Source: a virus
DNA length: 43,749 nt
Virus record (IMG/VR): IMGVR_UViG_3300033156_001401
Location: 1-43,749 of that record
Reading direction: 5' to 3' (one strand)
The position numbers were made by a program, and so were the translations under genes. Positions 1-43,749 of the stretch are shown here, in pieces; within the stretch, counting starts at the first letter, position 1; every line of letters starts with the position of its first letter. Below the pieces are notes generated by a model. The model searched no databases. It saw only the letters and a list, made by a program, of their open reading frames with translations, and was not told the DNA's origin.

Positions 1-618
1 ATCCGCGTGGACCGCGTGCTGCTGCACGAAACGTTCCTGGCCGCGGCAAAGAAAGGCCTGGCCCGCCGGTTGCTCCGCGATCTTGCCGCCATGGATGTGC
101 CGATCGAAACCATCACGGCGGGCGACCGGATCGTTGGATTCGAACCGCTGCAGCTGGAGGTGCTGTGGCCGCCCGAACGGCTCACCGGTCCGCCGCTGGA
201 CGTGAACGATGCTTCTGTTGTCCTGGGGGTTCGTTTTGCCGGTCGGACCGCGTTACTAACCGGCGACATCCGGCAATACCCCCAGCTCCGGCTGGCCGAG
301 CGATGCCCGAAGCCGATCCGTGCCGACCTGTTGCTCCTGCCGCACCACGGCAGCGCGGCCACGCTCACGGAGCAGTTCCTCCAACGGGTCGGACCCGACA
401 TCGCCGTGGCCTCCACGGCCGATACCGGGCGAGCCGCCCGCATCCGTCGGCTGCTGCCGACCGCACGGGTTCGGCCGAATCAATCCGCACCAGCACATGG
501 CTGGCGACCTCAGCGGCCGGGAGGTAACCCCGGTCGCCGATCGCGGCGAGCCGGTTCGGGCCGGCGGCGATCGCAGGTGCCAGCCGGTTGCGCTTGCCCT
601 AAGAGCTCAAACGGTTAG
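1..618 (+). CDS. comEC: ComEC/Rec2-type DNA internalization protein, C-terminal fragment
   Basis: Open from the window's first base, so the N-terminus (competence membrane domain) lies upstream. What remains is the C-terminal metallo-beta-lactamase-like domain of ComEC, which in this family sits outside the membrane and helps DNA uptake. Visible motifs are LLTGDI followed by ADLLLLPHHGS, the usual order of this domain, then a strand around DIAVASTA. The last 45 residues are very Arg/Pro/Gly rich and do not look like the usual ComEC ending, so a late frameshift or a diverged tail is possible; no clearly better frame was found. It runs with rpsU downstream. Confident about family, not about the C-terminus. 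Confidence 0.8.
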   Translation: MRVDRVLLHETFLAAAKKGLARRLLRDLAAMDVPIETITAGDRIVGFEPLQLEVLWPPERLTGPPLDVNDASVVLGVRFAGRTALLTGDIRQYPQLRLAERCPKPIRADLLLLPHHGSAATLTEQFLQRVGPDIAVASTADTGRAARIRRLLPTARVRPNQSAPAHGWRPQRPGGNPGRRSRRAGSGRRRSQVPAGCACPKSSNG

Positions 619-726
619 AATATACGTCACATGAGCCAAAGTTGCCGGCAGGCAGGTTAGCGGCGCGTGGCAGCATCGAACGTAACTTATTTAGTAGCCT
701 ACGGTTAGAAAGGGGTTGTACGCGGT

Positions 727-939
727 ATGATTAAGGTCAAAGCCCGCTCCGGGGAAAGCGTCGAGCAGATGCTCCGGCGTTTCAAGAAACTGTGTGAAAA
801 GGAAGGCCTGACCAAGGAGATGAAACGGACGTCCTATTACGAGAAGCCCTCGGAACGGCGGCGCCGCAGGCTGCGCAAGGCAATCAAGCGAGAGCAAAAG
901 GCCCTCCAGCAGTTCATAACGATGATCAGCGCCAAATAG
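727..939 (+). CDS. rpsU: 30S ribosomal protein S21
   Basis: A 70-aa highly basic protein that matches S21 over its full length: an N-terminal VKARSGESVEQMLRRFKK segment, then a long basic helix rich in Arg and Lys (PSERRRRRLRKA). S21 sits on the 30S platform near the anti-Shine-Dalgarno end of 16S rRNA and supports initiation. An AAGGGG stretch about 11 bases upstream is the likely ribosome binding site. The 108-base gap upstream holds a second copy of the 10-mer ACGGTTAGAA (611-620 and 701-710), which may be regulatory. A core host gene that places the left end in the chromosome. Confidence 0.93.
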   Translation: MIKVKARSGESVEQMLRRFKKLCEKEGLTKEMKRTSYYEKPSERRRRRLRKAIKREQKALQQFITMISAK

Positions 940-1097
940 GGCGCTGCCTCGCTGTAACGTCGCAGATCCCCCGCACAATCCGTCGATCAGCCTCAACGGA
1001 GAGCCAATCTTTCTGCGCGGCGTCATGCCGGCCGAGTGCGCTTGCCGCGACAGCCACATCGCGAGCCCGGCCGCTGGGAAAGCCCGCCCCGTCGAGG

Positions 1098-2159
1098 CTA
1101 CCGCAGTACGAAGTACCCGTGGCCGATCATATCAAATACTTGGGCGTCAATGACTTGCAGTCCGGCCTCCCGGAAGATCGCCCTCCAGTCCGCCTCGCCG
1201 ATCAGTCGTTGCCGGGTCAGATCGTGCCAGAGATGATGCTCCAGGGCCGCGGTCGGGTGGCGGCGAAGCCATTGCGGGCTCTGCACGCAAAAGTCGCCCA
1301 TGACAATCGTTACGTTCGGCCAGCGCTGCTTGAGCCCGCGCAGGAAGCGCACGATCCGGTCCGATGAGTCCCATAGATACTCGTGAAACGTATCGCAAGC
1401 GGTGATGGTGCCCGGCTCGTCCAGATCCGCCAGGCCGCCTGCCGCCGACGTATGCGGCTCTACAAGGTCGAACATGTCGCCGCAGACGATGCGGATGCGA
1501 TCCGCCAGGCCTTCTTCGGCGATGCGCTTGCGTGCCAGCTGCGCGGTGGCCTCGTCCAGATCGATCCCCGTCGCCTGAAGGCCGCGGATACGCCGGGCCA
1601 ACCAGATCAGCAATGCAGCGTCACCGCAGCCGAGGTCCAATACGCGGCCGCCGCCGTACCGCGCCACGAGACTGCCGAGCGTCGGATACGGCAACTGCTG
1701 GCAGAGTCGCCCGCTGCCGATGCCTACCCAATCGGTCCGCCTCTGAACGTCGCGTCCGACTTCGGCACGGCCGGCGAGCAGCTCATCCAGCGCGTCCATC
1801 ACCGGGGTGTAGGCGTAGCCGAGTTCATAGAGCCCGCGAGGTTCGGCGAGCAACGTTCGGACCTTCTTGGTGAGCCGCAACGTATCGCCGCGAAGGCTCA
1901 CCCAGCCGATGCCGTCGAGGTAGCGGCAGATCGCTTGCAACACCTCGGCGTTCAGGCCCTTCTTGTCGGCGAACCGGTCGATGCGAAGGCTCTCGGCCTG
2001 CTGAAGCTCATCCCACAGGCCGCACTGCAGCAGCGTCCAGAAGCACCGCGTCGCCACGTAGCCGCGCAGCGGCGGCAGGCCCTGCTCGTGCCGGCGCTTC
2101 AACTGCGCGGCTCTGCGCAGGCCGAGCAACCTGATCACGCGGAGAATTTGCCTCAACAT
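1098..2159 (-). CDS. SAM-dependent methyltransferase with N-terminal winged-helix domain
   Basis: About 353 aa. Residues roughly 30-110 look like the winged-helix dimerisation domain of plant- and antibiotic-type O-methyltransferases (ADKKGLNAEVLQAICRYLD, then a wing ending in TLRLTKKVRTLL). The Rossmann domain follows: motif I VLDLGCGDAALLIWLA, acidic loop GIDLDEATAQLA and a GDMFDLV strand. Substrate unknown. The start chosen is the ATG giving MLRQILRVIRLL; the frame stays open to 2243 but that extension is low-complexity and lacks an obvious ribosome site, and a GTG two codons upstream is also possible. It lies convergent to rpsU and downstream of the broken O-antigen ligase-like gene. Confidence 0.8.
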   Translation of the reverse strand: MLRQILRVIRLLGLRRAAQLKRRHEQGLPPLRGYVATRCFWTLLQCGLWDELQQAESLRIDRFADKKGLNAEVLQAICRYLDGIGWVSLRGDTLRLTKKVRTLLAEPRGLYELGYAYTPVMDALDELLAGRAEVGRDVQRRTDWVGIGSGRLCQQLPYPTLGSLVARYGGGRVLDLGCGDAALLIWLARRIRGLQATGIDLDEATAQLARKRIAEEGLADRIRIVCGDMFDLVEPHTSAAGGLADLDEPGTITACDTFHEYLWDSSDRIVRFLRGLKQRWPNVTIVMGDFCVQSPQWLRRHPTAALEHHLWHDLTRQRLIGEADWRAIFREAGLQVIDAQVFDMIGHGYFVLR

Positions 2160-2255
2160 ATGCACGGGATATGCGATCCTTTCACGACAAGTGCCGCCCG
2201 GCCGCTTGAACGCACGACAACTGGTCCGCGTGCGTTCTTGCACCGAGCCGTCACG

Positions 2256-4803
2256 CTACGGTTTCGGCAACACGCCCTGCCACCAGCCGCGGGGCGCAGC
2301 GCCTGCCAGGGCGGTGCGTATCTGCTCCCAGGTCTCTTCGCCGAGCAGTTTTCGAGACCGCTTCGACCAGATCTCCAGTTGACCGGCCGATGCCACGGGG
2401 TTCATCACCTGGATCAGCCTTGCGTAGCACAATCCCACGAGCCTGCGCGGCAGCAACACCGGAGCGGGCAGGCCCTCGGCGAGCAGCAGACTGCCCTCGG
2501 CTTGGCGCTGCCGCCCGGCCGCGAGTTGCAAAATTGCAAGAAACTGTAATGACGCCCGCGCCGTCGGATGGCGCACTCGCTCGCGGACGAGGGCGTCGAT
2601 CCGCGCCGCAAGCAACGCCAGGTATCGCCGCCAGGAGCTCGGCCGGTTCAACCAGCCGAACCACGCCTCATGCATGTACGTCTCCAGTTCGACCATCTCC
2701 GGCCGGCGCCGCCACGAGTCCCGTTCCAGCCGGCGGCAGAGCACGGCGGCCTGTTCGGCGGCTTCCGCGGCGTTCGCGATCCGGCCGCTTTCGGCATGGG
2801 CCAGCACGGCCATCCGCAGCGTCTCCAGGGCGAGCGGGTCCGACCACTCCGCCGGGTCTACCTGCGTCAGCGCCTCTTGCGCGGCCGCCAGCCACTTCTG
2901 CCAGAGATCCTGGACCGCCGCGTCAGAGAGCGCCTCGACGATTTGACCGGCCAGGTCGGCGTCGATCGGGGCATTGCGGATCGCGAGGCGCAACTGCTGA
3001 AGCCTCTGCCAAGCATCTTCGGCCCGGCCGGCCATGACCAGCCTGGCCTGAGGCTCGTACGGATCGATCCGCAGCGTGTACCCGGCCAGGCCCGCCAGTT
3101 GATCCGGATCGCCCTTGGCGCGACCGAGCCATATCCCCGCATCCAGATAGCCCGGACAGACCCTCACCACCGCCCCGAGCGAGTCCACCGCCTCACGCTG
3201 CAAGCCAAGAGCCTGCTCGGCATCGGCGTTCCGATCGGCAAGGTCCAGGGCAACGCGGCCCAGGGCATATTGCCGTCGGAGCCACTGTCCGGCCGTCGGG
3301 ACGAACCAGGCCGTCCTCAGACGAGCGTGCGACGCCTCGAGGCGCCCTGCCGCCCAAGCGTCCAGGCCTTGACGCAGGTAGCCGCTCGATAGAACACTCC
3401 AGCCGGCCAGGAACATCAGCCCAATGGCGATGCAAAGCGCCGCCGGCCGCCCGAGCCGGTCGAATTTGCGAGCCTTATCGGCCAATGGACGCAGGCGTCC
3501 CGGCCACGATGGATCCGGATCGCCCTCAGCACGGCCGAGTGCGCAGCCCAGGCCCACCCCTACGAGCGCCCAGGTCAGCGCCGCGACGCCCGGATGTCTC
3601 ATGCCGATGCTCGTCGATTCCGCCGCAAGCACGCCTGCAAGAGCCGATCCCATGCCCAGGATCGCCAGGCGAGCCGGCTCGGATTCCGCCCGCCCATAGC
3701 CACGCACATATCCCAACAGCCCTGCGACGGGCAAGGCCAGGATCAACAGCCCGAGGCCAAATCCCAGCTCGGCCAGGATTTCCAGGGGCTCGCTGTGGGC
3801 GTGCTCGGAAATCTGGCCGTGGAACAGCCTGGGCGATTCGGCCCGCAGAGGCCGCATCCGAAAGGTCAGGTCAAAAGCGATATGCCCGGGGCCGAGCCCG
3901 ATCAGCGCTCCGCAGCGCTGCTCCAGGATAGCTGCCGCTGTGCTCCTGTACAGCTCTCGCCGCAGGATCACGCTCTCCCACCGCCCCGTACGCAGCAGCC
4001 GCGGCAGGGCCGTCCCGCCGACCAGCGCGGCCAGTGGCCGAGCGCCTGGCCGCCATCGCCGCCGCTACGGCCATGACCAGCAGCGCCGCACAAGCCGCAA
4101 CCCCTCCGGCGAGCCGAGCGCGCTGGTCCGGCTCCCATCGGGTTGCCAGAAACGAATAGGCCCATGTCCCTGTAAGAAAGATTCCGGCCACGCACGCGGT
4201 GCTGAGCAGCAGGACGTTGCCGGCCGGCCAAGCCGGGAATTGCCCGCCCCCCTGGACCGAATAGGCCAGACTCGCGACTGCCAGCCCCACCAACCCCACC
4301 GCCACGGCCTTCAGCCACACCTCTGCCGGCAGTCGCAAGGACCACCAGCAGATGACGCACATCCACGAAAGCCCGATGCCCAATTGCCAGGTCCACGCCA
4401 GGCCGACTACCGGCACGCGCGACCAGGCGGCTCGAACCGCCACGGCCAGCACGAGAGCCGCGCACAGACCCGCCAGCATCACCGCGAGGTGACCGCGACG
4501 GCTGTGATCCGGCCATGCTCGCGCGCTGACAACCGCCAGCAGAACTAGCAAAGCGTTGCCTGCCGCCCAGGCCGCCCAGCGGATCTCCGTGCCGGAATAG
4601 GTCGGCCAGGCCTCCACGACGAACGCCTGGATGATCCAGCCGATCGGCTGCGGCCAGCCGGCTTCCGCCATGAAGTCTCTGCCGGGAATCTCATAAGAGC
4701 CGAGCCCGAACGCTGCCAGGAGGGTCATGGATACAACGGCCACGGCAGCCGCACCCGAAGCGGCTTGCCAGGACATGCGGTTGTCGGCTTCCATCGTTGG
4801 CAT
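2256..4803 (-). pseudogene. O-antigen ligase/polymerase-like membrane protein with helical repeat C-terminus, frameshifted
   Basis: Two minus-strand frames together make one protein of about 850 aa. The first (from 4803) has about eight hydrophobic segments and is a typical Wzy/WaaL N-half, ending in unlikely Arg/Ala text after about 4040. The second is open from 4064 (TAG at 4065-4067) and reads GGTALPRLLRTGRWESVILR upstream of any start codon, then the family's GLGPGH and HAHSEPLEILAELGFGLG motifs, two or three more membrane spans and a TPR-like helical C-terminus to 2256. A single-base shift between about 4010 and 4067 would restore one gene. It could be a real null allele, a phase-variation state or a sequencing error; the spot is GC-rich without a long homopolymer. 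Role if intact: transfer or polymerisation of surface glycan or protein glycosylation. Confidence 0.7.
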
Positions 4804-5087
4804 GGTACCCGTGGACCGTTCTCGCTCCGCCCCGATCGGCGGTCCAGGAACTCATGATCAGGTTACCGTCCGGCAGGAAGAACACAATCAAGCGGCGGGC
4901 ACATCCCGAGTCTGGAAGCCGCACACAATCGCCCGGCACCCGGCTGCGTCGCCGGCGCGGCCGGCAACTCATGCCATCGCTCCCTCCCCGGCAGGTGCCA
5001 GCGAGGATCTACTTACGCGGAGGACAAGTGCTCGGCGTCGAGCGTAGAAAGGTCCACCTTCAGAGGACCAAGATGTTTCGAAGCAAC

Positions 5088-5133
5088 CGCGCCGCGGAGG
5101 ATTCGAACCCCCAACCGCTGGATCCGTAGTCCA
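5088..5133 (-). other. attL: 3' half of tRNA-Arg(ACG) left by prophage integration
   Basis: Reading the minus strand, 5133 to 5088 gives half of an anticodon stem (TGGA), loop CTACGGA with anticodon ACG at 5125-5127, the 3' stem TCCA, a short variable loop, a perfect T-arm (GGGGG TTCGAAT CCTCC) and a 7-base acceptor strand GCGGCGC plus discriminator G at 5088. The matching 5' acceptor GCGCCGC and a D-arm are absent from the DNA at higher coordinates; stem pairing is lost exactly at 5134. So only the 3' portion of the gene is present, as expected where a tyrosine-integrase phage has entered a tRNA gene and rebuilt it at the other end. No CCA is encoded. The host side is to the left, the phage to the right. 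Confidence 0.78.
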
Positions 5134-5168
5134 TCGTGGCGTACATAACTTCCAAGCGTACCATGGAC
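5129..5168. repeat. Imperfect inverted repeat at the prophage left junction
   Basis: GTCCAT (5129-5134) pairs with ATGGAC (5163-5168), and inside them GTAC (5141-5144) pairs with GTAC (5158-5161). It overlaps the tRNA anticodon-loop end of the attachment core, where integrase core-type sites are normally found, so it may be part of the recombination site. The function is inferred from position only. Confidence 0.4.
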
Positions 5169-5228
5169 TTATACATCTGATTGCCGAACCCACCCGAATC
5201 ACCCGAATAGCCCTCGCGGCCCGAATCG

Positions 5229-5258
5229 GCGCCAAAAGGTTGGCGCTACAGTTGGCGC
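5229..5258. repeat. Hairpin and direct copies of TTGGCGC near attL
   Basis: GCGCCAA (5229-5235) and TTGGCGC (5240-5246) form a 7-bp perfect hairpin with a 4-base loop, and a second TTGGCGC lies at 5252-5258. Together with the 9-bp spaced CCCGAAT copies at about 5190-5225 these could be integrase/excisionase arm sites or the end of the late transcript. No T-run follows, so an intrinsic terminator is not clear. Apart from these elements and attL, nothing gene-like is seen in 4804-5400. Confidence 0.35.
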
Positions 5259-5400
5259 GGCTGTCACTGGATTCAGGATCCAGGCATTCATTAGAACGCC
5301 GGACGGGCGGCCTGACGCGATTTCGCGGGCGCGCTGACTGAGGGCTAGCCGGTCAGCTTTGCGGTCATCCTGGGCGGCAATCCGCCGCGAGCGGGCCGCT

Positions 5401-6060
5401 TCAGCGGCCGAGCCGGGTGCGCAGCCGCCGCAGGGCCGCTTGGTGGATCTGGCTGGCCCGAGACTGGCTCACGCCGAGCACTGCCGCGATGGCCGCGAGG
5501 GGCATGTCCGCCCGATACCGAAGGGAGAGCGTCAGCCGCTCGTCTCGCCGTAGCCCGCGCGTCAGAACCTCCCAGCGGGTCGCCTGCTCCAGCCTGGCCA
5601 TCGGGTCCGCGTCGCTCGCTTCCAACGAGGCAACCAGATCCGGGCGGCCCTCGGCTAGAGCCCGCTGGGCGTAGTCCGTGAACGTGACGTTGGGCGGGAC
5701 CGCAGAGGCGCCGTCCCGCCACCGGATCCGCTGCATCCGTGGCGTGCGGTCCCTCGCCCGCAGCCCGTCGCGGATTGCTCCCAGGATCCGCTTGCCAGCG
5801 TAGGTGCGGAACGAGCAGCCCTCGCCGGGTCGGTAGCGCTCGAGGGCCTCGGCTAAGCCCAGGATGCCGTCGTTGATCATCTCGTCGCGGTCCACCCGCC
5901 GCGCCGCGTGGCGGTCGAAACGTCGCAACACGGAATCAACGAGCATCTCGACGAAAGGTAGGTAGTGCTGCAGAATGGCCCCCCTGTCGTCCCTGCGGCT
6001 CCCCGACCAATCTCCCTGCCGCACCCGCATCCACGCGGTGGCATGCTGGGCTTGCGTCAC
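5401..6060 (-). CDS. Sigma-70 family factor, FliA/WhiG-like (phage-encoded)
   Basis: 219 aa. Region 2 is clear at about residues 60-105 (EMINDGILGLAEALERYRPG, then SFRTYAGKRILGAIRDGLR), the pattern of group 3 sigma factors such as FliA and WhiG. Region 4 is at about 165-219, with LSLRYRADMPLAAIAAVLGV and a helix-turn-helix ending SQSRASQIHQAALRRLRTRL. It should direct RNA polymerase to a small promoter set. It is the last gene of the leftward late operon, overlapping the upstream gene by 4 bases, and lies about 270 bp from attL. Either the phage uses it for its own late promoters or it changes host transcription in the lysogen; the sequence does not decide. Confidence 0.85.
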   Translation of the reverse strand: MTQAQHATAWMRVRQGDWSGSRRDDRGAILQHYLPFVEMLVDSVLRRFDRHAARRVDRDEMINDGILGLAEALERYRPGEGCSFRTYAGKRILGAIRDGLRARDRTPRMQRIRWRDGASAVPPNVTFTDYAQRALAEGRPDLVASLEASDADPMARLEQATRWEVLTRGLRRDERLTLSLRYRADMPLAAIAAVLGVSQSRASQIHQAALRRLRTRLGR

Positions 6061-6584
6061 TCAGTCGGCCTCATCTCCATTCGGATTCCACTCCGCCGGC
6101 GAACCGGCCGCCATCGTGGCGGATTATCGGGGCACGACTCGCCGGCCAGCGAGACCTTGCGTTTGTAGGCGCAGCCGCAAAGGCGGCAGCGCCCCAATTC
6201 GCGCCTGATTCCATCCGGCTTCCAGCCCTTGGCTGCGTGCCAGTGCGGGCACGTTTCACAGATCGCAAGACGCGCCTTGATCACTTCATCGGCCGCCTGC
6301 AACGCCGGAACAAAACTTTTTGCCAACTGCTTCGCACCGCCGACCCAGTCCGTTCGCGCCTCGCCCCGCTTCGGCGGCCAATGGATGTCGGGGCATATGG
6401 CTCGTCGCCATTCTTCGTCAGATATTTTGGAGCGAATCTTGCCGGGGTGTTCGTGCGCGTATTTGTCGGCGAGCGCAACAACGGTGCGGCCGTCAGAGGC
6501 GACGACGCCGAAGGTGGCATAGTTGAGAAGCCACCCTTCTGCGATGCGTTGTTCGTGCGAACTCGTGGTCCAAAAGACGGGCAT
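6057..6584 (-). CDS. Cys-rich phage protein of the tail-end cluster, unknown function
   Basis: 175 aa. The ATG at 6584 is preceded by GGAG with 9-base spacing, so it is preferred over the TTG at 6599. The N-half has an EQRIAEGWLLNYATFGVVASDGRT stretch split by short loops; the C-half carries a zinc-type pattern, CETCPHW then GRCRLCGCAYKRKVSLAGESC followed by PDNPPRW. This C-terminal Cys pattern recurs in phage proteins next to tail genes, but no biochemical role is known to me. It overlaps the sigma gene by 4 bases, suggesting coupled translation. Confidence 0.7.
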   Translation of the reverse strand: MPVFWTTSSHEQRIAEGWLLNYATFGVVASDGRTVVALADKYAHEHPGKIRSKISDEEWRRAICPDIHWPPKRGEARTDWVGGAKQLAKSFVPALQAADEVIKARLAICETCPHWHAAKGWKPDGIRRELGRCRLCGCAYKRKVSLAGESCPDNPPRWRPVRRRSGIRMEMRPTE

Positions 6585-6588
6585 GGCG

Positions 6589-7239
6589 TTACACTCCAAT
6601 TACATAACTGGCAATGCCTCCCTCTCCGTCGTCTGCTGCACACGACACGGTGTTGTATACGGTGTCGGACAGTCCTATACAGTTTATTGGGACCCCACCA
6701 CTTGCGCTTGCCCCTGAGAATATCCGATCCCAGCCAGTTGGATGATATGCCGTGATGACGCACGTCCCGTCCCTCATAATATATATCCTGATTTCCAGGT
6801 CTGCATCGGTGCATATGGTCCCGACAGGATAGACTACACGCCAGATACAGCCGGGAGAGTAGGTTAGGATGTGTGTGGTGTTAAATTGATCCAGATCGCA
6901 ACTGACACCTGGGCACAAGGAGACCCCCGCAAATGTAACTGAAGCATATTTGGGCGTACCGTCTGCGCAGACCTCGCACGGATTGCTAGGAACTAGCTCT
7001 ATGGCGCACGTATCCGGTATCTCAAACTGCACGACCATCTTGCCGGCGGCATCGAATGTACGCCGCCCTGTAACCCGGCAATCGTGGGTCGGGTGGTAGG
7101 CGTACCAGATCTCCTTGCCGTTCACGTCAAAGGTGCGCTGGGCTTGGAACCGGCAATCACACGCAGGGTCGTAACACCACCAGACCATCTTGCCGGAAGC
7201 GTCGAAGCCACGATAAGCTGTCGCTCGACAGAATGCCAT
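6589..7239 (-). CDS. Virion-associated hypothetical protein with N-terminal FDA-G-K repeats
   Basis: 216 aa, not recognised. The first 75 residues hold three imperfect copies of a roughly 22-residue unit: RGFDASGKMVWWCYDPACDC, then RTFDVNGKEIWYAYHPTHDC, then RTFDAAGKMVVQFE. The remainder is Cys-rich beta-type sequence (about 12 Cys) ending SCAADDGEGGIASYVIGV. Such short aromatic repeats resemble carbohydrate- or surface-binding repeats, so a role at the tail tip is plausible but inferred. It sits in the tail operon with 3 bases to the next gene. Confidence 0.6.
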   Translation of the reverse strand: MAFCRATAYRGFDASGKMVWWCYDPACDCRFQAQRTFDVNGKEIWYAYHPTHDCRVTGRRTFDAAGKMVVQFEIPDTCAIELVPSNPCEVCADGTPKYASVTFAGVSLCPGVSCDLDQFNTTHILTYSPGCIWRVVYPVGTICTDADLEIRIYIMRDGTCVITAYHPTGWDRIFSGASASGGVPINCIGLSDTVYNTVSCAADDGEGGIASYVIGV

Positions 7240-7242
7240 AGA

Positions 7243-7575
7243 TCAGCTCGTACAATCGTTCGTCGCGCCGCTATATTCGTCCTCGTTCTGTGCGTCCGTC
7301 CACAGGACCATATAAGGGCGATCCTCAATACCTGTCGGTGCCACCAAGACCTTTCTGCCGGTCAAATCGACCCCAGATGCCACCCACACGTCGGTGATGT
7401 CCACGCCGTCTGTCGTGTCCCCACTGACCGGATCGACGATGATCCGCTGCACAGTGCAATAGTGATTCGACGGCGTGTGCGCCGTGACCTTGGCCAAGAA
7501 CAGGGACAGCATGTCGCCTGGCCTGACTGCCGGTCTAACCGGCATTGCTGCTGTGCGAGCCTCAACGCGGGTCAT
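7243..7575 (-). CDS. Small tail-cluster protein, unknown function
   Basis: About 110 aa starting MTRVEARTAAMP. The ATG overlaps the stop of the preceding gene as ATGA, which fixes the start at 7575 rather than the longer frame. The sequence looks like a small beta domain (DMLSLFLAKVTAHTPSN, YCTVQRIIVDPVSGD, GRKVLVAPTG), reminiscent of an OB-fold or beta-barrel tail accessory. No family recognised; placement between a hub-like protein and the repeat protein suggests a baseplate or tip component. Confidence 0.6.
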   Translation of the reverse strand: MTRVEARTAAMPVRPAVRPGDMLSLFLAKVTAHTPSNHYCTVQRIIVDPVSGDTTDGVDITDVWVASGVDLTGRKVLVAPTGIEDRPYMVLWTDAQNEDEYSGATNDCTS

Positions 7576-9527
7576 TGGGCAAATCCCGTCTTGATCACTG
7601 TCTGCTGACTGTCGCCGATGATCCATTCGACCGAGGTGATCGGCGCGTGAATGGTCGTGCTATCATTGCCTTCTTCGACGACCGTCAGGATCTGGCCGAT
7701 CAGCTCGGACATCGGCCAGAGGCCCTTCAGAACGATTCGCGCCCGGGCGCGCTGCACGTAGTAGCGAGCGAGGGCGCCAGCCATAACCATCATCATCCGC
7801 TGCCCGTCGTCTCGCAGGACGCGCCCGTTGGAGCCGGAGGTCTTCAGCGTCCCGTCGCTGGCAACTCCGACGACGGTATTAGGTGCCAGGAGCCACAGTT
7901 CGGCGTCGGGCACCTCTATATCCATCGTGGAGCCATCGCCGCCGCCGGGCAGCTCGTAGGAGAACATTTGCCGCTGATCCGTCTCAAAGGCCAGCGTCAC
8001 TACGAGCTTGTCATAGTCGTACTTGGGCTGAGTCGTGGTCTTTCGCGCACCGGTCCAGTGACCTTTCGCGAGTAGGTGGTTCGGCTGGGCTTGGAGAAAT
8101 ACTCCCAAGTCGGACCGCAAGGCGCTGACGCTGACGCCGACCTCTTCCGCCAGCACGTAGCGTCCGCTGCCCTCCGGGTCGTACAGCCATGCCGCCGGCG
8201 GCAACAGATCCGGCGTATAGCCAGAGGGGTTCTGATCCGTGGGCGGGTCCGTGCTGTAATCCAGGCCCTCGCGCAATGGGATCCACGATAGGGTTTCGCG
8301 GACCTGGTTTTGGTAGTTGCTGACCGAGCCCCAGTTAATGTTGCCCTCTGCGTCGATCACCGGAGCCGCCGCGCCGCCCTGATGATCCCAGTTCGCCGGA
8401 GCCCCAAAGAGCTGGTAGACGGGCCGGAAGCGATCCTGCTGCCTCACTTTGTCTTGCTTCGCGGCAGAGTCAGTATCGCTGCCGGTGCCGTCTTTGTAAG
8501 CCGTTTCCAGGCTGCTCGTCCATTTGGGGACGAGGCTGCCGTCGTCGGCTCGCAACGTGCAGCACATCACGATTCGCCGACCCAGGACACGGATCCTATC
8601 GTATTGATGATCGATCGTGCGCACGACCTCAGCCCGGACGAGATCAGGATGCTGGCCAGATCGGATGCGCACGGTATTGGGATTGCGCGGTAGGGTCGCG
8701 CCGCCGAAACTCCATTCGTCGCTCGTCAGGGCGTAGATGCTGATCTCGAAGCCGTCCTCAGTCGGTACGATCGTGTAATCCATGCCGAGCCGTACCGGGA
8801 TGAGGCGGCGCAACGCCTCGGCAACCGTTTGGGTCGATCCGAAGTTGATCATGTCTGTCAGGTCTTTGAGCAGATCGGCCTGGCCTCCAATGGTCCAGGT
8901 TGGGCCTCCGGCGGAGCTGCGATCGAGGAATCGCTTGACGATGTATTCCAGGGCGTCATAACGCGTCCATATGTCGCTGCCGCCGTAGAGGTACGTGCCG
9001 TTCGATTTGGCCGCGGACCGATTGCCGATCAACGTGCCCTGAGCGTCGCGCGAATTCATCGGCGGGATCCAGGCGATCGTTTTCTCCTGGCCGCTCTCGA
9101 GCCAATACGATTCGGCAATTCGCGTCTTTCGCAGGATTTGCAGCGGCTCGTAGGCGACCCACGTCTGAATCCCGCTTTCGCTCGAATCTGTGCCGTGAAT
9201 CTCCCTGGACTCGGTGCTGATCTGCCCGACCCAAATCGTCTGATAGCCCTCGGTCCCGAGCACCGAGATTCGCACCCAGTAGCCGAGGAGCTTCCACGAC
9301 TTGCGAATGTAGAAGTCGTCATCTTGCGGGCCCTTGACCGCCCCGTAGCGGCGACGCAATTCACAGACCCCCAAGTCCTCACCCGATGCGGCTGCTACGC
9401 ACCGCACCAACTCGAGCTCTGGTTCGATGCGCCATTCGTCCGACCAGTCGTGCTTGATCTCGATGCGCGGTGGCGCGACCGGAAACGGGATCTCGCTGGA
9501 CTCTGGCCCGATGATCGTTGTGCCCAT
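7572..9527 (-). CDS. Large tail protein, probable baseplate hub-like component
   Basis: 651 aa, no membrane segment. The layout is like tail hub proteins of siphophages: an N-terminal beta-rich part (IEIKHDWSDEWRI, IWVGQISTESREI), a middle part with LEYIVKRFLDRSS and VAEALRRLIPVRLGMDYTIV, and a C-terminal beta part ending with APITSVEWIIGDSQQTVIKT. That ITSVEW...T.I.TGF ending is common in phage hub or gp27/D-type proteins. It lies downstream of tape measure, distal tail and fibre-like genes. The hub role is inferred from order and these weak motifs. Confidence 0.6.
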   Translation of the reverse strand: MGTTIIGPESSEIPFPVAPPRIEIKHDWSDEWRIEPELELVRCVAAASGEDLGVCELRRRYGAVKGPQDDDFYIRKSWKLLGYWVRISVLGTEGYQTIWVGQISTESREIHGTDSSESGIQTWVAYEPLQILRKTRIAESYWLESGQEKTIAWIPPMNSRDAQGTLIGNRSAAKSNGTYLYGGSDIWTRYDALEYIVKRFLDRSSAGGPTWTIGGQADLLKDLTDMINFGSTQTVAEALRRLIPVRLGMDYTIVPTEDGFEISIYALTSDEWSFGGATLPRNPNTVRIRSGQHPDLVRAEVVRTIDHQYDRIRVLGRRIVMCCTLRADDGSLVPKWTSSLETAYKDGTGSDTDSAAKQDKVRQQDRFRPVYQLFGAPANWDHQGGAAAPVIDAEGNINWGSVSNYQNQVRETLSWIPLREGLDYSTDPPTDQNPSGYTPDLLPPAAWLYDPEGSGRYVLAEEVGVSVSALRSDLGVFLQAQPNHLLAKGHWTGARKTTTQPKYDYDKLVVTLAFETDQRQMFSYELPGGGDGSTMDIEVPDAELWLLAPNTVVGVASDGTLKTSGSNGRVLRDDGQRMMMVMAGALARYYVQRARARIVLKGLWPMSELIGQILTVVEEGNDSTTIHAPITSVEWIIGDSQQTVIKTGFAQ

Positions 9528-9530
9528 CGT

Positions 9531-11693
9531 CTACAGGTCCTCCGGCAGCCGTCCCGTCCAGCGTTCTGCCGCAACCGGCGAGCGCGGCCCTCGCGCATCG
9601 GCCGTAATGGTCTTCGCGTCCGAGTTTTCCGAGTAGACCCATTGTGGAGACTGATCAGTCCCATCATTGCGACGGGTCTGCACACGTACCTTCACCACAG
9701 TCTGATCGCTTTGAGCCGGCAAGTCATACGTCAGGATCGCGATGCCGCGATTGCCCATCGCGACCGTAACATCTGGCGAGTCAGTCGCGGGAGTCGTCCC
9801 GTCGGTCGTGTAGGCGATAGCCCATTCGTCGGCCCGCAAATTGCCGGTTTGCAGGTAGATGCCGACGATGCGGAGGACGCCGTTCGGCCGCTTCTCCAGC
9901 CGCCAGTCATTCGGCGGATTGGGCGGGGCGTTGATCTCCTGGCCGCCCGACAGGTCCAGCCGCAGGTAAGTTTCTCCATTCGGCCCGAGCGGCAGAAAGC
10001 CGGAATCGAGGACGCCATTGAAGTAGCTGACGGATAGGTACCACGTGCCGTCCGCAAAGGTATCGGGTGGCTCGTAGGGTAGCGTGGCACTCGTCGCAAA
10101 GGGCGTATCTGATTCCTGGGGCGGTGCAACGTTCGAGCGGTAGAACCGGTACTCCGCGTCGTTGAAGATTCTGTAAAGGCCCCGCGCCTCACCGTAGTGC
10201 TTAACGGCATCAGCCGTGAAGCACAGATGCAGGCGCACCAGGACAGCGGGATCCGCAGCGGCTCCTGCCGTGATCGTCCGCCGCAGGTACAGCGTATGGC
10301 TGCTGTTCGCTGGCAAGTCTGCGAAGGCGAGCCCGGTCGCTTCGCTTGTCGGTGCCACCCACGTGCTGTTATCAGCCGAGATTTCGAGATTGACCGTCGC
10401 AGGATCCAGCCAGACTGTAATGCCCGTCAGCGTGCTGGCCGATGCGTTGTGCAGTCCAATCTGATACGTCGCCACGTTGCCGGCAGAGGCCTCTGCCGCC
10501 GTCACGTCGTCGTGACCGACGCCGTTGGCGTATCGATCCTCCAGCACCACGCGGGCCTCGGAGGGACCGCCGACGTAACTCGTCAGCGCCCGGATGCGTA
10601 TCCACTTGTCCGCATCATCCCCATCTTCCAGGAGGTACACCCGGTCCCGTTCGAGCGTCACCGCTGTCCCGTAAGCGCTCGATCCAGGGGCCTTCCAGGC
10701 GACTTGTGTGCCATCCCCGCTACTTCGCAAGCGACCGACGCCAGGCCCATTCTTGGCGGCGACGGCCTCAACAACGACCCCGGGCAGTGCACCCACGGCG
10801 TGCAGGTGTTTGATCTCTGCCCCCTGGCTGGTAAGCCTGAGCGAGTCCGCCTCTGTCGGCGTGTACGGGATCCATAGCTGGATCGGATGGGCTGCGGCCC
10901 GTGGCGGTCGAATCAGTGCCCAGGGATCGCGCACAAAATCGTCAACTTCGTCCTCCGACAGCGCGCGGTACCACATCCAGGCGGCGTAGATGCGCTCCTG
11001 ATAGGGATTGTCGTAACCGTAGATCGGCGCCCGGCTCCAGTTTCCTATTGACGGCTCCGCAAACGAGCCGGAGTAGGCCGCCCCATTCAGATACTCGTCG
11101 GCGCTAATCACGGTGCTTCCGCTCGCGTGGCCAGATTCGCCATAAACGTCCAAATAGCCAGCCCCGCCTGCCTTCAGCCGCAGAACGATCAAGCACGTCT
11201 CGCCAGCCTGAAAAGCGTTGGCGTTGGCCGAGATGATGATGTTTCGCGAATCGCTCCCGTCCGTCACCCGGACATAGCTCAACCAGGTGTAGTTTCCGCC
11301 CGAATAGAGCAGCTGGATCGTAAATGGTTGCGCGTTCCCGAGATTGGTTCCCCTGCAAAACGCCGCCTGCCACGTCGTTGCGGCCCTGGAGTGCGCAAGG
11401 AGGGCAGCAACCGTAATTTCGCGCGGCGCACCCCAATGTCCGTTGTCCCACTGGATCTTCGAGCCAGCCGCGGGCGTCGCCGGCGGCGCGGCTCCCGCGC
11501 CTACCGGCCCGTACTGCCGCACGCGATCCGCAACGTCCGCTTGTCGTTGATGGACAAAATCGAACGCTGCCCATTGATCCGCCGGCGAAGGTTCGGTGAA
11601 AGGCACGAACAGCCGCAATTCGCGCGCGAGCGGCAAATCACGCCGAATACCTGGCAGCCACAAATCGGGTTTGCGATCAAACGTCCAGCCCAC
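9531..11693 (-). CDS. Tail fibre-like protein with LamG/concanavalin-type domain
   Basis: 720 aa. Residues about 85-260 look like a LamG/concanavalin A-like jelly roll (DNGHWGAPREITVAALLAHS, then the phage-typical end AAWMWYRALSEDEVDDFVRD with PWALIRPP). After it come beta-sandwich segments of Ig or Fn3 type (about 370-480, TGITVWLDPATVNLEIS) and a C-terminal segment with AIAYTTDGTTPATDSPDVTV. This is the architecture of receptor-binding or adhesion tail proteins. It would sit at the tail tip and contact the host surface glycans. Family call from domain look only. Confidence 0.65.
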   Translation of the reverse strand: MGWTFDRKPDLWLPGIRRDLPLARELRLFVPFTEPSPADQWAAFDFVHQRQADVADRVRQYGPVGAGAAPPATPAAGSKIQWDNGHWGAPREITVAALLAHSRAATTWQAAFCRGTNLGNAQPFTIQLLYSGGNYTWLSYVRVTDGSDSRNIIISANANAFQAGETCLIVLRLKAGGAGYLDVYGESGHASGSTVISADEYLNGAAYSGSFAEPSIGNWSRAPIYGYDNPYQERIYAAWMWYRALSEDEVDDFVRDPWALIRPPRAAAHPIQLWIPYTPTEADSLRLTSQGAEIKHLHAVGALPGVVVEAVAAKNGPGVGRLRSSGDGTQVAWKAPGSSAYGTAVTLERDRVYLLEDGDDADKWIRIRALTSYVGGPSEARVVLEDRYANGVGHDDVTAAEASAGNVATYQIGLHNASASTLTGITVWLDPATVNLEISADNSTWVAPTSEATGLAFADLPANSSHTLYLRRTITAGAAADPAVLVRLHLCFTADAVKHYGEARGLYRIFNDAEYRFYRSNVAPPQESDTPFATSATLPYEPPDTFADGTWYLSVSYFNGVLDSGFLPLGPNGETYLRLDLSGGQEINAPPNPPNDWRLEKRPNGVLRIVGIYLQTGNLRADEWAIAYTTDGTTPATDSPDVTVAMGNRGIAILTYDLPAQSDQTVVKVRVQTRRNDGTDQSPQWVYSENSDAKTITADARGPRSPVAAERWTGRLPEDL

Positions 11694-11703
11694 ACGCTGC
11701 TCC

Positions 11704-12069
11704 TCACAGGGCGCTCAACTCAGACACTTCCGCCCTTACGACGACATCCTGATCCGTATTGGAGCCTGCGACCAACCGCAGGTATTGCGTACCAGCAGGG
11801 ATCAAAACGTCGCCGACGCTCATCACCCCATTGTTGTCCGTGTTCCCGATCAGCGGGGGGCCGAGCTTGTACCAGTTCGTCTGATCGTTGCTCACCTCGA
11901 CTTGGACCTGGGCCGGATTCGTCGGACCAGTCGCACCGTTGGTGAGTTTCACGGATAGGCTCGCACCGTAGCCATCCGTTAGGTCAAGAACGCTCGAGAC
12001 GGTATCAGCAGCTCCAGCCGTCAGCGTTACATCGTTGAATAGTACTGTCGTCGTTTTTGTCGTTGGCAT
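11704..12069 (-). CDS. Small virion beta-sandwich protein, unknown
   Basis: 121 aa, Thr/Val/Asn rich and strongly beta: TLTAGAADTVSSVLDLTDG, then VQVEVSNDQTNWYKLGPP and IPAGTQYLRLVAGS. The pattern QVEVSxDxxNWY with a following AGTQYLRL strand occurs in small phage structural proteins that decorate tails or capsids. Function not known. It lies in the tail-fibre cluster with a 10-base gap downstream. Confidence 0.6.
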   Translation of the reverse strand: MPTTKTTTVLFNDVTLTAGAADTVSSVLDLTDGYGASLSVKLTNGATGPTNPAQVQVEVSNDQTNWYKLGPPLIGNTDNNGVMSVGDVLIPAGTQYLRLVAGSNTDQDVVVRAEVSELSAL

Positions 12070-12073
12070 GGCA

Positions 12074-12328
12074 TTACTCGTTCATCAAGGCTGTCAATTG
12101 ACTTGATAGAATCCGATTCCTCTGGCGACGCGTCCGCTCTCGTTCAAGGGCGGCAAGCGCTTCTGCCTTGAAGGCTTGCGCCTCTGCGCCACTAATGCGA
12201 GCGCGTCGTGCATACCGGAACGGTTGTTCCGGTGGGAAATCAGGATCCGCCGGGTCGGAGTAGGTTGCCCGGGCATACCCGACGTCGGGCTTGTCTGGGT
12301 CCAGAGCCACCTCACATTCCCAGCCCAT
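12074..12328 (-). CDS. Hypothetical tail-cluster protein
   Basis: 84 aa, not recognised. The N-half is acidic and Pro-rich (DPDKPDVGYARATYSDPADP); the C-half is a charged helix (ISGAEAQAFKAEALAALERE, then RTRRQRNRI). A strong GGAGGTG site precedes the ATG. It may be a small tail-fibre assembly helper, given its place between two structural genes, but nothing in the sequence proves that. Confidence 0.55.
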   Translation of the reverse strand: MGWECEVALDPDKPDVGYARATYSDPADPDFPPEQPFRYARRARISGAEAQAFKAEALAALERERTRRQRNRILSSQLTALMNE

Positions 12329-12342
12329 TATGCACCTCCTGT

Positions 12343-12903
12343 CTACGCTGCGGCCGAAAACGTTACGCGTGTAGTGCTTGGGTCGAAGCTGATCGCAAAT
12401 CGCGGAGCATCCGGCGTCCGTACGACCGTTTCCGGCCCGATCGTCTGGGGCGTTCCCTCATTACCTGCCGTATCAACAGGGATGATGCGCCAGGTATAGG
12501 TCGCCAGATCCTCAAGCCGGGGCGTCAGGAATGAATAGGCCCATTCACGATTATCGTGCCGAACGATGCCGATTGTGGACCACTGGCCCGAATCTTTTTT
12601 CTGCTCGACCTTGTAGTAATCGACGTCGCCCTCGGTTGAGCGGATCCACCAGAGCGTCCGCCGAGCTGGATACCCGGCCGGGGCGTTGGCGATCGGGTCG
12701 TAGTTGGGATCCGTCGTGTCTTGGACTTCAATTCGCGCCTGCTCGCCTTGTTCGAGCACGAACGAATACGTCGGTCTCGTCGTCGAGGCGATGTAGGCAC
12801 CATCAAGATACCAGTGATAGTAAACTGTCCCCGACAGGTCGCTTATGACCGCGACTGTCGTGATGTTGCGAAATCGTGTTGTCTGATAACGTGTAATGGC
12901 CAT
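12343..12903 (-). CDS. Fibronectin III/Ig-like tail protein
   Basis: 186 aa. Two beta-sandwich modules are visible: residues about 10-70 (TVAVISDLSGTVYYHWYLDG, AYIASTTRPTYSFVLEQGE) and about 85-160 in Fn3 style (DVDYYKVEQKKDSGQWSTIG, then ATYTWRIIPVDTAGNEGTP). Fn3 and Ig-like domains on phage tails give weak binding to cell-surface sugars. No enzyme motif. It sits in a row of tail genes. Confidence 0.65.
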   Translation of the reverse strand: MAITRYQTTRFRNITTVAVISDLSGTVYYHWYLDGAYIASTTRPTYSFVLEQGEQARIEVQDTTDPNYDPIANAPAGYPARRTLWWIRSTEGDVDYYKVEQKKDSGQWSTIGIVRHDNREWAYSFLTPRLEDLATYTWRIIPVDTAGNEGTPQTIGPETVVRTPDAPRFAISFDPSTTRVTFSAAA

Positions 12904-13263
12904 TTATTGCGTCACCACGCCTTCGACAGTCGCCTCTCCGCGGCACTGATAATTCGGGGGCGCCGGCCTTTTGCCGATAACTTCGACGTGTCGAACGAGC
13001 AAATTGTGCCGCGTGCGCCCCCAGTCGTCCGTTGCGGAGATGATCGTGGCCTGGAGTGCCTCAAGATTGCCGAACCAGGTCTCAATCTCGCTTTCGGTGC
13101 CGTACTTCACGCACCGATAGCGAAAGTTTGAATCCCCGAACCCGAGGTCCTGTGCCCCATAGCCATCGAGGCCTGGCACCTGCCATATCTCTACACGGAG
13201 TTTCAGATCGTTGAAACTCTCCTCGCGAACGAAATCGCAACTCACTCCACCAATCGACGGCAT
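12904..13263 (-). CDS. Tail protein downstream of tape measure (distal-tail position)
   Basis: 119 aa from the ATG at 13263, chosen because GAGGG lies 8 bases upstream; the TTG at 13269 is the alternative. Compact alpha/beta sequence: SFNDLKLRVEIWQVPGLDGY, YRCVKYGTESEIETWFGNLE, VEVIGKRPAPPNYQCRGEAT. The single gene right after the tape measure in siphophages is normally the distal tail protein or a tail-tip adaptor, and this one is inferred to be that. No motif confirms it. Confidence 0.55.
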   Translation of the reverse strand: MPSIGGVSCDFVREESFNDLKLRVEIWQVPGLDGYGAQDLGFGDSNFRYRCVKYGTESEIETWFGNLEALQATIISATDDWGRTRHNLLVRHVEVIGKRPAPPNYQCRGEATVEGVVTQ

Positions 13264-13265
13264 CG

Positions 13266-14702
13266 TCAATGCCCTCGCGGATCGTCATCTGGACGACCGA
13301 GAGTCGGTCCGCCAGTCTGAGACCTCGCGGCCTCTTGCAAAGCTTTTGCGGCGCCGTCGAGGTTTTCGACCACTTTGGCCAAGCTACGCGCCAGTGCAGC
13401 AGTGTCCTCGTCGCCGCTTGACTGCAGTCGCCGGAATTGTTCCTGTTCGTACGGAGTCCCAAACATGCGGACGATGTACTCATCGCCGAATAGCCAACGT
13501 TGGCCACGAACGCCGAGAGGCGACCATTCTCCGATCGCCTGCACCCAACGGTTCATGCCTTCCCGCTCTCGCTCAGCGAGCCGCTCGTTGATCAGTGCCT
13601 CAGTGAAATTTCGCTCAGCGCCGCGCCGTAATTCTGCAAGCTCGCGGTATCCAGCGGCCTCCTGTGCCCGTTGCGCTGCTGCAATTTCGGGAACAGTTGC
13701 GGGTAACGCGAGTTTCTTGCCAACCCGGTCCTCCGCCTCGGCGCGACGCACCTCTTCCACAATTCTGCCAAAATCCTCTAAGTTACCGCTGAGGACACGA
13801 AATGCCGTCACAGCCTCCTTGCGCCCGAGGAATTTCTGGAGTTCCTCACCTTCCAGTCCCATAGATTGAATTTGGAGCACTGCTTCGCGCAAAGACTTGC
13901 CAACGAAGTCTCCGGCCTGATCTAGGGAGGCCAGGAACGAACGGATCTGCGTGCCCCCGAGTTCCGCGGAACCGCTAGCGGTGGCTGTCAGTGCCGTGGC
14001 AGCCAGTAGCTCTTCGTCACTGATTCGCAGAGCACGGGCATAGGTGCCCCCTCGAGCTGCGCCTTCCAGCAAGGCCTCAGCCGTCGCCGGCGAAAACTTA
14101 CTGGCCCCGAAGGCCTTGCTAACCAGATCGCGGATTGTTCCCGTTTCCTCGGCGCCCATCGCGGTGTAAAGCGTTTTGGCCGCGCGAGCCATGACATCAG
14201 GCGCCTCCACGATGCCCGTTGCCTTCAATTGGCTGAACAGCTTGCGATATTGGAGGACGCCAGCCGACTCGAGCGCAAACACGACGCGCGCAGCTTCGTC
14301 GAGGGATGCAGCGCCACCCTCCGCCAGTGTTTGCTTAGCCGCTCCAACCAAGCGCTGCATATCCTCCGGGGTTTCGGCGAGTTGCGACAAGGAGCCCAAG
14401 CCCATCCTCGCGAAGCGCCCGCGTTCGGCGGCCCGCTCGGAAATCTCGTTCATACGATGCAACGTGGAGATCACTTGCGATATGGCCGTCGAAACGCCTG
14501 CGAGCCGAACAACGTAGTTTCGGAGCTCCCGCGCGGCGGTGGAGCCGAAGGCCTGTTGAGTCGCGCGGCCGGCCTTCTTGCTTTCCGAGCTCACCCGGCG
14601 CATTCCGGCTTCCATCTTGTCCTGCTGCTGCAAGACCTTCTGCATCGCCTGGAAGAGCCGGTGCTCATCGCCGGTCATTTCGATGACGATGTTTCGCGCC
14701 AT
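13266..14702 (-). CDS. Tail tape measure protein (short)
   Basis: 478 aa. The N-terminus is a coiled coil (EHRLFQAMQKVLQQQDKMEA), followed by helices rich in Ala, Gln and Arg and by the phage tape-measure core pattern (ATALTATASGSAELGGTQIR, SFLASLDQ). It lies directly after the tail assembly chaperone, as in lambda-type tail operons. At about 0.15 nm per residue, a known rule for tape measures, the tail would be roughly 70 nm, short for a siphovirus. AGGA lies 7 bases before the ATG, inside the end of the frameshifted chaperone reading. No peptidase or lysozyme domain is seen. Confidence 0.8.
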   Translation of the reverse strand: MARNIVIEMTGDEHRLFQAMQKVLQQQDKMEAGMRRVSSESKKAGRATQQAFGSTAARELRNYVVRLAGVSTAISQVISTLHRMNEISERAAERGRFARMGLGSLSQLAETPEDMQRLVGAAKQTLAEGGAASLDEAARVVFALESAGVLQYRKLFSQLKATGIVEAPDVMARAAKTLYTAMGAEETGTIRDLVSKAFGASKFSPATAEALLEGAARGGTYARALRISDEELLAATALTATASGSAELGGTQIRSFLASLDQAGDFVGKSLREAVLQIQSMGLEGEELQKFLGRKEAVTAFRVLSGNLEDFGRIVEEVRRAEAEDRVGKKLALPATVPEIAAAQRAQEAAGYRELAELRRGAERNFTEALINERLAEREREGMNRWVQAIGEWSPLGVRGQRWLFGDEYIVRMFGTPYEQEQFRRLQSSGDEDTAALARSLAKVVENLDGAAKALQEAARSQTGGPTLGRPDDDPRGH

Positions 14703-14705
14703 GCA

Positions 14706-15553
14706 TTATCCTCTGACGAACACCACTCGTTCACCGAGTCCGGCCGACAAGGCCCATAGATCCGCCATCGTCGGCCGATACCCTGCATGTCGCCCTATCG
14801 CCCACCGACGATAGACGAGCCAGCGGCTGCCGCTTTTTTTTTAAGCCAAGCCTGGATCGTCGGCATATCGATTAGGGCAGCGAGGATCTCGCGTACGCAT
14901 TGATCGTCGAACAGGCCCAACAGCGCGACCTCCGCCTTACCGACGCGGTAGTTCGTCGCCAATGCCAGCAGCGCGCCGTCATTGATCTCCTCGAAATCGA
15001 GCTCGATCTTGGCACTCGTCTCGCTTTCTTCGATGGTTTCGGCGGCGACGACGGCATCCCACCAGCGCATCGCAATGTCCCACAGTCGCTGGTATGCCGG
15101 CAGGACCCCGCCCTGGATCCACCGTCCCTCCTCGTCGATCGTCGTCGCCTGCGGCAGCGCCTGATACCATACCAGCGTGCTATCCTGCTCGGCCGCCGCC
15201 CGCGCAACCGGGATCAGCCAATCATGGCCGTCACCGAGGCGGACCCAATGTCCTGGCAACGCTCGCTGGCGTATCAGATCGGTCGGCTCGGGCGGATCAT
15301 CGGTATACATCCCGACCCAAGCATCCAACCCGGGTATCCGCCGCCAGGTCTGTTTGTCCGGGTAATAGCCGATTCGGTGGGCCTCGATGCGCTCGTCGTC
15401 GGCAACAATGACGCCGCGTTCGCCGTCCGGTCCCCGTTCCACGCCGGCTGGCGTGCATCGGTCCTCGAATGCGTAGTCGAGTCCGGCCGCTTTGACGTCC
15501 GGCAGTTTGATGCTCCGGTCGCGGCCCGGCAGAAAGTAGAGTAGACCCGCCAT
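14706..15553 (-). CDS. Tail assembly chaperone, -1 frameshift fusion (gpGT-like) product
   Basis: Predicted 282-aa product. Ribosomes reading AAA AAA AAA G (14842-14833) can slip back one base; from 14834 the -1 frame adds 42 residues beginning SGSRWLVYRRWAIGRHAGYR and ending GERVVFVRG, with a TAA at 14706-14708, three bases before the tape measure ATG. This fills the otherwise unexplained 92-base gap and embeds the tape measure ribosome site. Most long-tailed phages make such a fusion at low frequency, and it recruits tape measure and tube protein. The extension (W.IG...GYRP..ADLWALS) looks like real protein. Inference, but well supported by position. Confidence 0.75.
14795..15553 (-). CDS. 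Tail assembly chaperone, short (gpG-like) product
   Basis: 252 aa in the zero frame, between the tail tube candidate and the tape measure. The N-half has segments such as LKAAGLDYAFEDRC-like text and GHWVRLGDGHDWLIPVARAA; the C-terminal 80 residues are helical (EEINDGALLALATNYRVGKA, EVALLGLFDDQCVREILAAL). The protein ends WLKKK then Ala-rich SSIVGGR. The three Lys codons are a 9-A run (14834-14842), an excellent slippery site, and frame -1 continues to the tape measure (see the fused product). Gene order and the slip site give the chaperone call; sequence similarity alone would not. GGGAGAG lies before the ATG. Confidence 0.7.
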   Translation of the reverse strand: MAGLLYFLPGRDRSIKLPDVKAAGLDYAFEDRCTPAGVERGPDGERGVIVADDERIEAHRIGYYPDKQTWRRIPGLDAWVGMYTDDPPEPTDLIRQRALPGHWVRLGDGHDWLIPVARAAAEQDSTLVWYQALPQATTIDEEGRWIQGGVLPAYQRLWDIAMRWWDAVVAAETIEESETSAKIELDFEEINDGALLALATNYRVGKAEVALLGLFDDQCVREILAALIDMPTIQAWLKKKAAAAGSSIVGGR

Positions 15554-15564
15554 GACTCTCTCCC

Positions 15565-16488
15565 TTACGTTATCGTCGTCGCTGTATTGATCACGAGCGG
15601 TGCATTCGTCCCGTCATATCGCAATGGCATGACCAACATGACTTCGCTGGGATCCTGGCCATTCGCGTCCTGCACCGTATCGATGTATGCCAAACCGTCG
15701 GCCGTGAAGCTGATATGCTGAGCCACGGCATCGGCGACGTACGTTCCGCCGCTTGCACGCTTGCGGAGATAGATCTTCGTATCCGTGTGGATGGCGGCCT
15801 TACCCAGCAGCGGGATGTTCGCCGCCTTGAACCACTCGATGTCAATCCCGCGAAGGGTCAGCCGGGGCGCGATCGTGACAATCGATGCAAACGTATCCCA
15901 GATAGAAGACTCAGCTCCCTCGGATTGCACGGTGATCCCGAAATCGATCTCGAACGATCGAGCCTGAGCGAGAGCGATATTGCCGATCCTGATCGGCCCA
16001 AGCGTGAACCGTTCGGCGTCGGTGATCCCGGTTGGCAGGCTGACGCTATCCGTGATCGTGATCGGGTCGTTGACCCCGTCATATGTGACGGTGACATCGT
16101 ATGCGATCGTCGCGTCCTGTTGATGGCTCACCTGCAGCAGGCGCGGCACGATGATGCCCTTGCGGATCGTGTACTTCCGATGGCTCCCGGCTCCGGCCCG
16201 CGTGCCGCCGTCCGCATGCTGTTGGGCGTAGAAATTCAGGTAGCCGGACAGGCCAGCGATGTCCACGCCCGTCAGACCAACCGCATCCAAGGCGGTGGCA
16301 ATCGCCAAGGTGGTGAAGTTGGCCGAGGGTTTCTGTGCCGTGATCGACTGGGTGCGGTTATAGACCTCGCCGCTCGTCGCCTCGCCGCGCACCTCGGTGC
16401 CCGTTTGGACCCGCTGTTGTGTGATCCCACCCAACAACGTCGAGCCGATCTGGACCGCGTAGAGGCTATGCTTGCGCGTGACCGCCAT
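15565..16488 (-). CDS. Probable major tail tube protein
   Basis: 307 aa, beta-rich with few charged helices: MAVTRKHSLYAVQIGSTLLG, then GVDIAGLSGYLNFYAQQH, VTVTYDGVNDPITITDSVSL and a C-terminal KAAIHTDTKIYLRKRASGGT. It is the gene just upstream of the tail assembly chaperone and tape measure, the normal place of the tube protein, and has the size and beta character expected. No specific family signature was recognised by eye; the call rests mainly on order. Confidence 0.6.
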   Translation of the reverse strand: MAVTRKHSLYAVQIGSTLLGGITQQRVQTGTEVRGEATSGEVYNRTQSITAQKPSANFTTLAIATALDAVGLTGVDIAGLSGYLNFYAQQHADGGTRAGAGSHRKYTIRKGIIVPRLLQVSHQQDATIAYDVTVTYDGVNDPITITDSVSLPTGITDAERFTLGPIRIGNIALAQARSFEIDFGITVQSEGAESSIWDTFASIVTIAPRLTLRGIDIEWFKAANIPLLGKAAIHTDTKIYLRKRASGGTYVADAVAQHISFTADGLAYIDTVQDANGQDPSEVMLVMPLRYDGTNAPLVINTATTIT

Positions 16489-16516
16489 GATTGTCCTCCA
16501 TTACTAGTCGAGCGCC

Positions 16517-16903
16517 TTACGGCGTTGCGTCGTAAACAACTTCGATCTGCAGCGTCGCATCTGCACCGCTGCTGTTCGTCGCGTACAGTGCCGTAATGTC
16601 GGTCGTCAGCAGATTCGTAAAATACGAGCCCTGATACCAGATGTAGGGCTTGTTCGCGACCAGATTAATGGTGTCGTCGGGCGTCGTTCCGTCGTTCGTC
16701 TCAAGCGTCAGATCCTGATCGCTGACGATGTAGATTGACTGGATCTGCGACACGTCCAGCGCAAAGTTGATCAACTTGTCGGTCTGGCCGTCTTGGATCG
16801 TCTCGTTGATGCTGATCTGGCCGCTGCCGGTGAACGTGTTTTCCGACGTGACCGATTGGCCGTCGCGCGTGACTTTTTCCGTAATCGTGTGCTGGAACGC
16901 CAT
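16517..16903 (-). CDS. Small structural protein before the tail tube gene
   Basis: 128 aa, Thr/Asp/Asn rich beta protein (FTGSGQISINETIQDGQTDK, INLVANKPYIWYQGSYFTNL, ATNSSGADATLQIEVVYDAT). The end TLQIEVVYDATP resembles small phage decoration or tail proteins that begin by repeating a test-potential style strand. Function unknown. GGAGC precedes the ATG. Could be a second tube-like or neck protein. Confidence 0.55.
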   Translation of the reverse strand: MAFQHTITEKVTRDGQSVTSENTFTGSGQISINETIQDGQTDKLINFALDVSQIQSIYIVSDQDLTLETNDGTTPDDTINLVANKPYIWYQGSYFTNLLTTDITALYATNSSGADATLQIEVVYDATP

Positions 16904-16913
16904 CTCTGTGCTC

Positions 16914-17420
16914 CTACTGGATCGTTACCCGTGTCTTGTCAGTGATTGCCGCGAGATCTCGATTGACTTTCCACGCCATGCGTTCGACGAGCGTTTCCCG
17001 CTCTCGCGTCGAGACTCGCGTCATCTCTTCGCGCATGTTGATATTGCTGTGCGGATTCCTGAAATTGAGTTTGTTGGCGTGAATGAAGATCTTGACGCCT
17101 TTCGACGTAGCGCGGACATCGCGGCGCCGCGAGGCGCGTTCGCTTTCGCCGCTCCAAACCAGAGGTCGGGTGTGGCCGAAGCGACGCTGTTTGCGGCCAG
17201 TGTAACTGCGCCAGAAGGCCTTCCCGGTTTTGCCTTCGCCTTTACGTGGCGTGTAGTAGTACTCCTGATACGCCTCGCGCGTGAAATGCTTGGCGCGGTA
17301 ATGGCGGTGCCAGAAAATCCCGATGTACTGATACCCTTCCTTCAAAATCCGCCGCAACCGTGCCCGGACGTGCCGTGGAATAGGACCGGAATACTTAATG
17401 TTGAAGGCAATCGGGATCAT
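16914..17420 (-). CDS. Neck/tail completion protein, basic
   Basis: 168 aa, strongly basic. N-half: RHVRARLRRILKEGYQYIGI then FWHRHYRAKHFTREAYQEYY. This is recognisable as a conserved phage virion-morphogenesis type (HK97 gp10-like position), thought to act at the head-tail neck. The C-half is Arg-rich and helical (MREEMTRVSTRERETLVERM). The ATG overlaps the previous stop as ATGA. The neck role is inferred from order between head-tail joining and tube genes. Confidence 0.6.
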   Translation of the reverse strand: MIPIAFNIKYSGPIPRHVRARLRRILKEGYQYIGIFWHRHYRAKHFTREAYQEYYYTPRKGEGKTGKAFWRSYTGRKQRRFGHTRPLVWSGESERASRRRDVRATSKGVKIFIHANKLNFRNPHSNINMREEMTRVSTRERETLVERMAWKVNRDLAAITDKTRVTIQ

Positions 17421-17947
17421 GGTGCAGATCCGTACTCGACGCTCAATTCGACGGCCTGAGCGTCGCCCAAAGTCCGTGCCTCATCTTCCTCTGTACGGAT
17501 CGGGCCAGCCTCGACAGTCACCGTGTGAAACACCAAGTAGCCGGCCCCGGGATCCGTCAACGCGCAGAGCTCGTCGATGATTTGCCCGATCGTGTTGCGG
17601 AATCGCCTGGCGACTTCCGCCGGATCATTCGCGATCTGCGGATCCACGTCTTCTTCCAAGCGGATCATGATTCGCCCGGATTCGGCCCAGGTCCCGACCG
17701 CGAGCCGTCGCTTCGAATAACCGTTCTGCTCAGATGTCCAGATCAGCGCAAACGGTCGATAAGCCTGCAATTCTGCAAGCGTGTACTCGTTGCCGTTGGC
17801 AGGAGCCGGCAAAGCTTCATGGTAGATCCGGGCCAGAGCCTCGGCCTGATCCGCCGCACCGACCCAGGCCTGGAAGGTACTGCAATCGGCAAGGGCGGTG
17901 CGCAGATACTCTTGAGCCAGACTCATGCCTCCGGCCGGATCCGTCAC
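17417..17947 (-). CDS. Neck protein, probable tail terminator position
   Basis: 176 aa from a GTG at 17947 that overlaps the previous stop as GTGA and has GGGAGG 9 bases upstream; an ATG at 17926 has poor spacing. Helix LAQEYLRTALADCSTFQAWV at the start, then strands (RPFALIWTSEQNGYSKRRLA, GRIMIRLEEDVDP) and a helix EVARRFRNTIGQIIDELCAL. The alpha/beta layout and place fit tail terminator or minor tail gpU-like proteins. No signature residues known. Confidence 0.55.
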   Translation of the reverse strand: MTDPAGGMSLAQEYLRTALADCSTFQAWVGAADQAEALARIYHEALPAPANGNEYTLAELQAYRPFALIWTSEQNGYSKRRLAVGTWAESGRIMIRLEEDVDPQIANDPAEVARRFRNTIGQIIDELCALTDPGAGYLVFHTVTVEAGPIRTEEDEARTLGDAQAVELSVEYGSAP

Positions 17948-18213
17948 CGCTGATAGCCTCCCTTCGGCAACGTGCCGAGCTTGGTCTCGATGCGAATCAT
18001 TGCCTGCGTCAAGTACTGCATTTGACCGCGTAGTTCTCGCAGTTCCGCGTCGTGCCGCGCCACGGCTGCCGCATTCGCGCGTATCTGTTCGACAGCCTGT
18101 TGCCGGTCAGTAGCTATCGCCCACGTCGCGCCCATGATCACGATGACCAGAGCCGCGACGAGGCCAATCGGGACGAGAGTCTCTCTCGTGATCTCCTGCA
18201 CTCGTTGGACCAC
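17944..18213 (-). CDS. Small membrane protein with coiled-coil tail
   Basis: 89 aa from GTG with GGGAG 9 bases upstream. One membrane span at about 13-33 (LVPIGLVAALVIVIMGATWA), then a coiled coil (QQAVEQIRANAAAVARHDAE, LRELRGQMQYLTQ). Such proteins in phages are holin-like or membrane anchors. Its place inside the neck module is odd: the neighbours are virion proteins and it is translationally coupled to one by GTGA. It could be a second holin or a morphogenesis membrane factor; not decidable. Confidence 0.6.
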   Translation of the reverse strand: MVQRVQEITRETLVPIGLVAALVIVIMGATWAIATDRQQAVEQIRANAAAVARHDAELRELRGQMQYLTQAMIRIETKLGTLPKGGYQR

Positions 18214-18217
18214 GGTC

Positions 18218-18589
18218 TTATCTCCCGCGATACCGCGGCCGGCTGTATTCCACCGAGCCTTTCAGTTGCAACCGGAACGTGATCATCGTGGCTGTGACGG
18301 TCTTATCGATCACCGGCCAGGTTTCGTTGCGGACAACCAATTCCGCGTTCTCGGCCGGCGACGCGATGCCGCCATAATCCGAGTTCGGATCGGTCAGCAC
18401 CATCACCTCCAAGGTCCTCACTCGTTGCCGACCTTGATCGGTCGTTTCGATCTCGGATCGTTCTTCGCCGACGATGCCAGTGAGATGTACTGGCTGCTGG
18501 CCGGGCGCGAGGTATTGCACCGGCTCTCCGAGTTGGCTCATGAGAGCCGGTGCACCAACCTCCGCGAAATGGTCATCGAAGCGCGTCAT
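18218..18589 (-). CDS. Head-tail joining protein (gpFII-like)
   Basis: 123 aa. The start FDDHFAEVGAPALMSQLGEP followed by VQYLAPGQQPVHLTGIVGEE is a common signature of phage head-tail attachment proteins, and the middle EVMVLTDPNSDYGGIASP with a C-terminal RLQLKGSVEYSR fits the small beta-barrel fold. It would close the connector and bind the tail. It lies right after the major capsid gene as in lambda-type phages. Confidence 0.7.
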   Translation of the reverse strand: MTRFDDHFAEVGAPALMSQLGEPVQYLAPGQQPVHLTGIVGEERSEIETTDQGRQRVRTLEVMVLTDPNSDYGGIASPAENAELVVRNETWPVIDKTVTATMITFRLQLKGSVEYSRPRYRGR

Positions 18590-18600
18590 GACCGCTCAGG

Positions 18601-19578
18601 TTAGGTCGTGATGTTGCTCAGCAGATGGCCGGCTTCGACATACAGGATCTTCTCGTCCACCTGGTGGCGGACCCGGATGATGTCGCTCCGGACACTCTCG
18701 TCGCGATACGACTCGACCCTGCCATCCACCTGCGAGCCATCTTCGGCCCAGTGGAACGTTCGCCCGAGGCAAGGCTCGCGAATGTCTTGGGTCGTCGCGA
18801 TGCGGCAGACCATCGCGTACTCGTCCGACCAGATCGGAGCGATGCTCGTGCTCTGGCCTTCCTTCGCGCTGTCCTTGGCGGAACCGGCGACGAGAATGAA
18901 GTCTAGGTCGAATACCTGGGCCAGTACCTCGGCGGTGATGTTCCCGGCCCGGGTGTCCACAAAGCCGCTGTACTTCACGCGGTCGATGATCTGGTCACAG
19001 TTGCGCAGATTGCGGAACACCTTGCGGTTGACGATCAGCGCGTTCGGCCAGATCCCCGAGTTGTCCCACACCTTCTGGACTGCCGCCTCGACGTCGTCAA
19101 TCGGCGTGGCGTTGGCGCTGTCGTCCCACTCATTCGTCACTGCCGTGGTCAGCGACGCGCCGGTCCACCTGCTCGAATCGAAGATCGCAGCGGCGATCCG
19201 TTGTTCCGCGTTGCGGAGGACTGCATCGAGGGCCCTCTGGGCCGCGACAAGCTCCGCGTCGAAATACTCGGCGTACATCCGGGCCTCGTTGTCATCAACG
19301 GGCTCCTCCGCCCCGTGTTCCTCGGTGGCGTAGGTGTCCGTCGTGAAGGTGAACTGGCCCCGGCTGTAGCCAGCGCCGGGCGCCCGCTTGGTGTCCCTCG
19401 CCTTGAGAAGTTGCTCGATCGGGATCTTGCCGAAGGTCCCGGACGCCTTCTGCACGTTGAATACCGGCAGTACCCGATGGCCAATGAAGCCTTGACGGTC
19501 CATGGCTAGATCGAACTCCATCAGGCTGCCGGCCAGGTCCGGCCGAAGAGTTGCAAGACTCGTGGAAGGTGATGGCAT
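18601..19578 (-). CDS. Major capsid protein (lambda gpE-like)
   Basis: 325 aa. Motifs of this capsid group: N-terminal FDLAMDRQGFIGHRVLPVFN, middle ALIVNRKVFRNLRNCDQIID, and the C-terminal block VRHQVDEKILYVEAGHLLSN then ITT. In the HK97 fold the long N-terminal arm and E-loop carry the lattice contacts; about residues 40-100 (GYSRGQFTFTTDTYATEEHG) fit that region. GGAGATAAG precedes the ATG. Neighbours are the cement and joining proteins. Confidence 0.85.
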   Translation of the reverse strand: MPSPSTSLATLRPDLAGSLMEFDLAMDRQGFIGHRVLPVFNVQKASGTFGKIPIEQLLKARDTKRAPGAGYSRGQFTFTTDTYATEEHGAEEPVDDNEARMYAEYFDAELVAAQRALDAVLRNAEQRIAAAIFDSSRWTGASLTTAVTNEWDDSANATPIDDVEAAVQKVWDNSGIWPNALIVNRKVFRNLRNCDQIIDRVKYSGFVDTRAGNITAEVLAQVFDLDFILVAGSAKDSAKEGQSTSIAPIWSDEYAMVCRIATTQDIREPCLGRTFHWAEDGSQVDGRVESYRDESVRSDIIRVRHQVDEKILYVEAGHLLSNITT

Positions 19579-19634
19579 CGCTTATCTCCTTTTTAGTCCG
19601 TGTTTTGGTCCCTCACTTCACCAACCGGTCACGT

Positions 19635-20291
19635 TCAGTTGTTGGCGCCTACGATCCCGCGCCAGCTCGTACCGTCGCAGAACACGTAGGCCGTCTCGTT
19701 CTGAGCTGGCGTGCAGACGGTCCCTCCTCCGTCGTCCTTGATCGTCAGGACCTCCGCGGCGTCGGCCGAGTTATGGATGATGAAGTCCAAGCCGGCCGCC
19801 TGTGCTTCCGCCGGCAGCGTGATGGTTCTGCCAGCGCCGCCAGGATCCAGCACCTGAATCCGCGCATCTGCCGCGGTCAATGTCTTGTTACCGGTCAGCG
19901 TCTCCGTGTTCGTGGACTGGTTGCGCAGCCGCGCCAGCAAATCGCAGCGAAGCACTTCGATCACGTCACTATCAGCCGTGGCCGCTTCTAGGGCGATGCC
20001 GATCGGGTTGCCGTTGGCCGCGTCGCTGACTTTGCCGGAATCGGCCCCGTACACCACGGCGCCTTGGCTGATCGCCTCCGACGCAACCATCTTGACGGTC
20101 CCCTGGGCCGTGCGCAGCCGGACCGCCCGCACGTCGCCATCGGCGAAGGCTGCGGCTTCCAGGGTTCCCAGCTCGATGTCTTCGGCATCGGCGGCTGCCA
20201 GTTTGCCGCCGGACAGCTTGACTCGCAGATGCTGGGCGATCGCCGCGCCAGCGGTGAAGGCCTTCGTTGGCGTTTCGACGAATTGACTCAT
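19635..20291 (-). CDS. Capsid cement/decoration protein, DUF2190-like plus C-terminal domain
   Basis: 218 aa. The first 110 residues are typical of DUF2190 cement proteins: FTAGAAIAQHLRVKLSGGKL, then GTLEAAAFADGDVRAVRLRT and GNPIGIALEAATADSDVIEV. After a linker (QSTNTETLTGNKTLTAADAR) comes a second beta domain with ITLPAEAQAAGLDFIIHNSA, seen in phage surface proteins. So it probably caps the head lattice and displays an extra domain. GGAGAGC precedes the ATG. Confidence 0.75.
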   Translation of the reverse strand: MSQFVETPTKAFTAGAAIAQHLRVKLSGGKLAAADAEDIELGTLEAAAFADGDVRAVRLRTAQGTVKMVASEAISQGAVVYGADSGKVSDAANGNPIGIALEAATADSDVIEVLRCDLLARLRNQSTNTETLTGNKTLTAADARIQVLDPGGAGRTITLPAEAQAAGLDFIIHNSADAAEVLTIKDDGGGTVCTPAQNETAYVFCDGTSWRGIVGANN

Positions 20292-20336
20292 GGTTCAGCT
20301 CTCCTTGTCCGTTACGTTTTTCTTGATACCAACACG

Positions 20337-20786
20337 TCAGCCGACCTTCCGGCGATGGCGTTCGTTCACCGCAGCGAGATACGCCTGATGCAGATCAGGA
20401 TCCTCGCGGACGATTGCCCGAATCGCCTTGGCACGATCCAGCCCGCCGTTCATCTTCTCCGTGACGGCCTGGTTCCATCGCTCGATCGGGTCGGCGGCAT
20501 CCTCAGAGGCGCTGCCGGCGCCTCCGCCGAGCGCCTCGACGCCAGGCTTTTTCGTGACCGCCTTGGCTTCCTCGGCTTCCTTCCGGGCCGCCTCCGCCTT
20601 CGCCTTCATCTCGGCCGCGTACGCTTTGGCGGCCTGCACGATCGTCAGGCCCTGCTCGAGACACGAGACGTAGAACTGCGCGTCTGCGTCCGGGAACTCC
20701 GCCTTCAGTTCCGCCAACGTGGCGGCTTTCGGCTCGGCCGCCTCAACTGCCTTGGTCTCCGCGGCCTGTTCGGTACCTTGCGTCAT
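20337..20786 (-). CDS. Nested scaffold protein from internal start (Nu3-like)
   Basis: An in-frame ATG at 20786 (MTQGTEQAAETKAVEAAEPK) inside the protease gene is preceded by AGGAGGAG and 6 bases, the best ribosome site in the region. Translation from it gives 149 aa made of acidic, Ala-rich helices with coiled-coil character (AAKAYAAEMKAKAEAARKEA) and a basic end (HRRKVG). In lambda the scaffold Nu3 is made in exactly this way from inside gene C. The basic C-terminus would bind the capsid shell. Inferred by analogy plus the strong internal site. Confidence 0.75.
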   Translation of the reverse strand: MTQGTEQAAETKAVEAAEPKAATLAELKAEFPDADAQFYVSCLEQGLTIVQAAKAYAAEMKAKAEAARKEAEEAKAVTKKPGVEALGGGAGSASEDAADPIERWNQAVTEKMNGGLDRAKAIRAIVREDPDLHQAYLAAVNERHRRKVG

Positions 20787-21695
20787 GGTTTTCTCCTCCT
20801 CTGCAACCTGCCTTGGTTTAGTCCTGGCCGCGCCACGGGACGGCCGGCGTTGCTTGCTCTCCAGCTCGTTGAGCGTCTGTTCAAACGTCTGAATGCCATC
20901 GATGAGGCCCAGCCCCATCGCGTATTCGGCTCTGTGGATCCTGCCGTCTGCGAGTTCGAGGACGTCCTCAAGGCCCTTACGCCGGCCGCGTGCGACCGCC
21001 TGCACGAAGAGCTCGTTAATCTCGTTGATTACCCGCTGTGCGTCCGCAAGCTGCTCCGGCGTTACCTCTGCCCCAAGAACCCCCACGCCTTTCATTTCGC
21101 CGGCGCGAATGACGTGGACTTTGACGCCGGCCGCGGCAAAAAACTGCGACCAGTCCGCAATGACCGTATACGTGCCAATCGAGCCGATTAGGGCGCTTGG
21201 GTTGGCGAAGATCCGGCCAGCTTGCGAGGCGACGTAATAGGCCGCGCTTGCGCCGAGGTCCTCAATGTACGCGACCACAGGTTTCTGCTGATTTGCCGCA
21301 GCTATATCTCGCGCAAGATCGTCCACGCCGGCGACGGATCCACCGGGCGATTCGACGCGCAGCAGGATCGCTTGAACGTCGTCGTCGCTCAGGGCCTGAC
21401 GCAGTCCCCGCCGGATTCGCACGTTCCCGGGATAACGGCTCAAGCTTGAGCCGTATTTGGTCATCATCCCAACGAGATCAAAGACGGCGACTCCGCCTTC
21501 GGTCTGCCTGTAGATTGGGCCCTGGCCGTCGGTCGCACTTCGACGCGTGGCCTGTTCGGCCTGAATGTGGGCGAGCAGGTCCATGCTCTGGATCTGCGCT
21601 ATCAGCGCCGCGGCCTCTTTCTCTGCCATCGCCCACACGCCGAGATACTGCTCGAAATGTGGGATTGTCTGAATTGCCTCAAGCAGATCGCTCAT
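20337..21695 (-). CDS. Prohead protease, S49/SppA family, with C-terminal scaffold domain
   Basis: 452 aa from the ATG at 21695 (GAGGA 8 bases upstream); a longer reading to 21713 is less likely. S49 features: oxyanion loop ESPGGS at about 115-120, nucleophile Ser150 in DLGASAAYY, and general base Lys202 in RAGEMKG, after the IGSIGTYTV strand. This matches lambda gpC, which cuts head proteins during maturation. Residues past about 300 are Ala/Glu/Lys helices: the scaffold part, which has its own internal start (see nested entry). The start overlaps the portal end by 17 bases. Confidence 0.85.
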   Translation of the reverse strand: MSDLLEAIQTIPHFEQYLGVWAMAEKEAAALIAQIQSMDLLAHIQAEQATRRSATDGQGPIYRQTEGGVAVFDLVGMMTKYGSSLSRYPGNVRIRRGLRQALSDDDVQAILLRVESPGGSVAGVDDLARDIAAANQQKPVVAYIEDLGASAAYYVASQAGRIFANPSALIGSIGTYTVIADWSQFFAAAGVKVHVIRAGEMKGVGVLGAEVTPEQLADAQRVINEINELFVQAVARGRRKGLEDVLELADGRIHRAEYAMGLGLIDGIQTFEQTLNELESKQRRPSRGAARTKPRQVAEEEKTMTQGTEQAAETKAVEAAEPKAATLAELKAEFPDADAQFYVSCLEQGLTIVQAAKAYAAEMKAKAEAARKEAEEAKAVTKKPGVEALGGGAGSASEDAADPIERWNQAVTEKMNGGLDRAKAIRAIVREDPDLHQAYLAAVNERHRRKVG

Positions 21696-23259
21696 CTGTG
21701 ACTTCCTCATCAATCGCGGCAGTCGTGATGTTCACGCGCACTCCGTCGGGCGTCGGCAAACTCAACAGTTCCCGCCAGTGCACGGGCTGGCCATCCTCGA
21801 ATTCAGCGTTGAGCTCGGCCGCCTTACGCTTCGCTTTGGCAATCGCCAAAGCGTTGTCCTCAACGATTTCCGTGCTCAGATCATCCCAATCGAGCCCACG
21901 CTCGGCGCTCCGCCGGCGGTGACTCAGCAAGCCGTTGCGAACGCGCAAGAGGTCCGCGCTGGCATCCTGGAGCGGCTGAATGTAAGGCCAGGTGGGCGGA
22001 TGCCATTCATGGCGGAAGATATTGATCCCTCGGCGCTGCGCAGCCCTCCGCAACGCGGCGTCTTCGGCAAGCCACTGCCGGACCTTCCATAGGTACACCG
22101 GCCGATGGAACCGCTCGATCAGGACCAGCCGTTGGTTGCGCTTGAACCCCATCCGGGCTTGTTCGATCGCACCGCGCCAGCCCGAGAAATTGGTTTCGCT
22201 GGCGTCCATCAGGACCATCACCAGCGGCAGTCCCAGATTGATCCCGATGAACGTGAGGATCAGCTTCGTCTGCGGGAACCATTCGGGGTTGGGAACGTTC
22301 GGGCTGAATCCGTGCAGTGTTTCGCCCGGCGCGCCTTCGACCAGCATGCCCGGGGCAATCCCCTCTATCGTCCGCGTCGTGCCATCCGCCAGGCTCTCTG
22401 TCGTGCGTGCCCCCGTTTGCGGCGAGGCCCCACCAGCAAAATCCAGTTCCCGCTGCCGGAAGATGGCGAAGCAGCTCACGATCTGCTGTTGCACCAACTT
22501 CGCAAACTGGATGTCATCATGCATCCCAATGGCGTCAAAGATCGGCGCAAACGCCGTCACACCGCGGGTCTGCGTCACCCGCTTCGGGTTATAGATGTGG
22601 AAGACTTGCAGGTATCCGTCCTCGTCACGAGCGGGGTACCGTTTGATGTCCGAGACCCGCTCGACGGGACGATCCGGCGAGATGTCGTCCTTGGTCAGCC
22701 AGTACTCAAGCCGGCGGCGGTTCTCGTCCAGCAGCACGCCGTGGATCACGTTACGCTTCGTGTTCCTGGGCGTCCGCAGGCGATGGGCCTCGACGAGCTG
22801 AAGCGCTCCATCCACCGTCGGCAGCGCCAAGATGTCGCCATCGACGAAGACCGATCGCAGGACGAGACCCTCCATCGCGTGGAAGGTCAGTTCCCCCGCT
22901 AGGTCACACTGGCTGGGATCGTTGGCCCATTCGTTCCAGCGCGCCAGCAGATCGGCATCGAGCGTCTCGTCGCCCGTCTTGACGTCCAGCTTGATGCCGT
23001 CCTGCACAGTGTTCAGGACCGCCCGATCGACCGCCTGACCGACCACCATGTCGTTGCGGTCCATGTCCCGCGCGTATTCGAGCATGCGGAGAAAGTCGGC
23101 CTCGGACCGATAGTGGTAATCTGCCCCGGACCCGGACGCGGCGATGCCAGTCCGTCGCCGGCGGTACCGGCCGCTTTTGGCCGCGTTATAGTCGGCCCGC
23201 GCGAGCTCGAACCGCTCGGCTAAGCTGAGATCGCTTGTAGATGACCTTCGCCGCATCAT
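21679..23259 (-). CDS. Portal protein, lambda gpB family
   Basis: 526 aa. Recognisable blocks: YRSEADFLRMLEYARDMDRN, VGQAVDRAVLNTVQDGIKLD, VEAHRLRTPRNTKRNVIHGV, HIYNPKRVTQTRGVTAFAPI, then PNPEWFPQTKLILTFIGINL and the C-terminal wing. The dodecameric portal is the DNA channel at the head vertex. The ATG overlaps the stop of the preceding gpW-position gene (ATGA), and the gene end overlaps the protease start, as in compact lambda-like head modules. Confidence 0.88.
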   Translation of the reverse strand: MMRRRSSTSDLSLAERFELARADYNAAKSGRYRRRRTGIAASGSGADYHYRSEADFLRMLEYARDMDRNDMVVGQAVDRAVLNTVQDGIKLDVKTGDETLDADLLARWNEWANDPSQCDLAGELTFHAMEGLVLRSVFVDGDILALPTVDGALQLVEAHRLRTPRNTKRNVIHGVLLDENRRRLEYWLTKDDISPDRPVERVSDIKRYPARDEDGYLQVFHIYNPKRVTQTRGVTAFAPIFDAIGMHDDIQFAKLVQQQIVSCFAIFRQRELDFAGGASPQTGARTTESLADGTTRTIEGIAPGMLVEGAPGETLHGFSPNVPNPEWFPQTKLILTFIGINLGLPLVMVLMDASETNFSGWRGAIEQARMGFKRNQRLVLIERFHRPVYLWKVRQWLAEDAALRRAAQRRGINIFRHEWHPPTWPYIQPLQDASADLLRVRNGLLSHRRRSAERGLDWDDLSTEIVEDNALAIAKAKRKAAELNAEFEDGQPVHWRELLSLPTPDGVRVNITTAAIDEEVTDERSA

Positions 23260-23558
23260 GCTCGAAAATCCTGAAAGTCAGCAAAGCGGACGCTGCCGCT
23301 CGTTGTGCTGGTCGTGGCGGAGGTGTCATTGGCAGCCAGCCACGCTTTTGCTTCCTGCAACTCAGCCTGAAGTTTGCGGTAGTCGTCACGGATCCGCTCG
23401 TTGCCGTGCTGAACCTCTTCGGCCATGCGGCGCATAAGTAGCCGCACAGCGTGTATGAATGTCTTGCACTTAGTTACGGACCCAACGAGGTCATAGTCCG
23501 CATTGTCGTCGTATGCGGCCTTGATCTCGGTCAGCGTGCTGTTCGAATCGAGGCTCAT
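23256..23558 (-). CDS. Small head protein at the gpW position
   Basis: 100 aa: STLTEIKAAYDDNADYDLVG, KTFIHAVRLLMRRMAEEVQH, then a helix KLQAELQEAKAWLAAND and a Ser/Thr-rich end. Size, helical content and location between large terminase and portal match lambda gpW, which joins the head to the connector. Sequence similarity to gpW is weak by eye, so function is from position. It overlaps the portal start by 4 bases. Confidence 0.6.
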   Translation of the reverse strand: MSLDSNSTLTEIKAAYDDNADYDLVGSVTKCKTFIHAVRLLMRRMAEEVQHGNERIRDDYRKLQAELQEAKAWLAANDTSATTSTTSGSVRFADFQDFRA

Positions 23559-23584
23559 GCCCTACTTTTCGGGCAGAGGATTTC

Positions 23585-23665
23585 CCAGTGAAAGGGGGAT
23601 CCGAAGGATCCGTTGCCGGATTCTTCGGATTGTTCGGATTCGTCGGATGTGTCGGAACGAGCGGA
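23585..23665. repeat. 9-bp tandem repeats and GGATCC hairpin in intergenic gap
   Basis: On the plus strand TTCGGATTG, TTCGGATTC, GTCGGATGT and GTCGGA follow each other at 9-bp spacing (about 23621-23656), next to two GGATCC palindromes separated by GAA (23597-23611) that can form a short hairpin. The gap lies between two small head genes. No promoter is clear. It could be a protein-binding repeat, for instance for packaging, or an mRNA structure. Confidence 0.4.
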
Positions 23666-23667
23666 CG

Positions 23668-24036
23668 TCAGTCAGCGGCGGCAGCAATTTGCTCCAGGAT
23701 GTAGCGGAGCGCATCCGCGGACGACTGCACATAGCGGCCGTTCGGCAAACGCACCGCCGAGTCGTGCAGCGCACTGAACACACGCCGCAGCGCACGTGCT
23801 TGCCGCTGATCCAGCTGGATGTCGATGTGGCGCGTGACATATCCGTCGAATTCTGGCGGGCCGACGGGCAGTTCGATGATCACAGATTGACTCTCCAAGG
23901 CGCCGGGGCCAGTAGCACCAGCCGTTGCCGCTTGCGCCGGCGTCTCCTGCGCAAACGCGGCATCGTTGATGTCCGGGCTCTCCAGCGCCGGGGCCGTGTC
24001 CACTTTTTTGAACCTGCGCATCTTCTTCTTCGCCAT
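23668..24036 (-). CDS. Hypothetical protein after large terminase
   Basis: 122 aa. A basic start (MAKKKMRRFKKV), a disordered Ala/Thr/Pro linker, then a folded helical end: GYVTRHIDIQLDQRQARALR, RVFSALHDSAVRLPNGRYVQ, SADALRYILEQIAAA. The DxQLDxxQARALRR...G..V....DA.RYLLE pattern is common in proteins that follow phage terminase genes, but I know no function. GAGGG precedes the ATG; 2 bases separate it from the terminase stop. Confidence 0.65.
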   Translation of the reverse strand: MAKKKMRRFKKVDTAPALESPDINDAAFAQETPAQAATAGATGPGALESQSVIIELPVGPPEFDGYVTRHIDIQLDQRQARALRRVFSALHDSAVRLPNGRYVQSSADALRYILEQIAAAAD

Positions 24037-24037
24037 G

Positions 24038-26065
24038 CTAACCCTCTCGTTCCGTGACCAGGTATGCCCGACCGTCGGGCGTCGTGAACCGCGGCCGCTC
24101 CCGCTGCTGTGCGCCGGCGGGCTCTGGCTCGCTGGGCTCAGCGATCAGCCGCACGCCCGCCAAATGCGCAGCGGCAGCCGCGATGTATGTGCAGTCGAAA
24201 AAGTGATTCGCCTTGCCACGCCGCCGCCAGACCGTCACCGGCCCTCGATTCGGAATGTACTGCTCCACCTCGTATTCGGCCGTCAGGTGCTGGCCGAACC
24301 GTGTGTGTTCATCTTCGGGAGCGGCAAACAAGGTCAGTGAGCCGACCTCGCCGGGCGGCGTTTTCAGGCGCCTATGCACCCACGATTTCCAGTAGTCGGC
24401 ATTGATCTCAACCAGGTGGATCCGCTGCTTCCGCAGCCGGGCGATGTGGTATTCCTCGCCGACGTAGCGGACGATGCTGCCCGTGTTCTTGGGCCGGTTG
24501 TACCACTTCGAGCGATCCTGTCCGAAGCCATAGCCTTTGATCGGCCGGAATCGATCGGCCCCGAATTCCGCAGCATTGCTCTCGCGACAAAATGCGTAGA
24601 TGACCTCCGGGAGCCACGACGAATCGATCCAGATCTGAATGGGCACGAACAGCTCGCCCGTCCTCTGGCAAGCGTATCCCGCGAGCAGGACCTCGCGCAA
24701 CGAGCGTAGTCCTGTCAGTACTGCCCGCTCCTCGGCAATATCATCGGCGTGCGTCTCTTGCACGCCATAGTTGATCACCCGGCCGGTCCCATCCTTGCGC
24801 CAGGCGATGACGACGAAATGGTGGAGCCACTTCCCGCAGTCGATGCCCACGGTCAGCAGATCCGCCCACTCCGGCACAAAGCCGCGGCCCTCGCTGCCCG
24901 TGCGTTGGCGGACTTCCTGCCAGGTCAACGGTGTCAGTTCGATTTCGTCAGGCACATACGGCAGGGTCCAGCGGAACTGCCGCAAGGCCTTCTCGGCGTT
25001 GTCCGGGCTCTCGGCCCGAGCCCCCTTCCACTCTTCGACGCCGAGGAATCCCTCGCTGTTGAACAGATTCTGAAACCCGCTCCAGCGGAAACCGAACGTA
25101 TCCGTCCTTGAAGGCTCTCCGCGGATCCTCCCCCTCTTGTCGATCGTCTGGCCCTTGTGTAGCAGCTTGGCCCGCAGGTTCATTTCGAGCCGCTGTGCCG
25201 ACGTCAACGGCTTGCCGCACGCCGGGCAAACGAAATGTGCATTCTCGCGAACATCGAGAACTGTCTTGGCGTCCTGCCAACCCCGGAGGTGCTCACGTTC
25301 AGGCGAGACCCATTCACGGCAGTGCGGGCACGGGTGCACGATGCGGCTCTCCGTACCGCTGATGTACTCCTGCCAGATACGCCCCTGCTCGATCGAGACG
25401 GTGCATTCGAGGTAGATCCTCCGGCCAAAGTCGTAGGCGCTCGTTCGGGCCTCAAGCTGGCTGATCGGGTCGGCCTCACGGCTGGCCTCGCCGGCGACAT
25501 CCATCTTGTCGGCCTCGGTGACGACAACGACGCGCGCGGTGTACGCCGATCGCTTCTCGTCCTTGCCACGGCCCGACATGAGCTTGAGCGTCGCCCCGTT
25601 GCCGAATTGGATGGCCTCGAACAGCCCGCCCTTGCTGCCGGCGCCCTGCCGCGGCAGCAACTCCCTGTATCGACTCGCCTCGATTGCTGGCCGGAGATCC
25701 TCACGCCACTTGTCGGCCGCGAGCTCCATCGTCGGCACACCGAAAATCACCGACTCGCCGATCTCGAAGAGATGATACATGGTCGGGATGATGCACCCGA
25801 GCAACGTCTTGCCCGACTGCACGGGCCCCAGCAGCGCGAACCGCTCCCACCTGCCACTATCCACCTCGTCCAGCCACAGCGCCGTGTAGGGCTGCCGCGA
25901 TACGCGAAATCGCATCCCTTCGTACTGGCCATCGGGCAGGATGATCTCCTGCTCCGCGAATTCGCGCAGCGTGCGCAGCCTGGCCGCCCGCGACTGCTGG
26001 ATCGCCCATCGCAACTCTTCCAGCGCAGCGCTACGAGCCTTTCGAGGCGTCAGGACCGTTACCAT
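24038..26065 (-). CDS. Terminase large subunit, GpA family
   Basis: 675 aa from the ATG at 26065 (MVTVLTPRKARSA), chosen over the longer frame because GAGG lies at the right distance and the start falls inside the small-subunit end, as usual. ATPase: Walker A GPVQSGKT (about 80-87), Walker B VVVVTEAD (about 179-186). A zinc ribbon C246-C249/C280-C283 (CPHC, CPAC) is typical of the GpA group. Nuclease acids appear at VGIDCGKW (Asp409) and WIDSSWLPEVIYAF. It pumps and cuts DNA at the portal. GpA-type terminases make cohesive ends in lambda; a cos site was not located. Confidence 0.9.
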   Translation of the reverse strand: MVTVLTPRKARSAALEELRWAIQQSRAARLRTLREFAEQEIILPDGQYEGMRFRVSRQPYTALWLDEVDSGRWERFALLGPVQSGKTLLGCIIPTMYHLFEIGESVIFGVPTMELAADKWREDLRPAIEASRYRELLPRQGAGSKGGLFEAIQFGNGATLKLMSGRGKDEKRSAYTARVVVVTEADKMDVAGEASREADPISQLEARTSAYDFGRRIYLECTVSIEQGRIWQEYISGTESRIVHPCPHCREWVSPEREHLRGWQDAKTVLDVRENAHFVCPACGKPLTSAQRLEMNLRAKLLHKGQTIDKRGRIRGEPSRTDTFGFRWSGFQNLFNSEGFLGVEEWKGARAESPDNAEKALRQFRWTLPYVPDEIELTPLTWQEVRQRTGSEGRGFVPEWADLLTVGIDCGKWLHHFVVIAWRKDGTGRVINYGVQETHADDIAEERAVLTGLRSLREVLLAGYACQRTGELFVPIQIWIDSSWLPEVIYAFCRESNAAEFGADRFRPIKGYGFGQDRSKWYNRPKNTGSIVRYVGEEYHIARLRKQRIHLVEINADYWKSWVHRRLKTPPGEVGSLTLFAAPEDEHTRFGQHLTAEYEVEQYIPNRGPVTVWRRRGKANHFFDCTYIAAAAAHLAGVRLIAEPSEPEPAGAQQRERPRFTTPDGRAYLVTEREG

Positions 26066-26588
26066 CCTCAACCTCTTCTGCCCCGACGAATGCCTCAATT
26101 TCCCGCGCTGCCTCGTCCAGGGCCTCATCGATGATGTTCTGGGCCTCAGGCCCAAATCGCTTTTGCAGCCGTTCACCCGCTGCCCTGATCTTAGCGGCGA
26201 TACCAGCCAGACCTTGGTGGATTACCGACCGCTCGATCCACCGACCAAGCTCCCTCTCCAACTTGAGCTCTTCGATTTTTGCGCGGGCGAGCCGATAGCG
26301 CTCCAGGGCAGGGGTGGATCCACCGGCCAGTAGCGGGTCGCCATCCGTCGCGCGCAACGCATCATCGACGGCTTTTTGCACGCGCAACTGCACCACGCCA
26401 GGGCCGTAGAACCAGACACGCTTCGCCTTGCCACGCTTGACCTCGTGTATGTGCTCGGCCGGCAGAAACGGGCGAAGGTCTCGCCGAAAATACTCCTGAG
26501 ATACCCCCAGAAACGCAGCGACTTGAGCAGCCGTGAACCAATTGGCATCACTTCCCAACCGCTTTTTCGCAATCGCTCCTCTCCGCAC
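26031..26588 (-). CDS. Terminase small subunit (Nu1-like)
   Basis: 185 aa. N-terminal winged helix with TAAQVAAFLGVSQEYFRRDL and a wing KRGKAKRVWFYGPGVVQLRV, as in Nu1, which binds cos. Then a long helix (ERYRLARAKIEELKLERELG, RWIERSVIHQ) for oligomerisation and a C-terminal contact helix NIIDEALDEAAREIEAFVGA. Start codon is uncertain: the GTG at 26588 has no good ribosome site. It overlaps the large subunit by 35 bases. Confidence 0.8.
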   Translation of the reverse strand: MRRGAIAKKRLGSDANWFTAAQVAAFLGVSQEYFRRDLRPFLPAEHIHEVKRGKAKRVWFYGPGVVQLRVQKAVDDALRATDGDPLLAGGSTPALERYRLARAKIEELKLERELGRWIERSVIHQGLAGIAAKIRAAGERLQKRFGPEAQNIIDEALDEAAREIEAFVGAEEVEDGNGPDASKGS

Positions 26589-26718
26589 TTACGGTGGCCG
26601 CCGAGCCCATGGCCAACAACAACCCAAATTCACACCTCGTGCGCAAAAAAACGCCGCCACAACCGGCAACGTGCCCGCACCCCGGGGCCGGGCAAAGGAC
26701 CCGCGACCATCACGACCA

Positions 26719-26913
26719 TCACGCACGCTCTAGCACCAGAGCACACACCAGCGCCTCAAACGTCTCCGGGGCCATGCAGGCCAACTCGTCCGTGCCGAAC
26801 TCCCGCAGCACGAGCCCGTGACTGGCGATCGCCACGCGAGTGCCGTCGCGGAACTCTGGGACGAGCATCGCGTCGTGTCGTCTCGCAATCCGGCTTGCCT
26901 CGCTCACGGTCAT
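26719..26913 (-). CDS. Small hypothetical protein, coupled to a membrane peptide
   Basis: 64 aa: MTVSEASRIARRHDAMLVPE, FRDGTRVAIASHGLVLREFG, TDELACMAPETFEALV. Not recognised. Its ATG overlaps the stop of the 29-codon membrane peptide upstream (ATGA), so the two are probably translated together. The 130-base gap to terminase small subunit holds nothing I can identify; a cos-type site could be there. Confidence 0.55.
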   Translation of the reverse strand: MTVSEASRIARRHDAMLVPEFRDGTRVAIASHGLVLREFGTDELACMAPETFEALVCALVLERA

Positions 26914-26999
26914 TGCATCAGCCTCATCGCAATCGTGGCAGCAAGCGCCACAGCCATCATCAGCAGGACGAGCCAGTCGAACGCGTCGTCGCGCGACAT
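26910..26999 (-). CDS. 29-aa single-span membrane peptide
   Basis: Reads MSRDDAFDWLVLLMMAVALA then ATIAMRLMQ. An acidic start, one hydrophobic span of about 19 residues and a short end. AGGGG lies 8 bases before the ATG and the stop overlaps the next start as ATGA, good signs of a real gene although very short. It follows a holin and a lipoprotein in the same operon, so a lysis role is plausible (inference). Confidence 0.55.
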   Translation of the reverse strand: MSRDDAFDWLVLLMMAVALAATIAMRLMQ

Positions 27000-27010
27000 C
27001 GCCGCATCCC

Positions 27011-27214
27011 CTACCACGCCGGAGGGGCTCGTCGGGCCCGATCGAGCAACGCGGCGAACGCCTCGTCGCTCAGCCACCAGCCCCGTTCCGGGGCTGGCTC
27101 GCCTCGATGCAGGCGGACCACGCGGACCTCGCGGTCCACATACTGCGTCGGTAGCCGCAGGCTGCAGCCGCCGACGGCGAAACTAGCGACGGCCAACAAT
27201 GCGATCCACCGCAT
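27011..27214 (-). CDS. Small lipoprotein, Rz1-like position
   Basis: 67 aa. Signal and lipobox: MRWIALLAVASFAVGGC, with Cys17 as the acylated residue. The mature part has VDREVRVVRLHRGEPAPERG then WWLSDEAFAALLDRARRA. It overlaps the holin end by 32 bases. Rz1-type outer-membrane spanins are short lipoproteins beside holins and embedded in neighbouring genes, so a spanin role is likely but not shown; no Rz partner is obvious. Confidence 0.65.
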   Translation of the reverse strand: MRWIALLAVASFAVGGCSLRLPTQYVDREVRVVRLHRGEPAPERGWWLSDEAFAALLDRARRAPPAW

Positions 27215-27434
27215 CTTGGCCTTCCCTCGTATCGCCCTCGTGCGCGATCGTTTCGACGTCCATCTTGGCCTTTAGCAAGGCTCTGCTGACGGCATAGATC
27301 CCCGCCACGAGTGCAGCTCCCCAGACCGCCGCATCACCGCTCAGCCGACCAGTGAGGGCTGCGAGGATCTGCCCCACGATCGCGAGGACAGAGGCCCAAA
27401 ATTCCGTTGTTCTGATGCCTGGCTTGAGTGCCAT
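27183..27434 (-). CDS. Holin
   Basis: 83 aa. N-terminal KPGIRTTEFWASVLAIVGQI is a known phage holin start; two hydrophobic segments (about 13-30 and 36-55, VWGAALVAGIYAVSRALLKA) and a charged C-terminus (KMDVETIAHEGDTREGQDAV) complete the pattern. It opens the inner membrane at the end of infection. GGAGG precedes the ATG. No endolysin was recognised next to it. Confidence 0.78.
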   Translation of the reverse strand: MALKPGIRTTEFWASVLAIVGQILAALTGRLSGDAAVWGAALVAGIYAVSRALLKAKMDVETIAHEGDTREGQDAVDRIVGRR

Positions 27435-27453
27435 ATCTCACGCCTCCGAAAAC

Positions 27454-27502
27454 GGCCGGCGGCGACGGGCCCGGGACGGGGGAGGCACGCCGGCCGCCGG
27501 CC
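27454..27502. terminator. Large GC hairpin upstream of the holin
   Basis: GGCCGGCGGC (27454-27463) and GCCGCCGGCC (27493-27502) are perfect 10-bp inverted arms with a 29-base loop in the gap between a lipoprotein gene and the holin. No T-run follows on either strand, so it could be a transcript-stability or attenuation element rather than a true terminator. Confidence 0.4.
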
Positions 27503-27513
27503 TGCTGCGACTC

Positions 27514-27804
27514 TCACGGTTCGGTTGGCTGGGTCGTCACGTTGCGGATCCCGCTGTCGAGCCAGAACGAGATGTAACCCTGGCTCCCCGCACCAAACTC
27601 TTGTCGGGCCCACACGTTCGCGTTGAGCGGGACCGAGCCCTGGAGTTTGATCGCAGTCCCCGTGCGGGCCTGATAGTCGGCAGCGATGTCGGCGATCTGC
27701 TTGATGTTCTGAATCCCCTGCGGGGCGGCGTTGCAGCCAACGAGGCCGAGTAGACAGCCGAAGGCGAACAGCAGTAAGACGGCTACCAACTTGAACAGGT
27801 CCAT
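27514..27804 (-). CDS. Phage lipoprotein, unknown role
   Basis: 96 aa from the ATG at 27804 with AGGAG 8 bases upstream. Signal MDLFKLVAVLLLFAFGCLLG then LVGC lipobox. The mature part is IKQIADIAADYQARTGTAIK then LQGSVPLNANVWARQEFGAG, SQGYISFWLDSGIRNVT. It may be anchored at the envelope. Possibly a superinfection-exclusion or lysis accessory protein; the sequence does not decide. Confidence 0.65.
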   Translation of the reverse strand: MDLFKLVAVLLLFAFGCLLGLVGCNAAPQGIQNIKQIADIAADYQARTGTAIKLQGSVPLNANVWARQEFGAGSQGYISFWLDSGIRNVTTQPTEP

Positions 27805-27839
27805 TCGTGATCTCCTGTCTGACTCCAAAAAATTGCTGA

Positions 27840-27865
27840 CCGGCGCCGGAGGGGGGGAGCGCCGG
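27840..27865. terminator. GC hairpin upstream of lipoprotein gene
   Basis: CCGGCGC (27840-27846) and GCGCCGG (27859-27865) are perfect arms around a G-rich loop. The 130-base gap 27830-27960 otherwise holds no gene. It resembles the hairpin at 27454-27502 (both share a G-run and CGCCGGCC), as if the two genes after them were inserted with the same regulatory piece. Confidence 0.4.
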
Positions 27866-27960
27866 CCAGCGCGCGGGCGCCATCGGGTCGGCCGGCCGAT
27901 TCCCCCGGTGGCGCGCCAATGTTTTCCGTCATCTCAAGCATGCGCCGGGATTCCCGGCGG

Positions 27961-28431
27961 TCAATGAGTTTCCGGTGACTCAATTCTTGCAAAACTCTCA
28001 GCCGAGATCTCCCGCCAGTACCGCTCGCAGATCTCGCGTAGCCGCCGGCGTGACGCCGGATCCGTGACGCGCACGCCGATCTGGCGTTCGCTCTCCACGC
28101 GGATCCCGAACTGCACGCGCAGTCTCTTGATCGCCGCGCAGCAGAGCGGGTACGAGATCCCGGCGTCCGCAGCCACGGCCAACAGCGGCTGCCAGACCGG
28201 CCCGAGGCAAGAGGCCACGCTTGCCATCGTCTCCAGGCTGCACAGCCGACGGATCCCGTACGGCGCCGGGAAACGCCGCTCGAACTCGTCTGGCTCCGTG
28301 ACAGGCCTGCCCGGCATGCGTTCTGACTCCAGTGGACCGAGAGATACTTCGGCTGGAGCCGGCTCGCCGGTTAGGCGGCCTGCTGGAGCGACGGAAGCAG
28401 GCCTCATTTCGTTCAGTCGTCCATCTGCCAC
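27961..28431 (-). CDS. Winged-helix-like hypothetical protein
   Basis: 156 aa; a start at 28407 (ATG) is also possible. The first 55 residues are Pro/Glu-rich and probably unstructured. The rest looks like a winged helix: LLAVAADAGISYPLCCAAIK then RLRVQFGIRVESERQIGVRV and a final helix RRRLREICERYWREISAESF. Such proteins bind DNA. It sits directly after the replisome organizer, so it may be a replication or late-gene regulator. No family name known. Confidence 0.6.
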   Translation of the reverse strand: MADGRLNEMRPASVAPAGRLTGEPAPAEVSLGPLESERMPGRPVTEPDEFERRFPAPYGIRRLCSLETMASVASCLGPVWQPLLAVAADAGISYPLCCAAIKRLRVQFGIRVESERQIGVRVTDPASRRRLREICERYWREISAESFARIESPETH

Positions 28432-28483
28432 GTTCAGGTCGGGCTCCCTTGCGAAAACGCGTCAGATCCCGGGTTTCCGCGTT

Positions 28484-29383
28484 TCAAGTCGCAGCGGCTT
28501 TCGCGCGAAAGCGCCTCGGCAGATCGAACTCCTTTTGCACCGCCTTGACGAATGCCCCCATTGGACTCTTCAGACCCTTTGCGGCCGCTTTCTCGGCAGC
28601 GATTGCCCCGAACCGTTGCACGGCCGAATGTGCCGCCTTGGGGCCATCACGAGCCCAAATTGCCTGCACGAGGTTGCATACGGTTGTAAGATTCGCCGCC
28701 CCCTGTGGTCGGTCCCGCGCGAACATACTCAGCCCGAGATGCTTTGCGATTGCGGCAACCGCCTGCTGTTGGAGGCCTACGAGGTCTCGCCGTTCCGAAG
28801 CCGAGGCCGAAGAATCCGAGGGAGAAAAACCCGAAGCCGAGATGACGTGACCGATGGCTGCCGGCGACTGCGTGCGCTTGCTGGCGTGCGCGCACATGCT
28901 TTCGGTCTCGGTATTGGTCTCGGTATAGGCTTCGGTCTCGGTCTCGGTCTCGGTACTCGAGCATTTGCTAGCATTTGCTGGCGATTTGCGCGCAGATGCG
29001 CGCGCTTTGCTAGCATCTGCTAGTGGGCAATCTTGCGGCATGCTGCAGCCTTCGCACACAAAGCCCTGCTGTTTAATAAGTTGTGACCTTCGACACGTTT
29101 GGTCCGCGTGCTCGTGCCAATCGTGGACGACGAGTCGGTGCAGCGGGCAGGGATCGAGCCAGCCGACATTGGTTAGGGCGGTGATCAAATCACCAGGATC
29201 GCCCTTCCATTCGAGCCACTCGGCGATCTCGTCGTCCGACCACCGGCCGATGTCCCCGCGGCGAGCGTATTGCGCGGTGAAGTGAAGGATGCCCTCGACG
29301 ATTCCGAGCGCCTGCCAGCGTGCGACTCCAAGCCGCCGGCATAGAGCGCGCATCTTGGGATGATCTGGAGTGCCGCGTTTCAT
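28484..29383 (-). CDS. Replisome organizer / replication initiation protein
   Basis: 299 aa. The N-terminal winged-helix domain has the common phage pattern TPDHPKMRALCRRLGVARWQ, GIVEGILHFTAQYARRGDIG, DDEIAEWLEWKGDPGDLITA and RLVVHDWHEHAD. A Cys-bearing segment CEGCSMPQDC follows, then a Ser/Ala/Thr/Glu linker with a TETETETEAYTETNTETE run, and a helical C-terminus (AIWARDGPKAAHSAVQRFGA, MGAFVKAVQKEFDLPRRF) like helicase-loader contact domains. It likely binds the origin and brings the helicase. The linker DNA is made of short repeats that may be the origin itself. GAGGTG precedes the ATG. Confidence 0.72.
   Translation of the reverse strand: MKRGTPDHPKMRALCRRLGVARWQALGIVEGILHFTAQYARRGDIGRWSDDEIAEWLEWKGDPGDLITALTNVGWLDPCPLHRLVVHDWHEHADQTCRRSQLIKQQGFVCEGCSMPQDCPLADASKARASARKSPANASKCSSTETETETEAYTETNTETESMCAHASKRTQSPAAIGHVISASGFSPSDSSASASERRDLVGLQQQAVAAIAKHLGLSMFARDRPQGAANLTTVCNLVQAIWARDGPKAAHSAVQRFGAIAAEKAAAKGLKSPMGAFVKAVQKEFDLPRRFRAKAAAT
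28900..29022. other. Candidate replication origin: tandem repeats inside the initiator gene
   Basis: Two repeat tracts lie side by side within the linker-coding part. First, copies of the hexamer GGTCTC/GGTATT type at about 28902-28956. Second, a run of 10-bp units at 28961-29020: GCATTTGCTA, GCATTTGCTG, GCGATTTGCG, CGCAGATGCG, CGCGCTTTGC, TAGCATCTGC. Phage lambda has its iterons inside gene O in the same relative place. The region encodes a low-complexity linker, so protein constraint is weak. Inference from layout. Confidence 0.5.
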
Positions 29384-29418
29384 GGGTCACCTCTGCGAAT
29401 CAATTTGTGTTCCTCCCG

Positions 29419-29652
29419 GCTGCGCGCGACCTCGGATTGAGAGCGCCGCGCAGGTTTGTACCTCACTTGCTCTTGCTCGTGCCGCCTGCGCAGCGCCCTC
29501 AAAACGGGGTCGCGCGCAGCGCAGGCCGATGTCAGGAAGGATCTCGCGGCCCTGCGCAGCGCCCTCAAAACGGGGTCGCGCGCAGCAACTCGCGATCATC
29601 ATGCGGGACCTTGGCCCCTGCGCAGCGCCCTCAAAACGGGGTCGCGCGCAGC
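29419..29652 (-). CRISPR. Phage-borne mini repeat array with CRISPR geometry: three identical 36-bp repeats plus one inverted degenerate unit
   Basis: Identical 36-bp repeats lie at 29485-29520, 29551-29586 and 29617-29652 (plus strand begins CCTGCGCAGCGCCCTC, then AAAACGGGGTCGCGCGCAGC). Spacers of exactly 30 bp are at 29521-29550 and 29587-29616. A fourth 36-bp unit at 29419-29454 keeps the same 66-bp step, with a third 30-bp spacer (29455-29484), but is inverted: it matches the reverse complement of the repeat at 31 of 36 positions and the direct form at about half. Repeat ends are 6-bp inverted (CTGCGC/GCGCAG). It lies in a 470-bp gap downstream of the Cas12-like gene. No cas1, cas2 or cas6 is present in the window. 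Alternative: iterons of the phage origin. Confidence 0.75.
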
Positions 29653-29853
29653 AGATCGGGCGCAAGCCCCTGGCAACCACTCCCTTCGGTTCCATCCTGC
29701 GCGCAAGAAAACACGAGGGCGCCGCCCGGGGGCGCTCCAGTATTCTGGAATATCCCCGGCGCTTCAGCGCGTTCCGCGGGACTCGGCCTGCAGCACCATC
29801 GGCATTGCCGGTTGCCCGCGCTGGGCTTGGCAGCAGCCCTTTTTCCCTCATGG
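29653..29853 (-). other. Leader-like non-coding stretch between the 212-aa gene and the array
   Basis: 200 bases with no supported gene. On the minus strand it would be the leader of the array. It holds a near-palindrome TATTCTGGAATA (29741-29752) and a G/C hairpin region at about 29719-29736. A short stretch at 29696-29725 shares CCTGCGC and AAAAC with the repeat and could be a decayed unit or a tracrRNA-type piece; the likeness is weak. No convincing promoter was found. Confidence 0.35.
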
Positions 29854-30492
29854 TCATTTTCTCAACAATCGCGTCAAATATTGGGATAGATCCTCGGCTG
29901 ACAAAAAGACTTCCTCGCCGCCTGCACGCACAACCAAGCCGCGCCGCTTCATGTCCACGAATACACCGGAACGCCGCCGCGCCGTTCGGGGCTTGCGGCT
30001 TTCCAGATACGACCTTTGCTCGCCCAGGTCGCGGATGTGATCGGCGGCGAAGACTTGGTGCGCCTCGGCCGGTGTCATCTTCGACGGCGCAACGAGCCGG
30101 TGCGTCGGCCGCCCCGATTCGTCGAACGTCAGCACCTGCAACGGCTCGTCGCTTGCCACCCTGCGCTGCTCATCGAGCGGCAAGCCGGCTAACTTGCGCA
30201 TGATCAGCGACGAACCGTGGTATCGCTGCACGATCTCGGGCAGGACTTGTCCATAGGCGATCTTCTCCAGCCATGCGACCATGCCGATCCGCAGCTCGGA
30301 TAAATCGTAACCGCGCTCCTTGAGCAGACGAACCAGTACGGCTACGCGACATAGGCTCTTGACTGTGACGCCCATTGCATCTTTGAGGGCCGCGACGAGC
30401 TCATCGGTCGTCTTGTCCGCGTACTCCGCGGCAACGTCCTGAAGGAATGAGGGCCAACTATCCTGTTTGATCGCTAACGCTGCTTCTGCCAT
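29854..30492 (-). CDS. Hypothetical protein between the Cas12-like gene and the array
   Basis: 212 aa from the ATG at 30492 with AGGAG 7 bases upstream, which lies inside the end of the Cas12-like gene (35-base overlap). Mostly helical: KTTDELVAALKDAMGVTVKS, LCRVAVLVRLLKERGYDLSE, VAWLEKIAYGQVLPEIVQRY, IMRKLAGLPLDEQRRVASDE, then LQVLTFDESG strands, AHQVFAADHIRDLGEQRSYL and a C-terminal beta part GVFVDMKRRGLVVRAGGEEV. The same kind of text occurs in other phage-like contigs as far as I recall, without known function. Tight coupling suggests it works with the effector, or it is an unrelated phage regulator. Confidence 0.65.
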   Translation of the reverse strand: MAEAALAIKQDSWPSFLQDVAAEYADKTTDELVAALKDAMGVTVKSLCRVAVLVRLLKERGYDLSELRIGMVAWLEKIAYGQVLPEIVQRYHGSSLIMRKLAGLPLDEQRRVASDEPLQVLTFDESGRPTHRLVAPSKMTPAEAHQVFAADHIRDLGEQRSYLESRKPRTARRRSGVFVDMKRRGLVVRAGGEEVFLSAEDLSQYLTRLLRK

Positions 30493-31795
30493 CTGTTTCT
30501 CCTTTTTCCAGCATCGCCTTAAATTGCATTTCCAGGCGGACCAATTCGGCCGCCGCTTTTTGCTCTTGCTTGCGCTTCTGAAGTTCCTCAAAGGTGATCA
30601 TTTCAATCGCTTCCGCGTCCGCCTTGTAACGGATCAGCGCACGGAGGCTGGCATAAGGAAAATGAGGCAAGTAATCCCTCGCGGAGTCGTCATAGACGAT
30701 CCGCGAAACGCCTCGCCTGGCTGCGTATGCCACCAGGCTCGCGGAGGCCTGATGCAAGAAAGTGCTAATTCGCCTCGCATGCTTCTCGCATAGCCGTCCA
30801 CGATGTGCGTCCATGCGGCCTCGCTCGCGTCGCTGCTCCGACTTGCAGTCATCTGAAAGCCTGGCCAATCGGCGGCGGTGGCTGATGATCCACCGGCGCA
30901 CATGGTCGCCGTGCAGCCACCAGCCGTTTCGATCTGCCTGACCAAGTCGAGCCACAAGGAGGCTGCCGGGCGTCGTCCGAACGATCAGGTCACCGTTGCG
31001 AGCCGCATCGGTCGAGGTCTTCTGCAGCCACAGCACGACCTTCGCCATGATGCGATAGTGTTGGCGCTGGCCCCCTCCGGGCTCTCGCAATTCAAGGCCT
31101 GACCGATGATCTCCGCCATTTGCCCTCTGTCTATAGAGGCTGAGCTCCGCGGTGATTGCCTCTCCGTTTAGCACCTTTCGCAGAGCATGCATCTGGCGGC
31201 GAAAATGAGGGCCTTGGCGTAAGCGCAGAAGCCAGCGTTTGCCCCCGCGTCGTAGGGTTACTAATGCGCACAGCGAACCATCGCTATGTTCGGCCAGTCG
31301 CCAATCCTGCCTACGGAGCGGAAACGGAGTCGGATACCGGTAGCTCGGCAGCGATTCGGCCGCCTGCCAGATGACGGCGTAACGTTTTGAGCGGTACTTC
31401 CCGCGGACCGCATGCTCGATTGCACAGATGGATCCAGTCGGCATTTCCGGGAATCGTTGGCATGCCGCTCGGTACAAGCTGACGTTCGGCATGGGCGGAA
31501 GTTTGTCCATATCGGCCCCGCGGGTTACGTCCTGCTTTGCGTACTCCGTGATAAGCCAATTCGACAGATTCGTGGTGTCCGCCCACGCAGCCCGAAGATC
31601 GCTACGCAGATCCTCCCACTCCCCATTGACCGGCCCAGCAATCGGGATTGTGATGGTGCGCAACACCCATCGTTCATTCCAGCAGGATCCGCACCAGGCA
31701 TCTCGGCCGAGCCTATGCCAGCCGCGAGGCAAAATCTCATTGCCTCGGCTGGAACGTCGAGCCGCATGCGTGTTGCCACATACGGAGCACCGCAT
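30458..31795 (-). CDS. Putative compact Cas12/TnpB-superfamily protein with N-terminal zinc ribbon
   Basis: 445 aa from the ATG at 31795 (GGGGAG upstream, 4 bases after the previous stop). Zinc ribbon C3-C6/C35-C38. Residues 55-160 resemble a Cas12-type wedge/REC start: EWEDLRSDLRAAWADTTNLS, NW, AIEHAVRGKYRSKRYAVIW, SLPSYRYPTPFPL. A RuvC-I-like strand LIVRTTPGSLLVARL (270-284) has Thr where Asp is expected; then the long basic helices HRRRLARLSDDCKSEQRRE and KHARRISTFLHQASASLVAY, a RuvC-II-like RIVYDDS (365-371) with Asp not Glu, and FPYASLRALIRYKADAEAIE. It ends in a coiled coil, without the usual C-terminal zinc domain or RuvC-III Asp. So a nuclease-inactive DNA-binding effector is likely. 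Family assignment is by eye; the nearby array supports it. Confidence 0.6.
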   Translation of the reverse strand: MRCSVCGNTHAARRSSRGNEILPRGWHRLGRDAWCGSCWNERWVLRTITIPIAGPVNGEWEDLRSDLRAAWADTTNLSNWLITEYAKQDVTRGADMDKLPPMPNVSLYRAACQRFPEMPTGSICAIEHAVRGKYRSKRYAVIWQAAESLPSYRYPTPFPLRRQDWRLAEHSDGSLCALVTLRRGGKRWLLRLRQGPHFRRQMHALRKVLNGEAITAELSLYRQRANGGDHRSGLELREPGGGQRQHYRIMAKVVLWLQKTSTDAARNGDLIVRTTPGSLLVARLGQADRNGWWLHGDHVRRWIISHRRRLARLSDDCKSEQRRERGRMDAHRGRLCEKHARRISTFLHQASASLVAYAARRGVSRIVYDDSARDYLPHFPYASLRALIRYKADAEAIEMITFEELQKRKQEQKAAAELVRLEMQFKAMLEKGETDGRSSVSDQTG

Positions 31796-31799
31796 TTCG

Positions 31800-32003
31800 T
31801 TACTCTCCCCACATCGGCAGCGGCCTGCCGGCCTCGACGAGCCGGCGGTAGCGCCGGAGCCGCTCCGCCCTGGCCTGGCGATCGTCGCTCGCCTGGTCTC
31901 GGATCGCGTCGATCGCGATGTCGCCATATCTGCCCGTGTACTTTGCGCGTTCTCGGCGCACGCCGAGCTGCGTCTCATGGTCAGTCTTCACCGGATGGAT
32001 CAT
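31800..32003 (-). CDS. Small basic helical protein
   Basis: 67 aa: HETQLGVRRERAKYTGRYGD, IAIDAIRDQASDDRQARAER, LRRYRRLVEAGRPLPMWGE. AGGAGG precedes the ATG. It overlaps the upstream gene by 23 bases and stops 4 bases before the Cas12-like start. Unknown; small basic helical proteins of this size in early phage operons often bind nucleic acid or host enzymes. Confidence 0.6.
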   Translation of the reverse strand: MIHPVKTDHETQLGVRRERAKYTGRYGDIAIDAIRDQASDDRQARAERLRRYRRLVEAGRPLPMWGE

Positions 32004-32259
32004 TTCGGACCTCCTGTAGCCTCGTTAGGTCGTCGCGGACACGCTCGATCTCCTGTTGGAACTTGCGGGCCGCGCGGGCCAACACACGAATTGCACTCAG
32101 GTTGTCCGCCCCCTGGCGGTAAAGGGTCGGATCGAGGACAGGCCCCAGCGTTTCCGCAAGGTCGATCGCCTCGATGAATTTCTTCAGCGGCAGCATGAGG
32201 ATCTGCCTAGACAGGGCAAGCAGCAGTTCCTGTGTGGCAAGGTATTGCTCTTTCTTCAT
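31981..32259 (-). CDS. Helical hypothetical protein
   Basis: 92 aa, nearly all helix: EQYLATQELLLALSRQILML, PLKKFIEAIDLAETLGPVLD, IRVLARAARKFQQEIERVRD. GGGGAGG directly upstream of the ATG. Not recognised; the coiled-coil end (QQEIERVRDDLTRLQEVR) suggests oligomerisation. Confidence 0.6.
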   Translation of the reverse strand: MKKEQYLATQELLLALSRQILMLPLKKFIEAIDLAETLGPVLDPTLYRQGADNLSAIRVLARAARKFQQEIERVRDDLTRLQEVRNDPSGED

Positions 32260-32267
32260 GTCCTCCC

Positions 32268-32480
32268 CTACGCTTCTTGCTGGCGGCCCGCCTTCTCCTG
32301 TTCCATCCGTCGGCGCTCTACGCCAAGCTTCAATGCTTCACTGGCCGCTTGGCTTGGATAAAGAAAACCGCCGCAGATTGCACAGCGAGGCCGGCTTCGC
32401 CTCTCAACACACGACCGGCGCTCTAATTGTCTGTGACCGCAGTCACCGCATCGCATCCAGCACCTTGGATTTGCCGGCAT
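32268..32480 (-). CDS. Small zinc-ribbon protein
   Basis: 70 aa with two Cys pairs, MRCGDCGH and PRCAICGG, which likely bind one zinc, and a helix ALKLGVERRRMEQEKAGRQ. GGAG upstream. Such small zinc proteins are frequent in phage early regions; function unknown. Confidence 0.6.
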   Translation of the reverse strand: MPANPRCWMRCGDCGHRQLERRSCVERRSRPRCAICGGFLYPSQAASEALKLGVERRRMEQEKAGRQQEA

Positions 32481-32494
32481 GGCTAGGCTCCTTC

Positions 32495-33154
32495 TTATCC
32501 CCTATCCCTTTTACTGCCGGGCTTCGGCCGCTCGCTGCAGCAGCAGCGGGAAAACGCTTGCAACCATTGCCGGTATGACCGCGTTGCCAAGGGACCGGAT
32601 GCGGTCCACCCGGCGGGGAACCCCATCAGCCACTCGATCCACGGCGGGTTCAGGCGGCCATAATATCCGGCGGGTGTTCGTCCCCCTGGCGATAGCCCCA
32701 CTATGACCGGGAGGTCCGGTGCGACCTTTCGACGCCGCTCCAGGTATTCGCGGTTGCGCGTGTATTGCTCCCCATCCGATGCCTTTGGAGTAGGCAAGAA
32801 TCCAGAGCCTCTTACGAATGTGACAGGCTCCAGCAGAGGCCGCAGACAAGCATACCCATTCCGCATCGTACCCGCTTGCGGCCAGCTGGCCGAGTATCGT
32901 TCCAAAGTACCCATGCCGCCTAGAAAGCAACCCTGGAACGTTCTCCAGCGAAACGACCTGCGGTCGAACCAGGCGAATGCATTTGATCGTCTGCGGCCAG
33001 CAGTTCCGCCCGTCTTCGGCGGCTCGCTGTCGGCCCGCCGAGCTGAACGGCTGGCACGGGAACCCAGCCGTAACGATGTCAACCATGCCCGCGTACGCGT
33101 GAGCAGGCCCCCGGTTAAACTCGCCGATGTCCATCTGCCAAACCGGCGCATCAT
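32495..33154 (-). CDS. Out-of-frame ORF overlapping dcm, resembling phage MTase-associated proteins
   Basis: Same strand, shifted frame, open for 219 codons. From about residue 65 it reads like a known phage text: FRWRTFQGCFLGG, SASWPQAGTMRNGYACLRP, GSGFLPTPKASDGEQYTRN, LNPPWIEWLMGFPAGWT. Proteins with LPTPxASDG...LNPxWVEWLMGFPxGWT are annotated in many phages as methyltransferase-like. The last motif is the shifted frame of dcm motif X DNA. So either both frames are used, or the resemblance reflects mis-framed dcm homologues in databases. No ribosome site for the frame was found. Confidence 0.3.
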   Translation of the reverse strand: MMRRFGRWTSASLTGGLLTRTRAWLTSLRLGSRASRSARRADSEPPKTGGTAGRRRSNAFAWFDRRSFRWRTFQGCFLGGMGTLERYSASWPQAGTMRNGYACLRPLLEPVTFVRGSGFLPTPKASDGEQYTRNREYLERRRKVAPDLPVIVGLSPGGRTPAGYYGRLNPPWIEWLMGFPAGWTASGPLATRSYRQWLQAFSRCCCSERPKPGSKRDRG

Positions 33155-33323
33155 CGAGAACCCCGTCCATGATCCGCCGCTCGATCAGCTCGCAACGCCT
33201 CCGGTCGTGATCCACGTATCCGACCGTCCTGACTCTGAGTCCGGCTTGCCGCTCCAGAATTCTGAAACCGAGCTCGAAACCGGCGATGCCGCTGAATAGC
33301 GACAGGTGTAACAACTCAGCCAC
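32511..33323 (-). CDS. dcm: DNA cytosine-5 methyltransferase
   Basis: 270 aa from a GTG at 33323 with AGGA 7 bases upstream; the longer reading to 33395 would lie fully inside the upstream gene. All key C5-MTase motifs are present: I LSLFSGIAGFELGF, IV GFPCQPFS with catalytic Cys90, VI ENV (127-129), VIII RKRLWI, X SLGNAVIPAM. The target recognition part between VIII and X is short (about 60 residues). It probably protects phage DNA from host restriction. A second frame on the same strand is also open here and looks protein-like (see separate entry). Confidence 0.9.
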   Translation of the reverse strand: MAELLHLSLFSGIAGFELGFRILERQAGLRVRTVGYVDHDRRRCELIERRIMDGVLDDAPVWQMDIGEFNRGPAHAYAGMVDIVTAGFPCQPFSSAGRQRAAEDGRNCWPQTIKCIRLVRPQVVSLENVPGLLSRRHGYFGTILGQLAASGYDAEWVCLSAASAGACHIRKRLWILAYSKGIGWGAIHAQPRIPGAASKGRTGPPGHSGAIARGTNTRRILWPPEPAVDRVADGVPRRVDRIRSLGNAVIPAMVASVFPLLLQRAAEARQ

Positions 33324-33864
33324 GATACTTTCCTGACTTTGTTGGCCTCGGATCGGACGACCTCGGATACGTTCGTTCTTCCTGAATCTTGCCATCGCGC
33401 TTGTGGATCACGACCTGTGCCGGCTGATCGCAGCCGCGGGCGAGCCAGCTCGCGAGCGCAACTGCGTCCGATTTGGAGCCGATCGGGGCGATGCAATCTA
33501 GCGTCCGCAAACTTCCTGCGAAGTGCACCGCCCAGTAAGCATGCTTCTTGCCGTCGCTATCCTTGTAGCGATGGTGCTGCACGCGGAATATTAGTCTGGC
33601 TGGCATCGGTCGCTCTCCTTGTTTGTAGATGGCCTTTGCAACCTCGAACGCATGACTCCAAGCACATTGAGGAACTCCTACATGCCTAATCTCTTCCGGT
33701 CCGACAGCTACGCGGTGACAATAGGTGCAGCGACGCACGTCTCGCGGATGTCCGTTTCGTATAGCCACGCCTACGTGTTCAGGCGCGTACGCCCGCAGGA
33801 GTGCCCTAAACTCTCTCGCCAAACGATCGAACCCGATGCGTTCCGGCGTGACATTGGTGCTCAT
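33316..33864 (-). CDS. Hypothetical protein with DUF2188-like end
   Basis: 182 aa. N-half: GFDRLAREFRALLRAYAPEH then RRCTYCHRVAVGPEEIRHVG (a possible half zinc site), helix WSHAFEVAKAIYKQGERPMP. C-half: RLIFRVQHHRYKDSDGKKHA, WAVHFAGSLRTLDCIAPIGS and VVIHKRDGKIQEERTYPRSS, the last being typical of the small DUF2188 domain. GGAGG precedes the ATG, which overlaps the preceding stop as ATGA. Confidence 0.65.
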   Translation of the reverse strand: MSTNVTPERIGFDRLAREFRALLRAYAPEHVGVAIRNGHPRDVRRCTYCHRVAVGPEEIRHVGVPQCAWSHAFEVAKAIYKQGERPMPARLIFRVQHHRYKDSDGKKHAYWAVHFAGSLRTLDCIAPIGSKSDAVALASWLARGCDQPAQVVIHKRDGKIQEERTYPRSSDPRPTKSGKYRG

Positions 33865-34253
33865 TTACTGGCCTCCACAGTTACATTTGCGCAGAACTCA
33901 GCCAGCAGCCGCACGTTCGACAGGATCAGTTCGTTGGCGACTTTGTCGTGCAGCTCGTTTGGCTTCAGGTGCTCGACCATGCCGCGAAGCAGACGGATGC
34001 GCGACACAATGTCGCGTTCCAGGGCGTCCCAATCAGCCGATCGCATAGTACGTATGTCTGTTTGCATGGTCGCCTCGGGCCGCGTTACGAGGCGCTCCAG
34101 GGCTGCGTACAGCCATGCACCGATGGAGGTGTTGGCGATGGCGAAGAGACAGCGGTAACTGGCCAGATTTGCAAACTGTCGATCATCCATATCGCTGGTC
34201 ATCTTGCGGATTTTGTGTATATACGGGTGAACAACGGTCGTCGGCTTATTCAC
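33861..34253 (-). CDS. Hypothetical helical protein
   Basis: 130 aa from GTG with GGAGG upstream, overlapping the Gp37-like gene end by 8 bases. Helices: NLASYRCLFAIANTSIGAWL, YAALERLVTRPEATMQTDIR, DALERDIVSRIRLLRGMVEH, ELILSNVRLLAEFCANVTVE. Not recognised. Confidence 0.6.
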   Translation of the reverse strand: MNKPTTVVHPYIHKIRKMTSDMDDRQFANLASYRCLFAIANTSIGAWLYAALERLVTRPEATMQTDIRTMRSADWDALERDIVSRIRLLRGMVEHLKPNELHDKVANELILSNVRLLAEFCANVTVEASK

Positions 34254-35037
34254 CTGGCACCTCCCGGATCAAGAGGTCTTTGGGTATCGCCTGCTTGCGA
34301 TACATCTGCTTCATGAAGAAGGGCACGCCCGCTTCTCTGCATTGATCCCGCACGCGGCGGAACCAGTCTGGATCTGCCGGTCTGGCGCCCGGGCCGGACT
34401 CGCCGCCGGCGACGACCCAATCAAGGCCTTCCCGTATTTTGATTGGCATAGCTTGACCACGCCCCCCGCGGTTGTAGAACGCCATTTTCCAGCGAGGAAG
34501 ATAGGGCTCAAAATCTACTGGCCCCAGCGCCGGCTCATAACTGACCCAGCGGATTGCCGCGGGAATCTGCAGCAGGATCGGGATGCGTTCGTCGGCGGTC
34601 TGCTGATCCTCGACGCTCACACCGAGCCAGATGTGCTGCAAACAGTTGTTGGCGGCCCTTGCTGCACATCTCCAAGCGAGCCATCGTTGCTGTATTTCCA
34701 ACATCCGATCAGGTCTTTTGGTGAGTACGAGATAGGTGTGCTGTCGCGATTCGACCATTGCGCCAAAAACCTGCTGAATGTAGTAGATTGGCACATCGGG
34801 ATGAAATAAATCGCCCATAAAGCACACGCCGATGCGCCTTGGTTTGCGCCACCGCAAGGGCTGAATCAACCGATCCTCGCGCAGCGTGACCCGAAAGGGA
34901 TCGTCCGCCGAATACCCGCAGCGACCGCGAAGACGGGCTGCCATCCGGCGCGCCCAGCAGTTGCGGCAACCCGCGCTGATGGGGGAGCAGCCGGTGACGG
35001 GGTTCCAGGTCTCGTCGAGGTATTCGATGCGGGTCAT
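34246..35037 (-). CDS. Phage Gp37/Gp68 family protein (DUF5131)
   Basis: 263 aa. Family signature at the N-terminus, EYLDETWNPVTGCSPISAGC then RNCWARRMAARL, with Cys spacing CxxxxxxGCxxCWA; further VCFMGDLFHPDVP, TYLVLTKRPDRM, IWLGVSVEDQQTADERIPIL, WVVAGGESGPGARPADPDWF and GVPFFMKQM. These proteins have a radical-SAM-like barrel and Cys set and are common in phages and conjugative elements; the reaction is not established to my knowledge. GGGAG precedes the ATG. Confidence 0.85.
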   Translation of the reverse strand: MTRIEYLDETWNPVTGCSPISAGCRNCWARRMAARLRGRCGYSADDPFRVTLREDRLIQPLRWRKPRRIGVCFMGDLFHPDVPIYYIQQVFGAMVESRQHTYLVLTKRPDRMLEIQQRWLAWRCAARAANNCLQHIWLGVSVEDQQTADERIPILLQIPAAIRWVSYEPALGPVDFEPYLPRWKMAFYNRGGRGQAMPIKIREGLDWVVAGGESGPGARPADPDWFRRVRDQCREAGVPFFMKQMYRKQAIPKDLLIREVPGE

Positions 35038-35049
35038 GCCGCTGGCTCC

Positions 35050-35928
35050 CTATTCGGTCTGCCTGTTGTTGTCAGACGGCCCGAAGCCCTTGCGGATCGC
35101 CCATTGCTCCAGAGATTCGACCAATCCAATCCTGCCGCCGTGGTCATTGATGAAGCGGCGCACGATCTCCACGATCCGATCTTCGGCTTCAACGCTGAAA
35201 CCATCGACGTTTTCAAGATCCTCCTGACCTGCAGCATAGAAGCGACACAGATCGCCTACAGTGTGGAAACCTGCACGGAAGAGACGCTCGGCGTCTCCCG
35301 GCGCCATCCCTGGAATTCCAGCCAACTTCATCTCGTTCAAGAATCGTCGCAGCTTGTCAGGATCGTTCGGGATCTCTTCGTCGCCCTCGGCGGCGACCGA
35401 ATCGGAGCTCTGAAGTTTGTCTGTGTTCCGCTCCCAAAACGTCTGCAGGGCGTCCTCGATCTTCTCGGCCTTCGCTTGACCGATGCCGGGAATATCAGTC
35501 AGGTGCTGGCCGGATTCGGTATGCGTTGCGAGCTGGCCGATCGTCTCAATGGCGGCCTCGGCCAGCCGCTGCACGATTCCCTGGGGCAAGCCCAGTTCAG
35601 CGATCGGCACGTCGCGCCACCAGTCGGGGTTCGAGCCTGAGTCGTCTTTGGTTTCGTCGGGCTGGTCAAAGAGTGATGGCTCCGGGCTGATGTAGTCGTC
35701 GATCAGGCTGTTGAGTTTGGCTTGCGCCGCGGCCACAGCGGCTCGCGCCTGTTTGTACGCCTCTGCCGCTTGGGCGAGTTCGGCTTCGCGCTCTTGTAGT
35801 TCGAGCCGGGCGACCTTGATGTCGTCGGGCAAGCTCGCGCGAGGTAGATCCTTAAGGACCTCGCGAGACTCTTCGTCGGCCTCAGTATCCAGTTCCACGG
35901 GTTCTTGCAGCGTGTCTGTTTCAGTCAT
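35050..35928 (-). CDS. Coiled-coil and helix-hairpin-helix protein
   Basis: 292 aa, acidic. A coiled coil at about 35-75 (ARLELQEREAELAQAAEAYK) is followed by two HhH-type modules: about 105-165 (LGLPQGIVQRLAEAAIETIG, TDIPGIGQAKAEKIEDALQT) and about 195-255 (IPGMAPGDAERLFRAGFHTV, VDGFSVEAEDRIVEIVRRFI). HhH pairs bind DNA backbone, as in RNA polymerase alpha C-terminal domain and repair proteins. It may be a recombination helper, given nearby RuvC-like and YqaJ genes. Confidence 0.7.
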   Translation of the reverse strand: MTETDTLQEPVELDTEADEESREVLKDLPRASLPDDIKVARLELQEREAELAQAAEAYKQARAAVAAAQAKLNSLIDDYISPEPSLFDQPDETKDDSGSNPDWWRDVPIAELGLPQGIVQRLAEAAIETIGQLATHTESGQHLTDIPGIGQAKAEKIEDALQTFWERNTDKLQSSDSVAAEGDEEIPNDPDKLRRFLNEMKLAGIPGMAPGDAERLFRAGFHTVGDLCRFYAAGQEDLENVDGFSVEAEDRIVEIVRRFINDHGGRIGLVESLEQWAIRKGFGPSDNNRQTE

Positions 35929-36292
35929 GGCTTCGCTCCTTGGCCAAGTGGTAGTTCTGGAACATGAGCATCTGTCGTTCCTTGGTGTTCTTGACTTGGG
36001 CAGGTTGCGGCCGTGGCTCTGGCAATGCTTGAGCGTTCGTCGCCCACACCCACACGTGCCGTTCTGTCGCAGAATCCCAGACTTTCTGAAGCGGCTTCAC
36101 AAGGCCTTGCTGCCGCAACTCACGGACCCGGCCGGTGACCGAATTGATCGGCCAGCCCAGATAGGCCGCGATCTGACGGTTGCTCTTGGGCCCATGCAGT
36201 AATGCCCGCAGAACCGCCGCCCTGGAGGCCGGCAGGCGGTCCAGGATCTTCCGATACGATTCGTTCCGCGTGTCTGCTGCTATTGGGCGCAT
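35921..36292 (-). CDS. Winged-helix DNA-binding protein
   Basis: 123 aa from the ATG at 36292 (GGAG 9 bases upstream, inside the resolvase end); the longer frame to 36454 is only the shadow of that gene. MarR-like helix-turn-helix: ASRAAVLRALLHGPKSNRQI, AAYLGWPINSVTGRVRELRQ, QGLVKPLQKVWDSATERHVW. A likely transcription or replication regulator. It overlaps the next gene by 8 bases. Confidence 0.7.
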   Translation of the reverse strand: MRPIAADTRNESYRKILDRLPASRAAVLRALLHGPKSNRQIAAYLGWPINSVTGRVRELRQQGLVKPLQKVWDSATERHVWVWATNAQALPEPRPQPAQVKNTKERQMLMFQNYHLAKERSHD

Positions 36293-36852
36293 AAGATGCC
36301 GCTCCGTTCCGAGACCATCCGAAAGCGGATCGGGTTGCTCGTGGCCCATAGTCCCATCCCGATGGCATCCGCTTCGTCTTGGTTCAGACCGTTCAGGCCA
36401 AACGTCTGCTCTACAATCAGCCGTGTTGCGTCTTTCGATCTGCCCCCGTTCCACTTACCTGGCGTCACGGTTACGACGCCCAGGTGGTGTCCGTGACATG
36501 CAGCTAGCACGACGCCCACGGCGATCGCGTACTGCAGCTGACTCGTGGCGATACCCTGGACGGCGCCGGGGCGCCGACGTCGGGCGTACATGCCGCCGGC
36601 GGGTTCCTCGATGAGGCAGACAGTCTCGGCTGCTGCGTAGGCGTTGAGCACCTCGGCCACAAACCCTGCTAACCGCCGCGTCCACTGTGCGAGGCTGGTG
36701 TCACTGCGCCGTAGAGGGCAACTGCCGTACCCGATCAGAGTGGGGCCGCAAAACGCCGCTGCGCCAGTCCGCGTTTTGCTCGGGTCGAAGGCGAGCAGAT
36801 CCGCTTTCGCATCGATCAGAACCGTCCAGGGCTTCCGTGCCAAGCGCTGCAT
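36280..36852 (-). CDS. RuvC-like Holliday junction resolvase
   Basis: 190 aa from the ATG at 36852. RuvC/RNase H fold: first acid in LLAFDPSKTRTGAAAF (Asp23), second in VCLIEEPAGG, and a C-terminal NQDEADAIGMGLWA that supplies the last acids. The TPGKWNGGRSKDATRLIVEQ segment is typical of phage crossover resolvases. It cuts branched DNA before packaging. The frame extends upstream to 37041, but that part overlaps a different short frame and is not supported. Confidence 0.78.
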   Translation of the reverse strand: MQRLARKPWTVLIDAKADLLAFDPSKTRTGAAAFCGPTLIGYGSCPLRRSDTSLAQWTRRLAGFVAEVLNAYAAAETVCLIEEPAGGMYARRRRPGAVQGIATSQLQYAIAVGVVLAACHGHHLGVVTVTPGKWNGGRSKDATRLIVEQTFGLNGLNQDEADAIGMGLWATSNPIRFRMVSERSGILCAQ

Positions 36853-36862
36853 CTTTTTCCGC

Positions 36863-37036
36863 TCAGATCCTCTCGAATCGCGGTAGCGTAATCCCAGAGG
36901 CGGCGACCAGCTGCGGCACCGCGCCGCACGACAACAGCAAGAGCAGTCGCCAATCACGACAGGACAGATCCTTCGCCTCGTTCCACTGGCCGCCGCCTCG
37001 GCCCGTAACAGCGTGTACGCGTGCTTTAGATGCCGT
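36863..37036 (-). CDS. Possible 57-aa ORF with non-standard ACG start
   Basis: A frame ending 10 bases before the resolvase reads SKARVHAVTGRGGGQWNEAK, DLSCRDWRLLLLLSCGAVPQ, LVAASGITLPRFERI, which looks like folded protein. A perfect AAAGGAGG lies just upstream, but the codon at the right distance is ACG and no ATG, GTG or TTG is near. A GTG that reads another frame touches the ribosome site. Either a rare start, a point mutation or no gene. Confidence 0.3.
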   Translation of the reverse strand, partial: TASKARVHAVTGRGGGQWNEAKDLSCRDWRLLLLLSCGAVPQLVAASGITLPRFERI

Positions 37037-37077
37037 CGCACCTCCTTTCTGTTAGCGAAGCGGACTCACCGTTGCAC

Positions 37078-37186
37078 TGGCGGCTGCGGGACTTGAACCC
37101 GCTCCCGGTCTGGATGCCTGCCAGCACAGGCCCAGGCGCCCGACCAACCGCACTCGCAGCGCAGAGGTCCCCAAACGCAAGCCGCC
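37078..37186 (-). tRNA. tRNA-like sequence, probably degenerate or with inserted bases
   Basis: Minus strand: 5' GGCGGCT (37186-37180) pairs perfectly with 3' AGCCGCC (37085-37079), followed by A as discriminator. Before it is a perfect T-arm GCGGG TTCAAGT CCCGC. In between, GTGC-loop-GCGC could be a D-arm and CTGGG/TCCAG an anticodon stem, but that loop has 16 bases and the total is 109 bases, too long for a normal tRNA. No sound anticodon can be named. It may be a decayed phage tRNA or a tRNA mimic. The gap 37042-37269 holds no other feature. Confidence 0.35.
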
Positions 37187-37269
37187 GCATTGCCCCGTTT
37201 TGTCGCCACGGCCTCGCCACGGGGCCACAACGAGGCCTACCTTTAGAGGGTTTTCTGTGCGCGGCTGTG

Positions 37270-37473
37270 TCACTCGCAGTGCTCTTGTTCTTCGCATTCT
37301 CGGCACCAATTGCAAAGCCCATCTGACTCCATGCAGTACACGCAGAGGATTGCTCCACACCACCGACAGGGTTGTATGTCATCCCACTGATTCGCATAAA
37401 TCGGCCCGTCGCATTGCTCGCACCACGCAACGGTCGGGGGTTCCAGCCTCGACGGCGTATAGCCGCGTATCAT
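37270..37473 (-). CDS. Small Cys-rich zinc-finger protein
   Basis: 67 aa from the ATG at 37473, which overlaps the upstream stop (TGATG) with GGAG 5 bases before it. Cys pairs: WCEQCDG, PCRWCG, LCVYCMESDG, LCNWCRECEEQEHC. The spacing fits two zinc sites in a RING or treble-clef-like fold. It follows the annealing-protein candidate; may bind DNA or protein. Not recognised further. Confidence 0.65.
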   Translation of the reverse strand: MIRGYTPSRLEPPTVAWCEQCDGPIYANQWDDIQPCRWCGAILCVYCMESDGLCNWCRECEEQEHCE

Positions 37474-38411
37474 CACATCTCCATGTCGAGAACTTGTTGA
37501 TCTACTTCATCTAGCTGTTGCTTGACCGGAACTTCGGGCTGCGCCGACTTTGGTCTCCTTCCCGTCGCGGGCCTGGATTTCTTTCGCCGTGCAGAACGAG
37601 CCTTGAATTTCTGCGCGAGCGCTTCGGCCTTCGACGCGGCCCCGTTGGTCTTGTTGGCATCCGGCTCGGGCTCGGGGAATGCTTCGTCGATAGTCGTAGT
37701 GCCGTCCCGAATCGCGTTGTAAAGCCCGACGAGGACCTCGAGATGCTCTAGGCCAATGTCTTCGACACTCGGCACCTCCAGCTTGGCCAAGAGCCTGTCT
37801 TCAAAGATGCCCATCTTTGCGAAGGCCTCAATGGCCTTCATCCTGCGCTCGGACAGTGTCGAGGCGTCGCCAATGGCAACCCTCCGAGCCGCGTCATAGA
37901 TCGGCTTTACTAAAGCCTTTGGTACGACGCGAAAGATCGCGTTGCGAAGCGCAATTGAGCAGGCCGCATTCTTGGTCATTTCGATCATGTCGCGGCTATA
38001 TCGCCGGCCGTGCTTGTCCACGATCCGGCGGGACACCTCAACGCTGGCGCTGATATTCCTCTCTAAGTCGAAGCAGATGCCCTGTGCCACGACCGTGTGA
38101 GCAGTCTCCTGAACTACCCGAGCAGCGTAGCGCAAGTTACCGTAGGACGCGCCAATGATTTCCGCCAAGCGGACACTCTCGCCGCGAATAACCTTTCCCT
38201 CTCGCGGGAGTGCATAGATGCATGACTTGGCTGTATCCTCGTCGAGCGTTGCCAAGCTCATGGCCTCTTGCTGAAACTTCTTGATGGATCGCGGATAGCG
38301 CTTCGCCGTGGCGATCGCCGTGTCAATCTCGGCTTTGCTGATGACCTCCAGGGCAGAGGCCTCTTCCTGAACCTCAACCAGCTCGTAGCGCACGTCTTCA
38401 CTTTCGCTCAT
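37473..38411 (-). CDS. Probable single-strand annealing protein paired with YqaJ
   Basis: 312 aa. A conserved phage type: KRYPRSIKKFQQEAMSLATL, SCIYALPREGKVIRGESVRL, AEIIGASYGNLRYAARVVQE, FDLERNISASVEVSRRIVDK, MTKNAACSIALRNAIFRVVP, KALVKPIYDAARRVAIG. The C-terminus is a basic linker (KARSARRKKSRPATGRR) and an acidic tip (QQLDEVDQQVLDMEM) like SSB-type tails. It directly follows the YqaJ exonuclease with ATGA overlap, the usual exonuclease/annealase pair. The annealing role is inferred from this pairing. Confidence 0.65.
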   Translation of the reverse strand: MSESEDVRYELVEVQEEASALEVISKAEIDTAIATAKRYPRSIKKFQQEAMSLATLDEDTAKSCIYALPREGKVIRGESVRLAEIIGASYGNLRYAARVVQETAHTVVAQGICFDLERNISASVEVSRRIVDKHGRRYSRDMIEMTKNAACSIALRNAIFRVVPKALVKPIYDAARRVAIGDASTLSERRMKAIEAFAKMGIFEDRLLAKLEVPSVEDIGLEHLEVLVGLYNAIRDGTTTIDEAFPEPEPDANKTNGAASKAEALAQKFKARSARRKKSRPATGRRPKSAQPEVPVKQQLDEVDQQVLDMEM

Positions 38412-39289
38412 GATTCGGTTCCTTTCTTCTTGATCCGCAGAATTCGTATGTCCTTGGCCTCAACTGTGTAGCCCCGACGATGCTCCAGCAGGTATGTGAC
38501 GACTCGCCCGTTCCCGGGATCGCCAGCCTCGGCGTCGCCCATGGCCGCCAGCAGGGCGGCTTGGGCTTCTTCCTTGCGTTTGCGGGCTTCGGTTTCGGCT
38601 GCCCGAGCGGTTTCATAGGCCTCAACTAGGGTCGGATCGATGGGAACCGTTTTGTTGGGCTCGCGGCGGATCCGCTTGAGGATCTCTAGTCGGATTCGCG
38701 CCTGAGGCGGCGGGGTTCGCGTCAGGACGTATTGATGCCAGAATTCCAAGTCCCGATCGACGATCGCTTCGACGAGCTCGTTCTGTCGTTGGATCCGATA
38801 CATCAAATACCCGCGACCGCCGATCAGACAGGGCACCCAGGCGATTCGATATTGCGAGCCCAGCACGGCAAACTGATGGTGCACCTGAACGATTACCCGG
38901 TCCGGCACTTCGTCTGTTCCCGGCTCGCCATATTGGTCATACTCCGGGGATGGGCCCATGATCGCGCACGTTTTCGCTTCAATGATCTCGGGCCTATCCT
39001 TGACGATTGCGTCGAGAGTCGCCCGGAGCACAGGGTTCTCTCGCGAGACCCGGCGCTGATTACGCACGATCTTGTAGCCCAGCTCGGCCGCAGCCCAGGA
39101 CAGGACCGATCGCTCAAGGCGTTGGCCAGCAAGCATCGCCGCAGACGCCGGGCTCTCGTCCATCGGAAAGACCTTGCTGGCCCACACATCCGCCGGCGTT
39201 CGATACGGATCGACCCCGACGATTGCAGGGGCGTCGCTCGCGCCAACTCCGCCCCGTCTCCACTCGCGTTGTCTCTCAGTAAGTGGCAT
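38408..39289 (-). CDS. YqaJ-family viral exonuclease
   Basis: 293 aa from the ATG at 39289 with GGAGG 6 bases upstream. YqaJ features: GGVGASDAPAIVGVDPYRTP, ADVWASKV, MLAGQRLERSVLSWAAAELG, then the PD-(D/E)XK part RATLDAIVKDRPEIIEAKTC and VQVHHQFAVLGSQ. The catalytic acids are Asp in ATLDAI and Glu-x-Lys in IIEAKT. It makes 3' single strands for recombination. A helical C-terminus (TARAAETEARKRKEEAQAAL) is an extra. It overlaps both neighbours by a few bases. Confidence 0.85.
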   Translation of the reverse strand: MPLTERQREWRRGGVGASDAPAIVGVDPYRTPADVWASKVFPMDESPASAAMLAGQRLERSVLSWAAAELGYKIVRNQRRVSRENPVLRATLDAIVKDRPEIIEAKTCAIMGPSPEYDQYGEPGTDEVPDRVIVQVHHQFAVLGSQYRIAWVPCLIGGRGYLMYRIQRQNELVEAIVDRDLEFWHQYVLTRTPPPQARIRLEILKRIRREPNKTVPIDPTLVEAYETARAAETEARKRKEEAQAALLAAMGDAEAGDPGNGRVVTYLLEHRRGYTVEAKDIRILRIKKKGTES

Positions 39290-39611
39290 GTGCGGCCTCC
39301 ACGAGATGTGCGCCTTGCGGGGTAACATCGAGCTTTGATTGGTAAACTGGAACAGTGACGATCGTATGGTCTCGATGCTCGTCGCAGCTCGCCTGGCTGT
39401 GCGCAAACGCGCAGCCGCAGTCCACGCACCAGTGCCAGACGTGATACAGGCCGAGGCTGCCGGGGATCGTGCTGGCGAGGACGGGGCCGAAGCCCATCTC
39501 GCGCAGCGCCAGCTCCAGGGCCCTGCCAGGATCGACTTCGCCAGCCAACATCTCGCGCAGCGCCTTCTTATCCTTGCGCTTCAGCGCGTTTGCTATGTCG
39601 TACCAACCCAT
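39276..39611 (-). CDS. Hypothetical zinc-site protein
   Basis: 111 aa: MGWYDIANALKRKDKKALRE, MLAGEVDPGRALELALREMG, then HVWHWCVDCGCAFAHSQASC with DEHRDH, a Cys/His set for one zinc. GGGAGG precedes the ATG. It overlaps the YqaJ start by 14 bases. Not recognised. Confidence 0.6.
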   Translation of the reverse strand: MGWYDIANALKRKDKKALREMLAGEVDPGRALELALREMGFGPVLASTIPGSLGLYHVWHWCVDCGCAFAHSQASCDEHRDHTIVTVPVYQSKLDVTPQGAHLVEAAHATY

Positions 39612-39699
39612 ATGACACCTCCCATTGATCGCGTTTCAGGAGCAGTTCCCCGTATCGGCCGCATATAGCGAGGACAGACTCGGATTCGGTTGCGGCGAC

Positions 39700-39870
39700 T
39701 CATTCCTCACCCCCCTTCGGCCCGGCGAGGATGCAGCCGAACAGCAAGCCGATTAGGCCGCCGGCGGTGAACCAGCGCACGTGTGGCGCCGTCCACAACA
39801 GCCACGCCCATAGCGATATGCCGGCAATCAGCGGCAGCACCCAGCCGAGCCAGACGGCTGCCGCCCACAA
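39700..39870 (-). CDS. Two-span small membrane protein, start uncertain
   Basis: About 56 aa if it starts at the TTG at 39870 that follows GGCGAGGAG. Two membrane spans: AVWLGWVLPLIAGISLWAWL and WFTAGGLIGLLFGCILAG, with a charged end GPKGGEE. The frame is open far upstream but that part overlaps the next gene and looks like a shadow. Possibly an exclusion or membrane-stress phage protein. The 88-base gap to its left holds nothing clear. Confidence 0.5.
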   Translation of the reverse strand: MWAAAVWLGWVLPLIAGISLWAWLLWTAPHVRWFTAGGLIGLLFGCILAGPKGGEE

Positions 39871-39899
39871 CTCCTCGCCGTCGCGTCCCTGCCCGCCGA

Positions 39900-40187
39900 T
39901 TACGAGAGGCGGTTCGAGACGCGGTTCTCGTACGCCCGCTCGGCCGCGATCGCCATCATCTCCCGAACCAGCTCCGCCCAAGCTCGAGGACCAGCGGCCA
40001 AAAGCATTAACGCTGCCTTGCGCCTCGCCGGCGGCCAGGCTTGAGTCGCCTTGGTGACCCGCACGCCGAGGGCACTGCTGATTTCGCGGCACGTCAGCGG
40101 CGCCAGATCGTCCGTCTCCAGGAGCTCCGCGAGCAGTTGGGCGAGCTCTCGCGACGCTCGTAGTTGGGTTTGGTTGTCCGGCTCCAT
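39900..40187 (-). CDS. Hypothetical protein, HTH-like
   Basis: 95 aa from the ATG at 40187, with GGAGGG 7 bases upstream. Mostly helical: NQTQLRASRELAQLLAELLE, APLTCREISSALGVRVTKAT, QAWPPARRKAALMLLAAGPR. The LTCREISSALGVRVTKATQA part looks like a helix-turn-helix. Unknown role; early operon. Confidence 0.55.
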   Translation of the reverse strand: MEPDNQTQLRASRELAQLLAELLETDDLAPLTCREISSALGVRVTKATQAWPPARRKAALMLLAAGPRAWAELVREMMAIAAERAYENRVSNRLS

Positions 40188-40324
40188 CGCGGCGCCCTCC
40201 CCTTTGGGCATCGGTCAACGTCCGCGCCGCGTCCCGCCCCATTGCCTGGGTGGTTAATCCGCTGTCCATGTTTCCTCTCCCGCGCCTGAGAGGCCTGCTG
40301 TAAGCTCACTTCAGAACGATGGGA

Positions 40325-40669
40325 CTACATAGACACAAACCGCGACCGATCCAGCGCCTCGACGCCCGCCTGCGTCAGGAGCACGATCGGCTTGCCATGC
40401 CAGCGGCCGTCACCGCTCGGCCGCGATTTAACGACGACCCGATACTGCGAGGCCTTGCCGATGGACCAGTTGATCTCGAGCGGCCCGGTGTTGGCCTCAA
40501 GGAGTTCCAGCCCCTCCAACAGGTCGTCGATCAGCTGGATCCGGCCATCCGGCAGCTGCACGTACCCAAGGCCAAGCTTCCGCGCGGCCCGGAGCAGTTC
40601 AGACGGACTGGAGCGTGTCGGAAGCCGATGTGGTTTGGGCGCTTCGGTGCAGATGGGAATCATGCTCAT
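40325..40669 (-). CDS. Hypothetical protein
   Basis: 114 aa from the ATG at 40669 with GGAGG 6 bases upstream. Segments: SSPSELLRAARKLGLGYVQL, PDGRIQLIDDLLEGLELLEA, YRVVVKSRPSGDGRWHGKPI, VLLTQAGVEALDRSRFV. Small alpha/beta protein, not recognised. The 137-base gap to its left (40188-40324 side) shows no feature. Confidence 0.6.
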   Translation of the reverse strand: MSMIPICTEAPKPHRLPTRSSPSELLRAARKLGLGYVQLPDGRIQLIDDLLEGLELLEANTGPLEINWSIGKASQYRVVVKSRPSGDGRWHGKPIVLLTQAGVEALDRSRFVSM

Positions 40670-40695
40670 GTCGCGCCTCCTGTTGTTGGTGGCGA

Positions 40696-40932
40696 CTACC
40701 CGATGATCCTGTCTTGCAGCCGGCGCACTCGCGCGGGCTGCACCCGTTGCTCGCATCGGTGGAGATACTCGTTGAGGTCGTCCCGGTGGATCCGCCAGAA
40801 GGGTCGCTCGCCTCGTCCATGGTGGCGGAATGCTCGCAGATCACCTGCATCGATGAGTCGCCGAACCGTACTCTTGCCGAGCCCAAGGAATTCGGCCGCC
40901 TGGCTGATGTTGAACCAGACTCGCTCGCTCAT
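40696..40932 (-). CDS. Excisionase-like helix-turn-helix protein
   Basis: 78 aa of the MerR-like HTH_17/excisionase group: NISQAAEFLGLGKSTVRRLI, DAGDLRAFRHHGRGERPFWR, IHRDDLNEYLHRCEQ. Binds short DNA sites and bends DNA; in temperate phages it may direct integrase toward excision. It overlaps the RHH-like gene upstream by ATGA and lies about 1.7 kb from int on the other strand, being the second gene of the early operon. Confidence 0.75.
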   Translation of the reverse strand: MSERVWFNISQAAEFLGLGKSTVRRLIDAGDLRAFRHHGRGERPFWRIHRDDLNEYLHRCEQRVQPARVRRLQDRIIG

Positions 40933-41141
40933 CGCGCGTGGGCCTCCTGAGCACTCGCTGGCAGCACTCTCTTCGGCGAAGGGAGTTTGTCGGGATCGAA
41001 GCCCCGGGATCGGAGCTCCTTGTTGAGCACGTAATCGAGCTCCTGCTGCAGCGAGCCGCGCTCGTCGATGGCCGCCAGGAACTGAAGTTTCCGAACGGTC
41101 GTCAGCCAGACTTTGACAGGTTTCGAAGTTCGGTCGAGCAT
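40929..41141 (-). CDS. RHH-like small regulator, first gene of the leftward operon
   Basis: 70 aa from the ATG at 41141. The start SKPVKVWLTTVRKLQFLAAI then DERGSLQQELDYVLNKELRS resembles ribbon-helix-helix proteins (a strand followed by two helices). The promoter in front has its -10 only 9 bases from the ATG, so the mRNA should be almost leaderless and no ribosome site exists. Leaderless regulators at a divergent switch recall lambda cI. It may control the early promoter. Confidence 0.6.
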   Translation of the reverse strand: MLDRTSKPVKVWLTTVRKLQFLAAIDERGSLQQELDYVLNKELRSRGFDPDKLPSPKRVLPASAQEAHAR

Positions 41142-41150
41142 GGTAACTAC

Positions 41151-41179
41151 AAGATACTCTAGAGTGACTAGATTGTCAA
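41151..41179 (-). promoter_or_regulatory. Leftward early promoter
   Basis: On the minus strand a perfect TTGACA (41179-41174), a 17-base spacer and TATCTT (41156-41151). Expected start is near 41144, three bases before the ATG. It is the best sigma-70 promoter seen in the window and would drive the long early operon. Confidence 0.7.
41165..41178. promoter_or_regulatory. Operator candidate over the -35 box
   Basis: TGAC (41165-41168) and GTCA (41175-41178) form an inverted pair with 6 bases between, overlapping the -35 box. GTAAC also occurs three times in the divergent gap (41143, 41219, 41236). These may be binding sites for the two flanking small regulators. Confidence 0.4.
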
Positions 41180-41260
41180 GGCGTCGTCCCGAAAAAGCGA
41201 CTTGTAAGTGATAGTACAGTAACGCTTGACGCATCGTAACTATTGGTGACAATGGGGGTT

Positions 41261-41614
41261 ATGGCAAAAAACCGAAGACAATATGCGGTGAAAGTAGCAG
41301 CCCCGGTAGTTGAAGAATTCCTCCGCCTCGTCGAGGAACTTCGCTCGGTCAGCGGGCAAAAGATCGAGCAGTCCTCCGTTTGCGGCGGCGCAATCCTTTT
41401 CTTCCTCGAGCAGGATCGGGCAACGCAGCTCAAATATGCTGCTATGGCAAAGAGTTATGATTTACACCGTGCCTCTCAGGTGCTTGAGGCACAACAAGCC
41501 GCAGCCGAGGAGGCGGAGGCTGCTGCGGCCAAGGCAGCGGCGGATCGAGCTCGCAAAGTAACTCCCGCGCAAGAGCGATCAAAAAGGCATCGCAAAAGGA
41601 AGGCAGAAGAGTAA
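41261..41614 (+). CDS. Small basic DNA-binding-like protein, divergent from early operon
   Basis: 117 aa from the ATG at 41261 (G-run directly upstream). N-half: RRQYAVKVAAPVVEEFLRLV, EELRSVSGQKIEQSSVCGGA, ILFFLEQDRATQLKYAAM, an RHH-like layout. C-half: Ala/Glu helix (VLEAQQAAAEEAEAAAAKAA) and a basic tail RSKRHRKRKAEE. It is the first gene of the rightward arm, facing the early promoter, so it is the best candidate for the lysogeny repressor, though it is not CI-like. The long helix could also indicate a partition or nucleoid-type protein. Confidence 0.55.
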   Translation: MAKNRRQYAVKVAAPVVEEFLRLVEELRSVSGQKIEQSSVCGGAILFFLEQDRATQLKYAAMAKSYDLHRASQVLEAQQAAAEEAEAAAAKAAADRARKVTPAQERSKRHRKRKAEE

Positions 41615-41726
41615 CGATGCAGCTTATCGCCTCATCGCGGTTGCTTGGAAGTCGCATATCCTGTTGCAGAGGAAAAGGTTGCGCGTCCCAACGATCCATG
41701 ATTCACCCCTTGAGACCGATCGGACG

Positions 41727-41754
41727 TTAGCCGTTTGTTAGGGGGCAGTATAAT
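41727..41754 (+). promoter_or_regulatory. Rightward promoter with consensus TATAAT
   Basis: TATAAT at 41749-41754, with a weak -35 TTAGCC at 41727-41732 (16-base spacer). It lies in the 182-base gap before the membrane protein gene and would transcribe the two envelope genes and possibly int in the lysogen. The gap otherwise holds nothing. Confidence 0.5.
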
Positions 41755-41796
41755 GCAAGTCAATGGGCCAGTCAACCGCTCATTCGGAGGGGAACG

Positions 41797-42315
41797 ATGA
41801 GCGATGCGCCAGCACCCAAGCCCGGGTCGGGCTCGCTCGAATTCGATTGCCCGTTGTGCGATGGCAGGATCGTGCTGGCATCGGTCCCGGAGGCGGCGCG
41901 CGTCCGATGTCCGCACTGCAAAGAAACCGTCCCCACACCTGATGCCAAACGGAAAGCAAGACAGAGCCAAAAAGTTCAAGAGCCTGCCAGCACGCCGAAG
42001 ACCCGTCCTCGAAAACAGAAGCCGCCGCCGCTCCCAGGCGATTCCCTGCAAAACAGGGCCGGGTGCCTGGGTAGCTTCATTGTCCTGATGGCCATATTGG
42101 CTGGGGCTAGTGCCATCACCGCAGAGACAATGGCCGAAGCGATCGCCGGTTGGCAGATCGTCGGCGCCTGCCTGATCGTCTTTGCGTTATGCGTTTTCGC
42201 TGAGGGCTTCGCGCGGGCGCTAAATCTGCTGTCCACGCGTCTAACGCAACTCGAAAGACGGCTGGACGAAAACTCTTTTTCCACACGTAGCAATACTGAC
42301 AAGGGGGAACTATGA
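41797..42315 (+). CDS. Membrane protein with N-terminal zinc ribbon
   Basis: 172 aa with GGAGGGG before the ATG. Zinc ribbon FDCPLCDGRIVLASV ... RCPHCKE (about 17-45), a basic Pro/Lys linker, then two membrane spans (CLGSFIVLMAILAGASAITA; WQIVGACLIVFALCVFAEGF) and a C-terminal coiled coil LSTRLTQLERRLDEN. Expressed from its own promoter in the lysogeny arm, it may alter the host membrane, for instance to exclude other phages (inference). Confidence 0.6.
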   Translation: MSDAPAPKPGSGSLEFDCPLCDGRIVLASVPEAARVRCPHCKETVPTPDAKRKARQSQKVQEPASTPKTRPRKQKPPPLPGDSLQNRAGCLGSFIVLMAILAGASAITAETMAEAIAGWQIVGACLIVFALCVFAEGFARALNLLSTRLTQLERRLDENSFSTRSNTDKGEL

Positions 42316-42674
42316 AAGGCACGATTGCCGTCATTTTCGCATCGGTAGGCTTGCTGGCTGGCCAGGCGGTCGCCGCCCGGGGGAACCGCGCGTGTCCCCT
42401 CCGACTGCATCAGGATACGGCTATCATCGTTACGTCCCGCCCAGGCCTCAACCTGGCCCGGGGCAGGCGTCCGAACCTGGCGCGAGCGTGGCGATCCCGC
42501 TATTCCAGGGGCAGCAGACCTGCCCGTCGAAGGACGCGGCGTAAGCCGCGTTGGGACCTGCGCATCGACTACTACGATTCAGCCCGGCGCCGTGCCCGCA
42601 GGCAGTTCACCGTTCCGTTTGGCGCCAGCCGAATCGCTGGCCCGAGACAATACCGGGCATTGCCGGAGCGGTGA
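42312..42674 (+). CDS. Secreted basic protein, possibly degraded
   Basis: 120 aa. Signal peptide MKGTIAVIFASVGLLAGQAV ending AVAA, then a very Arg-rich chain (GRRPNLARAWRSRYSRGSRP, ARRRTRRKPRWDLRID). The ATG overlaps the upstream stop as ATGA and follows an AAGGGGG site. The mature part has unusual Arg-rich composition, so a frameshift after the signal is possible. Unknown role. Confidence 0.5.
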   Translation: MKGTIAVIFASVGLLAGQAVAARGNRACPLRLHQDTAIIVTSRPGLNLARGRRPNLARAWRSRYSRGSRPARRRTRRKPRWDLRIDYYDSARRRARRQFTVPFGASRIAGPRQYRALPER

Positions 42675-42675
42675 G

Positions 42676-43749
42676 ATGGCCCACGTCTATAGGCGCGGAC
42701 GCTATTGGTGGGCCAAGATCTACGTGAATGGCAAGCCGCTGTATAGATCCCTGCGGCTCCGCGCGGATCAGGTCCGCAAACGTGACGCCGAGGCGGCCGG
42801 CCGCGAGCTCGAGCGCAGGTTGCGGGCGGGCCGAGAACCCGTCTCGCCGACGCTGGATTGGATCAGCGCCGCCCAGCAGTACCTCGAGGCCTATCGCGTC
42901 CGCGATCGCCACAGGCCGCAAACTCACGAGACCCGGCGCTGTAAAATCGAGATTTTCTGCCGGCACGTCGGTGGCAAAAACCCAATCCCACCGGAGGCCT
43001 CCGCGGCTCGTGAGATCGTGGCTGACTATCTCCGCTCGAGGGCCCGCCGCTGGTCCGCGGCGACCGTGCGTGCCGATCAGCGATACCTCCATCACTGGTT
43101 CGGCTGGCTGATCCGCGAACAGTTGGCACCCTGGCCGGAGAATCCAGCGGATCGGCGACTCGTGGATTTGCCGGAATCTGAGCGCCATACACCAGAGGTA
43201 CTCAGCCCGGACGAGGACGCAGCCCTCGCCAAGGCTCTCCGCGGCAGTCGCCTCTGGCGGCTCTACTGCCTGATGCGCTGGTGCGGCCTGCGCACGGGCG
43301 AGGCTCTGGCCCTGGAATGGCGAGACGTCGATCTCGCCCGCAGCCTGCTGCGGATCCGCGAGACCAAGACGCACAGGGATCGCCAGATCCCCATCCCGGA
43401 TGGGCTCCGTCGCGAGATGCAATGCTGGTCGCGAGGCAGTCGCTTCGTGGCCCCGTCGCCGACCGGCAAACGCTGGTGCCGGCGGAACGCCTTGCGAGGC
43501 TGGGTACAGACCATACAGGAGGCTAAGCTCCCCCAATCATGCCAGCGGCCCTACGTATTGCGTCGCACATGCATCAGTCGAGCGCTTGAGGCAGGCCTAT
43601 CGCCGGCCTTAGCCGCCAAGCTCTTTGGCCACTCAATCGAAACCATGATGCGGTATTACGCCAACGTAGGGATTGAGGATGCGGCCAAGTATCTGTCCGG
43701 CCCGAAAAAGGTTGGCGCCGACGGTGACACGCGTTCGGAGGCCTGTTGA
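42676..43749 (+). CDS. int: Tyrosine-type integrase
   Basis: 357 aa from the ATG at 42676 (GGAG 7 bases upstream), ending at the last base of the window. N-terminal arm-binding part (HVYRRGRYWWAKIYVNGKPL), core-binding helices (about 60-150), catalytic domain with Arg206 in GLRTGEALALEW, Lys231 in TKTHRDRQIPI, Arg296 in YVLRRT, His319 in LFGHS and Tyr328 in MMRYY. The usual His of the HxxR box is Tyr293 here. It would recombine attP with the tRNA-Arg gene; attR must lie just to the right. Confidence 0.88.
   Translation: MAHVYRRGRYWWAKIYVNGKPLYRSLRLRADQVRKRDAEAAGRELERRLRAGREPVSPTLDWISAAQQYLEAYRVRDRHRPQTHETRRCKIEIFCRHVGGKNPIPPEASAAREIVADYLRSRARRWSAATVRADQRYLHHWFGWLIREQLAPWPENPADRRLVDLPESERHTPEVLSPDEDAALAKALRGSRLWRLYCLMRWCGLRTGEALALEWRDVDLARSLLRIRETKTHRDRQIPIPDGLRREMQCWSRGSRFVAPSPTGKRWCRRNALRGWVQTIQEAKLPQSCQRPYVLRRTCISRALEAGLSPALAAKLFGHSIETMMRYYANVGIEDAAKYLSGPKKVGADGDTRSEAC

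Follow-up and report, generated by a model that had tools for sequence, protein, structure and literature searches.

In described type V-F loci, the tracrRNA lies between the nuclease gene and the repeats (PMC7229846). TldR is a phage-encoded, nuclease-dead TnpB repressor (PMC13418256), and Cas12m blocks transcription without cutting (PMC11656645, PMC10442227). The viral CRISPR mini-arrays described carry the repeats of the host, and sequestering of host crRNA has been proposed for a phage-encoded, RuvC-inactivated Cas9 (PMC11656645). Here we compare with these systems a repeat-spacer locus on a virus contig, IMG/VR record IMGVR_UViG_3300033156_001401, of which the whole 43,749-nt stretch analysed is called the window below.

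Geometry of the array and of its inverted unit

The array comprises the following elements, given in the order of a leftward transcript:

29617..29652, minus strand: repeat 1, with a predicted 22-bp pairing to the anti-repeat upstream
29587..29616, minus strand: spacer 1, with a weak seed match to the phage's own positions 9320-9339
29551..29586, minus strand: repeat 2
29521..29550, minus strand: spacer 2
29485..29520, minus strand: repeat 3, with a predicted 33-bp pairing to the inverted unit
29455..29484, minus strand: spacer 3, 30 nt, the loop of the predicted hairpin of repeat 3 and the inverted unit
29419..29454, plus strand: inverted unit, interpreted as a decayed terminal repeat; it reads as a crRNA-sense repeat on the plus strand, reverse-complemented relative to the other units

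The three copies of the 36-nt repeat are free of mismatches and spaced 66 nt apart. The fourth unit lies 30 nt from the nearest of them (repeat 3), in exact 36/30 phase, and matches the reverse complement of the repeat at 31 of 36 positions (five differences) and the repeat in direct orientation at 18, which bears out the first-pass annotation of an inverted unit in 66-bp phase. That about half of the unit matches directly follows from the palindromic ends of the repeat, which itself agrees with its own reverse complement at 18/36 positions and has palindromic stem ends CTGCGC/GCGCAG. One period further left (29353-29388), where both direct and inverted orientations were checked, there is no additional unit (13/36 and 11/36). 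A chance origin of the inverted unit was rejected: elsewhere in the contig the best match to the repeat in either orientation is 24/36, and the maximum over 60 first-order Markov simulations of the contig was 26/36, placing the observed 31/36 at 7.8 s.d. above the mean.

A 156-aa open reading frame (29387-29857, leftward frame) is open across the whole array, staying so because 66 nt correspond to 22 codons, and is probably a by-product of high GC content. A protein-coding 22-residue repeat in this frame was considered as the identity of the array and rejected.

An effector gene related to Cas12f and its neighbours

Three genes frame the array in the leftward direction:

30461..31978, minus strand: P0001, Cas12f homologue, predicted to be nuclease-dead; 31795 is the likely start, giving 445 aa
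29854..30492, minus strand: P0002, protein of about 212 aa starting at the ATG of MAEAALAIK; overlaps the end of the effector gene; phrog_28375 (1.3e-7)
28484..29383, minus strand: P0004, replication-initiation-like gene; phrog_9474 (1e-12); ribosome-binding site GAGGTGA, ATG at 29383

P0001 matches the PADLOC models Cas12f (E 1.1e-13) and Cas12u3 (2.5e-12), and a profile built from P0001 and its relatives ranks Cas12f structures first. AlphaFold modelled the protein poorly from the single sequence (pLDDT 42) and with low confidence from eight alignment rows (48.6); a Foldseek search with the eight-row model again placed Cas12f structures first, at TM-scores of about 0.2, which we count as weak support for Cas12f because the alignment rows used for the model were themselves Cas12f. 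Alignment with chromosomal Cas12f proteins shows that P0001 has lost the RuvC-I G-V-D motif with its Asp, carries Asp in place of the RuvC-II Glu, and terminates ahead of both the zinc finger and the ADYNAARN motif of RuvC-III, which are absent. To judge from these residues, P0001 is probably a Cas12f that no longer cuts. The locus has two marks of type V-F, a Cas12f-homologous effector and a direct-repeat array beside it (with P0002 in between), and we label it 'V-F-derived, nuclease-dead' rather than active V-F because neither the RuvC triad nor the zinc-finger (TNB) domain is intact. Two further features of P0001 were observed, an N-terminal CxxC...CxxC motif (MRCSVCGN...WCGSC), in lieu of the zinc finger missing from the C-terminus, and a long helix that follows RuvC-II at the C-terminal end.

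P0002, which sits between the effector and the probable tracrRNA, is absent from the chromosomal cas12f loci and may be a partner of the inactive effector. P0004, across the array from it, begins 36 nt downstream of the inverted unit; inside this gene, short CTCGGT-type tandem repeats (28901-28955) encode a Thr-Glu-rich linker (TETETETEAYTETNTETES). Upstream of the effector, 32511-39406 holds a leftward early module with a DNA methyltransferase, a RuvC-like Holliday junction resolvase and a RecE-like exonuclease (PHROGs). Since the bacterial-genome relatives of the phage terminase are mostly from planctomycetes and an integrase gene is present at 42592-43749 (PF00589), the contig probably belongs to a temperate phage of a planctomycete.

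Chromosomal relatives and the probable position of the tracrRNA

For comparison, planctomycete genomes (phylum and class) were searched with PADLOC models, and nine of the chromosomal cas12f loci that this gave were read (L067, L068, L069 and L081-L086). In seven of the nine, 36-nt repeats with a period of about 66 nt (single periods of 65 or 67) adjoin cas12f with the orientation that they have in the window, and the CCTG... start of the window repeat is common to the repeats of L069, L083, L084 and L085. From this shared layout we infer that the array in the window is of V-F type and would be read leftward, like the effector gene. Two of the nine loci have peculiarities of their own: L081 (1-644) has by its cas12f an array with a 61-nt period and a type I-E-like repeat (GTCGTTCCCACGCGTGAGGGGATGGGTCG), unlike the other cas12f loci, and in L068 (8245-9505) cas12f is split by a frameshift into two overlapping frames, with array and anti-repeat intact.

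An anti-repeat on the effector side, 14-39 nt from the array, is clear in L068 and L082 and weaker in L067. The four loci L069, L083, L084 and L085 have on that side a conserved scaffold (model R1; L069:1010-1101, L083:4019-4110, L085:3920-4012, L084:5317-5410) and no clear anti-repeat by these methods. This scaffold, a conserved tracrRNA feature of planctomycete Cas12f loci, shares sequence with the 3' end of cas12f, as inspection by eye bore out in L069.

In the window, the corresponding interval contains three candidate elements:

29696..29732, minus strand: probable anti-repeat of the tracrRNA, situated between effector and array and made up of two blocks that complement the repeat RNA; first rank in the duplex scan, array and inverted unit aside
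29733..29869, minus strand: probable 5' part of the tracrRNA, assigned from the layout of the relatives; the upper limit is set by the promoter-like site
29877..29904, minus strand: leftward promoter-like site TTGTCA-16-AATATT just upstream of tracrRNA and array; a consensus match alone, one found against 0.2 expected

When the contig was scanned in full, on both strands, for duplexes with the repeat RNA, 29691-29735 (minus strand) came out top (-48.8 kcal/mol) once the array and the inverted unit were set aside, and the anti-repeat within it (29696-29732) is predicted to fold in cis with repeat 1 over 22 bp. The scaffold of the relatives was not recognised in the window (model R1, best 7.6 bits, not significant), and for that reason we hold the assignment of a tracrRNA anti-repeat to this site, between effector and array, to be probable rather than proven.

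These results bear on the suggestion of the first-pass annotation that the inverted unit itself might be a tracrRNA-like anti-repeat, or, as one may extend it, a second one. The unit is indeed complementary to the repeat at 33 of 36 positions and, at -71.9 kcal/mol, is the strongest complement of the repeat RNA after the repeats' own antisense strand. However, it stands at the leader-distal end, the wrong side of the array by the layout of known V-F loci and of the relatives, and the best partner apart from array and unit (29691-29735) already occupies the V-F tracrRNA position on the effector side, so that the unit is not needed in this role. In V-F guides the scaffold lies 5' of the anti-repeat, and 5' of the unit that scaffold would have to be the array itself. 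We therefore regard a tracrRNA role for the unit as improbable.

A similarly low probability attaches to the unit being a repeat that acts in reverse orientation, such that spacer 3 lies between inward-facing repeats and guides come from both strands. The plus strand does read a crRNA-sense repeat followed directly by spacer 3, three of the five changes are located within the internal loop of the tracr:repeat duplex, one change improves a pair, and the predicted duplex with the tracr anti-repeat (-44.1 kcal/mol) compares with -48.8 for the true repeat. Yet the observed changes do no better than random substitutions (P 0.19), and nothing points to the rightward transcript that the arrangement requires.

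The inverted unit as a probable terminal repeat

Five of the seven related arrays carry, in the interval from -66 to -30 relative to the last perfect repeat, a decayed repeat in direct orientation, and none of 200 shuffles scored as well. Because a decayed direct repeat thus occurs in most relatives at exactly the in-phase position of the inverted unit, the 'record of an inversion' that the first-pass annotation had listed as one of three readings is the best supported of them. Measured against an ordinary decayed leader-distal terminal repeat, the unit is in phase, mutated and leader-distal, and its orientation is not that of the other repeats; we accordingly call it an inverted variant.

We thus favour, as the likelier account overall though with clear room for others, that the array supplies the guides of a nuclease-dead type V-F (Cas12f) system carried by the phage and that the fourth unit is its decaying terminal repeat, inverted in place. 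Read leftward, the order would be tracrRNA, repeat 1, spacer 1, repeat 2, spacer 2, repeat 3 and spacer 3, and the fourth unit would be the leader-distal terminal repeat, commonly decayed in such arrays, which was presumably inverted in place and then acquired five substitutions. The dead effector would probably bind guide-matched DNA and block transcription, in the manner of Cas12m and TldR proteins. A flip of the full unit leaves five differences and a flip through the palindromic arms, with the outer bases unflipped, leaves seven, so a simple arm-mediated inversion fits less well. The inversion that we infer is without parallel, in that none of the seven relatives shows an inverted terminal repeat; no description of one was found in the literature searched for it, an absence that proves little. 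Against this account stand the R1 scaffold, which is unrecognised in the window, and the four of seven relatives that lack a clear anti-repeat by these methods.

The inversion could also be an artefact of assembly or amplification (an inverted chimera), given that the locus is known from a single metagenomic virus contig and no second copy turned up in the viral, phage, plasmid and genome collections searched. A chimera, however, would duplicate the repeat exactly; the five differences argue against one, and the flanks of the unit are not copies of repeat-spacer sequence. We consider an artefact most improbable.

A predicted hairpin of the inverted unit with repeat 3

The minimum-energy fold of a leftward transcript joins the unit to repeat 3 by 33 bp (33 of 36 positions) around a 30-nt loop, so RNA folding upholds the hairpin with the neighbouring repeat, of about 33/36 pairs around a 30-base loop, that had been proposed from the letters. 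This hairpin contributes about 50 kcal/mol to the predicted fold; repeat 3, which self-folds when the unit is left out, is wholly taken up when it is present. Under the favoured account of an inverted terminal repeat, a likely consequence would be that the 33-bp hairpin around spacer 3 holds repeat 3 away from the tracrRNA or exposes the array transcript to RNase III cleavage at its 3' end. On the folding model, the unit should matter mechanically if transcribed, by capturing repeat 3.

The five substitutions give no sign of selection. Two of them retain pairing as G-U, but random sets of five substitutions equal or beat the unit in 11% of cases for its self-hairpin, in 18% for pairing with repeat 3 and in 19% for pairing with the tracr anti-repeat. 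Conservation of any pairing is thus not significant (P 0.11, 0.18 and 0.19), as expected of a decaying remnant; with so few changes the comparison has little power, and the hairpin may yet be under selection. No T-run or terminator-like site follows the unit, the sequence there being CGGGAGGAACACAAATTG. An intrinsic terminator, which takes a GC hairpin with a T-run after it on the transcribed strand, was rejected as the identity of the unit. Of the 'processing or terminating hairpin' of the first-pass annotation, then, the hairpin is strongly predicted, whereas termination falls for want of a T-run and, with no significant conservation of pairing either, the function of the hairpin is unproven.

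The same data weigh on the idea that the unit is a functional cis element, either an RNase III site or insulator parting the array transcript from the replication-gene mRNA, or an off-switch for the third guide. The strength of the hairpin and its complete absorption of repeat 3, the start of the replication-initiation-like gene 36 nt downstream and the two G-U pairs speak for it; pairing retained no better than chance (P 0.18), the absence of such an element among the relatives and the lack of a T-run speak against it, and we consider it unlikely. Somewhat more doubtful still is the stricter claim that the inverted repeat has been kept on purpose, as an in-cis anti-repeat for repeat 3 by which the third guide is silenced or released by processing, or by which the transcript is cut from the replication-gene mRNA.

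Searches for related phage loci and spacer targets

Peptide-pattern scans of viral and genome contigs found no close relatives of the effector, and a scan using aligned chromosomal Cas12f sequences returned three viral matches, all distant. A degenerate DNA pattern for the RuvC-II region yielded three matches, none related, and scanning the viral contigs for an identical repeat core brought up nothing. The locus DNA and P0001 had chance-level or TnpB-like matches only among phage and plasmid records. The effector was found in none of 28 phages related by terminase, many of which are fragments, and searches with P0004 and P0002 in related phages revealed no synteny.

Spacer targets sought in phages and plasmids gave chance-level matches only. 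The first 20 nt of spacer 1 match the phage's own 651-aa open reading frame at 9320-9339 in 17 of 20 positions, a borderline match that we do not claim as a target because about 3% of random 20-mers of the contig reach 17/20.

Comparison with known systems

A single CRISPR repeat has apparently been flipped here without loss of phase, turning an end repeat into a strong hairpin partner of its neighbour. Of more interest than the unit is the locus itself, a natural, apparently cutting-dead Cas12f with a short guide array on what is probably a temperate planctomycete phage. By analogy with known systems it may silence genes of the host or of rival phages; alternatively, it might sequester host crRNA, as proposed for the phage RuvC-inactivated Cas9.

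With type V-F, including the planctomycete (Planctomycetota) loci, the window shares a Cas12f-family effector, 36-nt repeats with spacers of about 30 nt beside it, and a probable tracrRNA in between. It differs in its setting on a temperate phage, in an effector without the RuvC-I Asp, the zinc finger and RuvC-III, in the extra P0002 between effector and tracrRNA, and in a terminal repeat that is inverted rather than direct. A natural nuclease-deactivated Cas12f (PDB 9n9c, 365 aa) stops, like P0001, just after the RuvC-II region; its sequence similarity to P0001 alone is weak (E 0.06). Cas12m (type V-M) is likewise a compact type V effector with an impaired RuvC, but profile searches place the window effector with Cas12f, and no match to the architecture of Cas12m was obtained. 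The viral mini-arrays and the phage RuvC-inactivated Cas9 offer, respectively, short phage-borne arrays and a dead effector with its own tracrRNA; the repeats of the mini-arrays are those of the host, whereas the array in the window adjoins its own effector. TldR resembles the locus as a nuclease-dead member of the TnpB/Cas12 superfamily on temperate phages, with presumed RNA-guided repression, and differs in using a single guide RNA from its own gene where the window has a repeat-spacer array with a tracrRNA. If silencing of host or rival-phage genes is indeed what the locus does, it would be an array-bearing Cas12f counterpart of the TnpB-derived TldR repressors.
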